NCBI GenBank assembly: GCA_016871575.1
Contig: VHCW01000008.1
Coordinates: 1 to 64,000, forward strand
Length of the DNA: 64,000 nucleotides
Direction: 5' to 3'
DNA from: Verrucomicrobiota bacterium
GTDB lineage: Bacteria > Verrucomicrobiota > Verrucomicrobiia > Palsa-1439
Below the pieces are notes generated by a model, which made no database searches, was not told the DNA's origin, and saw only the letters and a list, made by a program, of their open reading frames with translations. Shown piece after piece: positions 1 through 64,000 of this stretch; the stretch's first letter is position 1, and each line of letters begins with the position of its first letter. The translations under genes were made by a program, and so were the position numbers.

Positions 1-14
1 GTCCGGGAATGCCC

Positions 15-88
15 CCGGAGGGCGCTGCTCCGTCAGCGCTGCCGGGCTGTTCGCCTGAAATGGGCGACGACAGAGCGCCGCCCTCCGG
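15..88. repeat. Palindromic repeat family A, copy 1
   Basis: A 74-bp imperfect palindrome. Left arm CCGGAGGGCGCTGCTC (15-30) is matched by the reverse complement of 73-88 (one strand reads GAGCGCCGCCCTCCGG). Inside each half a smaller hairpin can form: GCGCTG-CTCCGT-CAGCGC on the left and a GGGCGACG/CGCCGCCC stem with loop ACAGAG on the right. A second copy lies at 61219-61291 and a structural relative at 57135-57198. It lies about 55 bp beyond the stop of the minus-strand sulfatase gene, so it could act as a 3'-end structure. Confidence 0.75.
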
Positions 89-143
89 ATGTAGTACAGC
101 GCGGGGAATTTCCCGACACGCTCTCAAGTAAGCTCGGATTCGC

Positions 144-1589
144 CTACCGTTTTTTCTTGCCGCGTTTGGTGTCTTTGCCTTGTGCGCGTTCGATGTAGCT
201 TTTGAATTCCCAGCGTTCTTTCCACTGGGCCAGATACGGCTGGTAGGCGGGGAGGTCATACCAGAACTGCGGTTCGGGATCAGCCGGTGTGACCTTTCGT
301 TCTGGATAATCCTTGCCGGCAAAGCTCGCTGCGACGCTGCCATTCCATGCGAGCAATCCCTTTTTCATCCGCTCGAACCGCTCCGGCTGTTTGGCGGCAA
401 GATCGGCGCTCTCTTTCGGGTCGGCTTCGAGGTCGAATAACTGGAATTGACCTTTCTCCAGATTTTCCGTGAGCAGTTTGTAACGGTTGTCCACCCACGC
501 CAGCTTGGAACCGTAGCGGAAACCGATCGGTTGCTTTCGTTTGACGAGTTCCTTTGCAAACAACGGCTTCAAGCTGATGCCGTCGAGCGGTTGCACGAAT
601 ACGTCTTTTGACAGGCCAAGCACATCGGCCACGGTCGGGAAAAGGTCCATCGTGCAGGCGGGATAACTCGTCACGCGCGGCTGGATCGCCGCCGGCCATT
701 CGATGATGCCGGGCACGCGGATGCCGCCTTCGAACACCGAGCCTTTGAATCCGCGCAGGCCGCCGACCGTTTCGGGCGTGATAGCGGGCAAGCCGCCATT
801 GTCGCTGCAAAAGACCAAGAGCGTGTTGTCGGCAATACTGAGATCGCGCAGTTTCTTGCGGAGCGTGCCGATGCTGCGGTCCATTGCCGCGAGTTCGCCG
901 TAGTGGTTCGCTGACGTTTCATTGAGCTGGTTGAACGGCGCTTTGTCGGGATCAAGCGCCTTGAACGGACTGTGCGGCGTGCCGTACCAAATGACGGCGA
1001 ATATCGGTTTACCGGTAGCCCGGTGTTTTTCTAAGAACTTGACCGCTTCCGCCACGGCAACCTCGGAGGAATCGCCGTGGAACTGCTCGAATTTCCCGGC
1101 GCGGCTCATCAAAGGATCCACATCGTAGAAGTTGGACACCGACACCCATTCTTCGAAGCCGAACGCGCCGGGGCTGCGCGGGTCGTCGGCGAAGATGGGC
1201 GCGCCCGGACCGCGGTGGCCGTTGAGATGCCACTTGCCAAAATGGCCGGTGACGTAGCCGGCTTTCTTCAACGCGGTCGCGATGGTTTTCTCCTGCAACC
1301 GCAATGCGTAGCCGTGGCTGAGCACACTGCTGCGGTCGTGGGTGCGTCCGGTGAGCACGCTGGCGCGCGTCGGCGAACAGACCGGACCGCCGGCGTAGAA
1401 CCGTTCGAACCGGAGACCGTTGGCCGCCATCGCATCGAGGTTCGGCGTCTTCAGCACCGGATGACCGCGGTAACCGGTTTGTCCCCAACCCATGTCATCG
1501 GCCATGACGAAGATGATGTGCGGTTTCGACGCTGCAAAAGCGGAACTGCCGAGAAGAGAAAGAATCGCGAGTAGTGAGATTGTTTTCAT
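144..1589 (-). CDS. Secreted sulfatase, Cys-type
   Basis: Arylsulfatase-type enzyme of the alkaline phosphatase superfamily (481 residues), expected to hydrolyse a sulfate ester in the periplasm or outside the cell. A signal peptide ends near residue 20 (SSAFAA). Metal-binding D31-D32 lie in FVMADDMGWG. The formylglycine site is C71 in CSPTR followed by ASVLTGR. FGKWH and SDNGG carry further active-site residues. The cysteine must be oxidised by a formylglycine-generating enzyme or anSME, and neither is in this window. The closest relative here is the sulfatase at 3764-5248, from which it is separated by an insertion sequence; the two may once have been adjacent. The C-terminus is lysine/arginine-rich (TKRGKKKR). 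The substrate cannot be read from the sequence. Confidence 0.93.
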   Translation of the reverse strand: MKTISLLAILSLLGSSAFAASKPHIIFVMADDMGWGQTGYRGHPVLKTPNLDAMAANGLRFERFYAGGPVCSPTRASVLTGRTHDRSSVLSHGYALRLQEKTIATALKKAGYVTGHFGKWHLNGHRGPGAPIFADDPRSPGAFGFEEWVSVSNFYDVDPLMSRAGKFEQFHGDSSEVAVAEAVKFLEKHRATGKPIFAVIWYGTPHSPFKALDPDKAPFNQLNETSANHYGELAAMDRSIGTLRKKLRDLSIADNTLLVFCSDNGGLPAITPETVGGLRGFKGSVFEGGIRVPGIIEWPAAIQPRVTSYPACTMDLFPTVADVLGLSKDVFVQPLDGISLKPLFAKELVKRKQPIGFRYGSKLAWVDNRYKLLTENLEKGQFQLFDLEADPKESADLAAKQPERFERMKKGLLAWNGSVAASFAGKDYPERKVTPADPEPQFWYDLPAYQPYLAQWKERWEFKSYIERAQGKDTKRGKKKR

Positions 1590-1655
1590 AACGCTTCCAT
1601 GCCGACCGTGCCCGAAATCAATTCGTCCGTCAAGGCTATCGCCGCGCCAAAGTAG

Positions 1656-1699
1656 TCATCACGCTCCGCGTGATGAGGGTGGGGGACGTCTCACCCCAC
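1656..1699. repeat. Double-hairpin intergenic element next to the IS
   Basis: Two adjacent stem-loops. The first is perfect: TCATCACGC, loop TCC, GCGTGATGA (9-bp stem, 1656-1676). The second pairs GTGGGG (1679-1684) with CCCCAC (1694-1699). The triloop and stacked layout resemble repeat family B elsewhere in the window, but the sequence differs and no second copy is seen here. It lies between the promoter side of the sulfatase gene (start at 1589) and the insertion sequence. Confidence 0.5.
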
Positions 1700-1770
1700 G
1701 GCTCTAGGCGGTGGGGGTGGAAGTGGTTGGGAGAGAAGAGGAGAACTTTTTACTAGACAAATTCCCCCTC

Positions 1771-3590
1771 TTTTGCTCTGATGCGCTGGGATGAAACATC
1801 CTCACTCCTCCAAATCAGGTCGTGCGCCTCACCGGCACGCGTCAGAACTCCAAGTCCACCTCCTCTCCCCCAAAGAGAAAAACCGCTTCCAACAGTTGCT
1901 CGCCCAACAGCATTATCTCGGCGATGCCAAACCCACTGGCGATTTCCTTTGTCAGGTCGTCACCCGCCACGGCAAATGGGTCGCGCTGTTGGTCTGGGGA
2001 CCGGCCGCGCTCAAGCTCGCCGACCGCGACCAATGGATCGGTTGGCACGCCACGCTCCAACTCGAACGCCTCAAGCTCATCGCGCAAAACCGCCGTTATC
2101 TCTTGTTGCACGAACGCGGCACGGAACCGAATCTGGCTTCCCAAGCGTTGGCCGCCGCCACCCGCGCCTTGCCAGAGCAATGGCAACAGAAGTTCGGTTA
2201 CCGGCCTCTGTTGGCGGAAAGTTTCACCGACCCGGAAGCGTATGCGGGCACTTGTTACAAAGCGTCAGGCTGGGTGCCGGTCGGTTTCAGCAAGGGGCAT
2301 CGCCGGCATCGCGCCGATTACTACGTGCCGGGCGAACGCCCAAAACGGCTCTGGTGCAAAGAACTCACTCCCGACGCGCGCGCCACGCTGCGCAACCCCT
2401 CGGAGTTGCCTCCCGACTGCGCGGCGGCGGTGGTGGCCGCGCCGCACGGGGTGTTGCCGCTGAAGATGGCGCAGCAACGCAGTTTGCTGGAAGTCTTCAC
2501 GCAGGCGCCGGAGCCGCGCGCGCGCAACACCCGGTTTCGAATTGGGCCGGTGTTGGCGTTGGTGGCGCTGGCGTTGTTGGCCGGCAAACGCCAGTTCAGT
2601 GAGATCGCGCGGTTTGCGACGCGGCTGACGCCCCGGCAACGCGCGGCGTTGCGGTTGCCGCGCAAGAAGGGCACGAAGGCGTTCTACGAAGTGCCCAGCT
2701 ACAGCGTGTTCTACGAGGTGTTGACGCGAATGGATCCGGAGGCGTTTGCGGAATTGCTCAGCGGGTGGCTGTCGCGGCAGCAGGGATTGTTGCCGGGGGT
2801 GTTGGCGTTGGACGGGAAAATGATCCGCGACATCATCGGCACGCTCAGCGTGGTGGACACCGAAGAGGGCGCGCCGGTGGCATTGGGGGTGATGGATCAA
2901 AAGGAAAAGACCGAGCGGTGCGAACTCAAAGTCGCGCAACAAGTGCTGGCGAAACTGCCGCCGTTGCTGGGCACAACCGTGACGGCGGACCCGTTGCACT
3001 GCCAGAAGGAAACGGCGCGGCTGATTGTCGAGCAGGGCGGCGATTACTTTCTGCAAATCAAGGGCAACCAGCCGACGTTGCTGGCGCAGGCGCGAAAGCA
3101 AACCGGCGGGGGCTCCCCCCTTTTGTCCAGACCAGCAGCGACCACGGGCGCGTGGAAGAACGGGGGGTGAAGTTGTGCGCGGTCGAACCGATGGCGACGG
3201 GATTTGCGCACAGCCGCACGATCGTGTGCATCGAGAGTCGGGTGACGTGGAAGAAGAGCGGCAAAGTGACGGAAGAAACGCGGTATTACTTGGCCAGTCA
3301 AGAGGAGCAGGCGCGAACGCCGGAGGGATGGATTGATTTGAGTCGGCAACACTGGGGCGGGGTGGAGATTCGGAATCACTGGCGGCGGGATGCGACGTTG
3401 GGGGAGGACGGGACGCGGACGAACCAACCGCGCGCATTGGCGAACCTGGCGTTGATACGGAGCGTGAACCTGCGGTTGCTGGCGTGGCGCGGCCTGGATG
3501 CGTGGCTCCCCGAACAAACCGAGCAACTCAACCTCCATCTGGCCAATGGTCTATCCCTCATCCAAGCCCCCTTATGACCTCAAAGCAAAA
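1771..3590 (+). mobile_element. ISAs1-family insertion sequence with DUF4338-fused transposase (frameshifted)
   Basis: Single-gene insertion sequence between two sulfatase genes. Only the transposase is certain. Candidate terminal inverted repeats are TTTTGCTCTGATG at 1771-1783 and the complement of 3578-3590 (TTTTGCTTTGAGG), 11 of 13 matching and starting directly after the transposase stop. I see no convincing target-site duplication: flanks ATTCCCCCTC and CGCCATGCGT do not match. The ends are therefore tentative. Because the coding frame is broken, this copy is probably inactive on its own. Confidence 0.55.
1791..3577 (+). pseudogene. DUF4338-ISAs1 transposase, single frameshift
   Basis: The frame opens at ATG 1791 and runs to a stop at 3168-3170; the remainder continues in the -1 frame to TGA 3575-3577, giving about 595 residues if joined. 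Residues about 30-200 form a DUF4338 (DruA-like) domain (LVWGPAALKLADRDQWIGWH, FGYRPLLAESF, YYVPGERPKRLW). From about 225 an ISAs1/H-repeat-associated region and DDE domain follow, with LALDGK and TADPLHCQKE giving the first two catalytic aspartates. The C-terminal part with IRNHWRRD and GEDGTR, where the catalytic glutamate is expected, lies after the shift. The break falls near CCCCCCTTTT at 3115-3124, just before DHGRVEER. A homopolymer indel or assembly error is most likely; programmed slippage is possible but the heptamer is not canonical. Confidence 0.85.
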
Positions 3591-3642
3591 CGCCATGCGT
3601 CTCACCCGGAGTTCCTTCGAATTTGAATGGACGGGTGCGTTT

Positions 3643-3752
3643 GTAGTAACGCACGCAGTCCCGCGCCGTTCCGGGATGGAGTGCGGTCCTTTTGGACAAC
3701 ATGACATCCTACAACGCCACTCCGCTTCGCTGCGTGGCTTACTACGAACTAC
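3643..3752. repeat. Dispersed repeat family C, copy 1
   Basis: A 110-bp element with inverted ends: GTAGTAACGCACGCAG (3643-3658) matches the complement of 3730-3745 (GTAGTAAGCCACGCAG) at 14 of 16 positions. Nearly the whole element recurs at 58504-58612 in the same orientation, including internal GGAGTGCGG and CAACGCCACT blocks. It ends 11 bp from the stop codon of the minus-strand sulfatase at 3764, so it would lie in that mRNA's 3' region. Confidence 0.85.
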
Positions 3753-3763
3753 CCTGAGCGAAG

Positions 3764-5248
3764 TCATTTCCGGTAATCCGCGCCGGTGAGACTGCGTAGA
3801 ACCGATTGCTGCCAGTCACGCAATTGTTTCTGGAGCTTGGCGGCCACATCGGGTTGTTGGTCGAGCAGATTGTTCTTCTCGGCAGGATCGGCCTGGAGAT
3901 CGAACAGTTCTCGTTTGGGATCGTGGATCACAAGTTTATGGCGACCGACGATGATGGTGCGCGCACCGAGATAATCTTCTTCGCGAATGACCGGGTGCCG
4001 GTAATTCTGGAAATCGCGCGTGGCCTTGCCCGCTGCGATTTTCACCAGTGGCGTGGTGCCGGTCTGTAGTTCCGGGGCAATCCACGGTTGCGCGTCAGAC
4101 TTGGAAACGCTGCGGGCATTGAACTGCCAGAACCACAGCGGGCTTGACCGGTCAGCGAGTTTGCCGTCCAGCACGGGTGTGAGATCCAAGCCGTCCATCG
4201 GTCGCGCCGGCAACGGTTGACCAGTGAGCGCGCACAATGTTGGCAACAAATCGCTCGTGCTGGCGCGGAACCCGGTGTGACGCGGTTTCGGGATTCGCGC
4301 CGGCCACTCGATCAATCCCGGAACCAGCGTGCCGCCTTCATAAACCGTCCCCTTCGTTCCGCGATGCGGAAAACCGAGCGCGGCGTCGGGAGAGGTCCCG
4401 TTGTCGCCGCAGTAGAACAGCAACGTGTCGTTGCGAAGACCCTGCGCGGCGAGATGTTTTCGCAATTGACCGATGGCGCGGTCCATCGCGGTGATTTCAG
4501 CGTAACGTTCGCGCAGGACTTCGCCCTGCGGGCGCGTGACCTGACCGCCGGTCTCGTTGCAAGTGACCTTGACGGGCTTCTTGTATTTTGCAGGCAGATC
4601 ATCGTAAAGCGCGAGATCGGCCTTCAGACCGCTGTATGGCTCGTGCGGCGAACCGAACCAGATCACGGCCAGAAACGGTTGCTGCTGCTTTCGCGCGCGG
4701 TCAATGAACCGAATGGCGTCGCGCACGAGAATCTCGGAGCTTTCGCCGGGGAAAACCTCCGGCGGACCGCCGTTGCGCGAGAGCGACGGATTCATCTCGA
4801 AAAAGTTGTCGTGTGACAAACACTCGTGGAAACCCATCGCGAGTGGGCTGACGGGCGATTCCTTTTTCACCGCGCCGACGTGCCATTTGCCGAAGTGACC
4901 GCAGCGGTAACCGGCCTTGGCGAGAATGTGGGCCATGGTGATTTCTTCGGGACGGAACGACCAACCGGGGTTGAACGTACCCATGCGATTCGGATGGCGA
5001 CCCGTGAGGAAACTGGCGCGCGTCGGCGAACAACTCGGATGCGCGGCATAGAAGCGGTCGAGCCGCAGACCCGTGGCGGCCATCTCGTCGAGCACGGGCG
5101 TTTTGACGTGCGGATGACCGTTGTAACCGGTCTCCTCCCATCCGTGGTCGTCACCCATCATCAGGATGAAGTTGGGTCGCTGTGCAGCGATGCCATTCGT
5201 TAGCAGATAGAATGATGCAACAACGACAAGAAAGTGTGTAGAACTCAT
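3764..5248 (-). CDS. Secreted sulfatase, Cys-type
   Basis: Sulfatase of 494 residues with an N-terminal signal peptide ending near residue 22 (TNGIAAQ). Metal ligands sit in MMGDDHGW. The formylglycine cysteine is C73 in SCSPTRASFLTGR. FGKWH, GSPHEPY and YCGDNGTSP supply other active-site positions. This is the last gene of a minus-strand operon: its ATG overlaps the stop of the upstream sulfatase (5245-5248, ATGA), implying translational coupling. Layout and motifs are closest to the sulfatase at 144-1589, less so to its operon partners. It probably removes sulfate from a sugar; the substrate is unknown. Confidence 0.93.
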   Translation of the reverse strand: MSSTHFLVVVASFYLLTNGIAAQRPNFILMMGDDHGWEETGYNGHPHVKTPVLDEMAATGLRLDRFYAAHPSCSPTRASFLTGRHPNRMGTFNPGWSFRPEEITMAHILAKAGYRCGHFGKWHVGAVKKESPVSPLAMGFHECLSHDNFFEMNPSLSRNGGPPEVFPGESSEILVRDAIRFIDRARKQQQPFLAVIWFGSPHEPYSGLKADLALYDDLPAKYKKPVKVTCNETGGQVTRPQGEVLRERYAEITAMDRAIGQLRKHLAAQGLRNDTLLFYCGDNGTSPDAALGFPHRGTKGTVYEGGTLVPGLIEWPARIPKPRHTGFRASTSDLLPTLCALTGQPLPARPMDGLDLTPVLDGKLADRSSPLWFWQFNARSVSKSDAQPWIAPELQTGTTPLVKIAAGKATRDFQNYRHPVIREEDYLGARTIIVGRHKLVIHDPKRELFDLQADPAEKNNLLDQQPDVAAKLQKQLRDWQQSVLRSLTGADYRK

Positions 5249-6786
5249 TTCTTCTTTCCAGTTTTGCCTTTGCCGGGTTTTTGGGGTGGAGCAGGCGGCG
5301 GCAGGTTGTCATTGGGCTGGTTCCACAACCGCCACGGATCATCGAGCCGGCGCATTTCGGCCAACAACAACGCCTGCATTTCCTTGAGCTTGCCGGCATG
5401 ACGCGGGTCGCCGGCGAGGTTGATTTGGTGTTTCGCCGGTTTCACGCCGGTCAGCGCGACGACTTTCGGGTCGTGATGCTCGGCAACGAACTCATCGGGG
5501 TTTTCCTTGAGATTGAAAAGTTGGGTCTCGCGGACTTCGCCGTTGTGGACGTCGTACTGGATGAGTTTCCAGTTGCCCTGTTTCACGCAACGCATCCCCG
5601 GCTTGGTGCCGCCGTTATAGACGCCATAGAGCGTGTCGCGGACAACATTCTTGTTGCCTTCGAGCACGGGTTTGAAACTGATGCCTTCGTTCGTGGCCGG
5701 CGCGGGAATACCGGCGACGTCGCAAAACGTGGCGAGCAGATCGAGCAGGTAGATGTTGCCCTCGACGCGTTTGCCGGGCTTGACTCCGGGACCCTTGACG
5801 ATGAACGGCACGCGCCACGTGTGCTGGTAGAGATTCTGTTTGCCCTGCAAGCCGTGCCGGCCAATCGCCATGCCGTGGTCGGCCGTGTAGAAAATCCAGG
5901 TGTTGTCCAACTCGCCCATCGCCTTGAGACGGTCGAGGACGCGCCCCATCTGGATGTCAATGTTCTCGCTGCACGCGAACTCGCGGCCGAGTTCGTTGCG
6001 GATGGTGGCCTCGTCGCGATTCTTCCAGACGCCGCTGACGGCGACCTCGTCGCGCACGTCGTCGTGTCCGTGCCGGAACGGATGAGCCATCAGGTAATTG
6101 GGCGGCAACTTTGGCTGGAGCGGATGGCGGGGAGGTATCGTGGCCGGGGCGGCGTGGTTGATGGCCCCGTATTTGGCCAGCAGTTCGGGTTTGCCGTCGC
6201 GAATGTCGTGCGGATGCGAGAACCCGAAAAAGATGAAGAACGGACGGGCATCCTTGCTGGCTTCGCGTTCCTTGAGGTAATCGAGCACCTGCTCGGCATG
6301 CCACGCGCTGCCGGACTCGTCATCGCCGCCGCGCTTGGTGGCATCGCGGCGCACTTGGAAGAGTTTGTTCGCGGCCTCGTAGCTGTTGCCCATCTTGCAC
6401 GTCCGCATCGTGGCATAGCCCGCGCGGTTGAACACGGCGGGAATCGTCTGCTGCTCCAAATCCGGCGGGCATTTCCCCTGCGCCAACGCGCCCGGTGCCG
6501 TGGGCAGATGCCACACGGTGCGCCCGCTCATGATCATGTGGCGCGACGGCATACAGACCGCGCCGCTGAACGATCCCATGTGATACGCGCCGTCGAAAAC
6601 CATTCCGCCCGCCGCCAGCCGGTCAATGACCGGCGTCTTCAATGGCGACTTCGCGTCATAGACTTTCAAATCGAAGGGCGACTGGTCGTCCAAAAGGATG
6701 AAGAGAATGTTGGGACGTTTCTCGGCGGCAATGGAGTGGGCGCCGAGAGTGCAGAGCAATGCGAGGAGAGCAAGGAACAGTTTCAT
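5245..6786 (-). CDS. Secreted sulfatase, tandem paralogue 1
   Basis: Sulfatase of 513 residues. A signal peptide ends near residue 21 (HSIAAEK). FILLDDQSPFD carries the metal pair and C78 in VCMPSRHMIMSGR is the formylglycine site. The protein is clearly paralogous to the next gene upstream (6821-8377): both share DQSxxD near the N-terminus, SGRTxWHLP, FACxENIDxQMGRVLDRL-type and GNIYLLDxLAT segments and the C-terminal HDPKVVALTGVKPA block. It overlaps the downstream sulfatase by 4 bp and follows the upstream one after 34 bp. The lysine-rich C-terminus (GKGKTGKKK) is typical of neighbouring sulfatases here. The substrate is probably a sulfated glycan. Confidence 0.93.
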   Translation of the reverse strand: MKLFLALLALLCTLGAHSIAAEKRPNILFILLDDQSPFDLKVYDAKSPLKTPVIDRLAAGGMVFDGAYHMGSFSGAVCMPSRHMIMSGRTVWHLPTAPGALAQGKCPPDLEQQTIPAVFNRAGYATMRTCKMGNSYEAANKLFQVRRDATKRGGDDESGSAWHAEQVLDYLKEREASKDARPFFIFFGFSHPHDIRDGKPELLAKYGAINHAAPATIPPRHPLQPKLPPNYLMAHPFRHGHDDVRDEVAVSGVWKNRDEATIRNELGREFACSENIDIQMGRVLDRLKAMGELDNTWIFYTADHGMAIGRHGLQGKQNLYQHTWRVPFIVKGPGVKPGKRVEGNIYLLDLLATFCDVAGIPAPATNEGISFKPVLEGNKNVVRDTLYGVYNGGTKPGMRCVKQGNWKLIQYDVHNGEVRETQLFNLKENPDEFVAEHHDPKVVALTGVKPAKHQINLAGDPRHAGKLKEMQALLLAEMRRLDDPWRLWNQPNDNLPPPAPPQKPGKGKTGKKK

Positions 6787-6820
6787 GGTTGGGAATTATA
6801 ATTTGTTGCAGCGGGTCTGG

Positions 6821-8377
6821 TCACTTCTTTTTCTTGTGTTTGTCTTGCCCGTAAGGCGGTGTGTCAGGCGGTGGGGTGAGACCGTCATCCGGTTGGTTCC
6901 AGAGACGCCACGGGTCGTGGTGACGGCGCATTTCGGACAACAACAACGCCTGCATCTCCTTGAGCTTGCCGGCATACCGCGGATCGCCGGCGAGGTTGAC
7001 TTGATGTTGAGCTGGCTTGACGCCGGTCAGCGCGACAACTTTCGGGTCGTGGTGTTCGGCAAGCAATTCATCGGGATTGTCCTTGAGGTTGAAGAGCTGC
7101 GTCGCCCTCGCCGTGCCATTGTTGCCGTCGTATTCGATGAGTTTCCAATCGCCTTTTCGCACACAACGGATACCGGGTTTGGTGCCGCCGCAGTGAACGC
7201 CGTAGAGGACATCGCGAATCGCGTTTTTCCGGCCTTCGAGCACGGGCTTGAAACTGACGCCTTCGTTTGTTTCCGGGGCAGGGATGACGGCAAGGTCGCA
7301 GAGAGTGGCGAGCACGTCGAGCAGGTAGATGTTGCCGTGCGCGCGGCTGCCGGGCTTGATGCCGGGGCCTTTGACGAGGAACGGTACGCGCCAACTGTGT
7401 TCGTACAGGTTTTGTTTGCCCATCAAGCCGTGTCGTCCGATGGCGATGCCGTTGTCAGCGGTGTAGAAAATGTAGGTGTTGTCCAGTTCGCCCATCGCCT
7501 TGAGACGGTCAAGCACCCGGCCAATCTGGGTATCAATGTTCTCGACGCACGCAAACTCGCGGCCGAGTTCGTTGCGGACGGTGCGTTCGTCGCGGTTGGT
7601 CCAGACGCCGCTGACGTTCGTTTCGTCGCGCTGGTCGGGAAGCAGCGTGGTCGGGAACGGATGAGCGGGCAGGTAGTTCACTGGTAATGGCGGCTGTTTC
7701 GGATGCGACGGCGGCAGGGTATCGGGGTCGGTGTGATTTACGGCGCCGTATTTGGCGAGAAATTCAGGAGTACCATTGCGCGGATCGTGCGGATGCGATA
7801 ACCCGAAGTAAATCAGGAACGGATCGCGATCCCCGGCGGTAGCGCGTTCATTCAGGTAATCGAGCACCTGCTGGACATGCCACGCGGTGCCTTCCGGTTC
7901 CGTGCCGCTGCGCCCCTTGGAATCTCGTCGAACGGTGAACATCTGCTTTGCCGCCTCGTAACTGTTGCCGGGTTTGCCCGTGCGCATCGTTTTGTAACCG
8001 GCGCGATTGAACACAGCGGCGATGGTGTTCTGCTCAAGGCTCGGTGGACAACGCGTCTCTCCCTCGGGCGCGTTCGGCAAATGCCACAGCGTCCGTCCGC
8101 TCTTGATCATGTAACGTGACGGCGTGCAGACCCCGCTGACGAACGCGCCCATGATATAGGCGCCGTCGAAGATCATCCCCTCGCGCGCCAACCGGTCAAT
8201 GGTCGGTGCCTTGAGCGTGGACCGGGGATTGTAGAACTTGAAATCGTAATGCGACTGATCATCCACGATGATGAAAAGAAAATTCGGACGCTTGGCAGTT
8301 GCCGCGCCGGCAGCCAATGGCAAACCGACAAGGGCAATTGCGAGCAAGGCTTGCAGGAGGTAAGTGCGATGTTTCAT
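6821..8377 (-). CDS. Secreted sulfatase, tandem paralogue 2
   Basis: Sulfatase of 518 residues, paralogue of the 5245-6786 product, probably from tandem duplication. A signal peptide ends near residue 26 (GAATAK). The metal pair lies in FIIVDDQSHYD; C84 in VCTPSRYMIKSGR is the formylglycine site. The two paralogues align end to end but have diverged in the region before HPFP/HPFR and in several loops, which may change substrate specificity. Its ATG overlaps the stop of the upstream iduronate-sulfatase-like gene (8374-8377), so the genes are probably co-translated. Confidence 0.93.
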   Translation of the reverse strand: MKHRTYLLQALLAIALVGLPLAAGAATAKRPNFLFIIVDDQSHYDFKFYNPRSTLKAPTIDRLAREGMIFDGAYIMGAFVSGVCTPSRYMIKSGRTLWHLPNAPEGETRCPPSLEQNTIAAVFNRAGYKTMRTGKPGNSYEAAKQMFTVRRDSKGRSGTEPEGTAWHVQQVLDYLNERATAGDRDPFLIYFGLSHPHDPRNGTPEFLAKYGAVNHTDPDTLPPSHPKQPPLPVNYLPAHPFPTTLLPDQRDETNVSGVWTNRDERTVRNELGREFACVENIDTQIGRVLDRLKAMGELDNTYIFYTADNGIAIGRHGLMGKQNLYEHSWRVPFLVKGPGIKPGSRAHGNIYLLDVLATLCDLAVIPAPETNEGVSFKPVLEGRKNAIRDVLYGVHCGGTKPGIRCVRKGDWKLIEYDGNNGTARATQLFNLKDNPDELLAEHHDPKVVALTGVKPAQHQVNLAGDPRYAGKLKEMQALLLSEMRRHHDPWRLWNQPDDGLTPPPDTPPYGQDKHKKKK

Positions 8378-9855
8378 GGGGTCCTTGCGAGATCATTATC
8401 GCGGACGGCGCGGAGTTTGGCGGCGAGCTTCGTCTTGAAGGCGTCCACCGCTGAAAGGAGTTCGGGTTTGGTAGCGAGGTTGGTGTATTGCTTCGGGTCG
8501 GCTGCCATGTCGAACACTTCGATCCCCTTCGATGCGTCTTCGTCGTACTGGATGTAAGCCCACTTGTCCTCGCGCAGCAGGAAACCGCGCCGCGAAGGCG
8601 CTACGCTGAATGCCGCGTCGCGCACTGTGTGTGACGGATCGTCGAATATCCGCGAGATGTCTTTTCCTTGGAGACGCGCGGGCACGTCGAGACCACACAG
8701 GCGCGCGGTGGTGGGGAAGAGGTCGAGCAATTCGACGAGCGAATGGCAGACAGCCGGTTTCTTGCCGGGAACCTTGATGATGAGCGGCACCATCGCCGAC
8801 TCGTCGCGCAGGCTGACCTTCGCCCAGAAATCGTGTTCGCCGAGGTGGTAGCCGTGGTCGCTGGTGAAAATGACGATGGTGTTATCCGCCTGCCCGGATT
8901 GTTCCAGCGCATCGAGCACCTTGCCGACCTGCGCATCCATGTAGGCAACGCACGCGTAGTAGCCGTCGAGCGCCTTCTTCTGGCGGCGCACGTCCATCTG
9001 CATGTTCACGCTGGTCTTGTAATTGATGCCGGCCTTGGGAATGTCGTCCCAATCGCCGGGGACCTTGGGGGGCAACGGCAGTTTGTCGTAAGGCTTGAAC
9101 GGCTCGAAATATTTTCTCGGCGCGACGAACGGCACGTGCGGTCGCACAAACCCAATGGCGAGGAAAAACGGTTTGTTCGCGTGTTTCTGGATCAACTCCA
9201 CTGCTTTCACTGCCGTCTTGCCGTCGGAGTGAACCAGATCATCACCGTCGGCCTCGACCACGACGAATGTGTTGCCGCCCACGACCGGTTTCTTGCCGTC
9301 GGGATTGCCCTCCAAGGTCTCGCCATCGCCCGCCGCCTTCCATTCCGGGCCGGGACTGTTGAACTTCTCCGTCCACGACGCCGGGTCGTCCGCGCCATCG
9401 CCGTTGTTGTGGTTGCGTCCGTCGCCGCCGTACTCGATGCCGCCCGGCACGCCCATGTGGTAAATCTTGCTGACGCGGGCGCTGTAGTAGCCGTTGTTCT
9501 TGAAATGCTGCGCCCACGTCGCGCGGTCGCCAATGGCCGGACGCGGGCTGGTGTAGCCGAGCACGCCGGTCGCGTGCGGGTAATAGCCCGACATGAACGA
9601 CGCGCGCGACGGCCCGCAATAGGTGCCCTGGCACAACACGCGCGTGAAACGGACGCCCTGCGCGGCGAGCCGGTCAATGTTCGGCGTCCGGCAAATCTTA
9701 TTCCCGTAGCACGAGAGCGCTGTGTAGGTCAGGTCGTCCGAGATGATGAACAGGACGTTAGGTTTTGACGGCAAGCCCGCGGCTTGGGCAAGTGCCGATG
9801 AAAGGATCACGGCGAGGAGGACGAGACGAAATGAGTGCTGTCTGATCTGGCTCAT
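8374..9855 (-). CDS. Secreted sulfatase, iduronate-2-sulfatase-like
   Basis: Sulfatase related to iduronate-2-sulfatases: KPNVLFIISDDL, TYCGPSRASFMSG and GFVRPHVPFVAP are characteristic. I place the start at ATG 9855 (MSQIRQHSF, 493 residues) rather than the TTG at 9873, because a normal signal peptide (FRLVLLAVILSSALAQAAG) follows directly. The formylglycine cysteine is residue 80 from that start. TSDHGYHLGEHDFW provides the second metal-binding region. It is the second gene of the operon, 25 bp after the nucleoside hydrolase by this start, and overlaps the next sulfatase by 4 bp. The family acts on uronate or other sulfated sugars; the exact substrate is unknown. Confidence 0.92.
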   Translation of the reverse strand: MSQIRQHSFRLVLLAVILSSALAQAAGLPSKPNVLFIISDDLTYTALSCYGNKICRTPNIDRLAAQGVRFTRVLCQGTYCGPSRASFMSGYYPHATGVLGYTSPRPAIGDRATWAQHFKNNGYYSARVSKIYHMGVPGGIEYGGDGRNHNNGDGADDPASWTEKFNSPGPEWKAAGDGETLEGNPDGKKPVVGGNTFVVVEADGDDLVHSDGKTAVKAVELIQKHANKPFFLAIGFVRPHVPFVAPRKYFEPFKPYDKLPLPPKVPGDWDDIPKAGINYKTSVNMQMDVRRQKKALDGYYACVAYMDAQVGKVLDALEQSGQADNTIVIFTSDHGYHLGEHDFWAKVSLRDESAMVPLIIKVPGKKPAVCHSLVELLDLFPTTARLCGLDVPARLQGKDISRIFDDPSHTVRDAAFSVAPSRRGFLLREDKWAYIQYDEDASKGIEVFDMAADPKQYTNLATKPELLSAVDAFKTKLAAKLRAVRDNDLARTP

Positions 9856-9880
9856 GCGCGCACTTCTTCTCAAATGGCTC

Positions 9881-10909
9881 TCATCGTGGCAGCTTGGCAG
9901 GTGGTTCGCAACTCAACTGCACGATCGCTTCGCGCACACGTGTTGTCTGTTCGGGGGTCATCACAAGGAAGCGATGTTGTCCTTTCCCGTCCCTGGACGG
10001 ACGAAACCAAGTGGCGCCATTGTCCTCCACGTTCACAGTGCCCGGCGGCGAGAGGTTGAAGTAACCGCGGTCAGGATAGATTGCGTAGAGCACCGCGGTC
10101 GGATCCCAGGTCGGACGGTCGTGCGGGGGCGGGTTGTACAAATAGTAGGCCTCCTTGAGCGGATGATTCGGAACGTAGTTCAGGTCTTCCTCGATGCTAA
10201 CATGCGGAAACGCGGCGGCCACGCCGATTTCGTAGCCGCTCCAGATAATCGGCGTCGGCCATTGTTTGGCCAGCTTTTGCGCGGCGGGCACGTCCTTGAC
10301 GACGTTGTATTCGAGGTGGCGCGTGTTCCAGTTGACCGTCTGGAACGCTCCCGCCATGATGCTGAGGAACTTCACTTTCTTCGCAATGAGGTCGCGCCCG
10401 TTCAGCGGCGAATGTTCATCGGGCTTGGAGTCGAGCAGCCGCGCGAAGTTGGTGAAGAAACCGACCTGCGCCAGCACCACGCTCTTGTCCGGTTGCGCCG
10501 CGAGAATCTTCCGCAACAAGCCGACTGCTTCCGGCGCGTCCGCGCCGCTCCGCAGGTCGTGAGGGTAACGAAGCGAGCCGTCAGGGTTTTTCTCGTCAGC
10601 GAGTTTGTTGAACTTGCCCGGCTCCGGCGTCGCTCCGTTGCGCACCACGCCGATGGGCGTGTCAGGCGCGCCGAAGAAGGTGTTGACCGCATCGGTGAAC
10701 GCCGCCGCTTGCGGGTGGTCCTTCGTGATCGTCACGGCCAGCAATTCGCACGCGCCGCGTTTCTGGAGGTTGAGAATCATGCAGAGCGCCATTGCGTCGT
10801 CCACATCGTTGCCCATGTCGGTATCGAAAATGAGTTTCACCGGTGCCGCTTGCGCAAACGCCGCGACAAAAACCAAGCTCAAACCAACCATTCCAATATG
10901 TTTATTCAT
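9881..10909 (-). CDS. Exported nucleoside hydrolase-like protein
   Basis: Member of the inosine/uridine-preferring nucleoside hydrolase family (342 residues), which cleaves the N-glycosidic bond of ribonucleosides using Ca2+. The hallmark aspartate cluster is LIFDTDMGNDVDDAMAL just after a signal peptide (residues 1-21, ending FAQA). Export distinguishes it from the cytosolic RihA/B/C enzymes; exported members are common in Planctomycetes and Verrucomicrobia. It is the first gene of the minus-strand operon with four sulfatases, which suggests a role with glycosidic substrates outside the cytoplasm, but that is inference. Confidence 0.88.
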   Translation of the reverse strand: MNKHIGMVGLSLVFVAAFAQAAPVKLIFDTDMGNDVDDAMALCMILNLQKRGACELLAVTITKDHPQAAAFTDAVNTFFGAPDTPIGVVRNGATPEPGKFNKLADEKNPDGSLRYPHDLRSGADAPEAVGLLRKILAAQPDKSVVLAQVGFFTNFARLLDSKPDEHSPLNGRDLIAKKVKFLSIMAGAFQTVNWNTRHLEYNVVKDVPAAQKLAKQWPTPIIWSGYEIGVAAAFPHVSIEEDLNYVPNHPLKEAYYLYNPPPHDRPTWDPTAVLYAIYPDRGYFNLSPPGTVNVEDNGATWFRPSRDGKGQHRFLVMTPEQTTRVREAIVQLSCEPPAKLPR

Positions 10910-10999
10910 GACTTCGAGCCTCCGTTCTCAGACTACCTACAGCCGTGATAACGTCAAGCACAACTACCCCCCACAACTCCATCGCACTCACCTTCCTCC

Positions 11000-11037
11000 T
11001 GCCACATCAATGAAATAGCTATCTCATTGATGTGGCA
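11000..11037. repeat. 38-nt palindrome, copy 1
   Basis: TGCCACATCAATGA (11000-11013) pairs perfectly with TCATTGATGTGGCA (11024-11037) around a 10-nt centre. No T-run follows on either strand, so it is not a typical terminator. The twin lies at 11326-11363. Confidence 0.85.
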
Positions 11038-11325
11038 AATCACTGATTGAGATGATCGCGACTATTCCAGACCGGCAAGGTGGTAACTAACGCGGAGTAA
11101 ACTGCTTTGGGGATGCAGCCATGCTTGTGCCACACAACAATCCTGCTGCCTCCGGTGTTTGAAGGTGACATTTTATAACACGCGGACTTTGTGGGACTTG
11201 GGTTACTTACAAATGGGGTGTCATACCTGCGGTGACCTCGATAGCCTTTCCGATCTTTGTGTCGCAATGCACTGCGAGGACAATGCTCTCCCAAAAACCT
11301 GTGTCACTATATCCTTTCCACCATC

Positions 11326-11363
11326 TGCCACATCAGTGAAATAGGTATTTCATTGATGTGGCA
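11326..11363. repeat. 38-nt palindrome, copy 2
   Basis: TGCCACATCAGTGAAATA (11326-11343) pairs with TATTTCATTGATGTGGCA (11346-11363); the only non-Watson-Crick position is a G opposite T, which would be a wobble in RNA. The copy differs from copy 1 at a few positions, mainly near the centre. It lies about 80 bp beyond the stop of the minus-strand Gfo/Idh/MocA gene. Confidence 0.85.
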
Positions 11364-11443
11364 ACGACGGGAGAAAGATTGGCAGGTTGTCATACGATTC
11401 AATCGGCGCTGTTTGTTTTCAGAGATCGAACAGCACAGCGTTG

Positions 11444-12841
11444 TTATGCGATTTCCCAACCTTTGCGGTAATTTCCTTTGATGAACGGCCCGGCTTCGGG
11501 CAAGCCGGTGGCCTTCATCGCTGCGGCGTCCCACTCGATCGGTTTCTGCGCGCGCAATGAGAGCACGCCCAGCAGCGCGATCTCCGTCAGATGCGCGCCG
11601 TAGGAGAACGGGCTGACGGTTGAGCCGCTGCCTTTGCACGCTGCGAGCCAGTTGCGGTGATGGTCGCCGGAGGGTTTCTTTTTCACCTCGGTTGTTTTCT
11701 TGTATTCGGCGCGGAGCGCTTCGGGGAAAATGCGCGGATGTCCGCCACCGCCATCGCATTGGATGACGCCTTTTTCGCCGACGAACAGGGAAGCGCGCGT
11801 TGGCAACGGAAATGTTCCCAGCGCCTCGTGCGATGGCGGCATGAGGCCGCCATCATACCACGTCATGCGGACCGACGGGAACGTGTAGTAAATGATGGAA
11901 CCGTGCGGCGCAATCTCGCTGTCCATGACCCCGGCGGCGCGCGCCTCGACGCGCGACGGCAACGGCAGATTGAAGGCGCGCACCGCGCTGTTCATGTCGT
12001 GGCAGGCAAAATCGCCAAGAGCGGTCGTGCCAAAGTCCCAGAAGTCGCGCCACGCGACCGGGAAATAGGCCGTGTGAAACGGGCGCTCGTTGCGCGGCCC
12101 CAGCCACAGGTCCCAGTTCACTCCGTCGGGCACGGGCATTTCCTCAGACGGTTTACCGGTCAGAGTTGGATTCCAGCGCCGGGCGCGAACCCAGACGTGA
12201 ATGTCGCGCACCGTGCCGATGATTCCGTCTTGAATGGCCTTGATCGTTTCGCGCGTGCCGAGCGACGAATGCCCCTGGCTGCCGAGTTGCGTGGCCACGC
12301 CGGTTTCCGCGGCCACTTTGGCGACGTGACGGGCTTCCCAGATGTTGTGCGTGAGCGGTTTTTCGCAATAGACGTGTTTGCCGGCGCGCATGGCGATGAC
12401 GCTGGCGTAAGCGTGCAGATGGTCCGGCGTGGCGATGAGCACGGCATCAATTGCCTTCTCCTTTTCCAGCATCTTGCGGAAATCCACGTAGTCGGCGCAA
12501 CGATAGTTCGGTATTTTCTCCGCGTAATGTTTTTCGATCTCCGCCTTCACCGGCAACCGGCCGCCGATCCCCTTGTAGTAAAACTTGTCCAGGCTGAACG
12601 TCTCCGCCGGGTCGGCAATGGCGACGATCTGGGCGTCGTCGAGTTGGAAAAGATTCCGCACGTTTGTCCGGCCTTGTCCGCCGGTGCCGATGATGGCGAT
12701 GTTGACCTTCTCGCTCGGCGGCACAAAACGCGGTCCGCCGAGGACGTGGCGCGGCAGGAAATTGAATGCCGCCACCGCGGTGGCAGCGGTTTTGAGGAAA
12801 TCACGACGTGATGTGGGGTTGGCTGGTTTCATAAGTTTCAT
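11444..12841 (-). CDS. Tat-exported Gfo/Idh/MocA-family oxidoreductase
   Basis: NAD(P)-dependent oxidoreductase-fold protein (465 residues). A Tat signal opens the protein (TSRRDFLKTAATAVAAF). The Rossmann motif follows at NIAIIGTGGQGR, and HVYCEKPLTHN is the conserved EKP region that contributes the catalytic lysine in the family. The start at 12841 is chosen because its ATG overlaps the TGA of the upstream DUF1080 gene (12838-12841) and directly precedes the Tat motif; the frame stays open to 13048 but that stretch is antisense-like shadow. The family acts on sugars or cyclitols; pairing with DUF1080 suggests sugar oxidation linked to glycoside breakdown. Confidence 0.9.
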   Translation of the reverse strand: MKLMKPANPTSRRDFLKTAATAVAAFNFLPRHVLGGPRFVPPSEKVNIAIIGTGGQGRTNVRNLFQLDDAQIVAIADPAETFSLDKFYYKGIGGRLPVKAEIEKHYAEKIPNYRCADYVDFRKMLEKEKAIDAVLIATPDHLHAYASVIAMRAGKHVYCEKPLTHNIWEARHVAKVAAETGVATQLGSQGHSSLGTRETIKAIQDGIIGTVRDIHVWVRARRWNPTLTGKPSEEMPVPDGVNWDLWLGPRNERPFHTAYFPVAWRDFWDFGTTALGDFACHDMNSAVRAFNLPLPSRVEARAAGVMDSEIAPHGSIIYYTFPSVRMTWYDGGLMPPSHEALGTFPLPTRASLFVGEKGVIQCDGGGGHPRIFPEALRAEYKKTTEVKKKPSGDHHRNWLAACKGSGSTVSPFSYGAHLTEIALLGVLSLRAQKPIEWDAAAMKATGLPEAGPFIKGNYRKGWEIA

Positions 12842-13563
12842 AGTTCCTTGATCGAGATGTTGCGGAATTGGATGAGGCTGGAGGCCGGGGACATTTCGCC
12901 GGTCTTGGGGTTCTTGCCGCCGTGATGCTGGAGGCCGATTCTGCCCTTGGCGGGAACACCGGGAAGCTGGGCGTTTTCGATGACGGTCTTGCCGTTGAGC
13001 ACGACCGTGAGCCGGTCGCCTTTCATTGTGATGAGGAAGCTGTTCCATTCGCCCACGGGTTTGTCGGCCCGGACTTTTGGCGTGACACCGGCGCGGACTT
13101 CGGGCGGCATCGTCTTGTCCATCCGGTACCCATAGACTTCACCGGACCCAATGGGCCAGCACCAGATATTGATCTGCGCTTTGCCGATGCCGCGCAGGTA
13201 AATCCCGGAGTCGGCGTTGGGCGTGGGGATTTTGATTTCGTTGCCCTCGGCGTCGCGCTTGTGAGTGCCGTCGGGCAGCACGATCGGCATCGGATAGAGG
13301 CCGGTCGTCTGTTTGAGCCGCCAATCAATCTTGAGGATGAAATCGCCGTATTCTTTCACAGTCCAAAGATTTTTGTCTCGACCGGGCGCCTCGCTGCACG
13401 CGTCGTAGTCAATGACGCCTTCGAGCACCTTCCAGTGGCCGTTGTCACCTTCGGGGACAGTCCAGTGAGTAAGGTCTTTGCCGTTGAACAGCGAAGTGAA
13501 CCCACTGTCGGCGGCGTGGGCAGCGATGACAGTGGCCAGCAGGAGAACAAGAGTGTGTTTCAT
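12838..13563 (-). CDS. Secreted DUF1080 (3-keto-disaccharide hydrolase-type) protein
   Basis: A 241-residue concanavalin-like fold protein of the DUF1080 family, now associated with 3-keto-glycoside hydrolysis. A signal peptide (MKHTLVLLLATVIAAHA) is followed by the typical opening GFTSLFNGKDLTHW. NADSGIYLRG and GEWNSFLITMKGDRLTVVLN are family blocks. Its stop overlaps the start of the Gfo/Idh/MocA gene by 4 bp. Known systems pair an oxidoreductase that makes a 3-keto sugar with this hydrolase, which fits the arrangement; the actual substrate is not known. Confidence 0.88.
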   Translation of the reverse strand: MKHTLVLLLATVIAAHAADSGFTSLFNGKDLTHWTVPEGDNGHWKVLEGVIDYDACSEAPGRDKNLWTVKEYGDFILKIDWRLKQTTGLYPMPIVLPDGTHKRDAEGNEIKIPTPNADSGIYLRGIGKAQINIWCWPIGSGEVYGYRMDKTMPPEVRAGVTPKVRADKPVGEWNSFLITMKGDRLTVVLNGKTVIENAQLPGVPAKGRIGLQHHGGKNPKTGEMSPASSLIQFRNISIKEL

Positions 13564-13653
13564 AAGATTAGGTGGTTATTGGACAAACCGGGAATCGCTT
13601 CAATTCAAAACAATTACTTGGATGCGCCCTGTGAACTGAGAACAATCTGACGA

Positions 13654-15546
13654 TCATTTCTTTTTCTTCTTCTGCTTTGGCGCGCTGGGTTTGGCGCCGA
13701 GGGTTTCGATCAGGCGCGGAACGTAACTGTTGTAACGCCCATCGGGTGACGGGCCATTGGGACTGAAGTTGCGTACCGAGGCGAGGATCGGCTCGGCGCG
13801 GTTCCCCAGCGCCTCAATCGCAACAAGGGCGGGAATGGAGACAAGCACGCCGTTCTTGTCCGCCGGTGCCAATTCCTTCAACGTCGCCAGCGCGGCGGCG
13901 CACGACTCCTTGCTGCCGTGAAGTCCGAGCGCCTGCGCGGCGCCAATGCGGACGAACGGCGAAGCGTCATCGAGTGCCTTGCGCAACGCGGCTTCGTGGG
14001 CGGCAACTGCTTGTTGACCGCGCATGAGGAAACCGAGCGCAGCCCAGTAACGCACCGCGCTGTCGGAATCGGTCAGGCGTTTCGCAAGCGCCGGCACGGC
14101 CTCGGCGTCGAGCGAGGAAGCCAGTTCCGCAGTTTCGAGGATGCGATTGAGCGGATAGGCCGCGTCATCGCGCGCCCAATCGTATGGCGCCCGGCCCGGC
14201 GCGCGGCTGTGTAGTTCGCCCTCCGGCACCAGACAAACATCGCGGACCGCGAGCATGTGATCGCGCAAGGCTTTGCTCAGTCGTTGCTTGATCGCCCGGT
14301 GGTCGGACGACCCGGCAAGATTGCGAACCTCGTCTGGATCGGATTGGAGATCGTACAATTCTTCCGGCGCTTTTGGCACGCGCCAGAAAAGCGATTGCGT
14401 TTCCGTGGTCTTGCCTTGATCGAACAACTCGCGCCAGATGCGGGTCGTGGGTGTTTGAAACTGAAATGTGACATGCTGACCTTGGGAAACGTGCGGAAAG
14501 AAATTCCGCAGATAAACATACCGGCCATCCGTCACACTCCGCACAAGGTCGGGGCGCTCGTCCATCCGTCCGCGCTCGCCGAAGATGTATTGCGGCGGCT
14601 TGACCTGATACGGCCCCGCAAACGCGAATCCTTGCAGCCACGACGGCGGACGAACCCCCGCGAGACTGAGCAGCGTCGGCGCAAGATCCACAAAGTTCAC
14701 CAGACGGTCGGATGCGCCACCCGGCTTGTATTCTTTGGGCGCGAGGTGTTTCCACTTCTTCGGGAAATAGACAACCATCGGCACGTGCAACCCGGAGTTC
14801 GACGGCCATCGTTTGGAGCGCGGCATCCCGCTGCCGTGGTCGCCGTAATAGAAGACAATCGTCTCCCCGGCCAGTCCGGCTTCCTCCAATTCCTTGAGGT
14901 GACGCCCGGCATCGGCATCGGCCGCGCTGACCTTGTCGTAATACTGCGCCCAATCCTGACGGACTTCCGGCGTGTCTGGATGGTAGGCTGGCACGCGAAC
15001 GCGGGCGGGATCGGTCACCGCCTGATGCGGTCGAGTGCGGATTTGGCTTTCGTGGCTCTTGGTGGAGTTGAAGATGGCGAAGAACGGTTGGCCGGCAGCG
15101 CGGTTGCGCCAGTGCGCCTTGCCCGAGGACTCATCCCACAGCGTCTTTGGTTTGACGACATTGTAATCTTCCTTGCTGTTGTTGGTGCAATAGTAACCCG
15201 CCTCGCGGAGAAATTCCGGGTAGAGCTTCAACTGGTTGGGCACCGGCACCATCGAGCGCATGTGCAATCCGCCGCTGCTCGACGGATAGACGCCGCTGAT
15301 GATGGCCGTGCGCGCCGGGGCGCAGACCGGGGCGACCGACCAAGCCCGCTTGAAGATCATCCCTTTCGCGGCCAGCGCGTCAACATTGGGTGTGCGCGCC
15401 AGCTTGTCGCCGTGGCAACCCATTTCCGGACCGTGGTCCTCGCTCGTGATCCAGAGGATGTTGGGCTTCGACGTATCAGCGGCGCGCAATGCCGCTGGCG
15501 ACGCCAGCAGCAGGACAGTGAGGGTGAGCAATGGGAGTTTGTTCAT
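13654..15546 (-). CDS. Secreted sulfatase with C-terminal HEAT-like repeats
   Basis: A 630-residue protein. The start at ATG 15546 (MNKLPLLTLTVLLLASPAA) gives a clean signal peptide and an AGGA ribosome site (AAAAGGAACATCAAC); the frame extends 24 codons upstream without support. The sulfatase domain spans about 28-480: metal pair region WITSEDHGPE, formylglycine C75 in VCAPARTAIISG, and YYGDHGSGMPRSKRW. From about 500 to 610 there are helical HEAT/PBS-like repeats (VPALAKRLTDSDSAVRYWAA, LRKALDDASPFVRIGAAQAL). The tail is poly-lysine. Such fusions occur in Planctomycetes and Verrucomicrobia. The repeats may bind a partner or polymer; that is inference. Confidence 0.9.
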   Translation of the reverse strand: MNKLPLLTLTVLLLASPAALRAADTSKPNILWITSEDHGPEMGCHGDKLARTPNVDALAAKGMIFKRAWSVAPVCAPARTAIISGVYPSSSGGLHMRSMVPVPNQLKLYPEFLREAGYYCTNNSKEDYNVVKPKTLWDESSGKAHWRNRAAGQPFFAIFNSTKSHESQIRTRPHQAVTDPARVRVPAYHPDTPEVRQDWAQYYDKVSAADADAGRHLKELEEAGLAGETIVFYYGDHGSGMPRSKRWPSNSGLHVPMVVYFPKKWKHLAPKEYKPGGASDRLVNFVDLAPTLLSLAGVRPPSWLQGFAFAGPYQVKPPQYIFGERGRMDERPDLVRSVTDGRYVYLRNFFPHVSQGQHVTFQFQTPTTRIWRELFDQGKTTETQSLFWRVPKAPEELYDLQSDPDEVRNLAGSSDHRAIKQRLSKALRDHMLAVRDVCLVPEGELHSRAPGRAPYDWARDDAAYPLNRILETAELASSLDAEAVPALAKRLTDSDSAVRYWAALGFLMRGQQAVAAHEAALRKALDDASPFVRIGAAQALGLHGSKESCAAALATLKELAPADKNGVLVSIPALVAIEALGNRAEPILASVRNFSPNGPSPDGRYNSYVPRLIETLGAKPSAPKQKKKKK

Positions 15547-15837
15547 GTTGATGTTCCTTTTTTCACAGACGGTTCGCAACGGAATCGCTTCAATCGACAT
15601 TGCGCTCACACCGGCCAAGCGAAGTCAAGACCGAACTCCCCCTTAAACGACTCCAATATTTCAAGCCCGGTGAAAATTACCCACGCATCACCCACACAGT
15701 GAAGTCTTCAGGCTTGCCGGCCAAAGGGCTTAGCTGGAGTGTGTGGGTTGATGTGTGGGTTTTCGTTCGTTGAATTTCAGAATGTTCTCTATGTTTCATC
15801 GCAACGAGGCTGAATTGATGATTAGAGTAAAACACCC
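15547..15837. other. Intergenic region with a long inverted repeat
   Basis: No gene seen between the sulfatase start and the tRNA terminator. The main structure is the inverted repeat at 15679-15760 listed separately. Confidence 0.5.
15679..15760. repeat. Inverted repeat, ACCCAC-rich arms
   Basis: ACCCACGCATCACCCACACA (from 15679) matches the complement of the block ending at 15760 (ACCCACACATCAACCCACAC) with one substitution and one extra base. Arms of about 22 bp are separated by 37 bp. No second copy is seen in the window. Confidence 0.6.
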
Positions 15838-15875
15838 ACAAAAACAAGGCCCAGAACGCTCGTTCTGGGCCTCAG
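15838..15875 (-). terminator. Rho-independent terminator of the tRNA gene
   Basis: On the minus strand GGCCCAGAAC, loop GAGC, GTTCTGGGCC is a perfect 10-bp stem, followed by TTGTTTTTG. It begins a few bases after the CCA end of the initiator tRNA. Confidence 0.8.
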
Positions 15876-15878
15876 AAT

Positions 15879-15955
<77 letters not shown>

Positions 15956-15969
15956 ATCAAAATTCGCTG

Positions 15970-16000
15970 TGACCTTAGTGCAAGTGTTCCCGTCCCGTCA
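15970..16000 (-). promoter_or_regulatory. Possible sigma-70-type promoter for tRNA-fMet
   Basis: On the minus strand TTGACG overlaps the permease stop codon (15995-16000), and a weak -10-like TAAGGT follows after 18 bp, roughly 15 bp before the tRNA. Only the -35 is good, so this is a tentative call; transcription from the upstream operon is an alternative. Confidence 0.3.
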
Positions 16001-16765
16001 AGCCTTCTCCTTGCCCCATCGCCGATAGAGAAATCGTTCCCACGGCGAAAACAGAACCTTGTCAGCCAGGAGCCCAATCATAATGATGACCAGCATGATC
16101 CCCACGACCTGTTCCATCGCGTGCAGTTCGCGTCCGTAATGCAACAGATGCCCCAGCCCGAAGCCGGTCAGGATCGTGACGTAAATTTCCGCCGCCATCA
16201 ACGACCGCCACGCGAATGCCCAGCCTTGTTTCATGCCGCTGACGATGAACGGCAGCGACGCGGGGATGATGACTTTGATCCAGGTGTGCAAACCGCGCGA
16301 CCCCATCGTGCGGGCGGCGCGGATGTAAATGGGCGACACGTTGCGCACGCCCGCGTCGGTGGCCAGGATCACCGACCAGAGCGAACCCATGATGACGATG
16401 AAAAACATTGCCGTCTCGGTTTGGCCGAACCACAACAACGCCAGCGGCACCCAGCAGACGCTCGGCAGCGTCTGCAACCCCAGCGCCAACATGCCGACGG
16501 TGTCTTCCATGAACTTGAAGCGCGCGTTGAGCAAGCCGAGCGGCAACCCGGCGGCGAGTCCCACCAAGTAGCCGAGCAGGAGCCGCCGCAGGGTGACGCC
16601 GCTCGCGTCCAGCAGCGTCCCATCCCAGAGGGACTTTCCGAGGTAGAGCGCCACGCGCGATGGCGGCGGCACGAAGATTTCCGGGATCAACCCGACGCGC
16701 ACGAGGATTTCCCAGACCACCGCAAACACGGCAAAAATAACGAGCGCGTGCATCCAGCGTTTCAT
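15998..16765 (-). CDS. ABC transporter permease, sulfonate/nitrate/taurine type
   Basis: A 255-residue inner-membrane permease of the binding-protein-dependent family (SsuC/TauC/NrtB-like), with about six hydrophobic helices starting at residue 8. The EAA-like loop is at ARTMGSRGLHTWIKVIIPAS followed by LPFIVSGMKQGWAFAWRSL. Its start overlaps the stop of the ATPase gene (16762-16765). It would form the membrane channel with the ATPase and lipoprotein next to it. Gene context with cysteine/methionine enzymes favours an organosulfur substrate over nitrate. Confidence 0.9.
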   Translation of the reverse strand: MKRWMHALVIFAVFAVVWEILVRVGLIPEIFVPPPSRVALYLGKSLWDGTLLDASGVTLRRLLLGYLVGLAAGLPLGLLNARFKFMEDTVGMLALGLQTLPSVCWVPLALLWFGQTETAMFFIVIMGSLWSVILATDAGVRNVSPIYIRAARTMGSRGLHTWIKVIIPASLPFIVSGMKQGWAFAWRSLMAAEIYVTILTGFGLGHLLHYGRELHAMEQVVGIMLVIIMIGLLADKVLFSPWERFLYRRWGKEKA

Positions 16766-17580
16766 TCGGCCACCTCCGTCGCGGCGCCGGGCAGGTAGCG
16801 TTTCAAGGCGCGCGTGATCTTCGTGGTGTGCTCGGCCAAGGCCACGCTGTTGATGTCGCGCGGGCGCGGCAAATCAATCGTGAATTGTTCGCGAATCCGG
16901 CCCGGCGACGGCGAAAACAAAACAACGCGGTCGCCCAGACAGGCGGCCTCGCGGACGTTGTGGGTGACGAAGACGATGGTCTTGCGGCGCTGCTCCCAGA
17001 TGCGCTGGATGTCGCCGTAAAGCTGCTCGCGCGTCAAAGCGTCGAGCGCCGCGAACGGTTCGTCCATCAACAGCACGGCGGGATTGGGCGCGAGCGAGCG
17101 GGCGAGCGCCGCCCGCTGTTTCATGCCGCCCGACAACTCGTGGATGTTGGCGTGGGCGAACTTCTCCAAGCCGACGAGATGCAGGTAGAACTTCGCCACC
17201 TCGCGCCGTTCCTTGCGGCTGAGGTTCGGCTTCAGGTTGAGCGAGAACATCAGGTTGCCCAGCACATCGAGCCACGGGAACAACGCGGACTCCTGAAACA
17301 TCATCAGTCGCATCCGGTTCGGCCCCGTGACCGGCTGGCCATCGGCCAAGACCTGTCCGGTATCTGGCTTTTCGAGTCCTGCGATGATGTTGAGCAGTGT
17401 GGACTTGCCGCAGCCGCTGGGGCCGACCAGACAGACAAACTCGCCCTCGCGCACTTGGAGCGACACGTTGTCGAGCGCCTGCACGATGTTTCGCCGGATC
17501 TTGAACTGCTTGGACACGCCTTCCACGACGAGTTTTTGCGGAGGCGGATTTTTCAGTTCGTGTTCCAGCCCCTGCATCAC
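16762..17580 (-). CDS. ABC transporter ATP-binding protein, sulfonate/nitrate type
   Basis: A 272-residue ATPase of the SsuB/TauB/NrtD group. Walker A is GPSGCGKST, the signature is LSGGMKQRAALARS, Walker B is VLLMDEPFAALD, and the switch histidine lies in VFVTHNVREA. Both ends overlap neighbours by 4 bp (17577-17580 with the binding-protein gene, 16762-16765 with the permease), so the three are co-translated. It powers uptake through the permease at 15998-16765. Confidence 0.92.
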   Translation of the reverse strand: MMQGLEHELKNPPPQKLVVEGVSKQFKIRRNIVQALDNVSLQVREGEFVCLVGPSGCGKSTLLNIIAGLEKPDTGQVLADGQPVTGPNRMRLMMFQESALFPWLDVLGNLMFSLNLKPNLSRKERREVAKFYLHLVGLEKFAHANIHELSGGMKQRAALARSLAPNPAVLLMDEPFAALDALTREQLYGDIQRIWEQRRKTIVFVTHNVREAACLGDRVVLFSPSPGRIREQFTIDLPRPRDINSVALAEHTTKITRALKRYLPGAATEVAE

Positions 17581-18596
17581 TCGACCTCCGGCAGGTTCTT
17601 TTCCCGCAACACTTCGTTGAGCAGGCTCAAATCGTAAATGCGCGACAGGTCCGGCTTGTCGCGCAGGAACCCGATCTGGTGCGCGTCTTCCGCCGACTTC
17701 AACAGCGATGCGCGCACCGGGTCATGAGTGAGGTTGAGTCGTTTCCATGCTGCGTCGAGTGTCACCAGCGGCAGCGATTTGGTTGTCTCCGCCTTGATCT
17801 CCGCGTTGAGAAGTTGTTTCGCCTCGTCGGGATGCGCGGCGATCCACTCCGTCAACTCCACGTGCGCGGCGATCCATTTCTTCAACAACACCGGTTTCTC
17901 TTTCAAGAGCCGCGCGCTGCTGACAAGGTGTGTCGTCACGTGCTTCCCGCCGGTGCCGGGCCAGAGTGAGCGTTCCTCAAGATAAAGACGGCCGTTCGCC
18001 TCCTGTTCGAGCCGCGACACCCAGGGCTCGACCGTCCAGACGGCGTCCAATGCGCCCTTCTGGAACAGCGCCAACTGATCCGGGTTGGTTGTCGGAATCA
18101 CCTGCGCGTCGCCGCCGCTCATCGTCACGCGCAGCCCCTTCGACCGCAACCACGCGCGCGCCGCCACGTCCTGCGTGTTGCCAAACTGCGGCGTGGCGAT
18201 CCGTTTGCCCCGGAAATCGGCGTCGCTCTTGATCCGCCCGTCCGGCTGCACGATCAACGCCGCACCGCCGCTGCACGCGCCGGCAACGATGCGGATTTCC
18301 GAGCCGCGCGATTTCAAGTGCGCGTTGATGGCCGGGTTCGGGCCGACGTAGGCAAGGTCGAGCGTGCGCGCAAAGATTGCCTCCATCGCGCTCGGTCCGG
18401 CGTTATAGACGAACCACTGGATTTTCACGTCGGGACCGAGCCGTTGCTCGAACCAACGGTATTGTCGCGCGACAAGCGCTTGCGCGTGCGTGATATTCGG
18501 GAAATGGCCGACCCGCAGCACCGTGGTGTCTGTGCTGTCGCATCCACCGGCGAACAGCGCCAAAGCCGCCAGCCAATTGGCAAGAAGAACTCGCAT
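17577..18596 (-). CDS. ABC transporter substrate-binding lipoprotein (SsuA/TauA-like)
   Basis: A 339-residue lipoprotein. I use ATG 18596 (MRVLLANWLAALALFAGGC), which gives a signal peptide with a lipobox ending at C19; the longer frame to 18689 would overlap the PLP enzyme gene. The mature part is an NMT1/SsuA-like two-domain binding protein: RVGHFPNITHAQALVA, GPSAMEAIFARTLDLAYVGP and GKRIATPQFGNTQDVAARAWL are typical blocks. The ligand is probably an aliphatic sulfonate or similar anion; nitrate or a pyrimidine precursor cannot be excluded. Confidence 0.88.
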   Translation of the reverse strand: MRVLLANWLAALALFAGGCDSTDTTVLRVGHFPNITHAQALVARQYRWFEQRLGPDVKIQWFVYNAGPSAMEAIFARTLDLAYVGPNPAINAHLKSRGSEIRIVAGACSGGAALIVQPDGRIKSDADFRGKRIATPQFGNTQDVAARAWLRSKGLRVTMSGGDAQVIPTTNPDQLALFQKGALDAVWTVEPWVSRLEQEANGRLYLEERSLWPGTGGKHVTTHLVSSARLLKEKPVLLKKWIAAHVELTEWIAAHPDEAKQLLNAEIKAETTKSLPLVTLDAAWKRLNLTHDPVRASLLKSAEDAHQIGFLRDKPDLSRIYDLSLLNEVLREKNLPEVE

Positions 18597-18639
18597 CCGA
18601 GCGAAGGATAACCGTTTCTCAACAGCCTGAAAAGTATTT

Positions 18640-19965
18640 TTACTGGGTTGCGAGCGCTTTTTCCATCTTCCCCCATACCTCGTCCACATCTTCCAGCCCG
18701 ACCGACAGGCGAATCAAGCGCCGCGACACACCGCAGGTTTCCGCCCATTCCAGTTCCGTGTAATGCGCCAGCAGCGTGAACGGACACGCCAGCGTGAACA
18801 CCGTGCCGAGGCTTGGCCCTTTGCACAGTTCCAGACGATCATAAATCTCCGGCGAACGCGCCTCCGCCTGTTTCGGCAGAAACGTGATCAACGAACTCCA
18901 TCCGCCGTCAGGCCGCCGCACGGCCTCATACGCCTCGGCGAACTCCCACTTCGGATACCAGACCTTTTCGATGGCCGGGTGGCGCCGCAACCGCTCGGCG
19001 ATCAACAACCCGTTCTCATTGTGCCGTCGCATCCGCCAGGCAAACCCGCGCGCCTCGCGATCCAACACCACCGCGTCCTCCGACCACAGCAACTCCTCGT
19101 GTTGCGCCGCCACGATCGCTTTCAACTCCGTGTAGAACGGCGAACGCGGATTGCAGATGAGCGCGCCGCCCATCACATCACCAGTGCCTGCGACGTACTT
19201 CGTCAAGCTCGTCGCGATCAGCGCCGCGTGTCCGCTCAAGTCCACGTTGAACGGCGTGGCAACAACATCGTCGGCCACCAGCGGCACGCCGCGCTCACGC
19301 AACAGCGGCGTGATTCGCCGCAGGTCCGCCGACCCAAGCAACGGGTTGCCGGGAATCTCCGCGAATGCCGCCGCCAGCGGCAACTGGTGAATCAACACGC
19401 GCAGGTCTTCCGTCATCGTCGCCAAATCGTGCAACAGACGGACACCAGCGCCAAACTTCTGTTGCAACTTCAGCGTGTCCACGTACGGAAACCCCAACTG
19501 CACCGTTGGCTGGTTCGGCGCGCGCGTCTGCACCGCCCGCAACGCTGCAAACTGCGCCGCCATTCCACTCGGCTGCAGGAACACGTCGTCCTCGCCGCAG
19601 TCGTAGAAGCCGGCAAGCTGACGACGGAGCGACCGGAACAAATCCGGCTCGTTCTCCACTTTCCGCCCTGACAAAAACGCCTCTGCCCGCCGGCTCGACA
19701 CAATCAATCCCGTATGTTGCCAAAACATCTCCGGCGCGAAACCGGCTGCCATTGCTGCGACACGCGGCGACGGCCACGGAAAGCGGCCAAGCTGCCGTGC
19801 CATTTCACGGACGAGCGGATGAATGACAAAACGGGGGTAACCGGTTTTGATGTGCGCCATCGTCGCCGGTTGTTTTTCCTCGTAGCCGACCACGTCCTGC
19901 CAGCGCGGCAAGGACATCGAGACGGAGTGGACGGAATCCGGAATGGGTTGGCCAAGTGGTTTCAC
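18640..19965 (-). CDS. Cys/Met-metabolism PLP-dependent enzyme (divergent cystathionine gamma-synthase-like)
   Basis: A 441-residue fold-type I PLP enzyme. The PLP lysine is in SLTKYVAGTGDVMGG and VADDVVATPFNVDL holds the aspartate that contacts the pyridine nitrogen. It is longer and more divergent than the neighbouring homologue, with about 60 extra N-terminal residues. It starts 4 bp inside the end of that neighbour (19962-19965) and is followed after 43 bp by the ABC binding protein gene. Likely roles are gamma-replacement or gamma-elimination on homoserine esters, cystathionine or methionine; which one is not decided by sequence. Confidence 0.82.
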   Translation of the reverse strand: MKPLGQPIPDSVHSVSMSLPRWQDVVGYEEKQPATMAHIKTGYPRFVIHPLVREMARQLGRFPWPSPRVAAMAAGFAPEMFWQHTGLIVSSRRAEAFLSGRKVENEPDLFRSLRRQLAGFYDCGEDDVFLQPSGMAAQFAALRAVQTRAPNQPTVQLGFPYVDTLKLQQKFGAGVRLLHDLATMTEDLRVLIHQLPLAAAFAEIPGNPLLGSADLRRITPLLRERGVPLVADDVVATPFNVDLSGHAALIATSLTKYVAGTGDVMGGALICNPRSPFYTELKAIVAAQHEELLWSEDAVVLDREARGFAWRMRRHNENGLLIAERLRRHPAIEKVWYPKWEFAEAYEAVRRPDGGWSSLITFLPKQAEARSPEIYDRLELCKGPSLGTVFTLACPFTLLAHYTELEWAETCGVSRRLIRLSVGLEDVDEVWGKMEKALATQ

Positions 19966-21083
19966 AATGATTGTTTGATATCCGCAATCAAGTCGTTGAC
20001 GTCTTCGATGCCGACGGAGAACCGCACGACGCCGTCGGTGATGCCGACCGCCTCGCGCACCGCCTTCGGCACACCGGCGTGCGTCATCGTTGCGGGATGA
20101 CAGACGAGGCTTTCAACGCCGCCAAGACTTTCCGCGAGCGTGAACAGCTCCAGCTTCCGGCAGAATGCCAGCGCGTCGCCTTCAATGGCAAATGTGATCA
20201 TGCCGGAGCCGCCGGACATCTGGCGTTTGGCGAGTTTGTATTGCGGATGACTCGGCAGAAACGGGTAACGGACCCAGCGGACGCGTTTCTGTTTTTCGAG
20301 CCAGCGCGCGACCGAAAGCGCATTGGCGCAGTGGCGTTCCATTCGCACGGCCAGCGTGCGCTGACCGCGCATCGTGAGCCAGGCGTCGAACGGCGACGGC
20401 TGCAGGCCGAGCGCTTTTTGCGCGAAGACCATCCGCTTGTGCCACGACGCGTCGTTGGTGGCGACGATGCCGCCGAGGCAATCGCTGTGGCCATTGATGT
20501 ATTTCGTCGTGGACGACAATGACAATGTCGCGCCGAGTTCAAGCGGCCGTTGCAGGAACGGTGACGCAAAGGTGTTGTCCACCACAACCGGGAAACCAAG
20601 TTTGCTGATGCCGGCGATGTCGAGAATCTTCAGCAACGGATTCGTCGGGCTTTCGATCCAGACGAGCGTTGGTTTCCTGGCGCGAATCTGCTTCCAGCTC
20701 TCGCGGCGGCTAAGATCAACGTACACGGCTTTGACTCCGAACTTGGCGAAGACCCGCTCGAACATCCGATAGGTGCAGCCGTAGATGTTTTCCTCGGCAA
20801 GAATGAGGTCGCCGCTCTTGAGGCTCGACACAACGGCAGTAATCGCCGAGACGCCGCTGGCGAAACAAGTCGCGTGTTCCGCGCCTTCGAGCGCAGCGAG
20901 CGATTGTTCGAGCAGGCGGAAGTTGGGATTGCCGGAGCGCGTGTAGTCGAAGCCGTCGCGATTGCCCTGCGCGAACGTGGAAGTCATGTACACCGGCGGC
21001 ATGACCGCGCCGGTGTCGCCGACGTAGCCGCGCCCGCCGTGGACGGCGCGAGTGCTGAAGCCTTTGTGTTTTGTGTTAGCCAT
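19962..21083 (-). CDS. Cystathionine gamma-synthase / gamma-lyase family PLP enzyme
   Basis: A 373-residue Cys/Met-metabolism enzyme. I use ATG 21083 (MANTKHKGFSTRAVHGG), a normal family N-terminus; ten codons upstream stay open to 21113 but look non-coding. Key blocks are YTRSGNPNFRLLEQSLAALE, FASGVSAITAV, and SSTTKYINGHSDCLGG with the PLP lysine. It could make cystathionine from an activated homoserine and cysteine, or degrade it. It is probably co-transcribed with the second PLP enzyme and the ABC transporter. A TATTAT-like element lies about 20 bp upstream, but no -35 is clear. Confidence 0.88.
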   Translation of the reverse strand: MANTKHKGFSTRAVHGGRGYVGDTGAVMPPVYMTSTFAQGNRDGFDYTRSGNPNFRLLEQSLAALEGAEHATCFASGVSAITAVVSSLKSGDLILAEENIYGCTYRMFERVFAKFGVKAVYVDLSRRESWKQIRARKPTLVWIESPTNPLLKILDIAGISKLGFPVVVDNTFASPFLQRPLELGATLSLSSTTKYINGHSDCLGGIVATNDASWHKRMVFAQKALGLQPSPFDAWLTMRGQRTLAVRMERHCANALSVARWLEKQKRVRWVRYPFLPSHPQYKLAKRQMSGGSGMITFAIEGDALAFCRKLELFTLAESLGGVESLVCHPATMTHAGVPKAVREAVGITDGVVRFSVGIEDVNDLIADIKQSL

Positions 21084-21230
21084 GGTTGATGTAAAGTATA
21101 ATACGCATGTCATCTAGGCGAGTTCGACTTCTGACGAGATTCCAATGCCGGTCACGTTCCGGTGCCGAGCTTGGCATGGTGTGGCGACATGGTTAATGTT
21201 GACTCCGGGGTTCATCAAGGTTGGCTCGCG

Positions 21231-21443
21231 CTAGATGTTCTCTCCCAGAAACAATGCCGCTTGGACCAGATTCAGCAAGGGACTATCGCCGGATGGAAGT
21301 TCTCCCAGTTTGCGGACCGGCAACTGCCTCAGTTCGTATTCGGCTTGAAGCCAATCGTCAATTTCGTGTCCTGGTTTGCGTCCGCGCTCCAGATAAATCT
21401 GGTAGGCGCGGACACGAATTTGATCTGGAGAGGGGATAGGCAT
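21231..21443 (-). CDS. DUF2934 small protein
   Basis: A 70-residue protein. The segment IRVRAYQIYLERGRKPGHEIDD is split between IRVRAYQIYLERGR and the following PGHEIDDWLQAEYEL, the DUF2934 signature (a short helical domain of unknown function, frequent in soil bacteria). ATG 21443 is 9 bp after the stop of the 22-codon ORF upstream and lacks a strong ribosome site, which suggests coupling. It lies between cysK and the PLP enzyme genes on the same strand. Confidence 0.75.
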   Translation of the reverse strand: MPIPSPDQIRVRAYQIYLERGRKPGHEIDDWLQAEYELRQLPVRKLGELPSGDSPLLNLVQAALFLGENI

Positions 21444-21452
21444 GACAATGGT

Positions 21453-21521
21453 TTATGCGCTCAGTGATGCCTTCTGCGATTGATCGAGGTCAGCGATCAT
21501 GTCGCGCACATGGTTGGACAT
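21453..21521 (-). CDS. Possible 22-residue small protein downstream of cysK
   Basis: ATG 21521 to TAA 21453 encodes 22 residues beginning MSNHVRDMIADLDQ and ending KASLSA. A good ribosome site (AAAAGGAAAACTACC-ATG) sits upstream, 18 bp separate it from the cysK stop, and the next gene starts 9 bp after its stop. The helix-favouring composition and tight spacing suggest a real leader or small protein. Its length gives no homology evidence, so it stays tentative. Confidence 0.4.
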   Translation of the reverse strand: MSNHVRDMIADLDQSQKASLSA

Positions 21522-21539
21522 GGTAGTTTTCCTTTTGAT

Positions 21540-22502
<963 letters not shown>

Positions 22503-22662
22503 GGTTTGGTTCCTTTCGTTAATAATGGTGATGATTGTTGCTTTCTGTCACAGATGCCCTCCACAAGGGACAACGTTCCGGTAAGACGGATTTTTCCGCA
22601 CGGACGACGCTGAAACAAAGTGGCTTCAGTGGTTCGTATTGTGATGTTTTCTTTCATCTTGG

Positions 22663-23499
22663 CTAGATGTTTGGTGCATAGGACTGGAGGTTTCGGTATT
22701 CCGCGAGGATAGACTTCAGCGCGGCTACGTTCGCGCGCACTTGAAGGTCCACGGGAGCGTTTTGCGGCGTTTCAAGGACCAGATCGAAGGGAACGTGCCG
22801 CGCTTGCGGTGGGGCGGCAAGGACGCCTTTGTAGCCTTGTTGAATCAGGCCGCGATTGGCAGGGAAACCGTCAATGATGCGCTGTTCATTGCGCGGGAGG
22901 AATTGTTCCGCTGCCGCCAATGCGGGGAGGAGAAGTTCCTTGCTGAGGTCGGGGCCTTGAACGAAGCCGTAGAGGCCCTCGCTGGTGTCGTCACTGTGCA
23001 GCGCAATGAGTCCGTCGAAATGATGCCGCCAGAGTTCGTCCTCGATGGAGATTACTTCCGGTTCGACGGACGACAACCAGAACTCGCGGTTCAGATCCTT
23101 GCCGCGCCGAGAGTGACGGGTTCCATCCTCGAAACCGGTCGGATTGACAAGCGGATAGGCGCGTATCTCGTAGCCGATGGCGAGTTCGGGGTTTTGGGCG
23201 AGTTCGGCAAAGAACGAAGCAAGACTGTATGCTCCTTCGGGCTCATCACCGTGAATTGTCGCAAAGATACCGAGTCGAATCGAATCAGAGCTTCGCGGCG
23301 AGGATCCGGAAAAAACAAAAACAGGGAGATCATAAGAATCTCCGTTGAACTCGAAGGAACCATATCGCTGTTCTCGAACAGACATGAAGTCGCGCGACAC
23401 TTGGCGCAGCGATGCCAACACGGTTGAGATATCACCACTTGGACGCTGCTTCCGTTGCATTAGAGCTTCACTGTGAGTAACCATGAGTACCATGGTCAT
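22663..23499 (-). CDS. M14-family zinc carboxypeptidase-like / aspartoacylase-like protein
   Basis: A 278-residue protein with a metallo-carboxypeptidase core. FATIHGDEPEGAYSLASFF carries the HxxE zinc ligands, NPTGFEDGTRHSRRGKDLNREF the substrate-binding arginine and asparagine-arginine region, and LIALHSDDTSEG the third zinc ligand. Members include succinylglutamate desuccinylases and peptidoglycan or peptide carboxypeptidases; no signal peptide is evident, so a cytosolic role is likely. The first dozen residues are uncertain because several in-frame ATGs are present (23499, 23484, 23463). It stands alone between cysK and the RND operon. Confidence 0.75.
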   Translation of the reverse strand: MTMVLMVTHSEALMQRKQRPSGDISTVLASLRQVSRDFMSVREQRYGSFEFNGDSYDLPVFVFSGSSPRSSDSIRLGIFATIHGDEPEGAYSLASFFAELAQNPELAIGYEIRAYPLVNPTGFEDGTRHSRRGKDLNREFWLSSVEPEVISIEDELWRHHFDGLIALHSDDTSEGLYGFVQGPDLSKELLLPALAAAEQFLPRNEQRIIDGFPANRGLIQQGYKGVLAAPPQARHVPFDLVLETPQNAPVDLQVRANVAALKSILAEYRNLQSYAPNI

Positions 23500-23610
23500 G
23501 ATACTAATGTATTAAAAACGTTTGTCAACTGGAATTTCCCAGGTTGTTTCTTATGGAGATACACCACCGTCACCAAACTCCACGGTGCTCTTAACGAGGA
23601 TAAGAGGTCC

Positions 23611-26780
<3,170 letters not shown>

Positions 26781-26784
<4 letters not shown>

Positions 26785-27740
26785 TGAACCCGCCGCCCGT
26801 CGCTCAACTCACCTTCGGCGCTGACGATCAACTTCTCGCCGGCCTCGACGCCGGAAAGCAACTCGACTTTGTCGCCGTGTGTCTTGCCCAGCCGTACCAG
26901 CCGCATCTGGACACGGCCTTCGTGGGTGAGATACACGAACGTCAACTGGCCGCGCTCGCGCACTGCCGTTTTCGGAACGAATAGGCCGGTGCGTTCGCCG
27001 ACGACGATCTGGGCGCGGCCAAACAGACCGGACTTCAGCGGTTTGCGACGGTGCAGGTCCACCTTGATGAGAAAACTGCGGCTCGCCGGGTCGCTGGCGG
27101 GAATGACTTCGCCGACCGTGGCGTCGCACTCGCCGCCGATGGCCTCGACGATGACGTGCACCGTTGCGCCGACGGGCACGGCGCCGCTGTAGCGTTCCGG
27201 CACGTAGGCTTCGAGCCGGTAATCGTTTGATTGCTCGACCGTGAACAGCGGTTTGCCGGGCACGGCGAGGTCGCCGACTTCACAAAGCTTGTCCGCCACG
27301 ATGCCGTCGAACGGCGCGGTGATGCTCGCGTGGCTGAGCGCGGCCTTGGCGACTCGGTAGCGTTCCTCGGCGCTCTGGAACTCGACCGCCGTTGCGACGC
27401 CCTGGTCCAACAGTTTCTTGTAGCGGTCGTAATCGCTTTGGGCGCGCTCGAACCCGGCCCGCATCTCGCGGTCGTCAAGCTGCGCGAGCACGTCGCCCGC
27501 CTTGACGGTGTCGCCGGGCTTGACGGGGATCTGCTGGATGGTCGCCATCACCTTCGGCGAAACGGTGGCGCCCACTTTCGGGCGCACTGTCCCGACGACT
27601 TCGTAAATATCCGGTATCTTCTGCGGCTGGACGACCGCCGTCTGCACTTTCACCGGAGGTGCGTCCGCCGCTGGTGGCGGCTGCGTGGCGCGTTCACAGC
27701 CAGCCAATGCGACTGCGAGGATGATGGGCCAGGACTTCAT
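26781..27740 (-). CDS. RND efflux periplasmic adaptor lipoprotein
   Basis: A 319-residue membrane-fusion protein. ATG 27740 ([16 protein letters not shown]) gives a lipobox with C15 and overlaps the stop of the DUF2892 gene (27737-27740); the open frame further upstream lies over that gene. Lipoyl-like half-motifs are at [20 protein letters not shown] and [21 protein letters not shown] is the second, with a short helical hairpin between. It links the pump at 23611-26784 to an outer-membrane channel. No TolC-like gene is present in the window. Confidence 0.92.
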
Positions 27741-27949
27741 TTCTTCTCCGTGCAACAGCAGGAGCCGCCGACCCCAGCCTTCTTGAGGATGTCTTCCATA
27801 AGGCACCAATTTGTAAACCCCGACTGCAACAGGTTCAAGCCGACAAATGCGGTGAACCAGAGCCAGTACGGGCTGACCCAATGTGCCAGCGCAAGGCTGA
27901 TCAGGACAAACGACCCGGCGATGATGCGAATGTAGCGTTCAACCGTCAT
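27737..27949 (-). CDS. DUF2892 small membrane protein
   Basis: A 70-residue protein with two hydrophobic helices (GSFVLISLALAHW and WLWFTAFVGLNLL), matching the DUF2892/YgaP-C type (ERYIRIIAG start). The C-terminus has a cysteine cluster (GSCCCTEKK), which may bind a metal or thiol. It is 12 bp after the DUF6132 gene and overlaps the adaptor gene, so it is part of the RND operon. Similar small proteins often accompany thiol or metal-stress genes. Confidence 0.85.
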   Translation of the reverse strand: MTVERYIRIIAGSFVLISLALAHWVSPYWLWFTAFVGLNLLQSGFTNWCLMEDILKKAGVGGSCCCTEKK

Positions 27950-27961
27950 GATGTTCCTCCT

Positions 27962-28132
27962 TCAAGGTGCGGCGCGAAATGAGCCGCCGACCAGGCCGCC
28001 CAGCACCATGCCGAAGATCGTGGCGATCCACGGGTTGCTGCTCAACGGGCAGGCGCCCGTGGCGCAGCCGATGAATTTGTAGTTGGCGAACCCCGCCAAC
28101 GCGCCGATCACGATTCCGATTGCAATGCTCAT
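27962..28132 (-). CDS. DUF6132 small membrane protein
   Basis: A 56-residue protein from ATG 28132 (MSIAIGIVIGALAGFANYKF), with ribosome site GAAAGGAATTGTGAC. Two glycine-rich helices surround a short segment CATGACPLSSNPW; the two cysteines suggest a metal or redox role. It matches the DUF6132 type. It is the first gene of the RND operon and diverges from the FIST gene; the 123-bp gap between starts must hold both promoters. Confidence 0.75.
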   Translation of the reverse strand: MSIAIGIVIGALAGFANYKFIGCATGACPLSSNPWIATIFGMVLGGLVGGSFRAAP

Positions 28133-28255
28133 GTCACAATTCCTTTCACCCAACACTGAGCCGCCACGCGGCAGAAGGTTACAAGTTGTTTCTCGCCCGC
28201 GCCGCGGCTGTTATTTGCTGTTGCAAAGCGGCGGCGGGTGGAGAACATTGGCGCG

Positions 28256-29434
28256 ATGAGATTCGCCTCGGCACTGACAACGCACACGGACTGGACGGAA
28301 GCCGCTGAAGACCTGACGCGGCAGGTGCGCGCCCGTTTGTCCAGCGGGCGCTCGGACTTGCTGTTGTTGTTCCTCCATCCGCGGTTTGCGGCGCATGCGC
28401 AGCCGTTGGCCGAGCAGTTGCGAATCAACCTGGCCGGGCGCCACCTCATCGGCTGCACCGGCACCGGCGTCATCGGCGACGACGCTGAAGTGGAAAACCA
28501 ACCGGCGATATCGCTGCTGGCCGGCGAATTGCCGGACGTCGAGGTCACGCCGTTTCGCGTGACGCAGGAGGAACTGGAGGAGGCCAACGCCCCGGCATTT
28601 TGGCATTATCACATGAAGGTGACGCCGTCGCAGAACCCGAACCTGTTGGTGCTGGCCGACCCGTTCACGATGCCCTCGATTCCGCTGGTGCAGGCATTGT
28701 CGGGCGCGTATCCGGACAGGCCGTTGATTGGCGGCCTGGCCAGCGCCGCGCCGCAGCCCGGTGAAAACCGGTTGTTCCTCGATGGCGACCTGATGGAAGA
28801 CGGCGCGGTGGGCGTCGCCTTGTCGGGGCGGATCGCGCTGCGCACGGTGGTGTCGCAAGGATGCCGTCCCATCGGCGAACCGTTCACGGTGACGCGGGCG
28901 GAGAAGAACATCGTGTTTGAACTGGGCGGACGGCCTCCGTTGGCGGTGTTGCAGACGATGTTGCCGACGTTGCCGCAGGGCGACCAGCAACTGGCGCGCA
29001 CCTCGCTGTTGCTCGGCCGGGTCATCAACGAGTACAAGGAGGAATTCGCCCGCGGCGATTTCCTCGTGCGCACGCTCATCGGACACGACCCGCAGTCCGG
29101 CGCGATGGCTGTCGGCGACTTGATGCGAACCGGCCAGACGGTGCAGTTTCAGGTGCGCGACGCCAAATCGGCGGACGAGGACCTGCGGGCGTTGTTGGCG
29201 AAGGAGGCGCTGTTGCCGAGCGCGGGGAAAGTGCGCGGCGCGGTGCTGTTCAATTGCCTTGGGCGAGGCGAGGGGATGTACGGGAAGCGCAGCCACGACA
29301 TCAAGACGCTGCACGAGTATTTCGGCCCGGTGCCGGCATCGGGGTTGTTCTGCAACGGCGAAATCGGCCCGGTGGGCGGGCGCGCATTTGTGCATGGCTT
29401 CACCAACGTGGTGGGATTGTTTGGCGAGCCGTGA
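28256..29434 (+). CDS. FIST-domain sensory protein
   Basis: A 392-residue protein with FIST_N and FIST_C domains, predicted to bind small ligands such as amino acids in signal transduction. SDLLLLFLHPRF, HLIGCTGTGVIGDDAEVE and GGLASAAPQPGENRLFLDGD belong to the N-terminal half; GAVLFNCLGRGEGMYG and GLFCNGEIGPVGG to the C-terminal half. ATG 28256 is preferred over ATG 28238 because the family starts with MRFASAL and a GGAG site precedes it. A single-domain response regulator follows 87 bp downstream. There is no attached kinase or GGDEF domain. Confidence 0.88.
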   Translation: MRFASALTTHTDWTEAAEDLTRQVRARLSSGRSDLLLLFLHPRFAAHAQPLAEQLRINLAGRHLIGCTGTGVIGDDAEVENQPAISLLAGELPDVEVTPFRVTQEELEEANAPAFWHYHMKVTPSQNPNLLVLADPFTMPSIPLVQALSGAYPDRPLIGGLASAAPQPGENRLFLDGDLMEDGAVGVALSGRIALRTVVSQGCRPIGEPFTVTRAEKNIVFELGGRPPLAVLQTMLPTLPQGDQQLARTSLLLGRVINEYKEEFARGDFLVRTLIGHDPQSGAMAVGDLMRTGQTVQFQVRDAKSADEDLRALLAKEALLPSAGKVRGAVLFNCLGRGEGMYGKRSHDIKTLHEYFGPVPASGLFCNGEIGPVGGRAFVHGFTNVVGLFGEP

Positions 29435-29521
29435 CCAACGGCGGACTTTGTCTTGCCATTTGCAAGCGACCGGCCTAATCTCCGCCTCCGTTATGCAATC
29501 ACCAATGCGAGGTAAATAGTA

Positions 29522-29956
29522 ATGTTCGGTTCCCGATCACAGTCATCCTCTCCCGATCCAGAGCCTTCGCAGCCACGCATCCGCGTGCTGGTCATTGACG
29601 ACAACGCGGAATTCCGCCAACTCATCAAGGACATGCTGGATCCGGGCCGTTTTGAGGTGCTGGCGCTGGGCAGCCCGGTCAAGGCGCTGGAGTTGTTCTC
29701 GCACCAGAAAGACAGCTTCGACCTCGTCCTGCTGGACTATTACATGCCGCACTTGGACGGCGCCAAGACGTTCGAGTGGCTGCGCAAGATCAGCCCGAAG
29801 GTGAAGGTGCTCATCTGTTCGGGCGCTGACGAATTGCATCTCCGCCGGATTACGGCGCAGTACGACATCAACGGTTTCATCCGCAAACCATTCCACGTGG
29901 ACGACGTGATTGACCTGATTGAAAAGACGGTGCGCGGACCGTCGAAGCCGGCCTAG
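29522..29956 (+). CDS. Single-domain response regulator
   Basis: A 144-residue receiver domain without an output domain. VLVIDDNAEFRQ has the acidic pair, VLLDYYMP the phosphoacceptor aspartate (about residue 71), CSGAD the conserved alcohol position and FIRKPF the lysine. A 20-residue, serine- and proline-rich N-terminus precedes it. A GAGGTAA site lies before the ATG. It follows the FIST gene and may relay its signal, but no histidine kinase is in the window. It is convergent with the DUF362 gene, 4 bp away. Confidence 0.93.
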   Translation: MFGSRSQSSSPDPEPSQPRIRVLVIDDNAEFRQLIKDMLDPGRFEVLALGSPVKALELFSHQKDSFDLVLLDYYMPHLDGAKTFEWLRKISPKVKVLICSGADELHLRRITAQYDINGFIRKPFHVDDVIDLIEKTVRGPSKPA

Positions 29957-29960
29957 CGGT

Positions 29961-30995
29961 TCACAAACCGCGCACGAAATCCCGCCAGCCCGGCGGCTGC
30001 TTCAGAAAGGCAAACTGCTCCAGCACGCGGAACTCGCGCCGCACACTCGCCACGGTCTCGCCGAACTGGCGGATTCGTCCTTCGTTCATCGTGCCGCCGT
30101 GCGCCAACATCACGTTCAGGTATGCCACGCGCTCCGGAGACAACCCCATCACGCGCGTTGCCGTCGCATCCACAGCGGTGAGGTTCTCGCCCATGATCAA
30201 CACGCCCGCGTTGACCGTCTCGCCGAACAACGGACCGTCGCCTTCCATCCCCTCGATGCCGTCCACAATCGCGAAGCCGGGCTTCAGCGCCACGGCGATG
30301 TCCACGATGCTCTCGTGAATCCCGCGCCAGTGCAGCACGTTTTTGGGCCAGCCATACTTCACGCCGGGGACGACGCCGAACATGTTCTTCAACGACAACG
30401 TCACGCCTGCCCAATGGTGCGTCTTCAGCTTCGGCAACGACACGATCAGGTCCGCGCCGAGCGCTGTTGCCGGAAAGAACATCCGGCCCAGCCTTGTGTA
30501 GTTGGACGGCAACGCCACCGGATGAATCGAGTCCAGATTCAGATCCACAAACTTCGCCTTCTCGCTCCGCAGCGCCTCGCCCAAACCGCTCTCGTCCAGC
30601 AACAACTCCGTGTCGCGCTGATGTCCGGGTCCCTCCGCCACGATGACCTCGCGCGCGCCCACGGCGCGGAACGCATCCACCGCCGCCTGCACGACGGATG
30701 GGTGCGTGTTCACCCGCCTCGCGTCGTTGTACTCAATCAGGTTTGGCTTCAACAAAACCCGGCCGCCGCGCGCCCGCTCCAGCGCCCGGGGATGGTTCTG
30801 CAAACCTTCGCGTATCAGGCGTTCGAGCGGCGCGCTGTAGGACGCCGCCCTGCGAATCGTCACGCCGGTCGCCGGCTGGCGGTTGCGCATCAGCCAGTGT
30901 TCGATCAGCGCAGCGGCCCCAATCCCGCCGGCGGTGGCCGCCGCCAGCCCAAGGAACCGGCGCCGGCTGAGTCGCGCGTCAGAGCCGGAAGACAT
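29961..30995 (-). CDS. Tat-exported DUF362 protein
   Basis: A 344-residue protein with a Tat signal (LSRRRFLGLAAATAGG) and a DUF362 domain: VLLKPNLIEY, AVGAREVIVAEGP, DLIVSLPKLKTHHWAGVTL and SLKNMFGVVPG are family blocks. Members are often linked to iron-sulfur or cluster-handling proteins, but here no ferredoxin motif is present. Its start lies 17 bp inside the end of the squalene-cyclase-like gene upstream, so the two are probably expressed together. The function is unknown. Confidence 0.87.
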   Translation of the reverse strand: MSSGSDARLSRRRFLGLAAATAGGIGAAALIEHWLMRNRQPATGVTIRRAASYSAPLERLIREGLQNHPRALERARGGRVLLKPNLIEYNDARRVNTHPSVVQAAVDAFRAVGAREVIVAEGPGHQRDTELLLDESGLGEALRSEKAKFVDLNLDSIHPVALPSNYTRLGRMFFPATALGADLIVSLPKLKTHHWAGVTLSLKNMFGVVPGVKYGWPKNVLHWRGIHESIVDIAVALKPGFAIVDGIEGMEGDGPLFGETVNAGVLIMGENLTAVDATATRVMGLSPERVAYLNVMLAHGGTMNEGRIRQFGETVASVRREFRVLEQFAFLKQPPGWRDFVRGL

Positions 30996-31764
30996 TGTTT
31001 CCTCCCCTCGACGCCTCCCGCGCCAAGATCGCCAGCGCCGTCAGGTGAACCTGTCCCTGCCAACTGCCATCCGTCCGTTGCCGTTGCTGCAACGACTCCA
31101 TGAGCGCCGCCGCCGGCATTCCAAATGCGTTGAAACAAAGAACTGTCAGCGCAAGGGACAAAACGGAGGGACGCTTCTTGATTTCGGCGTCCAGGAATGT
31201 CAGCGCCGGCGCGGCGTCCGCGTTTTGCAGCGCCAGCGCCGCCAGCGCCGTGGTCGGCACGAAGGACGGCGGCGCGACGCTCAAGGTTTTCGGGTCGCCA
31301 TAATTCCACCCGCCATCGGCGCACCGCCGGTCGAGGAGGAATTGTTCGCCTTTCGTGACGCGCGGATGGTTCTTCCCGCCGTGAAGTTTCAACGCCAACA
31401 ACGCGTAGCTGGTCGGCTCGACCCAACTGTAGGTGTCCGTCGCCCACGGCCAGCCCGGTCGCGCCTCATCCTGCGGCGTCAGCTTGTGTCCCTCGCAGGT
31501 CAGCAGCCAGTTGATGAGGCGTCTCTCGCCTCGCAGCGCGATCACCGCCAACGACGTCGTCCAGTGCGGCTCGTTGTCGCCGTCCAGTGTGATCGCGTCA
31601 CCGTGGACGCGCGCCTTCAGCCAGCGCACGCCGTCCAACCCTGCCATCGTCGCGTAGCAGGTCGGCTCCGGTGAACTGGCGCCACCGGGGACGTACGGCC
31701 AGCCGCCGTCAGCGTTCTGAGCAGCGCGCAAAAACTTCAGGCCGCCATTTGTTCTTTCATCCAT
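30979..31764 (-). CDS. Prenyltransferase/squalene-oxidase-repeat protein
   Basis: A 261-residue predicted alpha/alpha-barrel protein. The start at ATG 31764 (MDERTNGGLKFLRAAQNADGG) is chosen because the longer frame to 32229 runs antisense to a membrane protein gene. QW-like repeats are seen in QNADGGWPY, CADGGWNYG and RTDGSWQG. The catalytic DxDD acid motif of squalene-hopene cyclases is absent, so it is likely a non-cyclase barrel. It overlaps the DUF362 gene and has no signal peptide. Its start is only about 30 bp from that of the plus-strand membrane protein. Confidence 0.8.
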   Translation of the reverse strand: MDERTNGGLKFLRAAQNADGGWPYVPGGASSPEPTCYATMAGLDGVRWLKARVHGDAITLDGDNEPHWTTSLAVIALRGERRLINWLLTCEGHKLTPQDEARPGWPWATDTYSWVEPTSYALLALKLHGGKNHPRVTKGEQFLLDRRCADGGWNYGDPKTLSVAPPSFVPTTALAALALQNADAAPALTFLDAEIKKRPSVLSLALTVLCFNAFGMPAAALMESLQQRQRTDGSWQGQVHLTALAILAREASRGGNNVFRL

Positions 31765-31794
31765 GATGTGTCCGCCACTATAGTCACCATCACC

Positions 31795-33222
31795 GTGGCA
31801 GACAACTCTCCATCGCGCTGGCTGATGCCCTCGTTGAGCCAATGGCTCTGGCTCGTGCTCTTTCTTGTGCTGCTCGCGCAGCCGTGGCGCACCATGATGG
31901 TTGCCAGCGATGGCGACGCCTGCATGCACTGGCGCGTCGGCGACTGGATGATCGAACAGCGGCAGATCATTCATCACGACGAATTTTCGCACACACGCGC
32001 GGGCGCGCCGGTCATCTCGAAGGAATGGTTGAGCGCGCTGTTGTTTGCGGTGGCGGGACGCGCTGGCGGACTGTTCGGGCTGAGTGCGCTGGCGGCGTTG
32101 GTGATTGCGACCACATTTGCGCTGCTGCACGGGCGGCTGGTTCGCGACGGAAATGACCTGCTGGTTGCCACGGCACTGACCCTGCTGGCGGCATGGGCCG
32201 CCTGCATGCACTGGATGGCAAGGCCGCACGTGTTCAGCTTTCTGATGTTATTGTTCTGGCACGACCAGGTCCGGCGGGTCGAACGCGGCGGCAAACCGTG
32301 GGTGCTGGCCGTGATCATGGTGTTGTGGGTCAATTTGCATGGCGGATTTCTCGCCGGGTTTTTCGTGCTCGGCGCGTACTGGCTCGGCGCCATCCGTGAT
32401 CCCGCGAGATTGCGCCGGCTCAGCATCGCGGCGCTGTTGTGCGCTGCCGCCGTGCTGTTGAATCCGAACGGCTGGCGGTTGCCGTGGCACAACCTGCAAT
32501 TCCTGCGCTCCGAGTTCCTCGTCAACTGGCTGGCCGAATATGCCACGATGGATTTCCAGTCGCGCGAGGCGCGCGGTTTTCTCGCGTGGCTGGCGGTATT
32601 GTTCGTCGCGTTGGCGTGGCGACGGCCCCGATTCACGGCCGGCGAATCGCTGGTGCTTATCAGTTGGACGGCCTTCGCGCTCTACTCGCGGCGCAACATT
32701 CCGTTGATGGTCATCCTGACCGCGCCGCTCCTTGCGCCGGTGTTGTCAGAAGCGGTTGGCGAACGATGGCGCGCGTTTTCCCAACGGCTCGCCGTCGGGA
32801 AGCGCGGCTGGCCCGTCGTCGCCGCGCTGGCATTGGCGGGACTGCTGTGCGTGCCGCGTCCGACAGAGTTGCCGCGCGAACGGTGGCCCGTCGGCGCCGT
32901 CGAGCACATCCGCGGCCACGCAACGGAGTTTGGCGGGCGAATGTTCAACGACTACGTTTGGGGCGGGTATTTGCTGAGGGCATTGCCGGAGCAACGGGTG
33001 TTTGTGGATGGGCGGACGGATTTTTACGGCGAGTCGCTGATCCGCGATTACTGCGCGGTGGCGGAATTGAAGACCAACTGGCTGGCGGTGCTGGAGCGGT
33101 ACGACGTGGAGTGGACATTGCTGCCGCGCCGCGCCCGGCTGAACCAGGCGCTGGCGGAGATTCCCCGCTGGCGATGCGCGTACACGGACGAGGTGGCCGT
33201 GATTTACCGGAGGTTGCCGTGA
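31795..33222 (+). CDS. Polytopic membrane protein, paralogue 1
   Basis: A 475-residue protein with about 10 hydrophobic helices and a short soluble C-terminus. I tentatively choose GTG 31795 (ADNSPSRWLMPSL) because it aligns with the GTG-started paralogue; GTG 31768 and ATG 31825 are alternatives. Shared landmarks with paralogue 2 are DGDACMHW/DGDAALHW, EFSHTRAGAPVISKEWLS, MHWMARPH, NLHGGFLAG, LLNPNGW and FVDGRTDFYGE. The pattern resembles large lipid-linked-sugar transferases (GT-C-like), but no known family is certain. The last codon overlaps the next gene's start. Confidence 0.75.
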   Translation: MADNSPSRWLMPSLSQWLWLVLFLVLLAQPWRTMMVASDGDACMHWRVGDWMIEQRQIIHHDEFSHTRAGAPVISKEWLSALLFAVAGRAGGLFGLSALAALVIATTFALLHGRLVRDGNDLLVATALTLLAAWAACMHWMARPHVFSFLMLLFWHDQVRRVERGGKPWVLAVIMVLWVNLHGGFLAGFFVLGAYWLGAIRDPARLRRLSIAALLCAAAVLLNPNGWRLPWHNLQFLRSEFLVNWLAEYATMDFQSREARGFLAWLAVLFVALAWRRPRFTAGESLVLISWTAFALYSRRNIPLMVILTAPLLAPVLSEAVGERWRAFSQRLAVGKRGWPVVAALALAGLLCVPRPTELPRERWPVGAVEHIRGHATEFGGRMFNDYVWGGYLLRALPEQRVFVDGRTDFYGESLIRDYCAVAELKTNWLAVLERYDVEWTLLPRRARLNQALAEIPRWRCAYTDEVAVIYRRLP

Positions 33223-34667
33223 ATACTCGCCATTGGTGGATGCCATCGTTGCGCGTGGCGGTGTGGCTGGTCTTTTTTGTTGCGTTGGCCTGTTCGCCGT
33301 GGCGGGCGCAACTGGTCAGCCGTGATGGTGACGCGGCGTTGCACTGGAAACTCGGCGCGTGGATGCTCGAACACCGCGAGGTGATCCGCGTGGATTCGTT
33401 TTCGCACACACACCCGCAAGGCGCGGTGATCAGCAAGGAATGGCTGAGCGAACTGTTTTGGGGCGCCGCCGGGGAGGCGCTCGGCTGGAACGGATTGGTG
33501 CTGCTGGCCGCTCTGTTGATCGCGACAACCTTGTTCCTCTTGCAGCGCCAACTGGAGGCGGAAGGCAGCGATGCCTTGACGGCGACGATGTTGACGTTGC
33601 TGGCCGCGTGGACCTGTTCGATGCACTGGCTGGCGCGTCCCCACCTGGCGACGCACCTGTTGGTGGTCGTGTTCAACTGGCAACTGCGCGCGTTTCAGCA
33701 GGGGAGATTATCGGGGCGCGCGTTGTTTGCGTGGCTGGTCCCGTTGATGGCGTTGTGGGCGAACGTGCACGGCGCGTTCCCGATCGGGTTGACGCTCATC
33801 GGGCTGTACCTGCTCGGCAACATTGGGAAACGCCCCGAACAAGTTCGGAACATGAAACTGCTCGCCGGGTTGCTGGCGGCGTGCGCAGCGGCGACGTTGT
33901 TGAACCCCAACGGCTGGAAACTGCACGGAATCATCCTGCATTACCTGCGCCACTCGCAGTTCGTCGGCGGCGTCAACGAATTTCTGTCGCCGAACTTCCA
34001 CGCGTCCAACACGTGGGGCTTTGCGGCGCAGTGGCTGTTGCTGGCGGTGATTCTGTTGGGGATCCGCTCCCGTTGGGAGCGTGTTGACCTCGTGCTGGTG
34101 GCGGCGTGGGGCTATTTCGCGCTGCATTCGGTGCGGAACCTGCCGATTTTCGCATTGGTTGCCACGCCCATCGTTGCAGAGCATCTGCGCCACCGGTTGC
34201 CATTGGTGTGGCAACGCGTGGCAGCCGACATCTCACGGATCAACCTTGTTGCTGACGGCACAATCTGGATGTTGGCATCGCTCGGAGTCGTCGCGGCGTT
34301 CCAGCCGTGCACGAAACCGATGACGGAGGTGTTTCCTGTGAGAGCCGTGCAGTTCCTGAAACAGCATCCGGAGTCAGTGCGAGGCAGAATGTTCAACCCC
34401 GACCACTGGGGCAGCTATCTGCTGTTGGAGATGCCGGAGCACCCCGTTTTTATGGACAGCCGGCATGAGTTCTATGGGATGAAACTGGTGCGGGACTACT
34501 TACAGGTCATGCGTGGTGATCCGGGATGGCTGGAGACGCTGAAACGATACCAAGTCAACTGGACATTAATGCCCGCCCGGCATCCGCTGAACCAGTTGTT
34601 GTCCCTGCGGGGCGATTGGCGACGAGTGTACGCCGACCAGAACGCTGTCATCTTCGTGCAAGACTGA
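33219..34667 (+). CDS. Polytopic membrane protein, paralogue 2
   Basis: A 482-residue homologue of the preceding gene product. The start is GTG 33219, overlapping the upstream TGA (GTGA) with a GGAGG site 6 bp before it; the frame extends over 260 codons upstream but that is another reading of the first gene. It keeps DGDAALHWKLGAW, SHTHPQGAVISKEWLS, MHWLARPHLATH, NVHGAFPIG, LLNPNGWK and FMDSRHEFYGM. The C-terminal soluble part (MFNPDHWGSYLLLEMP) aligns with MFNDYVWGGYLLRALP of paralogue 1. The function is unknown; a glycan or lipid transfer role is possible. Confidence 0.75.
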   Translation: MNTRHWWMPSLRVAVWLVFFVALACSPWRAQLVSRDGDAALHWKLGAWMLEHREVIRVDSFSHTHPQGAVISKEWLSELFWGAAGEALGWNGLVLLAALLIATTLFLLQRQLEAEGSDALTATMLTLLAAWTCSMHWLARPHLATHLLVVVFNWQLRAFQQGRLSGRALFAWLVPLMALWANVHGAFPIGLTLIGLYLLGNIGKRPEQVRNMKLLAGLLAACAAATLLNPNGWKLHGIILHYLRHSQFVGGVNEFLSPNFHASNTWGFAAQWLLLAVILLGIRSRWERVDLVLVAAWGYFALHSVRNLPIFALVATPIVAEHLRHRLPLVWQRVAADISRINLVADGTIWMLASLGVVAAFQPCTKPMTEVFPVRAVQFLKQHPESVRGRMFNPDHWGSYLLLEMPEHPVFMDSRHEFYGMKLVRDYLQVMRGDPGWLETLKRYQVNWTLMPARHPLNQLLSLRGDWRRVYADQNAVIFVQD

Positions 34668-34888
34668 GTTGTTGCCATCTTGTTGCGGCCATGTTGGCTG
34701 GGCCGGGCTTTTTCCTGAAACCCATTGATGAAGCACCCGCCAAGAAGCATCGGAGAGAGACCGCGGCCGCCAAGGGGGAACACCTGCTCAAAGACCGTGG
34801 TGGCGAATGGCGCTTTGCCATTCGTTGCGCTTGATTCTGCGGGGCGGACATGGTAGCAACAGCGGCAAGGAGGCCGTTTCAGACTGAC
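34668..34888. other. Intergenic, 221 bp, with one hairpin
   Basis: No gene seen. CGAATGGC (34804-34811) pairs with GCCATTCG (34817-34824) in an 8-bp stem with a 5-nt loop, without a T-run. A strong AAGGAGG lies at 34866-34872, 16 bp before the nrdR start. Confidence 0.4.
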
Positions 34889-35395
34889 ATGCGATGTCCG
34901 AGTTGCGCCGCGCAGGATGACAAAGTGATTGACTCCCGCGAAAGCCGGGACGCGAGTTCCATTCGCCGGCGGCGGGAATGTCTGCGTTGCGGTGTGCGGT
35001 TCACCACCTACGAGGAGGTGTATCGCGAGCCGATGCGGGTGAAGAAACGCAACGGGCATTACGAGGACTTTGACCGCCACAAACTGCTGATGGGCATCGA
35101 GAAATCCTGCGAGAAACGCCCGGTCACCACCCATCAAATCGAGGCGTTGGTGGATCGGATCACCACGGAACTGCAAAACGAGTTTGTCCGCGAAGTGCCC
35201 GCCGTGCTCATTGGCGAGCGGGTCATGAAACATCTGCGTGAACTGGACGAGGTGGCATACGTGCGCTTCGCCTCGGTCTATCGCCAGTTCTGCGATGCCG
35301 ACCAGTTCATTCAGGAAATCAAACAACTCAGCCATCGCCAGCTTCGCCGCAAGCTGTCCCGCAAACCGCGCCCGAAACGAAAGAAGAAACGATGA
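34889..35395 (+). CDS. nrdR: Transcriptional repressor NrdR
   Basis: A 168-residue NrdR, the zinc-ribbon/ATP-cone repressor of ribonucleotide reductase genes. The start at ATG 34889 gives the canonical MRCPSC; the frame continues to 34850. Zinc cysteines are C3/C6 and the pair in RECLRCG. The ATP-cone begins at VKKRNGHYEDFDRHKLLMGI and includes ALVDRITTELQ and LRELDEVAYVRFASVYR. It is first in an operon with an unknown gene, HIT and an RluA-RlmI fusion. A basic tail (KPRPKRKKKR) extends beyond the usual length. No nrd gene or NrdR box was identified here. Confidence 0.95.
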   Translation: MRCPSCAAQDDKVIDSRESRDASSIRRRRECLRCGVRFTTYEEVYREPMRVKKRNGHYEDFDRHKLLMGIEKSCEKRPVTTHQIEALVDRITTELQNEFVREVPAVLIGERVMKHLRELDEVAYVRFASVYRQFCDADQFIQEIKQLSHRQLRRKLSRKPRPKRKKKR

Positions 35396-35952
35396 TCCTG
35401 CGCCGCGACAACATTGCCTGGGTGCAGGCCGGCGACGGGCGCGCCTCGCCGTTGGATGTGTTGCGCCTGAGTTTGTCCATCATGCGCGCCGCCACGCAGG
35501 CGGGACATCGCGATTGGTTGCTGGCGGAATCCGTCGGGCTGGCGCTGCAGGAGTTTGTCGTCCGTCATTGCGAACAACAAACCCTGACCGCGGCGGCCCT
35601 GGCGGATCTCGTGAAGGGCGTGCTTGCGTCCCTCGGCTATCCGGATATTGCCGCCGCCTACAGCCGGGGCAGCCAACACGCGGAGGTCCGGCTCGATCAA
35701 CTCTCGGACACGATATCGGAGTTGGAGTTTTTCCAGCGGTTGGACTCGGCGTTGCAGGTGACGGGCGAGAACCGGCTGGCTTCCGTGCGGCTGCACGGGT
35801 TGCGCTCCTGTGTGATGCGGCTGCGCGGGGCGCGCTACTGGAGCGCCAACTGCCGGCGGTTGGCGGAGGAGATTCTCGCGCACATCCGCGCGCGCGTGGC
35901 GCGGACCCGTGAACGCCACCCCGTCGCGTTGCAGTTGACAATCACAGAATAG
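35392..35952 (+). CDS. Unknown protein coupled to nrdR, ATP-cone-like
   Basis: A 186-residue protein whose ATG overlaps the nrdR stop (35392-35395). I do not recognise a family with certainty. It begins MILRRDNIAWVQAGDGR; residues about 20-90 (SPLDVLRLSLSIMRAA then ALADLVKGVLASLGYPDIAAAY) resemble the helical half of an ATP-cone, the nucleotide-sensing domain found in NrdR itself and in ribonucleotide reductases. The remaining half is mainly helical and arginine-rich. Context suggests a role with NrdR, but function is unknown. Confidence 0.7.
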   Translation: MILRRDNIAWVQAGDGRASPLDVLRLSLSIMRAATQAGHRDWLLAESVGLALQEFVVRHCEQQTLTAAALADLVKGVLASLGYPDIAAAYSRGSQHAEVRLDQLSDTISELEFFQRLDSALQVTGENRLASVRLHGLRSCVMRLRGARYWSANCRRLAEEILAHIRARVARTRERHPVALQLTITE

Positions 35953-35962
35953 GAGGAACCAG

Positions 35963-36307
35963 ATGGCCGACACGATCTTTGCCAAAATCATCGCCAAGCA
36001 AATTCCCGCCACAATCGTTTACGAGGATGAGCAGGCGCTGGCGTTCCGCGACATCGGGCCGAAAGCGCCGGTGCACATCCTGGTCATTCCAAAAAAAGAA
36101 ATCGCGCGCATCGCCGACGCGACGGCGGCGGACGAGGCGCTGCTCGGCCGCCTGCTGACGGTGGCCAACGAAGTCGCGCGGAACGAGGGCATTGACAAGT
36201 CCGGCTACCGGCTCGTCATCAACAACGGCAAAGACGCGGGCGAGAGCGTGCCGCACCTCCACGTCCATCTGTTGGGCGGACGCGCGCTCACATGGCCGCC
36301 GGGTTGA
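35963..36307 (+). CDS. HIT-family nucleotide hydrolase/transferase
   Basis: A 114-residue histidine-triad protein, full length for the HinT/HINT branch. The active-site triad is in SVPHLHVHLLGG, and IFAKIIAKQIPATIVYEDE is the usual N-terminal block. It hydrolyses AMP-lysine-type or phosphoramidate adenylates in known homologues. An AGGAGGA site precedes the ATG. Its stop overlaps the next gene's start (TGATG at 36305-36309). Confidence 0.94.
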   Translation: MADTIFAKIIAKQIPATIVYEDEQALAFRDIGPKAPVHILVIPKKEIARIADATAADEALLGRLLTVANEVARNEGIDKSGYRLVINNGKDAGESVPHLHVHLLGGRALTWPPG

Positions 36308-37773
36308 TGAACCCGCTTATCCTTTTCGAGGACGACGAGTTGCTCGTCGTCAACAAGCCGTCCGGCATCAACACGCACAAGCCGGATGCGTGCGCGCCCG
36401 ACGGCTTGCACGAGTGGCTGTGCCAACGCGCCCCGCGCTGGCGCAAGCTTTCGATCCTCCACCGCCTCGACAAGGAGACTTCGGGCGTGATGGTGTTTGG
36501 CAAGACGACGCGCGCCAACCAATCACTCGCCCGCCAGTTCGAGGCTCACACAGTGGAAAAACATTACCTGTTGTTGTCCGCCACCCGGCCGTCGCGCGTG
36601 AACTTCCGCGCCAAGAACGTCCGCCTCAAGAGCGGGCATGAGGAGACCGAGTTCTTGTATCTCGAACCGCACGGTGAGTTTTTCCTGGTCGAAGCGCGAC
36701 CGCTCACCGGCAAAACGCACCAGATCCGTCGCCACGCGGCAGAAAACGGTTTTCCCATCCTCGGCGACACCCAATACGGCGGTCCACCGGCGTCGCGCCT
36801 GATGTTGCACGCGCACCGGATCAGCTTCGAGCACCCGCACTCCGGCGACACGATGACGCTCGAAGCCAGCGTGCCGGCGGCGTTCGAGGACAACGATGCG
36901 TTGACGGCGGCGCGCGAGTTTCGCGAGTTGATTTTTGGCGAGGAGACGGACGCGTTTCGGTTGATCAGCGGCGCGGCGGACGGGTTTCCGGGCGTGATCG
37001 TGGATTCGTATGCTGGACGGTTGCTGGCGCAGTGGCAGACGGAGTCGGTGGACGCCGCGCTGTACGAGCGGCTCGGCGCGGTGATTTACGAGCAGGTCTG
37101 CACCAAGCAACAGCGGTCAGCGCCTCGCTGTGTGCGCGGCGAGGCGGAGACGCGGTTTGCGGTGTGCGAGAACGGCCTGACGTTTCTGGTCGGCTTCGGC
37201 GAAGGGTTGTCCACGGGATTGTTCATGGACCAGCGCGAGAACCGGTGGCGGCTCCTGCAAATGGATTTGCGCGGCAAGACGGTGTTGAACGCGTTTGCCT
37301 ACACCTGCGCGTTTTCGGTCGCGGCAGCAAAGGCGGGCGCGACAACGACAAGCGTGGACTTGTCGCGCAACTACCTGGAGTGGGGGAAAGAGAATTTCCA
37401 CGCGAACAATCTCCCGGCGGACGGCCACGAGTTTCTGGCGGGCGACGTGTTCGAGTGGTTCAAGCGGTTTGCCAAACGCGGCCGGCAGTGGGACTTGGTG
37501 ATCCTCGATCCGCCGACGTTCTCGACGACGAAAGCCGGGCGCCGGTTCCAGGCGGAGCGCGATTACGGCGCGCTCGCGGCGCAGGCGGCGGCGTTGGTCG
37601 CGCCCGGCGGGACGCTGTTCTGCTCGACGAACCAGCGGACGCTGTCGCCGGAACGATTCGAGGAGGCGATCCGTCATTGCGGGCGGCAGATCAGCGGGTT
37701 GGAGTTTGCGGCGGTGCCGTGGGATTTCCGCGAGGCCTCGTACTTGAAGACGTTGTGGGCACGGCTGGAGTAG
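36307..37773 (+). CDS. RluA-type pseudouridine synthase fused to RlmI-type RNA methyltransferase
   Basis: A 488-residue two-enzyme fusion. Residues about 1-200 are a RluA-type pseudouridine synthase with the catalytic aspartate D55 in HRLDKETSG and later KTHQIRRHA. Residues about 210-488 are a class I methyltransferase of the RlmI/YccW kind: ADGFPGVIVDSYAGR, FGEGLSTGLFMDQRENR, SAM motif NAFAYTCAFSVAAAKAGA and DPPTFS. The usual N-terminal PUA domain of RlmI is absent. I choose ATG 36307, overlapping the HIT stop; ATG 36292 would add five residues. The RNA target is probably rRNA; site unknown. Confidence 0.9.
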   Translation: MNPLILFEDDELLVVNKPSGINTHKPDACAPDGLHEWLCQRAPRWRKLSILHRLDKETSGVMVFGKTTRANQSLARQFEAHTVEKHYLLLSATRPSRVNFRAKNVRLKSGHEETEFLYLEPHGEFFLVEARPLTGKTHQIRRHAAENGFPILGDTQYGGPPASRLMLHAHRISFEHPHSGDTMTLEASVPAAFEDNDALTAAREFRELIFGEETDAFRLISGAADGFPGVIVDSYAGRLLAQWQTESVDAALYERLGAVIYEQVCTKQQRSAPRCVRGEAETRFAVCENGLTFLVGFGEGLSTGLFMDQRENRWRLLQMDLRGKTVLNAFAYTCAFSVAAAKAGATTTSVDLSRNYLEWGKENFHANNLPADGHEFLAGDVFEWFKRFAKRGRQWDLVILDPPTFSTTKAGRRFQAERDYGALAAQAAALVAPGGTLFCSTNQRTLSPERFEEAIRHCGRQISGLEFAAVPWDFREASYLKTLWARLE

Positions 37774-39472
37774 GGTGCAGGTGCGGGCGCGCGGCGAACC
37801 AGGCGGCGAGCGCGCCGAACATCATCGTGGCCGGTTTGCCGAGCGGCGAGATGGTGATGACGGTCTTGCCTTGGTTGTCTTCCCATGTGGCGGAAACGAG
37901 CGGCGCGAGATGGGGCGTGAGTATTTCAGGGGCCGGCAATTTCTCCGCGCGAAAAAACAGGTTCGGGCAGGCAGCGATCCCGTTGCGCGCCTCGGCCAGC
38001 AACGGCGGCACGACGGCGCGCAGGTTGCAGTAAGTGTAGGCTGTGGCGTTGGCGGGAAGACGCTTCAGGCTCTCCTGATACTCGTCGGTTGTGGCGAGTG
38101 TTGGCGCGGTATCCTTCAGCCGGTTGACCAGGTCGCGCGCGTAGTCGGGTGACGAAGCGAGCACGAAAAACTTGTCCGTGACAAAATACGTGGGCGCAAA
38201 GGCGGTTGTTGGCAGGCGCAGCGTGCGCAGCGTCTCGTCATGAAACCGCGTGACATCCCACGGCGGCGCGTTGTCGGTCGCCGATTTCAGCGCCGTCATG
38301 GCGACATCCAGCCGCAGGCGCATCGGCTCCGGGTTTTGTAATTCGATGACAAGCGCGGCGTCGGGAAGACGCGCGCCTTCGCGCCAGTTGGCGAGCAGCG
38401 CGGTTTCGGGTCCGAGCATCCGAAAGAGGTCTTCGCGGGGACGAATCCCGTTGTGGCGGAGCGCGCGCTCGAATTGTGTGAGCCGGGACATCAGGGCGCG
38501 GTCGCCGGACGCGGCGAGCGTGTCGGCAAGCTCGCGATAGGCGTTTTCCCAGTCGGTGACGCCGGCGCGGTAACAAGCAGTGTGCGGAGTTGTCAGTGTC
38601 ATCGTCTGCCACCGGCGCGGCGGCGAAAGCGCAGCGGCGGTCGCAGCGCGACGTGAGTATCGGAGGTCGCGAAGTTGCGAGTTGAGGAATGTCGTGCCGA
38701 GCATGAGCGGTTCGGCTCGCGTCAGCCAGGGAGGCGCTTGGCGGAACCGGGAGGGGTTCGCGTACGCCACGATCTCCGGAAGGGGACGAACTCGTGCCAG
38801 TGCCTCGCAATAAGCCGGGCTGGCGGCGAGCGGCTTGAAGTCCGCGCCTGCCTGCCCGGCAAACCGCGCGATCATGGCGCGGAGCGTCTCCTCGTCGTGT
38901 GTGTACACGAGAAGCGAGTTGAGGAACGCGTGGTAAATGCGCAGGTGCGGGTTCAACTCCCAGACGCGGCAATCAACAGCGCCGAGTGTTTTTGTGTAAA
39001 AGCGTGCCGTGCGATTCCACGTGCGGATTCGGAACTCGCGGTAGGCGAGCGCGATCTTGGTGGCGAGGAGATTCCGCCGCACATCCATTCCCAGCACGGC
39101 TTTGCCGTGCGGGCGCGGTTGCGCGGACAATTCGGTGATGGCGAGGAACACCTCTCCTTCCGCCGGCGCAAACAGCGATGGCAGGAACGCGGGATGTCGT
39201 TCCTTGCCCTTCGGAGCGCCCAGCAACTCCATGAAGGCGCGGTTCACGTCCTGCGCCAGGACCTGCACCTGCGGTTCCTGCCAGAGCGCGCATGCCGCTG
39301 TCCCTTCAAAGCCGGCGCGTGCGCGCGCAAGGTCCGGAATCGCCAGCAGCAGCGCCGTCGAGTCCGGCAACAACGATGCGGCCCTCGGCGCCGGCGCCGA
39401 TTGGTTGAGGCGCAGGAACACCACCAGCGAAGCCAGAGTCACCATCAGCGCAGTTGTCCAAAAACGTTTCAT
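37691..39472 (-). CDS. Exported or membrane-anchored unknown protein
   Basis: A 593-residue protein with an N-terminal signal or anchor (WTTALMVTLASLVVFLRL). The opening LLPDSTALLLAIPDLARARA followed by LWQEPQVQVL resembles DUF3352-type exported proteins of Verrucomicrobia and Planctomycetes, but this is a weak match. No catalytic motif is visible. The C-terminal 25 or so residues are low-complexity (AVPTTSSSTRPRGNP) and run antisense into the end of the RluA-RlmI fusion gene (83 bp overlap). It diverges from the aminotransferase gene. Confidence 0.7.
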   Translation of the reverse strand: MKRFWTTALMVTLASLVVFLRLNQSAPAPRAASLLPDSTALLLAIPDLARARAGFEGTAACALWQEPQVQVLAQDVNRAFMELLGAPKGKERHPAFLPSLFAPAEGEVFLAITELSAQPRPHGKAVLGMDVRRNLLATKIALAYREFRIRTWNRTARFYTKTLGAVDCRVWELNPHLRIYHAFLNSLLVYTHDEETLRAMIARFAGQAGADFKPLAASPAYCEALARVRPLPEIVAYANPSRFRQAPPWLTRAEPLMLGTTFLNSQLRDLRYSRRAATAAALSPPRRWQTMTLTTPHTACYRAGVTDWENAYRELADTLAASGDRALMSRLTQFERALRHNGIRPREDLFRMLGPETALLANWREGARLPDAALVIELQNPEPMRLRLDVAMTALKSATDNAPPWDVTRFHDETLRTLRLPTTAFAPTYFVTDKFFVLASSPDYARDLVNRLKDTAPTLATTDEYQESLKRLPANATAYTYCNLRAVVPPLLAEARNGIAACPNLFFRAEKLPAPEILTPHLAPLVSATWEDNQGKTVITISPLGKPATMMFGALAAWFAARPHLHPTPAVPTTSSSTRPRGNPTAPPQTPTR

Positions 39473-39546
39473 CGAAACAGAACAATTTGGTTTGATTTCC
39501 TGTCGCGCATATTATAGTCGTCTCCGCCTCAAAAGGAGAGGACATC

Positions 39547-40629
39547 ATGACACGAACACATGTGAAACTTCATATTCCCGGACCGATCGAGGTCAGCCCC
39601 GACGCTTTTGCGGCGATGTGCCAGCCGATGATGGGACACCGCGGCGCCGGCTTCCAAGAGCTTTACGCCGCGATCCAACCCAAGCTCCAGCAAGTCCTTT
39701 ATACCAAGAATCCCGTCTTCCTCGCCACGTCCTCCGCGTGGGGCGTCATGGAAGCCGCCATCAACAACCTCGTCTCCAAGAAAGTCCTCAACTGCTGCTG
39801 CGGCGCGTTCTCCGACAAATGGTTCGACGTCTCGAAGCGACTCGGCAAAAACGCCGAGGCCCTCAAAGTCGAGTGGGGCCAGCCAATCCTTCCCGAAATG
39901 GTGGACGCCAAACTCAAGACCGGCGAGTTCGACGCCGTCACCCTCATCCACAACGAGACTTCCACCGGTTTGATGAACCCCATCGCCGAGATTGCCGCCG
40001 TCGTGAAGAAATATCCCGAAGTCATTTTCATCGTGGACACCGTCAGCTCGATGACCGGCGTCAAGATCGAGTGCGACGCCCTCGGCCTTGATGTGATGCT
40101 GGCCAGCGTCCAGAAAGCGTGGGCGTTGCCGCCGGGGTTCGCCGTCTTCGCAGTCAGCGAGAAAGCGTTGAAGAAAGCCGCCACGGTGCCGAACCGCGGC
40201 TACTACTTCGACTTCCTCGAATTCAAGGCCAACCACGATAAAAACATGACGCCGTCCACGCCGAGCATCCCGCACGTCTATGGCCTCAAACACCAGCTCG
40301 ACAAAATTTTCGCCGAGGGTTTGGAGGCTCGTTACGCCCGCCATCTCGCGATGGCCCAGATGATGCGCGACTGGGCCAAGGCCAACGGATTTGAGCTGTT
40401 CCCGAAGGCCGGCTACGAATCCGTCACGCTCACCTGCGTGAAGAACAACCGCAACATTGACATCGCCAAGTTCCAGAAGATCATCAAGGACAAACACAAG
40501 ATCCTCATTGACGGAGGCTACGGCCAGATCAAGGGCAAGAGTTTCCGCGTCGGCCACATGGGCGATGAAACGCCTGACACAATGAAGGAAGTCCTCGCCG
40601 CCCTCGATGACGGCCTGAAATCGTTGTAA
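39547..40629 (+). CDS. Class V aminotransferase (serine-glyoxylate/alanine-glyoxylate type)
   Basis: A 360-residue PLP aminotransferase of fold type I, class V. The PLP lysine is in ASVQKAWALPPG; IVDTVSSMTGVKIE includes the aspartate that holds the PLP nitrogen; NETSTGLMNPI is another cofactor-contact block. The family transfers amino groups between serine or alanine and glyoxylate/pyruvate, or acts as phosphoserine aminotransferase-like enzyme. An AAGGAGAGG site lies before ATG. It is convergent with dsbD, 9 bp away. Confidence 0.9.
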   Translation: MTRTHVKLHIPGPIEVSPDAFAAMCQPMMGHRGAGFQELYAAIQPKLQQVLYTKNPVFLATSSAWGVMEAAINNLVSKKVLNCCCGAFSDKWFDVSKRLGKNAEALKVEWGQPILPEMVDAKLKTGEFDAVTLIHNETSTGLMNPIAEIAAVVKKYPEVIFIVDTVSSMTGVKIECDALGLDVMLASVQKAWALPPGFAVFAVSEKALKKAATVPNRGYYFDFLEFKANHDKNMTPSTPSIPHVYGLKHQLDKIFAEGLEARYARHLAMAQMMRDWAKANGFELFPKAGYESVTLTCVKNNRNIDIAKFQKIIKDKHKILIDGGYGQIKGKSFRVGHMGDETPDTMKEVLAALDDGLKSL

Positions 40630-40638
40630 CTGGCGCCG

Positions 40639-42225
40639 CTACGGAGCCGGCGCGGCGGCTAGCGCCTTGTCGAGCACCGGAACGAACGCGTCCGCCCGCA
40701 CGAAGCCGACCGTCCGCAACTCGGTCCGTTCCTTGCCGTTGGCATCGAGGAACACGTAGGTCGGCACGCCGCGGATGTCGTATTGTTTCGTCAACTGCTC
40801 CACTGCCGGTGAGCCGCTGCTGCTGAGGTCCACTTTCACGAAAACAAACTTCTTCAGCCGTTCCTGCACGAGCGGGTCGGGGAAGGTGAACTTGTCCATC
40901 TCCTTGCACGGCGCGCACCACGTGGCGTAGAAATCGAGCAGGACCGGTTTCCGCTCTGCCTTGGCGGCAGCCAGTTGGGCTTCGATTTTCACCGGGTCAA
41001 GCGGCTCGCTGCGCGACCACAGCGGATTGGTGATCCAGACCGCCACGGCCAGCAGCCCGATGCCAAACACCCGTTTCACCCACAACATCCACGTGCCGGA
41101 CTTCGGCAGCCGCGACAACAATCCCGAAAATGTTCCGAGCACCACGTACGGCAATCCCAGCCCCCACGCAAACACGAAGAACAGCCACCAGCCGAGCCAC
41201 GGGTCGCCGCGTTGCGCCACGAACGTCAACAATGCCACGACGAACGGCGCCAGGCACGGGGCCGCGATGATCCCGATCATCGCGCCCAGGAAAAAGACGC
41301 CGACAAACCCGGCTTTTGACGAAAGTCCCGTCGCGCGTTCCAGCAGGAACCGGGGCGGCTGCATTTCGTACAGCCCGAACATGCTGAGCGCCAGCGCGAC
41401 CAACAACAACGCGATCACAATGAGCACCACCGGGTTCTGCAACAGCGCGCCGAACAACGACCCCGTCAATGCCGCCAGCAGTCCCAGCGTCGAGTACGTG
41501 ATGACGATGCCAAAGCAGTACACCAGCGCCGTGACAAACGACCGGCCCGCGCTCCGCTCGCTCCCGGTGCCGGCGAAGTAGCTGACGGTGATGGTGATCA
41601 TCGGATAGACGCACGGCGTCAGGTTCAACGCCAGCCCGCCCAGAAACACAAAAAACAACGCAGGCAACCATCCGTACCGCTGGATTAACGACGCAATCTG
41701 GTTCTCTTCCACCGGTGCGGACGCCGGAAGCGCGCCAAAAATTTCCGCGTTGATTGGCTGCGCTGCGTCTGCCACCTCCGTTTCAATCGTCACCGGCACG
41801 GTCTTTGGCGGCATACAGGTCTGGTCGTCGCACGCTTGATAACGCAGTGTGCCCTCGATCCGCAGCGGGCCGCGTGCCGCGTTCTTGGCGACACGCCCTT
41901 CTGTGACGATGAGTACGCGCCCCTCGTACAAGAGCACGGGTTTGTCCGACCACTCCAGTTTCACCGCCTTGCCCGGCGGATAGATCGGTCGCTCCATCAC
42001 CACCAATGCCGGCGCCTGCCAGGTCAGGGTGGTTGGAATCAGGTTGGGGTCGTTGACCGGGTTGGCGTTGGTGTGCCACGGCTTGGCCAGGTCCACCGCC
42101 ACCGCGATGCGGAATGCCGTTCCCGGCGCGAGTTTGTCGTGCGAAAGAAACGCCCGCGCCGTCAATTCCTCCGTGTGCGCCGTGACGGCCAGCGCAACAA
42201 ACATTGCGGTGAAGAAAGCTTTCAT
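40639..42225 (-). CDS. dsbD: Thiol:disulfide interchange protein DsbD
   Basis: A 528-residue DsbD, carrying electrons from cytoplasmic thioredoxin to periplasmic proteins. ATG 42225 (MKAFFTAMFVALAVTAHTEE) gives a normal signal peptide; upstream in-frame codons are unsupported. The three domains are complete: N-terminal periplasmic domain with C132 and C137 (ACDDQTCMP), the membrane domain with C205 (TPCVYP) and C324 (APCLAP), and the C-terminal thioredoxin-like domain with C437/C440 (TWCAPCKEM). Eight helices are expected. It may reduce the exported MsrB-MsrA fusion (61298-62233); this is inference. Confidence 0.95.
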   Translation of the reverse strand: MKAFFTAMFVALAVTAHTEELTARAFLSHDKLAPGTAFRIAVAVDLAKPWHTNANPVNDPNLIPTTLTWQAPALVVMERPIYPPGKAVKLEWSDKPVLLYEGRVLIVTEGRVAKNAARGPLRIEGTLRYQACDDQTCMPPKTVPVTIETEVADAAQPINAEIFGALPASAPVEENQIASLIQRYGWLPALFFVFLGGLALNLTPCVYPMITITVSYFAGTGSERSAGRSFVTALVYCFGIVITYSTLGLLAALTGSLFGALLQNPVVLIVIALLLVALALSMFGLYEMQPPRFLLERATGLSSKAGFVGVFFLGAMIGIIAAPCLAPFVVALLTFVAQRGDPWLGWWLFFVFAWGLGLPYVVLGTFSGLLSRLPKSGTWMLWVKRVFGIGLLAVAVWITNPLWSRSEPLDPVKIEAQLAAAKAERKPVLLDFYATWCAPCKEMDKFTFPDPLVQERLKKFVFVKVDLSSSGSPAVEQLTKQYDIRGVPTYVFLDANGKERTELRTVGFVRADAFVPVLDKALAAAPAP

Positions 42226-42362
42226 GCCGCCTACCATGCACCGGGCACAAACCCAAATCAAGCCGATGCTGCTGTCGATGCTGCTCCCTCTCAAACCTCA
42301 ATCTGCATCGCGCCATGCTTCTTTGGAGTGGATTCTTCCACTTGGTGCGCTACAATTCCCGC

Positions 42363-43448
42363 ATGAGCACTCCACGAAAGATCAAACTCGGCATCGTTGG
42401 TTGCGGCGAGCGCGGTAATCAACTCGCCGCGCTCTTCAAGGAACATGGCGGCTATGAGCTTCACGCCGTCGCCGATTATTTCCCCGAAGTCGCTCAGGAA
42501 ACCGGCAAGACGCTCGGCGTCGAACCGTCGCGCTGTTTCTCCGGACTAAGCGGCTACAAGAAACTTCTTGCCAGCGGCATCGAGGCCGTCGCGTTCGAAA
42601 CGCCGCCGTGTTTCTTCCCGGAGTATGCCGCGGCGGCAAGTTGTCACGTCTTCCTCGCATCGCCGGTGGCAGTGGACGTGCCGGGGTGTTTGCAGATTGA
42701 GGCGCTGGCAAAACAGAATCGCTGCGTCTTCGTTGACACGCAGATCACGACCGACCCGACCAACATCGAAGTCGCCCAACGCATCCGCGACGGCGGCCTC
42801 GGCAAACTCGCGTTCATCACGACAGTCGGTTGCGGCGGCGGCAAAGCCGATCCGCCGAAGACCGCCACCATCGAGAGCCGGTTGCGCGAAGGCGTTTGGA
42901 TGGCCGACGTGGCGCTCGGCGGCGGGCGCATCGCCTGTTTCGACGTGCACGCCCTGGAAGCCGCGTTGTGGATCGCCGGCAGCCGGCCGGTCAACGCCAT
43001 CGGCAAATCGCGCATCTGCCGGATCGAGCCGCACGGCGACATGAACGACGTGACGGAAGTCATTTACGAATTTGCCGACGGCCTTGTGTTGAACCATTGC
43101 GGCCAGGCGCTGAAGAACAACGCGCCGGAGCGAATCACCTGTTCCGTGTTCGGCCAGTTGGCGAACGCCGAAATCAACTACTGGGGCAAATCCTTCCTCA
43201 AGGGCGGCCCGAAACATTTCGGCGGTGGCAACGTGGACGCCGACGGCCCGAAGCGCAGTGTCGCCGCGTTCCACAAAGCGATCAGCGAAAAAGATTTTTC
43301 AAACCCCACCGTCAAGCGCGCCGTGGACGCCACGTTGACGGCGATCCTCGGCCGCGAAGCCGCCGCGCGCGGTGCGAAGCTGACAATGGATGAGTTGCTG
43401 AAGGAGAACAAGAAGCTCGAACTCAACCTCGCCGGGCTGAAGCTCTAA
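42363..43448 (+). CDS. Gfo/Idh/MocA-family oxidoreductase (cytosolic)
   Basis: A 361-residue oxidoreductase without signal peptide. ATG 42363 (MSTPRKIKLGIVGCGERG) is used; the longer frame to 42315 lies upstream of any ribosome site. The Rossmann motif is GIVGCGERGNQ. The position normally EKP is replaced: HVFLASPVAVDV lacks the catalytic lysine and proline pair, so activity may differ from dehydrogenases. DxxxH-type residues in IACFDVHALEAALW remain. The substrate is unknown. Confidence 0.85.
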   Translation: MSTPRKIKLGIVGCGERGNQLAALFKEHGGYELHAVADYFPEVAQETGKTLGVEPSRCFSGLSGYKKLLASGIEAVAFETPPCFFPEYAAAASCHVFLASPVAVDVPGCLQIEALAKQNRCVFVDTQITTDPTNIEVAQRIRDGGLGKLAFITTVGCGGGKADPPKTATIESRLREGVWMADVALGGGRIACFDVHALEAALWIAGSRPVNAIGKSRICRIEPHGDMNDVTEVIYEFADGLVLNHCGQALKNNAPERITCSVFGQLANAEINYWGKSFLKGGPKHFGGGNVDADGPKRSVAAFHKAISEKDFSNPTVKRAVDATLTAILGREAAARGAKLTMDELLKENKKLELNLAGLKL

Positions 43449-43831
43449 CCTAGTTAATGGGACGAAGTTTCCGACAAGAGACAAAGTCGGAAACCATATC
43501 CAACTGGGATGGAGGCTGCCGTGAATCTTTGGCGTGTCAAGCTCACCGGCAGAGATGGGTGTAGTTCGAAATGGTGGGCTGTCCAGCGCGAGAGGGCGTC
43601 CGGGACGGACGCCGCTACACCAGCAGATGGTGTAGTAGCCGCCGTCCCGGCGGCTCTTTGCCCAAAACAACAAACGCGCCATCGGAAAGGCAGGCAACTT
43701 CATCTTTTTTCGCTTGCCGCGCCGCCCGGCAAACGACAGAGTGCGTTTTGGTGCGCGGGCAAGTTGCCGTGAAGAATGCGACGGGCTTGCGCGTCGAACT
43801 GCTGTTCCAATTTCAACTAGAAAGGTAAACC
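43449..43831. other. 383-bp intergenic region with hairpins and a family B repeat
   Basis: No gene seen. GTTTCCGAC (43467-43475) pairs with GTCGGAAAC (43486-43494), a 9-bp stem just after the Gfo/Idh/MocA stop and without T-run. The family B element follows at 43595-43662. The AGAAAGG ribosome site before 43832 is at the right edge. Confidence 0.6.
43595..43662 (+). repeat. Triple-hairpin repeat family B, copy 1
   Basis: Three consecutive hairpins: GGCGTCCG-GGA-CGGACGCC (43595-43613), CTACACCA-GCAGA-TGGTGTAG (43615-43635) and GCCGCCG-TCC-CGGCGGC (43638-43654), ending in TCTTTGCC. A second copy lies in the opposite orientation at 61134-61201; stems are identical except that one stem there is one base pair longer, while all three loops differ. 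Confidence 0.9.
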
Positions 43832-44983
43832 ATGACACGTATCATCCTGACCGCAGTATTGCTCGCCGCCACCGCGATGGCCGGCGAAGTGAAGTTCAAA
43901 GCGCATCGCATCGGCAATTTCCGGAGCGAAGCACTTTGCGTCGCCGACTTCAACGGCGACGGAAAGCTCGACATCGTCGCCGGGCCGTTTGCGTATCTGG
44001 CGCCGGACTGGAAGCCGTTGAAGATCCGGACGCTTGAAGGCACCGTGGACGAACAGGGCAAGGGGTATCACGACGATTTCATGAACCTGCCGCTCGATGT
44101 GGACGGCGATGGCAAACTCGATGTGGTTTCCTGCGGCTGGTTCTGCAAGTGTATCCGCTGGTACCGAAATGTATTGCCGAAAGCCGACCCGTGGCCGGAG
44201 ACGGTTGCCGACAAAGGCCCGAACCACGAGACCGGCGACCTCGCCGATGTTGATGGTGACGGCAAAGCCAACGAGATTATCCCGCACATCAAGGAAACCG
44301 TGTGGTACGAACGCACGCCCGACGGCCTGCTCAAGCACGTCATCTCCACGAAACCGATGGCGTTCGGCGCCGGTGTCGGCGATCTCAACGGCGACGGACG
44401 ACCGGATGTGTTGCGTCCGAATGCGTGGTTTGAAGCCCCCGCTGACCCGCGCAAGGGACAATGGATCGAGCGCGCGTGGACCGGCCTTGCGGAAGGACTC
44501 GGCGCGAAGGATGGCAAGGCGGAACACACGCCGCAGATTCTCATCTTCGACGTGAACGCCGACGGCAAACCCGACGTCATCACCAGCAGCGCGCACAAAC
44601 ACGGCATCTTCTGGTACGAACAAACCAAGGACGGCTGGAAACAACACCTGATTGACGACACGTGGTCGCAAGCCCACAGCCACATGCTTGCCGACATCAA
44701 CGGCGATGGCACGCCTGACCTTGTCACCGGCAAGCGATTCATGGCGCACAACGGCAAGGACCCTGACGCGTTCGGCCCGTTGGGCGTCTATTGGTACGAA
44801 CTCAAACGCGGCCCCGAACCGAAATGGACGAAACACGCCATTTCCCACAACGAAGGCATCGGGTCCGGCCTCAACATCTGCGTCGTGGACCTTGATGGAG
44901 ATGGCGACCTTGACGTGGTGGTGACCGGCAAATGGGGCGGCCCCGTCTGGTTCGAGAACTTGCGCGTGACAAAGAGACGGTGA
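43832..44983 (+). CDS. Exported FG-GAP/VCBS-repeat protein
   Basis: A 383-residue protein with an N-terminal signal peptide (MTRIILTAVLLAATAMAGE). It is built of FG-GAP/VCBS-type beta-propeller blades with calcium-loop motifs: DFNGDGKLDIVAG, DVDGDGKLDVVSC, DVDGDGKANEIIP, DLNGDGRPDVL, DVNADGKPDVITS, DINGDGTPDLVTG and DLDGDGDLDVVVT, seven in all, which fits a seven-bladed propeller. Such proteins bind ligands or surface partners and are frequent in Planctomycetes and Verrucomicrobia. It is convergent with the TPR gene 14 bp away. The ligand is unknown. Confidence 0.87.
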   Translation: MTRIILTAVLLAATAMAGEVKFKAHRIGNFRSEALCVADFNGDGKLDIVAGPFAYLAPDWKPLKIRTLEGTVDEQGKGYHDDFMNLPLDVDGDGKLDVVSCGWFCKCIRWYRNVLPKADPWPETVADKGPNHETGDLADVDGDGKANEIIPHIKETVWYERTPDGLLKHVISTKPMAFGAGVGDLNGDGRPDVLRPNAWFEAPADPRKGQWIERAWTGLAEGLGAKDGKAEHTPQILIFDVNADGKPDVITSSAHKHGIFWYEQTKDGWKQHLIDDTWSQAHSHMLADINGDGTPDLVTGKRFMAHNGKDPDAFGPLGVYWYELKRGPEPKWTKHAISHNEGIGSGLNICVVDLDGDGDLDVVVTGKWGGPVWFENLRVTKRR

Positions 44984-44997
44984 GTGTCGGCGCCCCG

Positions 44998-46728
44998 CTA
45001 CTGGCGCAGTTTCCGGAGCCGCTCCAGGTTGCGTGTTGCGTTGCGCGAGTGACGATCCAGTTTCTGCGCGGTCTGGAATGCCGCTTGCGCCTCGTCGAAA
45101 CGACCCATCTCGGCCAGCACGACACCGCGCAGGTTGTGCGCCTCGGCATGGGGAGGTTCCATGGCGCAGGCTTCCTCGGCAATGTGCAGGGCCTCGCTCC
45201 GCCGGCGTTGACGCAATAAAAACTGGCCGTACTCCAGCCGCAGCGGCACGCTCAGGCTGTCGCCGATGGCGCGCAGATGACAGAGGCGCGCCATCGGGAA
45301 CTTCCCGCGTTGCTCCCAAATCTCCGCCAGCCGCGACAATGCCCCCACGTTGCCGGGCGCCTGCCGCAAGGATTCCTCTGCGACGGCCTCTGCCCGGACA
45401 AGCTCGCCTTGTTTGAGATAAAACGCGGCGAGATTGTTCCAGACATGGGAATCTCCGGGCGCCGCTTGCACGCTCGCAATCCACTCCTTCACTGCCTGAT
45501 TCGTCTCGCCTGCCTGTGCGTGTTCCAATCCCAGATTGACCCGTGCTGCCGTGCTGTGGGGCGCGGCGGCCTTGGTTTGCACAAACAATCTCTTTCCGTC
45601 CTGCCAGTCCCGGTTGCGAGCCATCGTCCGGGCCGTCAATGCCGCCAATGCCAACAAGCCAACTGCCGCCATTATTCGACTGCGCGGCATAAGAGTCGCC
45701 ACCGCCAGAAACAATCCGCTGCACGGAACATACAACCAATGCTCGGCCATCGTGGCATTCAGGCTGAACAACCCGCTCACCGGCAACAGCGTGACAGCAA
45801 ACCAACAGACGCCGAAACACGCCAGCCGGCTGCGTCGCGCCAACCACACCAGAGCTGCCGTGGCGATCGTGCCGGCGAAAGTGAGAACGTACAGCCAACT
45901 GCCGCCGAAGACGATTTGACGTTCCATTTGCAAGTGCGCCGGCCATGCGAGCAGGCCGAGATAGGTGGCCAGCGCGCGAAACGGAATCTGCAAACGCACG
46001 GTCCAGGGCAATGTCCATGTCGTGTGCGAGGCGGTCCCGGCCAGCGAGAGCACGGCGGTTCGCCACAATCCGAATGCCACGGCCAGTAGTGCGAATGGCA
46101 GCGCATCGAGCAGGGCGCGGCGCCAGTTGTTGCGGTTCAGGATGAGGCTGTGCAGCAAAATCAGCAGCGGAAACAGAAAAGCGTTCTCGCGGCTGCTGAG
46201 CGCCGCAAGATAACAGAGCAGCGCGAAGGTGAAGGGAAGGGGACGTCGCCGCAACCACAAGAGCCACGCGCCCAGCATGGCGGCAAAGGCGAGCGGGTCC
46301 GCCCGACCGGCGACGTAGGCGACGGCATTGGTGAGGACGGGATGAACGGCGAAGAGTGCAGCGACAGCGAATGCGAGAGTGCGGTTGGCGGCGAGTTGTT
46401 CGATCAAGAGCGCCAACAAGAGGACACAAGTCAGGTGGAGCAGGAGATTGGTAAAATGATAACCAGCGGGACTCAGCCCCCAGAGGGCATAATCGGCAAT
46501 GTAGGTGGCGGTCTGGAGCGGACGATAGTAGCGAACACTCCCCGTGGATTGATCCGGAAAGAGGTCGCTGCGGAAGGCGACAGGAAGGTAGCGTTCGTTG
46601 CGGATGCGATGGTTGTTGGTGATCAGCGCGTGATCGTCCCAGAGAAAGGCGTTGTGGGTGGTGTTGGCGTAGGCAAGCACCGTCAGCAGTGCCAACAATA
46701 ATAACATGTGGGAGCGGGTCAAAGTCAT
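44998..46728 (-). CDS. Polytopic membrane protein with C-terminal TPR repeats
   Basis: A 576-residue protein. About ten hydrophobic helices span residues 5-370, with an early FLWDDHALI and SVRYYRPLQTATY, a layout like TMTC/PMT-type proteins that transfer sugars from lipid carriers. From about 380 come TPR repeats (ARVNLGLEHAQAGETNQAVK, VWNNLAAFYLKQGELVRAEA, ALSRLAEIWEQRGKFPMARL, AHNLRGVVLAEMGRFDEAQA). The combination is common among bacterial O-mannosyltransferase-like proteins, but no catalytic motif is certain. It diverges from the pilin gene. Confidence 0.8.
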   Translation of the reverse strand: MTLTRSHMLLLLALLTVLAYANTTHNAFLWDDHALITNNHRIRNERYLPVAFRSDLFPDQSTGSVRYYRPLQTATYIADYALWGLSPAGYHFTNLLLHLTCVLLLALLIEQLAANRTLAFAVAALFAVHPVLTNAVAYVAGRADPLAFAAMLGAWLLWLRRRPLPFTFALLCYLAALSSRENAFLFPLLILLHSLILNRNNWRRALLDALPFALLAVAFGLWRTAVLSLAGTASHTTWTLPWTVRLQIPFRALATYLGLLAWPAHLQMERQIVFGGSWLYVLTFAGTIATAALVWLARRSRLACFGVCWFAVTLLPVSGLFSLNATMAEHWLYVPCSGLFLAVATLMPRSRIMAAVGLLALAALTARTMARNRDWQDGKRLFVQTKAAAPHSTAARVNLGLEHAQAGETNQAVKEWIASVQAAPGDSHVWNNLAAFYLKQGELVRAEAVAEESLRQAPGNVGALSRLAEIWEQRGKFPMARLCHLRAIGDSLSVPLRLEYGQFLLRQRRRSEALHIAEEACAMEPPHAEAHNLRGVVLAEMGRFDEAQAAFQTAQKLDRHSRNATRNLERLRKLRQ

Positions 46729-46834
46729 GTTGCCCGGCGTTTTTTAGCAAGTTTGAAACCACAGGACGATGACAATTTCGCAATCGCGACACATTTCCCC
46801 AAATACCAAGGCGGTTGGCGTGTCTGATTGCCAG

Positions 46835-46851
46835 TTGGCATTGGCTTTGCT
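46835..46851 (+). promoter_or_regulatory. Sigma-54 promoter of the pilin gene
   Basis: TTGGCATTGGCTTTGCT fits the -24/-12 consensus TTGGCACGNNNNTTGCW: GG at 46837-46838 and GC at 46849-46850 with the exact spacing. Transcription would start near 46862, and GAGGAGG at 46887-46893 precedes the pilin ATG. Sigma-54 control of pilin genes is established in several Gram-negative bacteria. Confidence 0.75.
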
Positions 46852-46905
46852 ATAAGGTCAGCCATGAAACAGGAAACCATCCCAGAGAGGAGGTGTTAGA
46901 AGAAT

Positions 46906-47286
46906 ATGTTTATCGAAATTCGCCGCAACAAAGCAGCGTTCACCCTTGTGGAAATCATGATTGTCGTTGCCATCATTGGGTTGCTCGCCGCGTTGGCGAT
47001 TCCGGGATTCGTCAAAGCCCGCAAACAGTCGCAAGGCCGCCGCATCATCAATGACGCGCGTCAGATGGACGCCGCCATTGTCCAGTGGGCGTTGAAGAAA
47101 GGCAAGAAGGACAATGACGCCATCAACACGACCGAGGCAGCCACGTACCTGAAGAGTGAGTGGAAGGCCAATGACCTGCTGAACAACGCGTACAGCGTTG
47201 GCGCAGTTGGTTCCAACCAGGTCAAGATCTCCGGTACCACCAAGACAGCGCTTGACGGAGTCGGCCTCGACTGGGGTCCTTATTGA
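46906..47286 (+). CDS. Type IV prepilin / pseudopilin, major
   Basis: A 126-residue prepilin. The leader MFIEIRRNKAA ends at the prepilin-peptidase site before F12, and the mature start FTLVEIMIVVAIIGLLAALA carries glutamate 5, typical of type IV pilins. The C-terminal part is small and lacks a cysteine pair, as in many non-Proteobacterial major pilins. It has its own sigma-54 promoter and is followed by two strong hairpins, which allow it to be expressed above the assembly genes. Whether it forms a pilus or a secretion pseudopilus is not decided by sequence; PilMNOPQ next to it favours pilus. Confidence 0.9.
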   Translation: MFIEIRRNKAAFTLVEIMIVVAIIGLLAALAIPGFVKARKQSQGRRIINDARQMDAAIVQWALKKGKKDNDAINTTEAATYLKSEWKANDLLNNAYSVGAVGSNQVKISGTTKTALDGVGLDWGPY

Positions 47287-47298
47287 TCACCCCGAATC

Positions 47299-47318
47299 AC
47301 GAACACGCATGTGTTCGT
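47299..47318 (+). other. Perfect hairpin in the pilin 3' UTR
   Basis: ACGAACAC, loop GCAT, GTGTTCGT, 12 bp after the pilin stop and 12 bp before the terminator. It has no T-run and may protect the mRNA 3' end. Confidence 0.6.
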
Positions 47319-47330
47319 AAGAAGGATATA

Positions 47331-47370
47331 GAGGCAGGAGACTCGTTCTCCTGCCTCTCTCTTTTTTATT
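47331..47370 (+). terminator. Rho-independent terminator after the pilin gene
   Basis: GAGGCAGGAGA (47331-47341), loop CTCGT, TCTCCTGCCTC (47347-47357), followed by TCTCTTTTTTATT. It separates the pilin from pilMNOPQ; readthrough would give lower expression of the assembly genes. Confidence 0.9.
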
Positions 47371-47408
47371 CGCGCCAATGAAATTCCTGTGATATAAGCA
47401 ACGAAACC

Positions 47409-48455
47409 ATGTTTTTGTTGAGAAAAAAGGCGCGCAAACGAGACACTGTGGTCGGGCTGGATCTTGGCGGCCATCAGTGGAAAGGTGTCGTCATCCGGCG
47501 CGCCGCGCAAGGGCTGCAACTCAGCCAATACGCAGTCGTGCCGGCGCCACCCAATCCCGGCAAGGCCAGTTCCCAGGCGCAGGCGGCGGCGGCGGCGCAA
47601 GCGTTGCTCTCGCAACTGAACACCAGTGAGCGCCAAGCCAACGTGGCCATGAGCACTTCCAATGCGGTGCTGGCAAAAATCGAGATGCCCCGTTTGTCGC
47701 CGGAGGAACTGCGCGTCGCCGTCAGCTTGAACAGCATTCGTTACCTGCGCCGTGACCTCAGCAGTTATTACCTTGATGCCGCCGAACTGGGCGACAGCGC
47801 TGCCAGCAGCAAGACGCGTCGCACCCCCACGATGCCGGTCTTGGTTGCCGGCGCCCCGAGGGAAGAGGTGCTTTGGTGTCGCAGCGCGCTGACCGCCGCC
47901 AGGATCAAGGCGGAAACGATTGAGCTGTCCGCCGTGGCTGCCATCAATGCCCTCCAGCGCAGCCATGCCCAGGTCTGCGAACAAAATGATGTTCTTCTCC
48001 TGGATATCGGCCATCAAGTCACCAGCTTGAACTTCCTGCGCAGCGGCCTGCCGTTGATGGCGCGGTTGATTCCCTTTGGCGGCGCGCAAATCACGGATCA
48101 AATCGTGCAGACACTCGGCGTGCCGCCGGCGGTTGCGGAACAACAGAAACCGTCCATGAACACGGAAACGGGCGAGATGATGCGCGAGCCGCTGCAACTC
48201 TTGGCGCGGGAAGTGCGTTCTTCGATAGATTTTGTGGAACGCCAGCACGACTGCGCCATCCGACACGCCTTCGCCGGCGGGGGCACGGCTTGCAACGCGG
48301 CTTTTCTTGAGATACTGAGCCAGGAAATCGGTTTGTTGATTCAACGCTGGAATCCGCTGGAAGGATGCGACACGGCCGGCGTGGAGGAGGCCGCGCTGCG
48401 GTCGGTGGCGCCCTGCCTGGGGGCGGCTGCCGGCGCGGCTGTCGCGCAATTGTAG
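47409..48455 (+). CDS. pilM: Type IV pilus assembly ATPase-like protein PilM
   Basis: A 348-residue actin-like PilM. VVGLDLGGHQWKGVVI is the phosphate-1 region, DVLLLDIGHQVTSLN the second, and AGGGTACNAAFLEIL the adenosine-binding region. It assembles inside the membrane and binds the N-terminus of PilN. The gene is followed by pilN, pilO, pilP and pilQ, giving the canonical assembly operon. It begins 122 bp after the pilin stop, past a strong terminator. Confidence 0.93.
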   Translation: MFLLRKKARKRDTVVGLDLGGHQWKGVVIRRAAQGLQLSQYAVVPAPPNPGKASSQAQAAAAAQALLSQLNTSERQANVAMSTSNAVLAKIEMPRLSPEELRVAVSLNSIRYLRRDLSSYYLDAAELGDSAASSKTRRTPTMPVLVAGAPREEVLWCRSALTAARIKAETIELSAVAAINALQRSHAQVCEQNDVLLLDIGHQVTSLNFLRSGLPLMARLIPFGGAQITDQIVQTLGVPPAVAEQQKPSMNTETGEMMREPLQLLAREVRSSIDFVERQHDCAIRHAFAGGGTACNAAFLEILSQEIGLLIQRWNPLEGCDTAGVEEAALRSVAPCLGAAAGAAVAQL

Positions 48456-48468
48456 GAGAGGATGACCG

Positions 48469-49125
48469 TTGACACCACTGACGCTCAATTTGTTGGCGGA
48501 GGAACAGCAGGCCGAGGCGGCCAGCGCGCGCGACCCGGTGAAGTTCGCCATTGTGATCAGCATCCTGATCCTCCTGATAACGGCGAGTGTCGGCGTGTGG
48601 ATGATGATGCGGGCGGAACAAAAGAGGGCGGAGGCCGATCGCTTGCAGAAGCGATGGGACGAGATGACAACGAAACAGAGCGGCGGCACGTTCCGGTCAT
48701 TGAAACTGTTTGCCGAGGACCTCGTCAGCATCCACCAGCGACGGATGCTGCTGGCGCCGCAACTGGCGCGCATCAAGGATCTGATGCCGGATTCGATTTT
48801 CATGGGGCGCATGGGGTTGCGGATGAACACGGAAGTCACCACTGTGCGCGCGCCGGCACCGGCGGAAGGAGATGCGCCGCGCGCGACGCGGTCGCAGACC
48901 GTCGAGTGGTTGCTGTTGCGGCTGGAAGGCACTGCGATTGGCGCGCGGCCCGAGATTGATGTGGATGATTTTCTGCAAACGTTGCGCACCGACCCGGTCC
49001 TGAGCAATCAGGTCAGGGAGGTCAGCTTGCGTTCGACTGGACGGACGCCGCCCGGCACGGGGCCGAAGCCGAAAACTCTCATGGCCCAATTCGTGATCGA
49101 GTGCCTCTACAAGGAGCACAAATGA
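48469..49125 (+). CDS. pilN: Type IV pilus assembly protein PilN
   Basis: A 218-residue bitopic protein: a short cytoplasmic start LTLNLLAEEQQ, one helix at about 26-47 (FAIVISILILLITASVGVW), then a coiled segment and a periplasmic ferredoxin-like domain. The start is TTG 48469 with AGGAGAGG 10 bp upstream, because no ATG lies before the PilM-binding motif. It ends overlapping the pilO ATG (ATGA at 49122-49125). It pairs with PilO as the inner-membrane alignment complex. Confidence 0.85.
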   Translation: MTPLTLNLLAEEQQAEAASARDPVKFAIVISILILLITASVGVWMMMRAEQKRAEADRLQKRWDEMTTKQSGGTFRSLKLFAEDLVSIHQRRMLLAPQLARIKDLMPDSIFMGRMGLRMNTEVTTVRAPAPAEGDAPRATRSQTVEWLLLRLEGTAIGARPEIDVDDFLQTLRTDPVLSNQVREVSLRSTGRTPPGTGPKPKTLMAQFVIECLYKEHK

Positions 49126-49742
49126 AGTTCCTGCGTCAATTGCCCAAGGAAAAGATGCAGAAACTGGTGTTGACGGGCATTTTCACCTTGATTGGCGTCT
49201 CAGCGATGGCGGTGTTCTGGATCGGGGAGGAACGCGGCAAGGTCGCCAAGAATGAGGAGAAGATCGCCAAACTGGAGCCGCAGATTCTCGACCGGGAACG
49301 CAAAGACCGGGCCGAGATGCTTAACGAGCCGTTGCGACAACAATTGGCCACATTCGTCCAGACCCAGCAACTCACGATGCTCACCGGCGACTTCTTCAGT
49401 TGGCTGGTGCGCGAGGTGATGCTCTTCGCCGAGCGATACCCGGTCCAGATGGTCAGCATCCGTCCCGGCCAGAAACAATCGCACCCGGTCGTTGGCAGCT
49501 ATGAGATCTACAACGCGCACGTGGAAGTGCGCGGCACGTATGACGATTTGGGGCGGTTCGTTTGCGGATTGGAGAATTCTTTTCCCACGGCACAGATCCG
49601 CGGGCTTGACGTGACGCCCGGCGAAGGCGACGCCGGTCTCGTCCGGGGAGCGACGATCGAAATCGGTTTCCTGATCTGGCCGGAGAATGCCACGGCATGG
49701 GTCACTCCCAAATCCCATGAGGAGCCAAGGAAAAAACAATGA
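49122..49742 (+). CDS. pilO: Type IV pilus assembly protein PilO
   Basis: A 206-residue bitopic protein with one helix at about 17-36 (LVLTGIFTLIGVSAMAVFW), a coiled region (EEKIAKLEPQILDRERKD) and a periplasmic domain (YNAHVEVRGTYDDLGRFVCG). ATG 49122 overlaps the pilN stop and is preferred over 49101. It forms a heterodimer with PilN. It overlaps the PilP-like gene by 4 bp (49739-49742). Confidence 0.87.
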   Translation: MKFLRQLPKEKMQKLVLTGIFTLIGVSAMAVFWIGEERGKVAKNEEKIAKLEPQILDRERKDRAEMLNEPLRQQLATFVQTQQLTMLTGDFFSWLVREVMLFAERYPVQMVSIRPGQKQSHPVVGSYEIYNAHVEVRGTYDDLGRFVCGLENSFPTAQIRGLDVTPGEGDAGLVRGATIEIGFLIWPENATAWVTPKSHEEPRKKQ

Positions 49743-50221
49743 AGCGCGCCTGTTTACCCCTGGCGATTGTTGCGATGGCGGCCGGCGTTTGCGTTTCCTC
49801 GGAGCCTGTCCCGCCCACGAATGCCCCTTCGGGATTCGCCCCGCAGATGCGCGAGTCCGCCTACGCCCCCCAAAAGAAACGCGACCCGTTTTTGAGAACC
49901 GACCTTGTCGCGCAAAAAAAACCGATCGCGGAAAAAAACACGGTCCCAACCCCGCCACCGTCATTGCCGCCGCCGCCCAAGCCGGAAATTCCCCCTTCGG
50001 CGTTTCGTTTGCAAGCCTGCCTGCGCGACCGGGCCGTCCCGGTGGCTCTCGTCAACGGGAAAGTGCTCGAATTGAACAAGGTCGTGATGATGCAGATTGG
50101 CAGCGCGGAATTCCCCGTGAAAGCCGTCGAAATCGGACTGGAACGGGTTGTTCTGGACGTGGACGGGCAACGAGTGGAAGTGCGCATGGAAGACGCGCTT
50201 TCACTGCCGAAACAAAAATAA
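49739..50221 (+). CDS. PilP-like pilus assembly lipoprotein or exported protein
   Basis: A 160-residue exported protein with a signal peptide (MKRACLPLAIVAMAAGVCVS). A proline-rich stretch (PTPPPSLPPPPKPEIPP) is followed by a small beta domain (ALVNGKVLELNKV, RVEVRMEDALSL). KRDPFL matches the PilP/GspC-type motif that contacts the secretin. C18 is close to a lipobox but the consensus is weak. The position between pilO and pilQ supports the PilP role. Confidence 0.8.
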   Translation: MKRACLPLAIVAMAAGVCVSSEPVPPTNAPSGFAPQMRESAYAPQKKRDPFLRTDLVAQKKPIAEKNTVPTPPPSLPPPPKPEIPPSAFRLQACLRDRAVPVALVNGKVLELNKVVMMQIGSAEFPVKAVEIGLERVVLDVDGQRVEVRMEDALSLPKQK

Positions 50222-50296
50222 CCAACCGGGGCTGGCCCAAGACCTGCTCCCACAACAACCGATATGTTCGGTATCAGTACCATAGGAGAGCGAGAC

Positions 50297-51802
50297 ATGA
50301 AGAAGCAATGGATCATCGCATCGCTCTGCGCCGTGTGCCTGCCGTTGATGGGGACAGGATTGCGCGCGCAGCAACCCGCCGCCACACCCGCCGCCGCAGC
50401 GGCGGAAATCAAAATGGAGGAGGGCGGCGCCTACAGTTTTGCCGACACGGAAATTGCGCTGGCGCTCACCACGCTGGCGCGCCGCGCCGGCGTCAGTCTC
50501 GTCCTTGGCGACAACATCATCGGCAAAGTCACCGTGCATTTGGAGAAAGTCTCGCCGAAGGACGCGATGCGCCTGATTGCCGAATCGAAGGGCTACGTGT
50601 TCCAGGAAGAGAACAACATCGTGAGAGTCCGCACCAAGGAGGACGCCGAGAACCAACCGCTTGAAGTCCGCGTCTTCACGTTGAAGTACGCCAAGGGCGA
50701 AGACATTCAGAAAGTGATTAGCGACATCAAAGGTCCGCGCGGCAAGGTGCAGTTGGACGTTCGCAGCAACACACTGGTGATTTCCGATACGGCCGTCAAC
50801 TTGGAGAAGATCGTGCCGGTGGTGGAGGCGCTGGACACGCAGACGCCACAGGTGATGATCGAGGCGAAATTTATCGAAACGACGAAGAACCCGAAGAAAG
50901 ACCTCGGCATCAACTGGAGCGACACCTTGGGGGCGCACAAGTTCACCATGGGCGGCAAACCGGCCGGTTCCGGTGGTAGCGACAGTACTGTTGTGACCGG
51001 GCCATTTACGATGGGGCAGGGGGCCGGGATGGTCGGGTCTTGGCTGGGCACCAGCATGTCGGTGCTGGACATGGGACAGGCGAGCATTGTGCTGTCCTTC
51101 TTGAACAGCGACAAGGACACCGAACTGCTTGCCAATCCGCGCGTGGTCACGACGGACAACGGAAAGGCGAATATCAATATCACCCAACAATATCCGATTC
51201 CTCAATTCACCTTCAGCGAATCAACGGCTTCGTTCCAATTGAATGGATTCATGTACAAGGATATTGGTATTACCTTGAAGGTTACTCCCCGCATTAATCG
51301 TGATAACTTTGTCACCCTCGAAGTGGCGCCGGAAGTCAGTGATTCGAATGAGGCCAAGACCTTTGCGACCGAAAAGGCTACGTTTGACGTTCCGATCATC
51401 CAGACCCGCAACGTCACCACCACCGTGCTCATCAAGAGCGGGCACACGCTGGCCATGGGCGGTTTGATCCGGGAGGAGACCATCAATGGTTTCACCAAGG
51501 TGCCCGTCATGGGGGATGTGCCGGTGCTGGGGCCGTTGTTCCGCAGCAAGAGCCTCGAAAAACGCAAACGCAACCTGCTCATCTTCCTGACGCCGACCGT
51601 GGTGGATTCTTCGGCGCCACAGCCCACGGGGCTGGAGAAACACGCCGACGGCTTGCCGGCGGAAGAAATCTTTGTGGACGACAAGTGGATGCCCAAGGAC
51701 AACGCCAAGCCGGGCGACCTGATGAAGAACCTGAACATCCAGAAGAAAGCACCGGCTCCGGTTCCGTCGAAAAGCCCGACTACGAACTTTGGGCCGAAAT
51801 AA
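50297..51802 (+). CDS. pilQ: Type IV pilus secretin PilQ
   Basis: A 501-residue outer-membrane secretin, shorter than Proteobacterial PilQ because AMIN domains are missing. ATG 50297 (MKKQWIIASLCAVCLPL) gives a signal peptide and follows GGAGAG. An STN-like/N0 domain (FADTEIALALTTLARRAGVS) is followed by an N1 domain (VRVFTLKYAKGEDIQKVI) and the secretin core (VMIEAKFIETTKN, LLANPRVVTTDNGKANI, VLIKSGHTLAMGGLI, VPVLGPLFRSK). It would form the gated channel through which the pilus leaves. Confidence 0.93.
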   Translation: MKKQWIIASLCAVCLPLMGTGLRAQQPAATPAAAAAEIKMEEGGAYSFADTEIALALTTLARRAGVSLVLGDNIIGKVTVHLEKVSPKDAMRLIAESKGYVFQEENNIVRVRTKEDAENQPLEVRVFTLKYAKGEDIQKVISDIKGPRGKVQLDVRSNTLVISDTAVNLEKIVPVVEALDTQTPQVMIEAKFIETTKNPKKDLGINWSDTLGAHKFTMGGKPAGSGGSDSTVVTGPFTMGQGAGMVGSWLGTSMSVLDMGQASIVLSFLNSDKDTELLANPRVVTTDNGKANINITQQYPIPQFTFSESTASFQLNGFMYKDIGITLKVTPRINRDNFVTLEVAPEVSDSNEAKTFATEKATFDVPIIQTRNVTTTVLIKSGHTLAMGGLIREETINGFTKVPVMGDVPVLGPLFRSKSLEKRKRNLLIFLTPTVVDSSAPQPTGLEKHADGLPAEEIFVDDKWMPKDNAKPGDLMKNLNIQKKAPAPVPSKSPTTNFGPK

Positions 51803-51832
51803 GACGGTTGGTTCTCAATACACTGCCGTAAC

Positions 51833-51866
51833 AAGGGCGGGGCAATTGCCTCGCCCTTGGCTTTCT
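51833..51866 (+). terminator. Terminator-like hairpin after pilQ
   Basis: AAGGGCGGGGC (51833-51843), loop AATT, GCCTCGCCCTT (51848-51858), an 11-bp stem with one G-T pair, 30 bp after the pilQ stop. The T-tract (GGCTTTCT) is weak. Confidence 0.6.
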
Positions 51867-52123
51867 GACGGACTTGCTGGGTGTGAGATTATCCCTGAAC
51901 GCCGATGGCAGTCGGCGGGCACCTGTTTTCCTTGGGGGAGAATTGGCCTGCTGCCAATTGTACTTCCTATCGGGAGTGCCCTCTGTAGGTCAAGAGCGAC
52001 TGACAAAACCGCCGGTAGGGACAAGCCGCCGGCTCGTCCGCGAAAGATGCTGATCGGCGGGCAACCCGGCAAGTCGCCTCACTTTCAAAACGATCCAGTT
52101 TTTGGAGGCAAGGTCAAACCAGC
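51867..52123. other. Intergenic between convergent pilus operons
   Basis: No gene seen. One further hairpin, AATTGGC-CTGCT-GCCAATT (51941-51959), and a GC-rich GCCGCCGG/CCGGCGGC-type inverted region near 52010-52035. Confidence 0.4.
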
Positions 52124-54421
52124 TTATTGAAGTCTGGACCACGAGCGCCAACTGTTGGCAACCCTGTGCCAGGCAGTGTCCACGATGATGCTGCGCTGTG
52201 TGCCGACGGGGTGGGGCAGTCCCGGAACCATGATGCGCCCCTTGCGGATGCGCTCGTCCAGGGAAATGTCCAGACGCGTGCGCGTGTAGCCGCTGCCACT
52301 GAGGCGATTGATGCGGACGTGATTTCCTGCGGTCATGTTGCCGAAGACGCTGATATAGGGTTGGGCAGTGGTGTTCAGGTTGTTGTCCACAAAATCGTTC
52401 TCGGCATAAAGCATGGCATGGATGCTGCCGCCAGTGCCGAATTGCCGGTCACCGATGTAGATGTTGCCGCTGTTGGTGCAAGCTGTATTCTTCAGGGCGA
52501 TCAAGCAAAGCGCGTCCGTTGGATCGGGGACTTTGGTGCTGTCAAAGTTTGCGTATTGAATCTGGTTGGTGCCCGTCGGGTAATTGGCGTTGTAATAAAA
52601 CTCATCAGAGATTGTGATGTTGCCCTTGGCGACAATGGTGATGCGGGTGCCCGGGTTGCGGAAACGCATGCTGAACGCGCTGGGATGGTGGATATAAAGA
52701 TTGCCGTCCACGTAGTAGAGCAGATTGTTGTGGTTGGTTCTCACGTTGATATACATCGAGTCGGTAACATTGTTATACCATGTGCCATCGGATTTCTGGA
52801 CGTTATCATTGGCGCAAATGGCGGGTGCAGGAGAGCTATTGTAGCTGGAATCGGCGGGGTCTTCGAGGAAGTAGTCGTCAATGCGCGCGCCGGTGTTGTC
52901 GTAGATGGCAGTATACGAACGACCATTAACACTGCCGCTGCTGCCGCTGGTGGGCGGATTGCGGACAAAGATGTGTTCGGGACGGTTCAGGTCCGTGATC
53001 GCCTTGGCGGTGCCATAATCACTGGCGGTGACAGCCACATCGTGTCCCCATCGGCTGAGGGCGTCGCCTGGTTGGCTGCCGGTGCGCGGCAGGTGGTAAT
53101 ACATTCGCTGTAGGTCGGGCGGGTCAATCGTCAGGTCGCTGCCAGTGGCAGATGCCTGTCCTGTGCCGGGAGAGGGCATGCCGGTGATGTTTCCGGTGGC
53201 CTGTGTGCCGTAGTCGTAAATCCCATTGCGATCATCCGCAAAAGGTTCGCCGAAGTCATAGACGCCGTTGCCACGGTCCGTAAATGGTTCCGGCACTGTG
53301 TAGTAGCCGTCGCCCACGTCTTCGTAGGACTCCGCCGGCCAACTGGCGCAGGAACGCCAGCGTCCACCGCTGTAGTACTGGGTTTTCCAGACGCCGTTTT
53401 GCCAGTAGCCGCCGGCCGCATCCCAACGCCCGTTTTGGCGATAATTTCGGCGTGTGGAGTTGTTGTCCTCGACCCATTCTTCCCCAGCGTCATACTGCCC
53501 ATTGCCCGTATCCACGACGGTATCCACGCCGGCGTCGTACACGCCGTTGCCGTTTTGGTCAATGTAGGAATCGCCGGCGTCGCGGATGCCGTTGCCATTG
53601 GTGTCGGTGTACATCTCGCCAATGTCGTACACGCCATTGCCGCCGATGGTGTCCACAAAGGCTTCGCCGAAATTGTATTCGCCATCGCCGTAGTAGTGCT
53701 TGGCGTACGGCGAGATGCTTGCAAGATACGCATCCAATTCAGCTTGTGTAATCGGCGCGCCAAATGTCTGGGTGATGTAGGACTCGCCCCAAGTCTCATT
53801 GGTTGTACAGAGGCGGTTGCCGTCCAAATCGTTCAGCAACTCCGGCAGACGCAGGTGGGCAGTGCCGGTGAGTTCGATGTTGCCGCCGGAATAGGTGTCG
53901 CCCCGGACGAAATCGGCGCCGGTGCTGGAGCCGCCGATTTGCAGCCAATAGTTGGTTGCCCCGCTGGAGTTGCCCGCGAAGAGGGCGTGGGCGTAAAGCG
54001 CATGGATGCTGCGATGTCCCCAACCGAGTTCGAGTTCGCTTTGCACCAGGACTTCGATGCCGTTGTAGCGGCCGGTGGAGCGGACTTGGCGCACACCGTC
54101 GAAGGTGGTGGTGAACCCCCAATCATTGGCCTTGAAGTGGCTGGTTTGATTGAAGTAGGTGCGGGATTGATTGTACGAGATATTGCCGTCGCTGCCGGAG
54201 AAGTCATTGTGATTCAAATTGACCATGGCAGCGTGCAGGCCGGCGTCGGCGAAGAAGGCGGCTTGGTGGTAGGAGTAATTGCGCTGGCAGACGCGCGAGT
54301 AGTTCATCGTCGCGGTCAGAATGGATCCGGCGGCCAAACTGGCCAGACCCATCATCAACAGCGTGGTGATGAGGGTGGAGCCTTTTTCACGATTGTGAGT
54401 TGTGGTTTTCATGATGTTCAC
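52124..54421 (-). CDS. Large PilX-like minor pilin / tip protein with calcium-loop repeats
   Basis: A 765-residue protein opening with a prepilin- or PilX-like segment (EKGSTLITTLLMMGLASLAAG) but far longer than PilX. Residues about 245-405 hold some eight near-tandem units of 13-16 residues (GDGEYNFGEAFVD, GNGVYDIGEMYTD, TNGNGIRDAGDSYID, GNGVYDAGVD, GNGQYDAGEEWVED, GNGVYDFGEPFAD, DRNGIYDYG), similar to EF-hand or thrombospondin-type calcium loops. The rest is beta-rich (IYIGDRQFGTGGSI). It is the last gene of the minor-pilin operon, after PilW- and PilV-like genes. A calcium-stabilised pilus-tip adhesin is my inference; no PilY1 is in the window. Confidence 0.78.
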   Translation of the reverse strand: MNIMKTTTHNREKGSTLITTLLMMGLASLAAGSILTATMNYSRVCQRNYSYHQAAFFADAGLHAAMVNLNHNDFSGSDGNISYNQSRTYFNQTSHFKANDWGFTTTFDGVRQVRSTGRYNGIEVLVQSELELGWGHRSIHALYAHALFAGNSSGATNYWLQIGGSSTGADFVRGDTYSGGNIELTGTAHLRLPELLNDLDGNRLCTTNETWGESYITQTFGAPITQAELDAYLASISPYAKHYYGDGEYNFGEAFVDTIGGNGVYDIGEMYTDTNGNGIRDAGDSYIDQNGNGVYDAGVDTVVDTGNGQYDAGEEWVEDNNSTRRNYRQNGRWDAAGGYWQNGVWKTQYYSGGRWRSCASWPAESYEDVGDGYYTVPEPFTDRGNGVYDFGEPFADDRNGIYDYGTQATGNITGMPSPGTGQASATGSDLTIDPPDLQRMYYHLPRTGSQPGDALSRWGHDVAVTASDYGTAKAITDLNRPEHIFVRNPPTSGSSGSVNGRSYTAIYDNTGARIDDYFLEDPADSSYNSSPAPAICANDNVQKSDGTWYNNVTDSMYINVRTNHNNLLYYVDGNLYIHHPSAFSMRFRNPGTRITIVAKGNITISDEFYYNANYPTGTNQIQYANFDSTKVPDPTDALCLIALKNTACTNSGNIYIGDRQFGTGGSIHAMLYAENDFVDNNLNTTAQPYISVFGNMTAGNHVRINRLSGSGYTRTRLDISLDERIRKGRIMVPGLPHPVGTQRSIIVDTAWHRVANSWRSWSRLQ
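53207..53690 (-). repeat. Calcium-loop-like repeat block inside the PilX-like gene
   Basis: About eight tandem units encoding D-x-GNG-xYD-xGE-type loops (protein residues about 245-405). Six to seven are good matches, interrupted by a Trp/Tyr/Gly-rich stretch at residues 330-370. Confidence 0.75.
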
Positions 54422-54435
54422 CTGTGAAAGTGGGT

Positions 54436-55020
54436 TTACTGTGGGGCATTGCGAAAGGAGACCGTGAGTTGTATGTAGGCAGCGAAATCACCGTCGTCTG
54501 CGGCGCGAACGCCGCTGGCGGTTGGTTCGGCCACCCGGTAACGGACATTCAGCGCGTTGGGTTTGTTGGTGGTGAAGATGGGCAGGTTGTATCCTTGCGT
54601 CCCCATGATGGCTGTCAATCCGCGGGCGATCAGCGTTTCCGTGTTGTTGCTGCGAACCAGATACAGTCGCCCGTCGCGCAGTTCGGCCATGCTGTTGCTG
54701 TAAACCAAGCGGGTTCGTGTGCCGTCTGGCAAGTAGATCTCAGCCCAGTTGCCGGAGGTGTCGAGGGCATGAATCCCTTCCGCGTTGCGCAGGTAGGTGA
54801 CGAGTTTGTCGCTGCTTTTCATCGCCTCGTTTTGGGACCAGGCGATCTTGGAACATAATGAGGACTGTTCCATGGACCAGATGAAGACGGAGAGCACCAC
54901 GGCAATGGCCGCGAGCGCGATCGCGGAGGCGACGGTGATTTCAACCAAGGTGAACCCCTCACAGGCATTGTGGCGCGAGTGGAGTGAGCGGGGCGTGTTC
55001 ATGGCGCGACGAAGAGTCAT
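54436..55020 (-). CDS. PilW-like minor pilin
   Basis: A 194-residue prepilin: a basic leader ending EG before FTLVEITVASAIALAAIAVV, with E5 of the mature protein. The body is PilW-like in length and places a beta-rich domain after the helix. The start may be the second ATG (MNTPRSLHSRHNACEG) at 55002 instead of 55020, but 55020 overlaps the upstream stop (55017-55020). It would prime pilus assembly with PilV- and PilX-like proteins. Confidence 0.85.
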   Translation of the reverse strand: MTLRRAMNTPRSLHSRHNACEGFTLVEITVASAIALAAIAVVLSVFIWSMEQSSLCSKIAWSQNEAMKSSDKLVTYLRNAEGIHALDTSGNWAEIYLPDGTRTRLVYSNSMAELRDGRLYLVRSNNTETLIARGLTAIMGTQGYNLPIFTTNKPNALNVRYRVAEPTASGVRAADDGDFAAYIQLTVSFRNAPQ

Positions 55021-55421
55021 TGGATGATCGTGGAAAACGTGTTGGTGACGAGTGTCTTTACCAATGGTGAAGGGAAAATCATGTCAATATGGACCTCGGC
55101 ATAAACACTGGTGGATGATCCCATATGCCAGATGACCCGGGGGCGACGGATGATCGGTTGACGGAGGCTGCTGAGATTGGTGTCAACTGCGCTGATGTTG
55201 TTAGACTGGCGCATTTTTACGAAGCCCATGGCGATCATGTCTTCCAATCGCTCCTTGGCAAGGCTTTGCGCCTCAGTGGCAACGCGCGAGTGCTCGGCGA
55301 ACCGACGGGCATGCAAAGTCACCAGCAATACTCCTGAGCACAAGAGCGAGAGAACGCCCAAGGCGATGGCCACCTCGACCAAGGTGAGACCTTCCTGCCG
55401 ATTTTGTAGGTTCCTCAACAT
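55017..55421 (-). CDS. PilV-like minor pilin
   Basis: A 134-residue prepilin. ATG 55421 (MLRNLQNRQEGLTLVEVAIA) puts the cleavage site after G11, giving LTLVE with E5. The frame stays open to 55523 but that part lacks support. It precedes and overlaps the PilW-like gene by 4 bp. A sigma-54-like element lies about 70-80 bp upstream. Length and order (PilV, PilW, PilX-like) match minor-pilin operons. Confidence 0.85.
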   Translation of the reverse strand: MLRNLQNRQEGLTLVEVAIALGVLSLLCSGVLLVTLHARRFAEHSRVATEAQSLAKERLEDMIAMGFVKMRQSNNISAVDTNLSSLRQPIIRRPRVIWHMGSSTSVYAEVHIDMIFPSPLVKTLVTNTFSTIIQ

Positions 55422-55781
55422 GTGTTGTTTGTTGTTGTGGCTGGTATCTTGCTGGGCGTGCGCATAGACACGGGCACAACTGATATTTAGCAGAACATGT
55501 GCCGTTGAAGAATCGTGCGCCACTTTTCCATGACGGGGATGGGGGTACTCAGGCTAAAACTCGTTAACAGCTTGCTAATCAACCGATAATCCTGTATCAG
55601 AAATCCAACTGGTGCCGTGATGTTTGGAACATCAGTTCAGGGGTGCGTGCTGTAGTCGCAGAAGTGAGAAGGGGATTATTAGAGAGGGGCGCTTTGTGTT
55701 TGGTGAACTGAATCTGGCGACTGTGGTTGGGCTGTTTCCGAACGATTACTAGTGCTACATTAATGGCGCGAAAGGAGGACT
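55422..55781. other. 360-bp divergent intergenic region
   Basis: No gene seen. Contains the sigma-54-like element for the minor-pilin operon (55489-55504) on the minus strand and an AAAGGAGG ribosome site for the plus-strand zinc-ribbon gene at the right edge. It is more AT-rich than the flanking genes. Confidence 0.5.
55489..55504 (-). promoter_or_regulatory. Possible sigma-54 promoter of the minor-pilin operon
   Basis: On the minus strand CGGCACATGTTCTGCT has GG and GC elements at the exact -24/-12 spacing, with GGCAC conserved. The first base (C for T) and CTGC for TTGC deviate. A start near 55478 would leave a leader of about 57 bp. Confidence 0.5.
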
Positions 55782-56042
55782 ATGGAGGACAATTCAAATA
55801 GCAGCGACTCTTCGCAGGTGGACGCCGCCAAGACAGGGGCGAAACGGTGCATATTCTGCGGGGTAACAATGGATCCCGCAGCTACCGTATGTAAAACCTG
55901 CGGTTTCGACCCATCATCATGGTCACCCTCTGATCCACAGGGCAAGAGCGCGAAACTGTTTTCGCCATTTACACTTTTCCTGGGTGTCGTTTTCATCATC
56001 CTCTTTGGTATCTGTGTTTATAGGTTCATACTCGTCAACTGA
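55782..56042 (+). CDS. Small zinc-ribbon membrane protein
   Basis: An 86-residue protein with a four-cysteine zinc ribbon (RCIFCGVTMDPAATVCKTCG, two CxxC pairs), then a serine- and proline-rich linker and one C-terminal helix (FTLFLGVVFIILFGICVYRF). AAAGGAGG 5 bp before ATG is a strong ribosome site. It lies between the minor-pilin operon and the TadE genes; the function is unknown. Confidence 0.8.
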   Translation: MEDNSNSSDSSQVDAAKTGAKRCIFCGVTMDPAATVCKTCGFDPSSWSPSDPQGKSAKLFSPFTLFLGVVFIILFGICVYRFILVN

Positions 56043-56108
56043 TTCTTCCGTGCTGTTCGCCGCTTGCATTTGAGTGTCAAAAGGGGTACTTGTTCCCAGA
56101 GGCAGACA

Positions 56109-56582
56109 ATGAAAATGGTCAGGCACATCACATGGCGAGGATGCCGGGGACAGTCCTTGACGGAATTCGCTCTGGTGGTTCCCCTTTTTTTCCTGTTGTT
56201 TTTCGGGATTGTGGATTGCGCGCGGCTGTTCAACACGCAACTCATGCTCCAATACGCCCTGCGGGAAGCAGGTTGCTTCGCCGTGACCGGCAACCATCTG
56301 CCCAACCCCTCGGATCCCAACCAGACCTTGTCGCGCGTGAATTCCATCATTGAAATCGCCAACCGGGCCGCCGGGCGGCAATTGAACGGAATCAACATTA
56401 CAAGCCACTTGGGCGGTTCCGGTCACGCCGGCGGACCAAGCGACACCATCACCATTTCTCTTGTCCATGACATGCCGCTTTTGACGCCGGTGGTCGGGCG
56501 ATTTTTCCCGAACGGCGTGTACCGGTGTTCCGTCAGCACCACGTTCCGCAACGAGCCATTCCCGCCGGACCAGACGCTATGA
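56109..56582 (+). CDS. TadE-like pseudopilin-related protein 1
   Basis: A 157-residue protein of the TadE/G-like type. ATG 56109 (MKMVRHITWRGCRGQS) is used. The characteristic start is RGQSLTEFALVVPLFFLLFF followed by GIVDCARLFNTQLML. A short extracytoplasmic domain follows with one cysteine pair (C-term YRCSVS). Members assist Flp pilus assembly, but no Flp pilin or TadA-C motor is in this window. It overlaps the next gene by 4 bp. Confidence 0.85.
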   Translation: MKMVRHITWRGCRGQSLTEFALVVPLFFLLFFGIVDCARLFNTQLMLQYALREAGCFAVTGNHLPNPSDPNQTLSRVNSIIEIANRAAGRQLNGINITSHLGGSGHAGGPSDTITISLVHDMPLLTPVVGRFFPNGVYRCSVSTTFRNEPFPPDQTL

Positions 56583-57112
56583 ACCGTTCCCCATCTACCA
56601 TCTACCACCTACTGCCTACTCGCTGGGCGAGCCGCTCCGGGCAGGCGTTGGTGGAGTTTACGTTGATGGCGGTCTTGTTGATGGTGCTGTTGTTTGCGAT
56701 CATTGATTTCGGGCGCGCGTTTCACCTGAAACAAATCCTGATCAACGTCAGCCGCGAAGGCGCCAACCTCACGTCGCGCGGCACCGATTCGACCAACGCG
56801 CTCAACGCCGTCGTGACTTCCGCGCAACCACTGGATATTAACTCTTCCGGGTACGTCATCCTGAGCACTGTCACGCGCGACGCCAATGGAGTGGCCCGCG
56901 TCACGGAGCAAGTCCGCCGCGGCGGCTTGACTTCCTCCAGTCGCATCGGCGCCGTGGGCGCGGTCGCGACCCTCCCCAACAACAACGTCCCTCCCAACAA
57001 CCAGCGTTTGTACGTGGCCGAGGTCTTCTATCAATTCCAAGGCGTCACGCCCTTGAGCGGTTTCCTGTCATTCACTTTACCGGCGAGGTTTTACGATGTG
57101 GCCTATTTCTAA
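56579..57112 (+). CDS. TadE-like pseudopilin-related protein 2
   Basis: A 177-residue TadE-like protein. ATG 56579 overlaps the previous stop (ATGA), and is favoured over ATG 56525. RSGQALVEFTLMAVLLMVLL and IIDFGRAFHLKQILINVSR are family blocks. It pairs with the preceding gene. The stop at 57112 is followed after 22 bp by the palindromic family A element. Confidence 0.85.
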   Translation: MNRSPSTIYHLLPTRWASRSGQALVEFTLMAVLLMVLLFAIIDFGRAFHLKQILINVSREGANLTSRGTDSTNALNAVVTSAQPLDINSSGYVILSTVTRDANGVARVTEQVRRGGLTSSSRIGAVGAVATLPNNNVPPNNQRLYVAEVFYQFQGVTPLSGFLSFTLPARFYDVAYF

Positions 57113-57134
57113 CACGACGCAGCCGCAACCAACT

Positions 57135-57198
57135 GGAGGGACGCGCTCCGTCGCGTCCGTGGGCTTGGGGTGGCGGCCACGACGGAGCGTGGCCCTCC
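57135..57198. repeat. Palindromic repeat family A-like, copy 3
   Basis: A 64-bp palindrome with 17 of 19 matching arm positions (GGAGGGACGCGCTCCGTCG at 57135-57153; complement at 57180-57198). Each half forms its own hairpin: GGACGCG-CTCCGT-CGCGTCC and GGCCACG-ACGGAG-CGTGGCC. The two loops CTCCGT and ACGGAG are fully complementary. Loop CTCCGT also occurs in the other two family A copies. Confidence 0.8.
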
Positions 57199-57215
57199 AT
57201 CTCGTCCGGCGACGC

Positions 57216-58466
57216 ATGACGCGCTTCTTCAGGGGCCGTGAGTCCGGGCAGGTAACACTCTGGTTCGCGCTGTCGGTGATTTTGATCGTGCTGTGCATGG
57301 CGCTGGTCGCCGATTTTGGGTTTGCTTACGTCACGCGCGCCCAGTTGTCGAAAGCCGTGGATGCCGCCACGCTGATGGGCGTGCGCGACCTTCACCAGGG
57401 CGAAACACTGGCGGCGCAAATCGCCCGCAACACGTTCTCCGCCAATTACCCGCAAACCGGGCGCGATGTGTCCACTCCCGTCCCCACGGTCGGCATCGCC
57501 ACGGATAATCTCGGACGAAGAACTTTTGCCGTTTCCGCCACAACCCGCATCAACACATTCTTTCTGCGCGTGATTCCGCAGTGGCAGACGTTGACGGTGG
57601 CTTCGGAAGCCGAGGCGGTGCGTTCCCGCGCGGTGGTCGCCTTGGTCTTGGACAAGTCCGGCTCGATGCAGTCCGGCAACAAATGGAGTGCGCTCGGACC
57701 GTCGGTGGATGTGTTTGTCAGCCTGTTTTCCGATCAGATGGACAAGATGTCGCTGACGCTCTATTCGCGCATTGGCAATACGCCGGTCACGATGCGGCAG
57801 CCGTTCAAGACGATCATCAGCAACAATGTGCCGCGTGCCTACAGTGCTTTTAGTGGTGCCACGTTTATGTCGGATGGATTGCGTCTGGGGCGAATCGAGA
57901 TCAATCGCGAGCCAGTGCTGCCGGGAGAGAACGTGATTCGCGCTGCCGTGTTTTTCACTGATGGCAAGGCGAATATCATTCAGGAAAGGCTTATGTGTGA
58001 GCGGACCGATAACCCCCGCACCAATACTTGGAACTTTGGTGGATATGATTCAGGGAATGGCTATGCCGTTTTCTACACAAACGGCACCGTCAGAGCATAC
58101 GGAAACAGTTCTTCGCCATACCGGCCTGGTGATTGCGATGATCCCGGCTTGCGGAGTTTCAACCGCATCTTCGGTGGAGTGCAAAACGATATCCGACAGC
58201 CTACGATCAGCGCAGAGGCAGAAGATCGCACCATGTATCTGGCCGACCAGATGCGGGCGGAAGGAACTATCATTTATGTGATTGGATTAGGCAGTGGCAA
58301 CCAAATCAACCGAACGTGGCTGCTTAATCTTGCCAACGACCCTCTATCCACCAGCTTTAATCCCAGTTTGCAACCCGGGAAAGCCGTCTTCCCTGCCACA
58401 GCCAACGAACTTCGCAACGCCTTTCAATTCATTGCCTCCGATATCGTGGGACGCCTGACGCGGTAG
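57216..58466 (+). CDS. TadG-like protein with von Willebrand factor A domain
   Basis: A 416-residue protein. It opens with a TadE/G-type helix (GRESGQVTLWFALSVILIVL) and has a VWA domain with the metal-ion site in VVALVLDKSGSMQ. ATG 57216 is chosen because an in-frame ATG at 57096 would place the palindromic repeat (57135-57198) inside the protein. Members mediate protein-protein contacts in envelope assemblies. It lies next to the two TadE-like genes and may belong with them. Confidence 0.83.
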   Translation: MTRFFRGRESGQVTLWFALSVILIVLCMALVADFGFAYVTRAQLSKAVDAATLMGVRDLHQGETLAAQIARNTFSANYPQTGRDVSTPVPTVGIATDNLGRRTFAVSATTRINTFFLRVIPQWQTLTVASEAEAVRSRAVVALVLDKSGSMQSGNKWSALGPSVDVFVSLFSDQMDKMSLTLYSRIGNTPVTMRQPFKTIISNNVPRAYSAFSGATFMSDGLRLGRIEINREPVLPGENVIRAAVFFTDGKANIIQERLMCERTDNPRTNTWNFGGYDSGNGYAVFYTNGTVRAYGNSSSPYRPGDCDDPGLRSFNRIFGGVQNDIRQPTISAEAEDRTMYLADQMRAEGTIIYVIGLGSGNQINRTWLLNLANDPLSTSFNPSLQPGKAVFPATANELRNAFQFIASDIVGRLTR

Positions 58467-58503
58467 CTGCTGTTCCGTCAAACTTGAACGTGAGGGTCTG
58501 TTT

Positions 58504-58612
58504 GTAGTAACGCACGCAGCCCCGTGTCGTTTCGGGGCGGAGTGCGGATCATTTGGACGAAACCACCTTCACAACGCCACTTCGCTTCGCTGCGTGGCTC
58601 ACTACGAACTAC
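58504..58612. repeat. Dispersed repeat family C, copy 2
   Basis: A 109-bp element nearly identical in plan and sequence to 3643-3752: same GTAGTAACGCACGCAG end, complement of 58590-58605 GTAGTGAGCCACGCAG, and central GGAGTGCGG block. It lies 38 bp after the TadG-like stop, again in a gene 3' region. Confidence 0.85.
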
Positions 58613-58692
58613 GCTTTGAATGTGGTTTGACGGAGCCCCCCACCGTCGTGCAAGACATTGCGCTGCGCCGGTGGTTGTGTTACGCATGACTC

Positions 58693-59883
58693 ATGCGTTG
58701 GTCGCTGAAAATCGGGCGCGTATCGGGCATCGGGTTATACCTGCACGTCACGCTGCTGTTATTGTTCGCGTTGATCGGGTACGCCGGGTTTGTCGAGATG
58801 GGGACGCGCGGCGCGGTCTGGGCGCTGGCGCTGGTTGCTTCCGTCCTTGCCTGCATCCTGCTTCACGAACTCGGTCACAGCCTCATTGCGCAACGGCTCG
58901 GCGTCCAGGTCCGCAGCATCACGCTGTTGCCCATCGGCGGCGTCGCCGCGCTCAAGGGCATCCCCGAAAAACCGTGGCACGAAATCGCCATCACGTTGTC
59001 CGGGCCGACCATCAATCTCGCCATCGCGGCTGTGTTGCTGCCGTTCACGGGCCAGATGCCGCGCCTGTTCGCCATCTCAATGCCGCACGACCTGTCGAGT
59101 TTCCTTGCCACGATGGTCAACGCGAACCTGACGCTCTTCGTGTTCAACTTCATCCCCGCGTTCCCGATGGACGGTGGGCGGCTGTTGCGCGCGGTGCTCG
59201 CGCTGGTGATGTCGTTCCCGCGCGCCACGGTCATTGCCGCGACGGTCGGTCAGGTGCTGGCCATCGGGTTCGTGCTGGTCGGGCTGAAGTTCTCGCTCTG
59301 GCTGGTCATTATCGGCGTCTTCATTTTCTTCGGCGCGGAGGGCGAGGAAAAAGTCGTCCGCACCCGCGGCCTGTTGCGCGACCTCGTTGTCGAGGAGGTG
59401 ATGGCGCGCGATTTCGTCGTGCTCGCCCCGACCGCCACCGTCATGCGCGGCCTCGAAATGGTCTATCACACCGGGCAGGACGATTTTCCGGTCATGGACG
59501 GCGACCGGCTGCTCGGCATCGTGACCCGGCAGGACATGCTCGACACCGCCAACCAACGCGGTCCCGACACGCCGGTCGTGGAGGCGATGGACAGCGAACT
59601 GCCGCCGTTGCCGCCGCACACGCGGTTGTCGGACGTGTACGAAACGATGATGACGGAAGGCTACCAGAGCCTGCCGGTGGTGCAGGATGACCGGCTCATC
59701 GGGCTGCTCAGCCACGACAACATCAGCCGTTATCTCTTGGTCCAGTCAGGCCTGAAGCCGGCGCGCCGCCGCGCAGCCGGTCGCACGCGTACGCCAGCGC
59801 CGCCTCCCGTGATTCGAGATGCTCCTCCAGTTGCAGTTCCTCGATCTCCCGCAACACCGCCCCCACCAGCGTCCCCGTCGTAA
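58693..59883 (+). CDS. Site-2 protease family (M50) protein with two CBS domains
   Basis: A 396-residue intramembrane metalloprotease. HELGH near residue 57 and FNFIPAFPMDGGRL hold the zinc ligands. Six helices are followed by two CBS domains from about 230 (FPVMDGDRLLGIVTRQDML and SLPVVQDDRLIGLLSHDNI). The last about 45 residues are proline/arginine-rich and run over the end of the minus-strand nucleotidyltransferase gene (59723-59883 overlap), suggesting a read-through tail. It may cleave membrane-bound regulators, and the CBS domains may sense nucleotides. Confidence 0.88.
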   Translation: MRWSLKIGRVSGIGLYLHVTLLLLFALIGYAGFVEMGTRGAVWALALVASVLACILLHELGHSLIAQRLGVQVRSITLLPIGGVAALKGIPEKPWHEIAITLSGPTINLAIAAVLLPFTGQMPRLFAISMPHDLSSFLATMVNANLTLFVFNFIPAFPMDGGRLLRAVLALVMSFPRATVIAATVGQVLAIGFVLVGLKFSLWLVIIGVFIFFGAEGEEKVVRTRGLLRDLVVEEVMARDFVVLAPTATVMRGLEMVYHTGQDDFPVMDGDRLLGIVTRQDMLDTANQRGPDTPVVEAMDSELPPLPPHTRLSDVYETMMTEGYQSLPVVQDDRLIGLLSHDNISRYLLVQSGLKPARRRAAGRTRTPAPPPVIRDAPPVAVPRSPATPPPPASPS

Positions 59884-61066
59884 ACCCGATCTCCAGCAAA
59901 TCGCGCCCGTTCACCAACGGTTTCGGTTTCACAACCTCCGGCGGCGTCTCCGCCGCTTTCTTCAGGAGAAAGTCCACGTTGTCGAGGCTGCCGTGGCTCG
60001 CAATGCAATCGAGCCGGTGCAGTTCCAGTTCGTCCGCAAACGTCGGCCGCGCCAAAATCCGTTTCAGCTTTGCCGTGCGCATCTCCTGCACGTGACGGAA
60101 CCGCATGTGCTCGGCCACGCACAAGACGATCCGCTCGATCTCCTCGTTGGAGAACCGCAACCGGCGCAGGATCGTTTCCGCCATTTCCGCGCCGAGTTTG
60201 TCGTGCTCGTTGAACCGGATCCGGTCCGACACGCTGAACGTCGGCGGCTTGCCCACGTCGTGCAGCAACACCGCAAACGCCAGCGTCAGGCTCGGCTCCG
60301 ACGGCATCCCGTCGAGCATCAGTTTCACGTGCTCGAACACGTCGCCTTCCGGGTGAAACTCCGCCGGTTGCTCGACGCCTTTCATCGCCGCGACTTCCGG
60401 CAGCACCTCGCGGAGCAGGCCGCTTTGCTCCAGCAACACCAAGCCGCGGCCCGGATGGGCGCGCGTGAAAATCTTCACCAATTCCTCGCGAATCCGCTCC
60501 GCGCTGACCACGCTGATTTGCGGCGCCATTTCGCGCACCGCCTCGAACGTCGCCGGCTCGATCTCGTAGCCGAGCGTGGTGGCAAACCGGAGGCAGCGCA
60601 GCATCCTCAGTTTGTCCTCGCCGAACCGGTGGCGTGGCTCGCCGATGGTTCGTATCAGTCGCCGTTCGATGTCGGCCTGTCCGCCGACCCAATCGAGCAG
60701 CTTGTCTTCCAACGGATCGTAAAACATCCCGTTGACGGTGAAATCGCGCCGTTGCGCGTCCTCCTGCGGCGTGCCGAAACGCACGCCGGAGGGGCGTCGC
60801 CCGTCAAGGTAGGTCTCGTCGTTGCGAAACGTCGCAACTTCGAACTGATGCCCGTCTTCGAGCACGAGCACGACGCCAAAGGCCGCGCCCACGGGAATCG
60901 TGCGGGCGAACAGGCTGCGAATTTGTTCCGGCGTGGCAGATGTGGCGATATCGAAGTCGTGGGCTTCGATGCCGCGCACCATGTCGCGCACGCAACCGCC
61001 CGCGAAGTAAGCAGTGTGTCCCGCTTCGCGCAGCCGGCGGACGATATTGACCGCGGTCTGTTTCAT
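59723..61066 (-). CDS. CCA tRNA nucleotidyltransferase / poly(A) polymerase family
   Basis: A 447-residue class II nucleotidyltransferase. GGCVRD (residues 23-28), the catalytic DFDIAT, and RRDFTVNGMFYDP are the N-terminal motifs; FGEDKLRMLRCLRFA, VSAERIREEL and the HD motif LLHDVGKP follow. The HD domain favours the type with extra 2',3'-phosphatase activity. CCA-adding versus poly(A) polymerase activity is not decided by these motifs. The 3' end overlaps the M50 gene by 161 bp on the other strand. Confidence 0.9.
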   Translation of the reverse strand: MKQTAVNIVRRLREAGHTAYFAGGCVRDMVRGIEAHDFDIATSATPEQIRSLFARTIPVGAAFGVVLVLEDGHQFEVATFRNDETYLDGRRPSGVRFGTPQEDAQRRDFTVNGMFYDPLEDKLLDWVGGQADIERRLIRTIGEPRHRFGEDKLRMLRCLRFATTLGYEIEPATFEAVREMAPQISVVSAERIREELVKIFTRAHPGRGLVLLEQSGLLREVLPEVAAMKGVEQPAEFHPEGDVFEHVKLMLDGMPSEPSLTLAFAVLLHDVGKPPTFSVSDRIRFNEHDKLGAEMAETILRRLRFSNEEIERIVLCVAEHMRFRHVQEMRTAKLKRILARPTFADELELHRLDCIASHGSLDNVDFLLKKAAETPPEVVKPKPLVNGRDLLEIGFTTGTLVGAVLREIEELQLEEHLESREAALAYACDRLRGGAPASGLTGPRDNG

Positions 61067-61133
61067 CGGCGGTCAACGTAGCGGAACGCTGCTGCAATAG
61101 CAACGCCACACGCTGCTGGGGATCCATCGTTCC

Positions 61134-61201
61134 GGCAAAGAGCCGCCGTGACGGCGGCTACTACACCAGTTGCTGGTGTAGTGGCGTCCGTCTCGGACGC
61201 C
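61134..61201 (-). repeat. Triple-hairpin repeat family B, copy 2
   Basis: On the minus strand GGCGTCCG-AGA-CGGACGCC, CTACACCAG-CAA-CTGGTGTAG and GCCGCCG-TCA-CGGCGGC, ending in TCTTTGCC. Positions on the plus strand are 61083-plus offsets 61134-61201. All stem bases shared with copy 1 (43595-43662) are retained, while every loop differs. Confidence 0.9.
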
Positions 61202-61218
61202 ATTCCGCGCTCAGCCCA

Positions 61219-61291
61219 CGGAGGGCGCTGCTCCGTCAGCGCCGCTGGGTTGTCGGTGTGAAACGGGCGACGACAGGGCGTCGCCCTTCGG
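61219..61291. repeat. Palindromic repeat family A, copy 2
   Basis: CGGAGGGCGCTGCTC (61219-61233) matches 16-29 of the window, with its complement-type arm ending at 61291. Internal hairpins are GCGCTG-CTCCGT-CAGCGC and GGGCGACG-ACAGGG-CGTCGCCC. It directly follows family B copy 2, making a 158-bp structured block between the nucleotidyltransferase and MsrB-MsrA genes. Confidence 0.8.
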
Positions 61292-61297
61292 ACGCTC

Positions 61298-62233
61298 TCA
61301 CTCGGACGATGGGGCGTGGCAGGTGGCGAGGCCGCGTTTTTCCAGGTAGCGCTGGTGATATTCCTCGGCGCGATAGAACGGCGCCGCCGGCGCAATCTCG
61401 GTGACAACCGGCTGCGAGTATTTGCCGGACTTGTCGAGCGTGGCCTTGGATGCCTCGGCGGCTTTTTTCTGGGCATTGTCGGCGTAGAAGATGACACTGC
61501 GATATTGCGTGCCGATGTCGGGTCCTTGCCGGTTGAGCTGGGTCGGGTTGTGATTCTGCCAGAAAACATCGAGCAACCGCTCGTACCTGACTTTCTTCGG
61601 GTCGTAAATGACGCGGACAACCTCGGCATGTCCCGTTTTGCCGGTGCAGACTTCCTGGTAGGTCGGGTTGGCGGTCTGACCGCCGGTGTAGCCGGACTCG
61701 GCGACGAGCACGCCGTTGATCTGGCGGAAGGTTTGTTCGATGCCCCAGAAACAACCGGCGCCGAAGATGGCGGTCTTGGTCGGCGTGAACTTCAACGCGA
61801 CGGAGTTCAGGCAGTAACGAAGACGGGCCGGCGGCGGGCCGTCTTCGAAGACGTGGCCCAGATGCGCGTCGCACCGGGCGCAGAGGATTTCCGTGCGTTC
61901 CATGCCGAGGGAGTCGTCGTGCTTGGTGGCGATGTAATCATTGTCAACGGGACGAAGGAAACTCGGCCAGCCGGTGCCGGAATCGTACTTGGCGTCGGAA
62001 CTGAACAGCGGCAGGGCGCAACAGATGCAGGAGTAGATGCCTTCCTGTTTGTGGTCGTGGAACGCGCCGCAGAACGCCGTCTCGGTCCCCTTGGCCCGGG
62101 TGATGGCGTATTGTTCGGGCGTCAGCAGCTTGCGCCACTCGTCGTCGGTCTTGATGACTTTTTTCATGGTATTGGCCGGGGCGGCTCCCATTGCGGAGAG
62201 GCTGAACATGAGGAGTATCGTGACAATTTTCAC
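61298..62233 (-). CDS. Exported MsrB-MsrA fusion (methionine sulfoxide reductase)
   Basis: A 311-residue fusion. GTG 62233 ([20 protein letters not shown]) gives a signal peptide; the frame runs to 62650 but over the next gene. MsrB comes first (catalytic C141 in [11 protein letters not shown]; zinc cysteines C69/C72 and C118/C121), then MsrA (C161 in GAGCFWG, and [12 protein letters not shown]). Together they repair both methionine sulfoxide diastereomers. The order MsrB-MsrA is less common than MsrA-MsrB. An electron donor such as DsbD would fit the envelope location. Confidence 0.92.
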
Positions 62234-62268
62234 GCGGCCAAAATGCCACAACTGGCGCGCGGACGCAA

Positions 62269-63339
62269 TTATTCCTCGCGCGCGATCTGGTCGGGCGGCG
62301 GCAGTTCCTTGCGGTGCAGGATGTAGAACGGCGCGCCGGCGAGGCTCCAGAACAGGTTGGCAAAAAAACCGAGCAGCGACAACGCCAGCGCCTCCGCGCC
62401 GGGCACGCCGACGCGCCCGAACATGGTCACGTACATCCCCTCGCGCACGCCGAAACCGGAAATGCTGATCGGGATGGCGGAGATGCTGTTGACGATGGGC
62501 AGGTAGAGGAAATAATCCGTGACGCCGGCCGAGGTGACGCGAAGTCCCTGGCCGATGCAGACGATGGCCAGCATGGAGAACAGATGGACCGCCACCGTGA
62601 CGGCCGTGGTTTTGGCGAGCACGGCGGGGTGGGCGGCGTACACGCGGCAAGCCTCCACCATGCGTCGCATCGTTTCGTAGCGGGGCAGGCGTTGCAGCAA
62701 CCCCCGCGCGCCGGGCAGGTGATCGGCAAATCCCTTCCAGAAACTCAGCGCCGTGATCAGGACAACACCGGCCACAAACGCCAGCGTGAAGATGGTGAAC
62801 GTGCGCAGCCGCACATCGTCATAGACGCGCTCCCAGAACGTCAGCATCATCACCAGCGCGATGACAAACAGCACCAGCAGCCCGATGACCCGGTCCACGA
62901 TGACCGTCGCGACGGCCTCGGCCTTTTTGTGGCGCGTCTCGCGGGCGACGTACCAGGCTTTCATCACGTCGCCGCCGGTCGCGCCAAGCATGAACGAGTT
63001 GAAGAACAGGCCGATGAAATTGATGGCGAAAACCTTTCGCAGCGGGAGATGCAATCCTTGGACGCGCAGGATCCATTGCCAGCGCAGCGTGGCGGAGACC
63101 ACCACCACGCCGATGCACGCGATGGCGAGCACGAACCAGAACGGCTGCACTTGTTGGAAAACGTCCGCCAACACCAGCGGCCCGACGGTCCATATCTTCG
63201 CCATCCGTTCGCCCCACGGCAGGGCGTCGAGATCGCTGATGCGCTCGGCGGCTTCCTTGCGGAAAATGCCGGTGAACAGGTAGGCGAGAATGCCCACGCT
63301 GACAAGCACCCGGATGAGGTTGCCGAAACGCTTCTTCAT
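62269..63339 (-). CDS. Flippase-like / lysylphosphatidylglycerol-synthase TM-region protein
   Basis: A 356-residue polytopic protein of the UPF0104/LPG-synthase-TM type, with about eight helices. [40 protein letters not shown] and [18 protein letters not shown] are characteristic. The family acts in lipid flipping or anchoring in bacteria. It is 35 bp upstream of the MsrB-MsrA gene and its ATG overlaps the stop of the next gene (63336-63339). Confidence 0.85.
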
Positions 63340-64000
63340 GCCGGCGGCCTCCGCAACAGCGCGTGCACCCGCCGCGCGCCGTCAGCGATCATCTGGGGTT
63401 CCCATTGGCCGTGGATTTCCCATGACACAATCATTCCGTCATTCAGAAACGGTGTCAACCGCTCAAACCGGTATTCGCCCGCGCCCGCCGGCATGTGGTC
63501 CAGCAACGGCGGCGCGAAATCCTGCAAGTGCATCCCCGCCATCCGCCCGCGAAACCGCTCCAGCACGGCTTCCTGCTGCAGCAATCCCATGTTCTCCCTG
63601 ATCTGGCCGTGCGCGTTGTCGAACCAGTACGTGAGCGCGTCCTCGCCGTAGCAGCGGATCAGGCTGTCCGCCTCGTCCTCGCTCGGAATCTCGTGGACGC
63701 ACATCCGCGTCTCCATCCCAAGCTTCAACTTCAGCTCCTTCACGCGCGGCACCAGCCGGTCCAGCACGCGGCAGACCTGCGCAAAATGTTTTTTCCGTTT
63801 CCGCTCCCGCGCCAGCAGCGTCTTCTGGCGGAGCTGCTCGAACGCCGGCGTTCGTTCCTGTCCCTCGGCGTACATCGCCATCAACCGGCGCGGACGATTC
63901 GGCCAGTGCATCGGGATGTAGCCCAGGTGCAGCACCACGACCGTGGCGCCGACCGACGCCGCGAACTCCAGCGTGCGCAACGTGTGCCGCAACGCCTGGT
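63336..64000 (-). CDS. Sugar phosphate isomerase/epimerase-like TIM barrel, partial at 5' end
   Basis: The C-terminal about 221 residues of a TIM-barrel protein (xylose isomerase-like/AP endonuclease 2 superfamily). The frame is open to the window edge, so the N-terminus is missing. VVVLHLGYIP, GMETRMCVHEIPSE, LTYWFDNAHGQIR and HLQDFAPPLLDHMPAG mark metal-binding strands. A function in sugar isomerisation is probable but not specific. It overlaps the flippase-like gene by 4 bp and precedes it on the minus strand. Confidence 0.8.
   Translation of the reverse strand, partial: QALRHTLRTLEFAASVGATVVVLHLGYIPMHWPNRPRRLMAMYAEGQERTPAFEQLRQKTLLARERKRKKHFAQVCRVLDRLVPRVKELKLKLGMETRMCVHEIPSEDEADSLIRCYGEDALTYWFDNAHGQIRENMGLLQQEAVLERFRGRMAGMHLQDFAPPLLDHMPAGAGEYRFERLTPFLNDGMIVSWEIHGQWEPQMIADGARRVHALLRRPPA

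Follow-up and report, generated by a model that had tools for sequence, protein, structure and literature searches.

Dispersed palindromes in a Verrucomicrobiota genome and a family of PaaX-like genes enclosed by matched palindrome pairs

Two related palindromes in an intergenic region

The window, namely the whole 64-kb stretch of DNA that was analysed, contains a 534-bp intergenic region limited on one side by the stop codon of a gene coding for a Gfo/Idh/MocA-type oxidoreductase (11444-13048, minus strand) and on the other side by the 5' end of a gene for a nucleoside hydrolase (PF01156; 9881-10909, minus strand). Both genes are described as context only; the 3' end of the former is directed towards the intergenic region, and its real start is probably near position 12840. 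Two sulfatase genes (PF00884) are located downstream of the nucleoside hydrolase gene at 6821-9873, on the same minus strand, and a third sulfatase-like ORF is found at 13654-15618, on the opposite side of the intergenic region. At 15847-15872, a perfect hairpin with 12-bp arms (AGGCCCAGAACG..CGTTCTGGGCCT), probably a terminator, adjoins a tRNA-Met gene (15879-15955, minus strand).

Two palindromes of 38 nt each are present in the intergenic region: copy 1 (TGCCACATCAATGAAATAG/CTATCTCATTGATGTGGCA) at 11000-11037, with the core octamer ATAGCTAT at 11015-11022, and copy 2 (TGCCACATCAGTGAAATAG/GTATTTCATTGATGTGGCA) at 11326-11363, with the core octamer ATAGGTAT at 11341-11348. An earlier sequence-only reading had described them as near-identical and 326 bp apart, and this was confirmed, the identity being 93%. 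Copy 1 is built of 19-bp arms in which 18 of the 19 positions are paired, with no loop and a longest unbroken run of 14 bp; copy 2 has 18-bp arms (17/18 paired) around a 2-nt centre. When the window was scanned for palindromes, five reached a score of at least 11, among which copies 1 and 2 ranked first (16 and 15), and block-shuffled windows yielded 0, 1, 0, 0 and 0 palindromes at the same threshold. Furthermore, folding of the single strands was far better than that of dinucleotide shuffles (z = -6.4 for copy 1 and -5.8 for copy 2), none of 200 shuffles being as good.

The 288-bp spacer (11038-11325), whose GC content is 49% versus 61% for the window, had been read as DNA with no clear gene, and indeed no gene-like ORF was found in it. 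Comparison with Rfam gave nothing above the gathering score; the matches obtained were sub-threshold, to miRNA models, and concerned the hairpins themselves, so that the spacer was rejected as a candidate for a small RNA or a riboswitch. A decayed PaaX-like gene was likewise rejected, the tblastn and blastn similarities being unconvincing. The search for the same spacer, which the sequence-only reading had proposed, revealed nothing similar in the source genome, among 12 related genomes or within the PaaX-like elements described below. An empty counterpart of the window locus was also sought in the relatives, which are too distant for this comparison.

Further copies of the window palindrome and a PaaX-like gene

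The source genome, of uncultured Verrucomicrobiota type (5.19 Mb in 257 contigs), was then searched for the palindrome itself. Five further copies were found: two on contig 4 (at 94152 and about 94993), two on contig 21 (at 8783 and 8947) and a single one on contig 27 (at 8048). The palindrome is consequently not always solitary, since second and third pairs exist on contigs 4 and 21. Two other matches, on contigs 10 and 128, differ by one mismatch; they are not palindromic, apparently lie inside coding sequence and were discarded.

The contig-21 copies form a gene-less pair with a 126-bp spacer, located between two convergent genes. The contig-4 copies enclose one gene (L031:3199-3978, minus strand), which encodes a protein of 259 amino acids matching PaaX_M (9e-14, 51.7 bits, gathering score 24) and PaaX_C (2e-5, 25.4 bits, gathering score 22). 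This protein falls below the cut-off of the PaaX equivalog TIGR02277, the phenylacetate repressor (51.7 versus 264.55 bits). At that locus, no phenylacetate degradation gene lies beside it, and its neighbours code for an AraC-type regulator and a PcRGLX-like protein.

The spacers of the window pair and of the contig-21 pair are unrelated, and the window spacer has nothing in common with the interior of the contig-4 element either, which indicates that the window pair is not a simple deletion derivative of one of these. On the other hand, the finding of two pairs among five gene-less copies would be very improbable if copies were scattered independently (by our own estimate rather than by computation), which makes movement as a pair or local duplication likely. 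The spacers, however, share no sequence, and the window pair itself may have moved as one bracketed unit, or may stem from a local duplication or from two insertions.

Matched palindrome pairs around PaaX-like genes

The contig-4 gene is one of 15 PaaX-like genes in the source genome, at least 13 of which lie between two long, matched palindromes that belong to the gene concerned alone: the palindromes to the left and right of a given gene match, and they differ from gene to gene. At L071, for example, CCGGTGAATCAGAGGAACGATCGTTCCTCTGATTCACCGG is identical on both flanks, while the L067 palindrome is TGCCAAAAGCGTGAAATAGGTATTTCACGCTTTTGGCA. In an automatic pair test, in which a score of at least 15 was counted as a pass, 12 of the 15 genes were positive. 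The perfect pair of L071 was overlooked by this test, probably because the reading frame extends into the right palindrome; this palindrome (L071:2877-2916) lies in the PaaX-like frame, where it would specify a portion of an extension at the C-terminus. The pair of L079 is degenerate, and at L069 no palindrome pair was seen.

The same test was applied to 74 related genes from the relatives and from across the phylum, of which 50 had a matched flanking pair and 24 had no detectable one. As a control, the left flank of one gene was combined with the right flank of another, and 13 of 1,454 such combinations passed. For 11 canonical PaaX genes, from E. coli and the records of a plasmid collection, no pair was obtained (scores 9-11).

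The distribution of the PaaX-like genes is patchy. In the set of relatives, 14 of 188 genomes were positive, and with the same query none was detected in the one genus mate searched. Plasmids, phages and viral contigs yielded no relatives, and carriage of the elements by phages or plasmids was discarded as a candidate.

In another genus (g140), sister elements could be compared at orthologous loci. The locus occupied by the L176 element is empty in two species, and that of L185 is empty in four and, in one species, keeps a solitary degenerate palindrome. The empty sites share about 70-85% identity with their occupied counterparts and are too diverged for insertion boundaries and target-site duplications to be read. 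At a further locus, orthologous PaaX-like genes of four species form one clade (support 98/97); the palindrome arms are related in three of them, and those of the fourth are wholly different yet still matched between left and right; in L182, one palindrome copy only is clear. At L176:2243-2521 (G294:C119), three palindromes are present instead of two, and a segment comprising the last part of the PaaX-like gene, the palindrome and some 95 bp of downstream flank has apparently been duplicated in tandem.

Gene-less copies and a common core

When 13 sibling palindromes were used as queries, 24 more gene-less copies were obtained, from 8 of the 13, each of them solitary within about 2 kb. Where any were found, their number ranged from 1 to 6 per palindrome family. 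When the sibling copies and the five gene-less copies of the window palindrome were pooled, 26 of 28 classifiable copies were intergenic. As these sibling copies are single, it may be the palindrome, and not the segment between two of them, that moves as a unit. This bears on the option of the sequence-only reading that came nearest, a non-autonomous mobile element with hairpin ends: the bracketing of a PaaX-like gene and the gene-less pairs and singles agree with it, although its unit may be the palindrome alone.

One orphan palindrome (L166:1991-2064, G000:C31) apparently occupies the apex of an inverted repeat belonging to the host, CCGCCAACCTTTCC...GGAAAGGTTGGCGG, so that the symmetry covers 74 nt; its insertion into a terminator hairpin is possible. 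Insertion into pre-existing host hairpins was considered as a rule and rejected, L166 being striking and not general.

Nearly all palindromes share a common core, AYRNNYRT. In 44 elements (88 half-sites, counted from the centre of symmetry), position 2 was a purine in 88/88 half-sites (A 42, G 46), position 3 a pyrimidine in 84 (C 74, T 10) and position 4 an A in 60. Unlike the core, the arms vary freely, and within families a few arm positions covary on both sides. The window palindromes conform to this core, and no common GTAG head was seen in the aligned copies.

PaaX family members are known transcriptional repressors, and the palindromes might accordingly be operators: each PaaX-like repressor would autoregulate through its flanking pair, and the dispersed copies would define a small regulon, in which the window pair controls the nucleoside hydrolase and sulfatase genes. 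One palindrome of each pair does lie upstream of the PaaX-like gene, the window pair precedes a gene start, and DNA binding alone could account for the co-variation of gene and palindrome. Nevertheless, the second copy is nearly always situated past the stop codon, canonical PaaX genes are devoid of such pairs, and the contig-21 pair separates two convergent genes. The intergenic gene-less copies were distributed over 18 tandem, 4 convergent and 4 divergent gaps (18, 3 and 6 for the gaps of the window), these classes being approximate since they rest on gene calls by codon statistics. Such a distribution, in which no excess upstream of genes is seen, is not that expected of operators. Moreover, near-perfect copies of 38-44 bp need some means of being copied to new places. 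We therefore regard this explanation as unlikely, and the operator pair for the sulfatase operon, suggested by the sequence-only reading, is disfavoured by the same copies in convergent regions.

The hairpins could also act solely in RNA or transcription, as bidirectional terminators, stabilisers of mRNA 3' ends or ends of small RNAs, with no dedicated protein. They are strong, and many copies are found within about 20-90 bp of a stop codon. The lack of a T-run after either window palindrome, already noticed in the sequence-only reading and confirmed from the sequence, argues against such a role, as do the lack of an Rfam family and of conservation in the spacer. It would also leave unexplained why unlinked loci share the sequence and why PaaX-like genes are bracketed by it. 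This explanation is very improbable. The processed RNA released between two hairpins, which had been offered as another option, found no support either, the spacer being unique and unlike that of contig 21.

Predicted structure of the PaaX-like protein

Both PaaX_M and PaaX_C were matched by all 32 aligned members of the family, and CRISPR_Cas2 by 3 of them; the five Pfam families that gave matches did not include Y1_Tnp (PF01797). The invariant residues include W95, D101, R110, G123, Q126, S128, W130 and a DPxLP motif, among which D101, R110, Q126 and S128 occupy Cas2-like positions. An AlphaFold2 model (pLDDT 89) retrieved E. coli PaaX with Foldseek (E = 3e-9), and its middle domain matched Cas2 structures over about 70-95 residues with a probability near 1, the E-values being weak. 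The predicted order of domains is a winged helix, a Cas2-like middle domain and a PaaX C-terminal domain, and the Cas2-like residues may be catalytic.

The protein resembles the PaaX repressors (e.g. E. coli PaaX, PDB 8a39) by its Pfam domains and overall fold. It differs from them by an LQxS motif, absent from the canonical proteins checked, and by the palindrome pair around its gene; by alignment, E. coli PaaX also has neither the Cas2-like Gln nor the Arg, and its Asp is absent or shifted, with no clearly aligned FD. With the Cas2/VapD nucleases, it has in common the predicted fold of the middle domain, an Asp ending the first strand of this domain and a QxS motif. Unlike them, this domain is fused to a winged-helix-like N-terminus and to the PaaX C-terminus, and an unsystematic reading of the loci showed neither Cas1 nor a CRISPR array. 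Short proteins of the phylum (110-196 amino acids, e.g. L126-L129) are matched by the PaaX-like profile over its Cas2-like stretch alone and are probably CRISPR Cas2 proteins.

Comparison with known repeat systems

In layout, the nearest described system is that of RAYTs and REPs. RAYT genes are always found between two inverted REPs with which they co-evolve (PMC2817692), and TnpA-REP processes its cognate REP (PMC8266576). The likeness to the features reported there extends to the single gene between two palindromes, the extragenic dispersal of the same palindrome, the private palindrome of each paralog and the co-evolution of palindrome and gene with maintenance of synteny (PMC2817692, PMC8266576), and further to the patchy distribution. 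In contrast, the gene bracketed here encodes PaaX_M and PaaX_C with a predicted Cas2-like fold, a protein unrelated to RAYTs; the palindromes are mostly longer (about 30-48 bp) with a central AYRNNYRT, and the copy numbers are low. Both the Y1/HUH domain that defines RAYTs and the GTAG head are missing, and the system is therefore not one of theirs.

A RAYT or another Y1/HUH transposase might still move the palindromes as REP-like repeats, the PaaX-like gene being a passenger or cargo regulator. RAYTs are tied to dispersed palindromes (PMC2817692, PMC8266576), and the source genome gives nine Y1_Tnp matches. Four of these nine loci were examined, and palindromes were nearby at only one, L246 (G000:C35:28795-29139), which carries a RAYT-like Y1 transposase gene. 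Its palindromes (GGGAAACCGTTTCAACGGTTTCCC, also AACACCCTGCTTTAGCAGGGTGTT) are different ones, and the AYRNNYRT core is absent from GGGAAACCGTTTCAACGGTTTCCC. As, in addition, the gene that is bracketed is PaaX-like and not Y1, and each paralog has its private palindrome, movement by a Y1/HUH enzyme seems quite improbable.

With MITEs and insertion sequences, the family shares short non-autonomous copies whose ends are those of a gene-bearing copy, and presence or absence at orthologous sites, seen for the sister elements of g140. On the contrary, the ends are here full palindromes, most gene-less copies consist of one palindrome, and no known transposase domain is present. No target duplication was found at the empty sites, which are too diverged for their boundaries to be read.

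A possible palindrome-propagating protein

The window pair is probably best explained as gene-less, REP-like repeat copies whose parent is the contig-4 PaaX-like element, a member of a phylum-wide family, with a protein that would bind and process the palindrome. Each PaaX-like protein would bind a palindrome of its own by means of the shared AYRNNYRT core and the gene-specific arms, and would process it by cutting, copying or inserting, possibly in the form of a hairpin or cruciform. The palindromes would in this way spread into intergenic DNA, singly or in pairs. The bracketing, the dispersal, the common core and the empty sites of sister species are observed, whereas the binding, cutting, copying and mobilisation of palindromes by the PaaX-like protein are inferred.

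Among open-access papers, nothing relevant was found that connects PaaX to palindromes, to mobile elements, to Cas2 or to Verrucomicrobia; one paper, devoted to GTAG/CGTC palindromes, mentions Verrucomicrobia and not PaaX. To our knowledge, no palindrome-dispersing system is based on a PaaX-like protein family, and the single-gene repeat-propagating systems that we know of rely on HUH/Y1 transposases in the case of REPs and on known transposase folds in that of MITEs. The system is apparently new by its protein family, with a REPtron-like logic, and has the look of a selfish repeat system of a kind not described before. PaaX-like proteins with a Cas2-type domain could well form an unrecognised class of palindrome-propagating enzymes, each recognising its private 30-48-bp palindrome by the AYRNNYRT core, keeping a pair of it around its gene and seeding copies between other genes, so that the REPtron logic would have been reinvented independently on the basis of a repressor/Cas2-type fold.

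A single small protein and a 38-bp DNA would suffice for a direct test of this idea. If it is true, bacterial genomes would have a new route to gain dispersed palindromes, through a repressor-like protein with a Cas2 fold. It would also give a function to the PaaX-like expansions of some Verrucomicrobiota, and would bear on the relation of Cas2-type domains to mobile elements.
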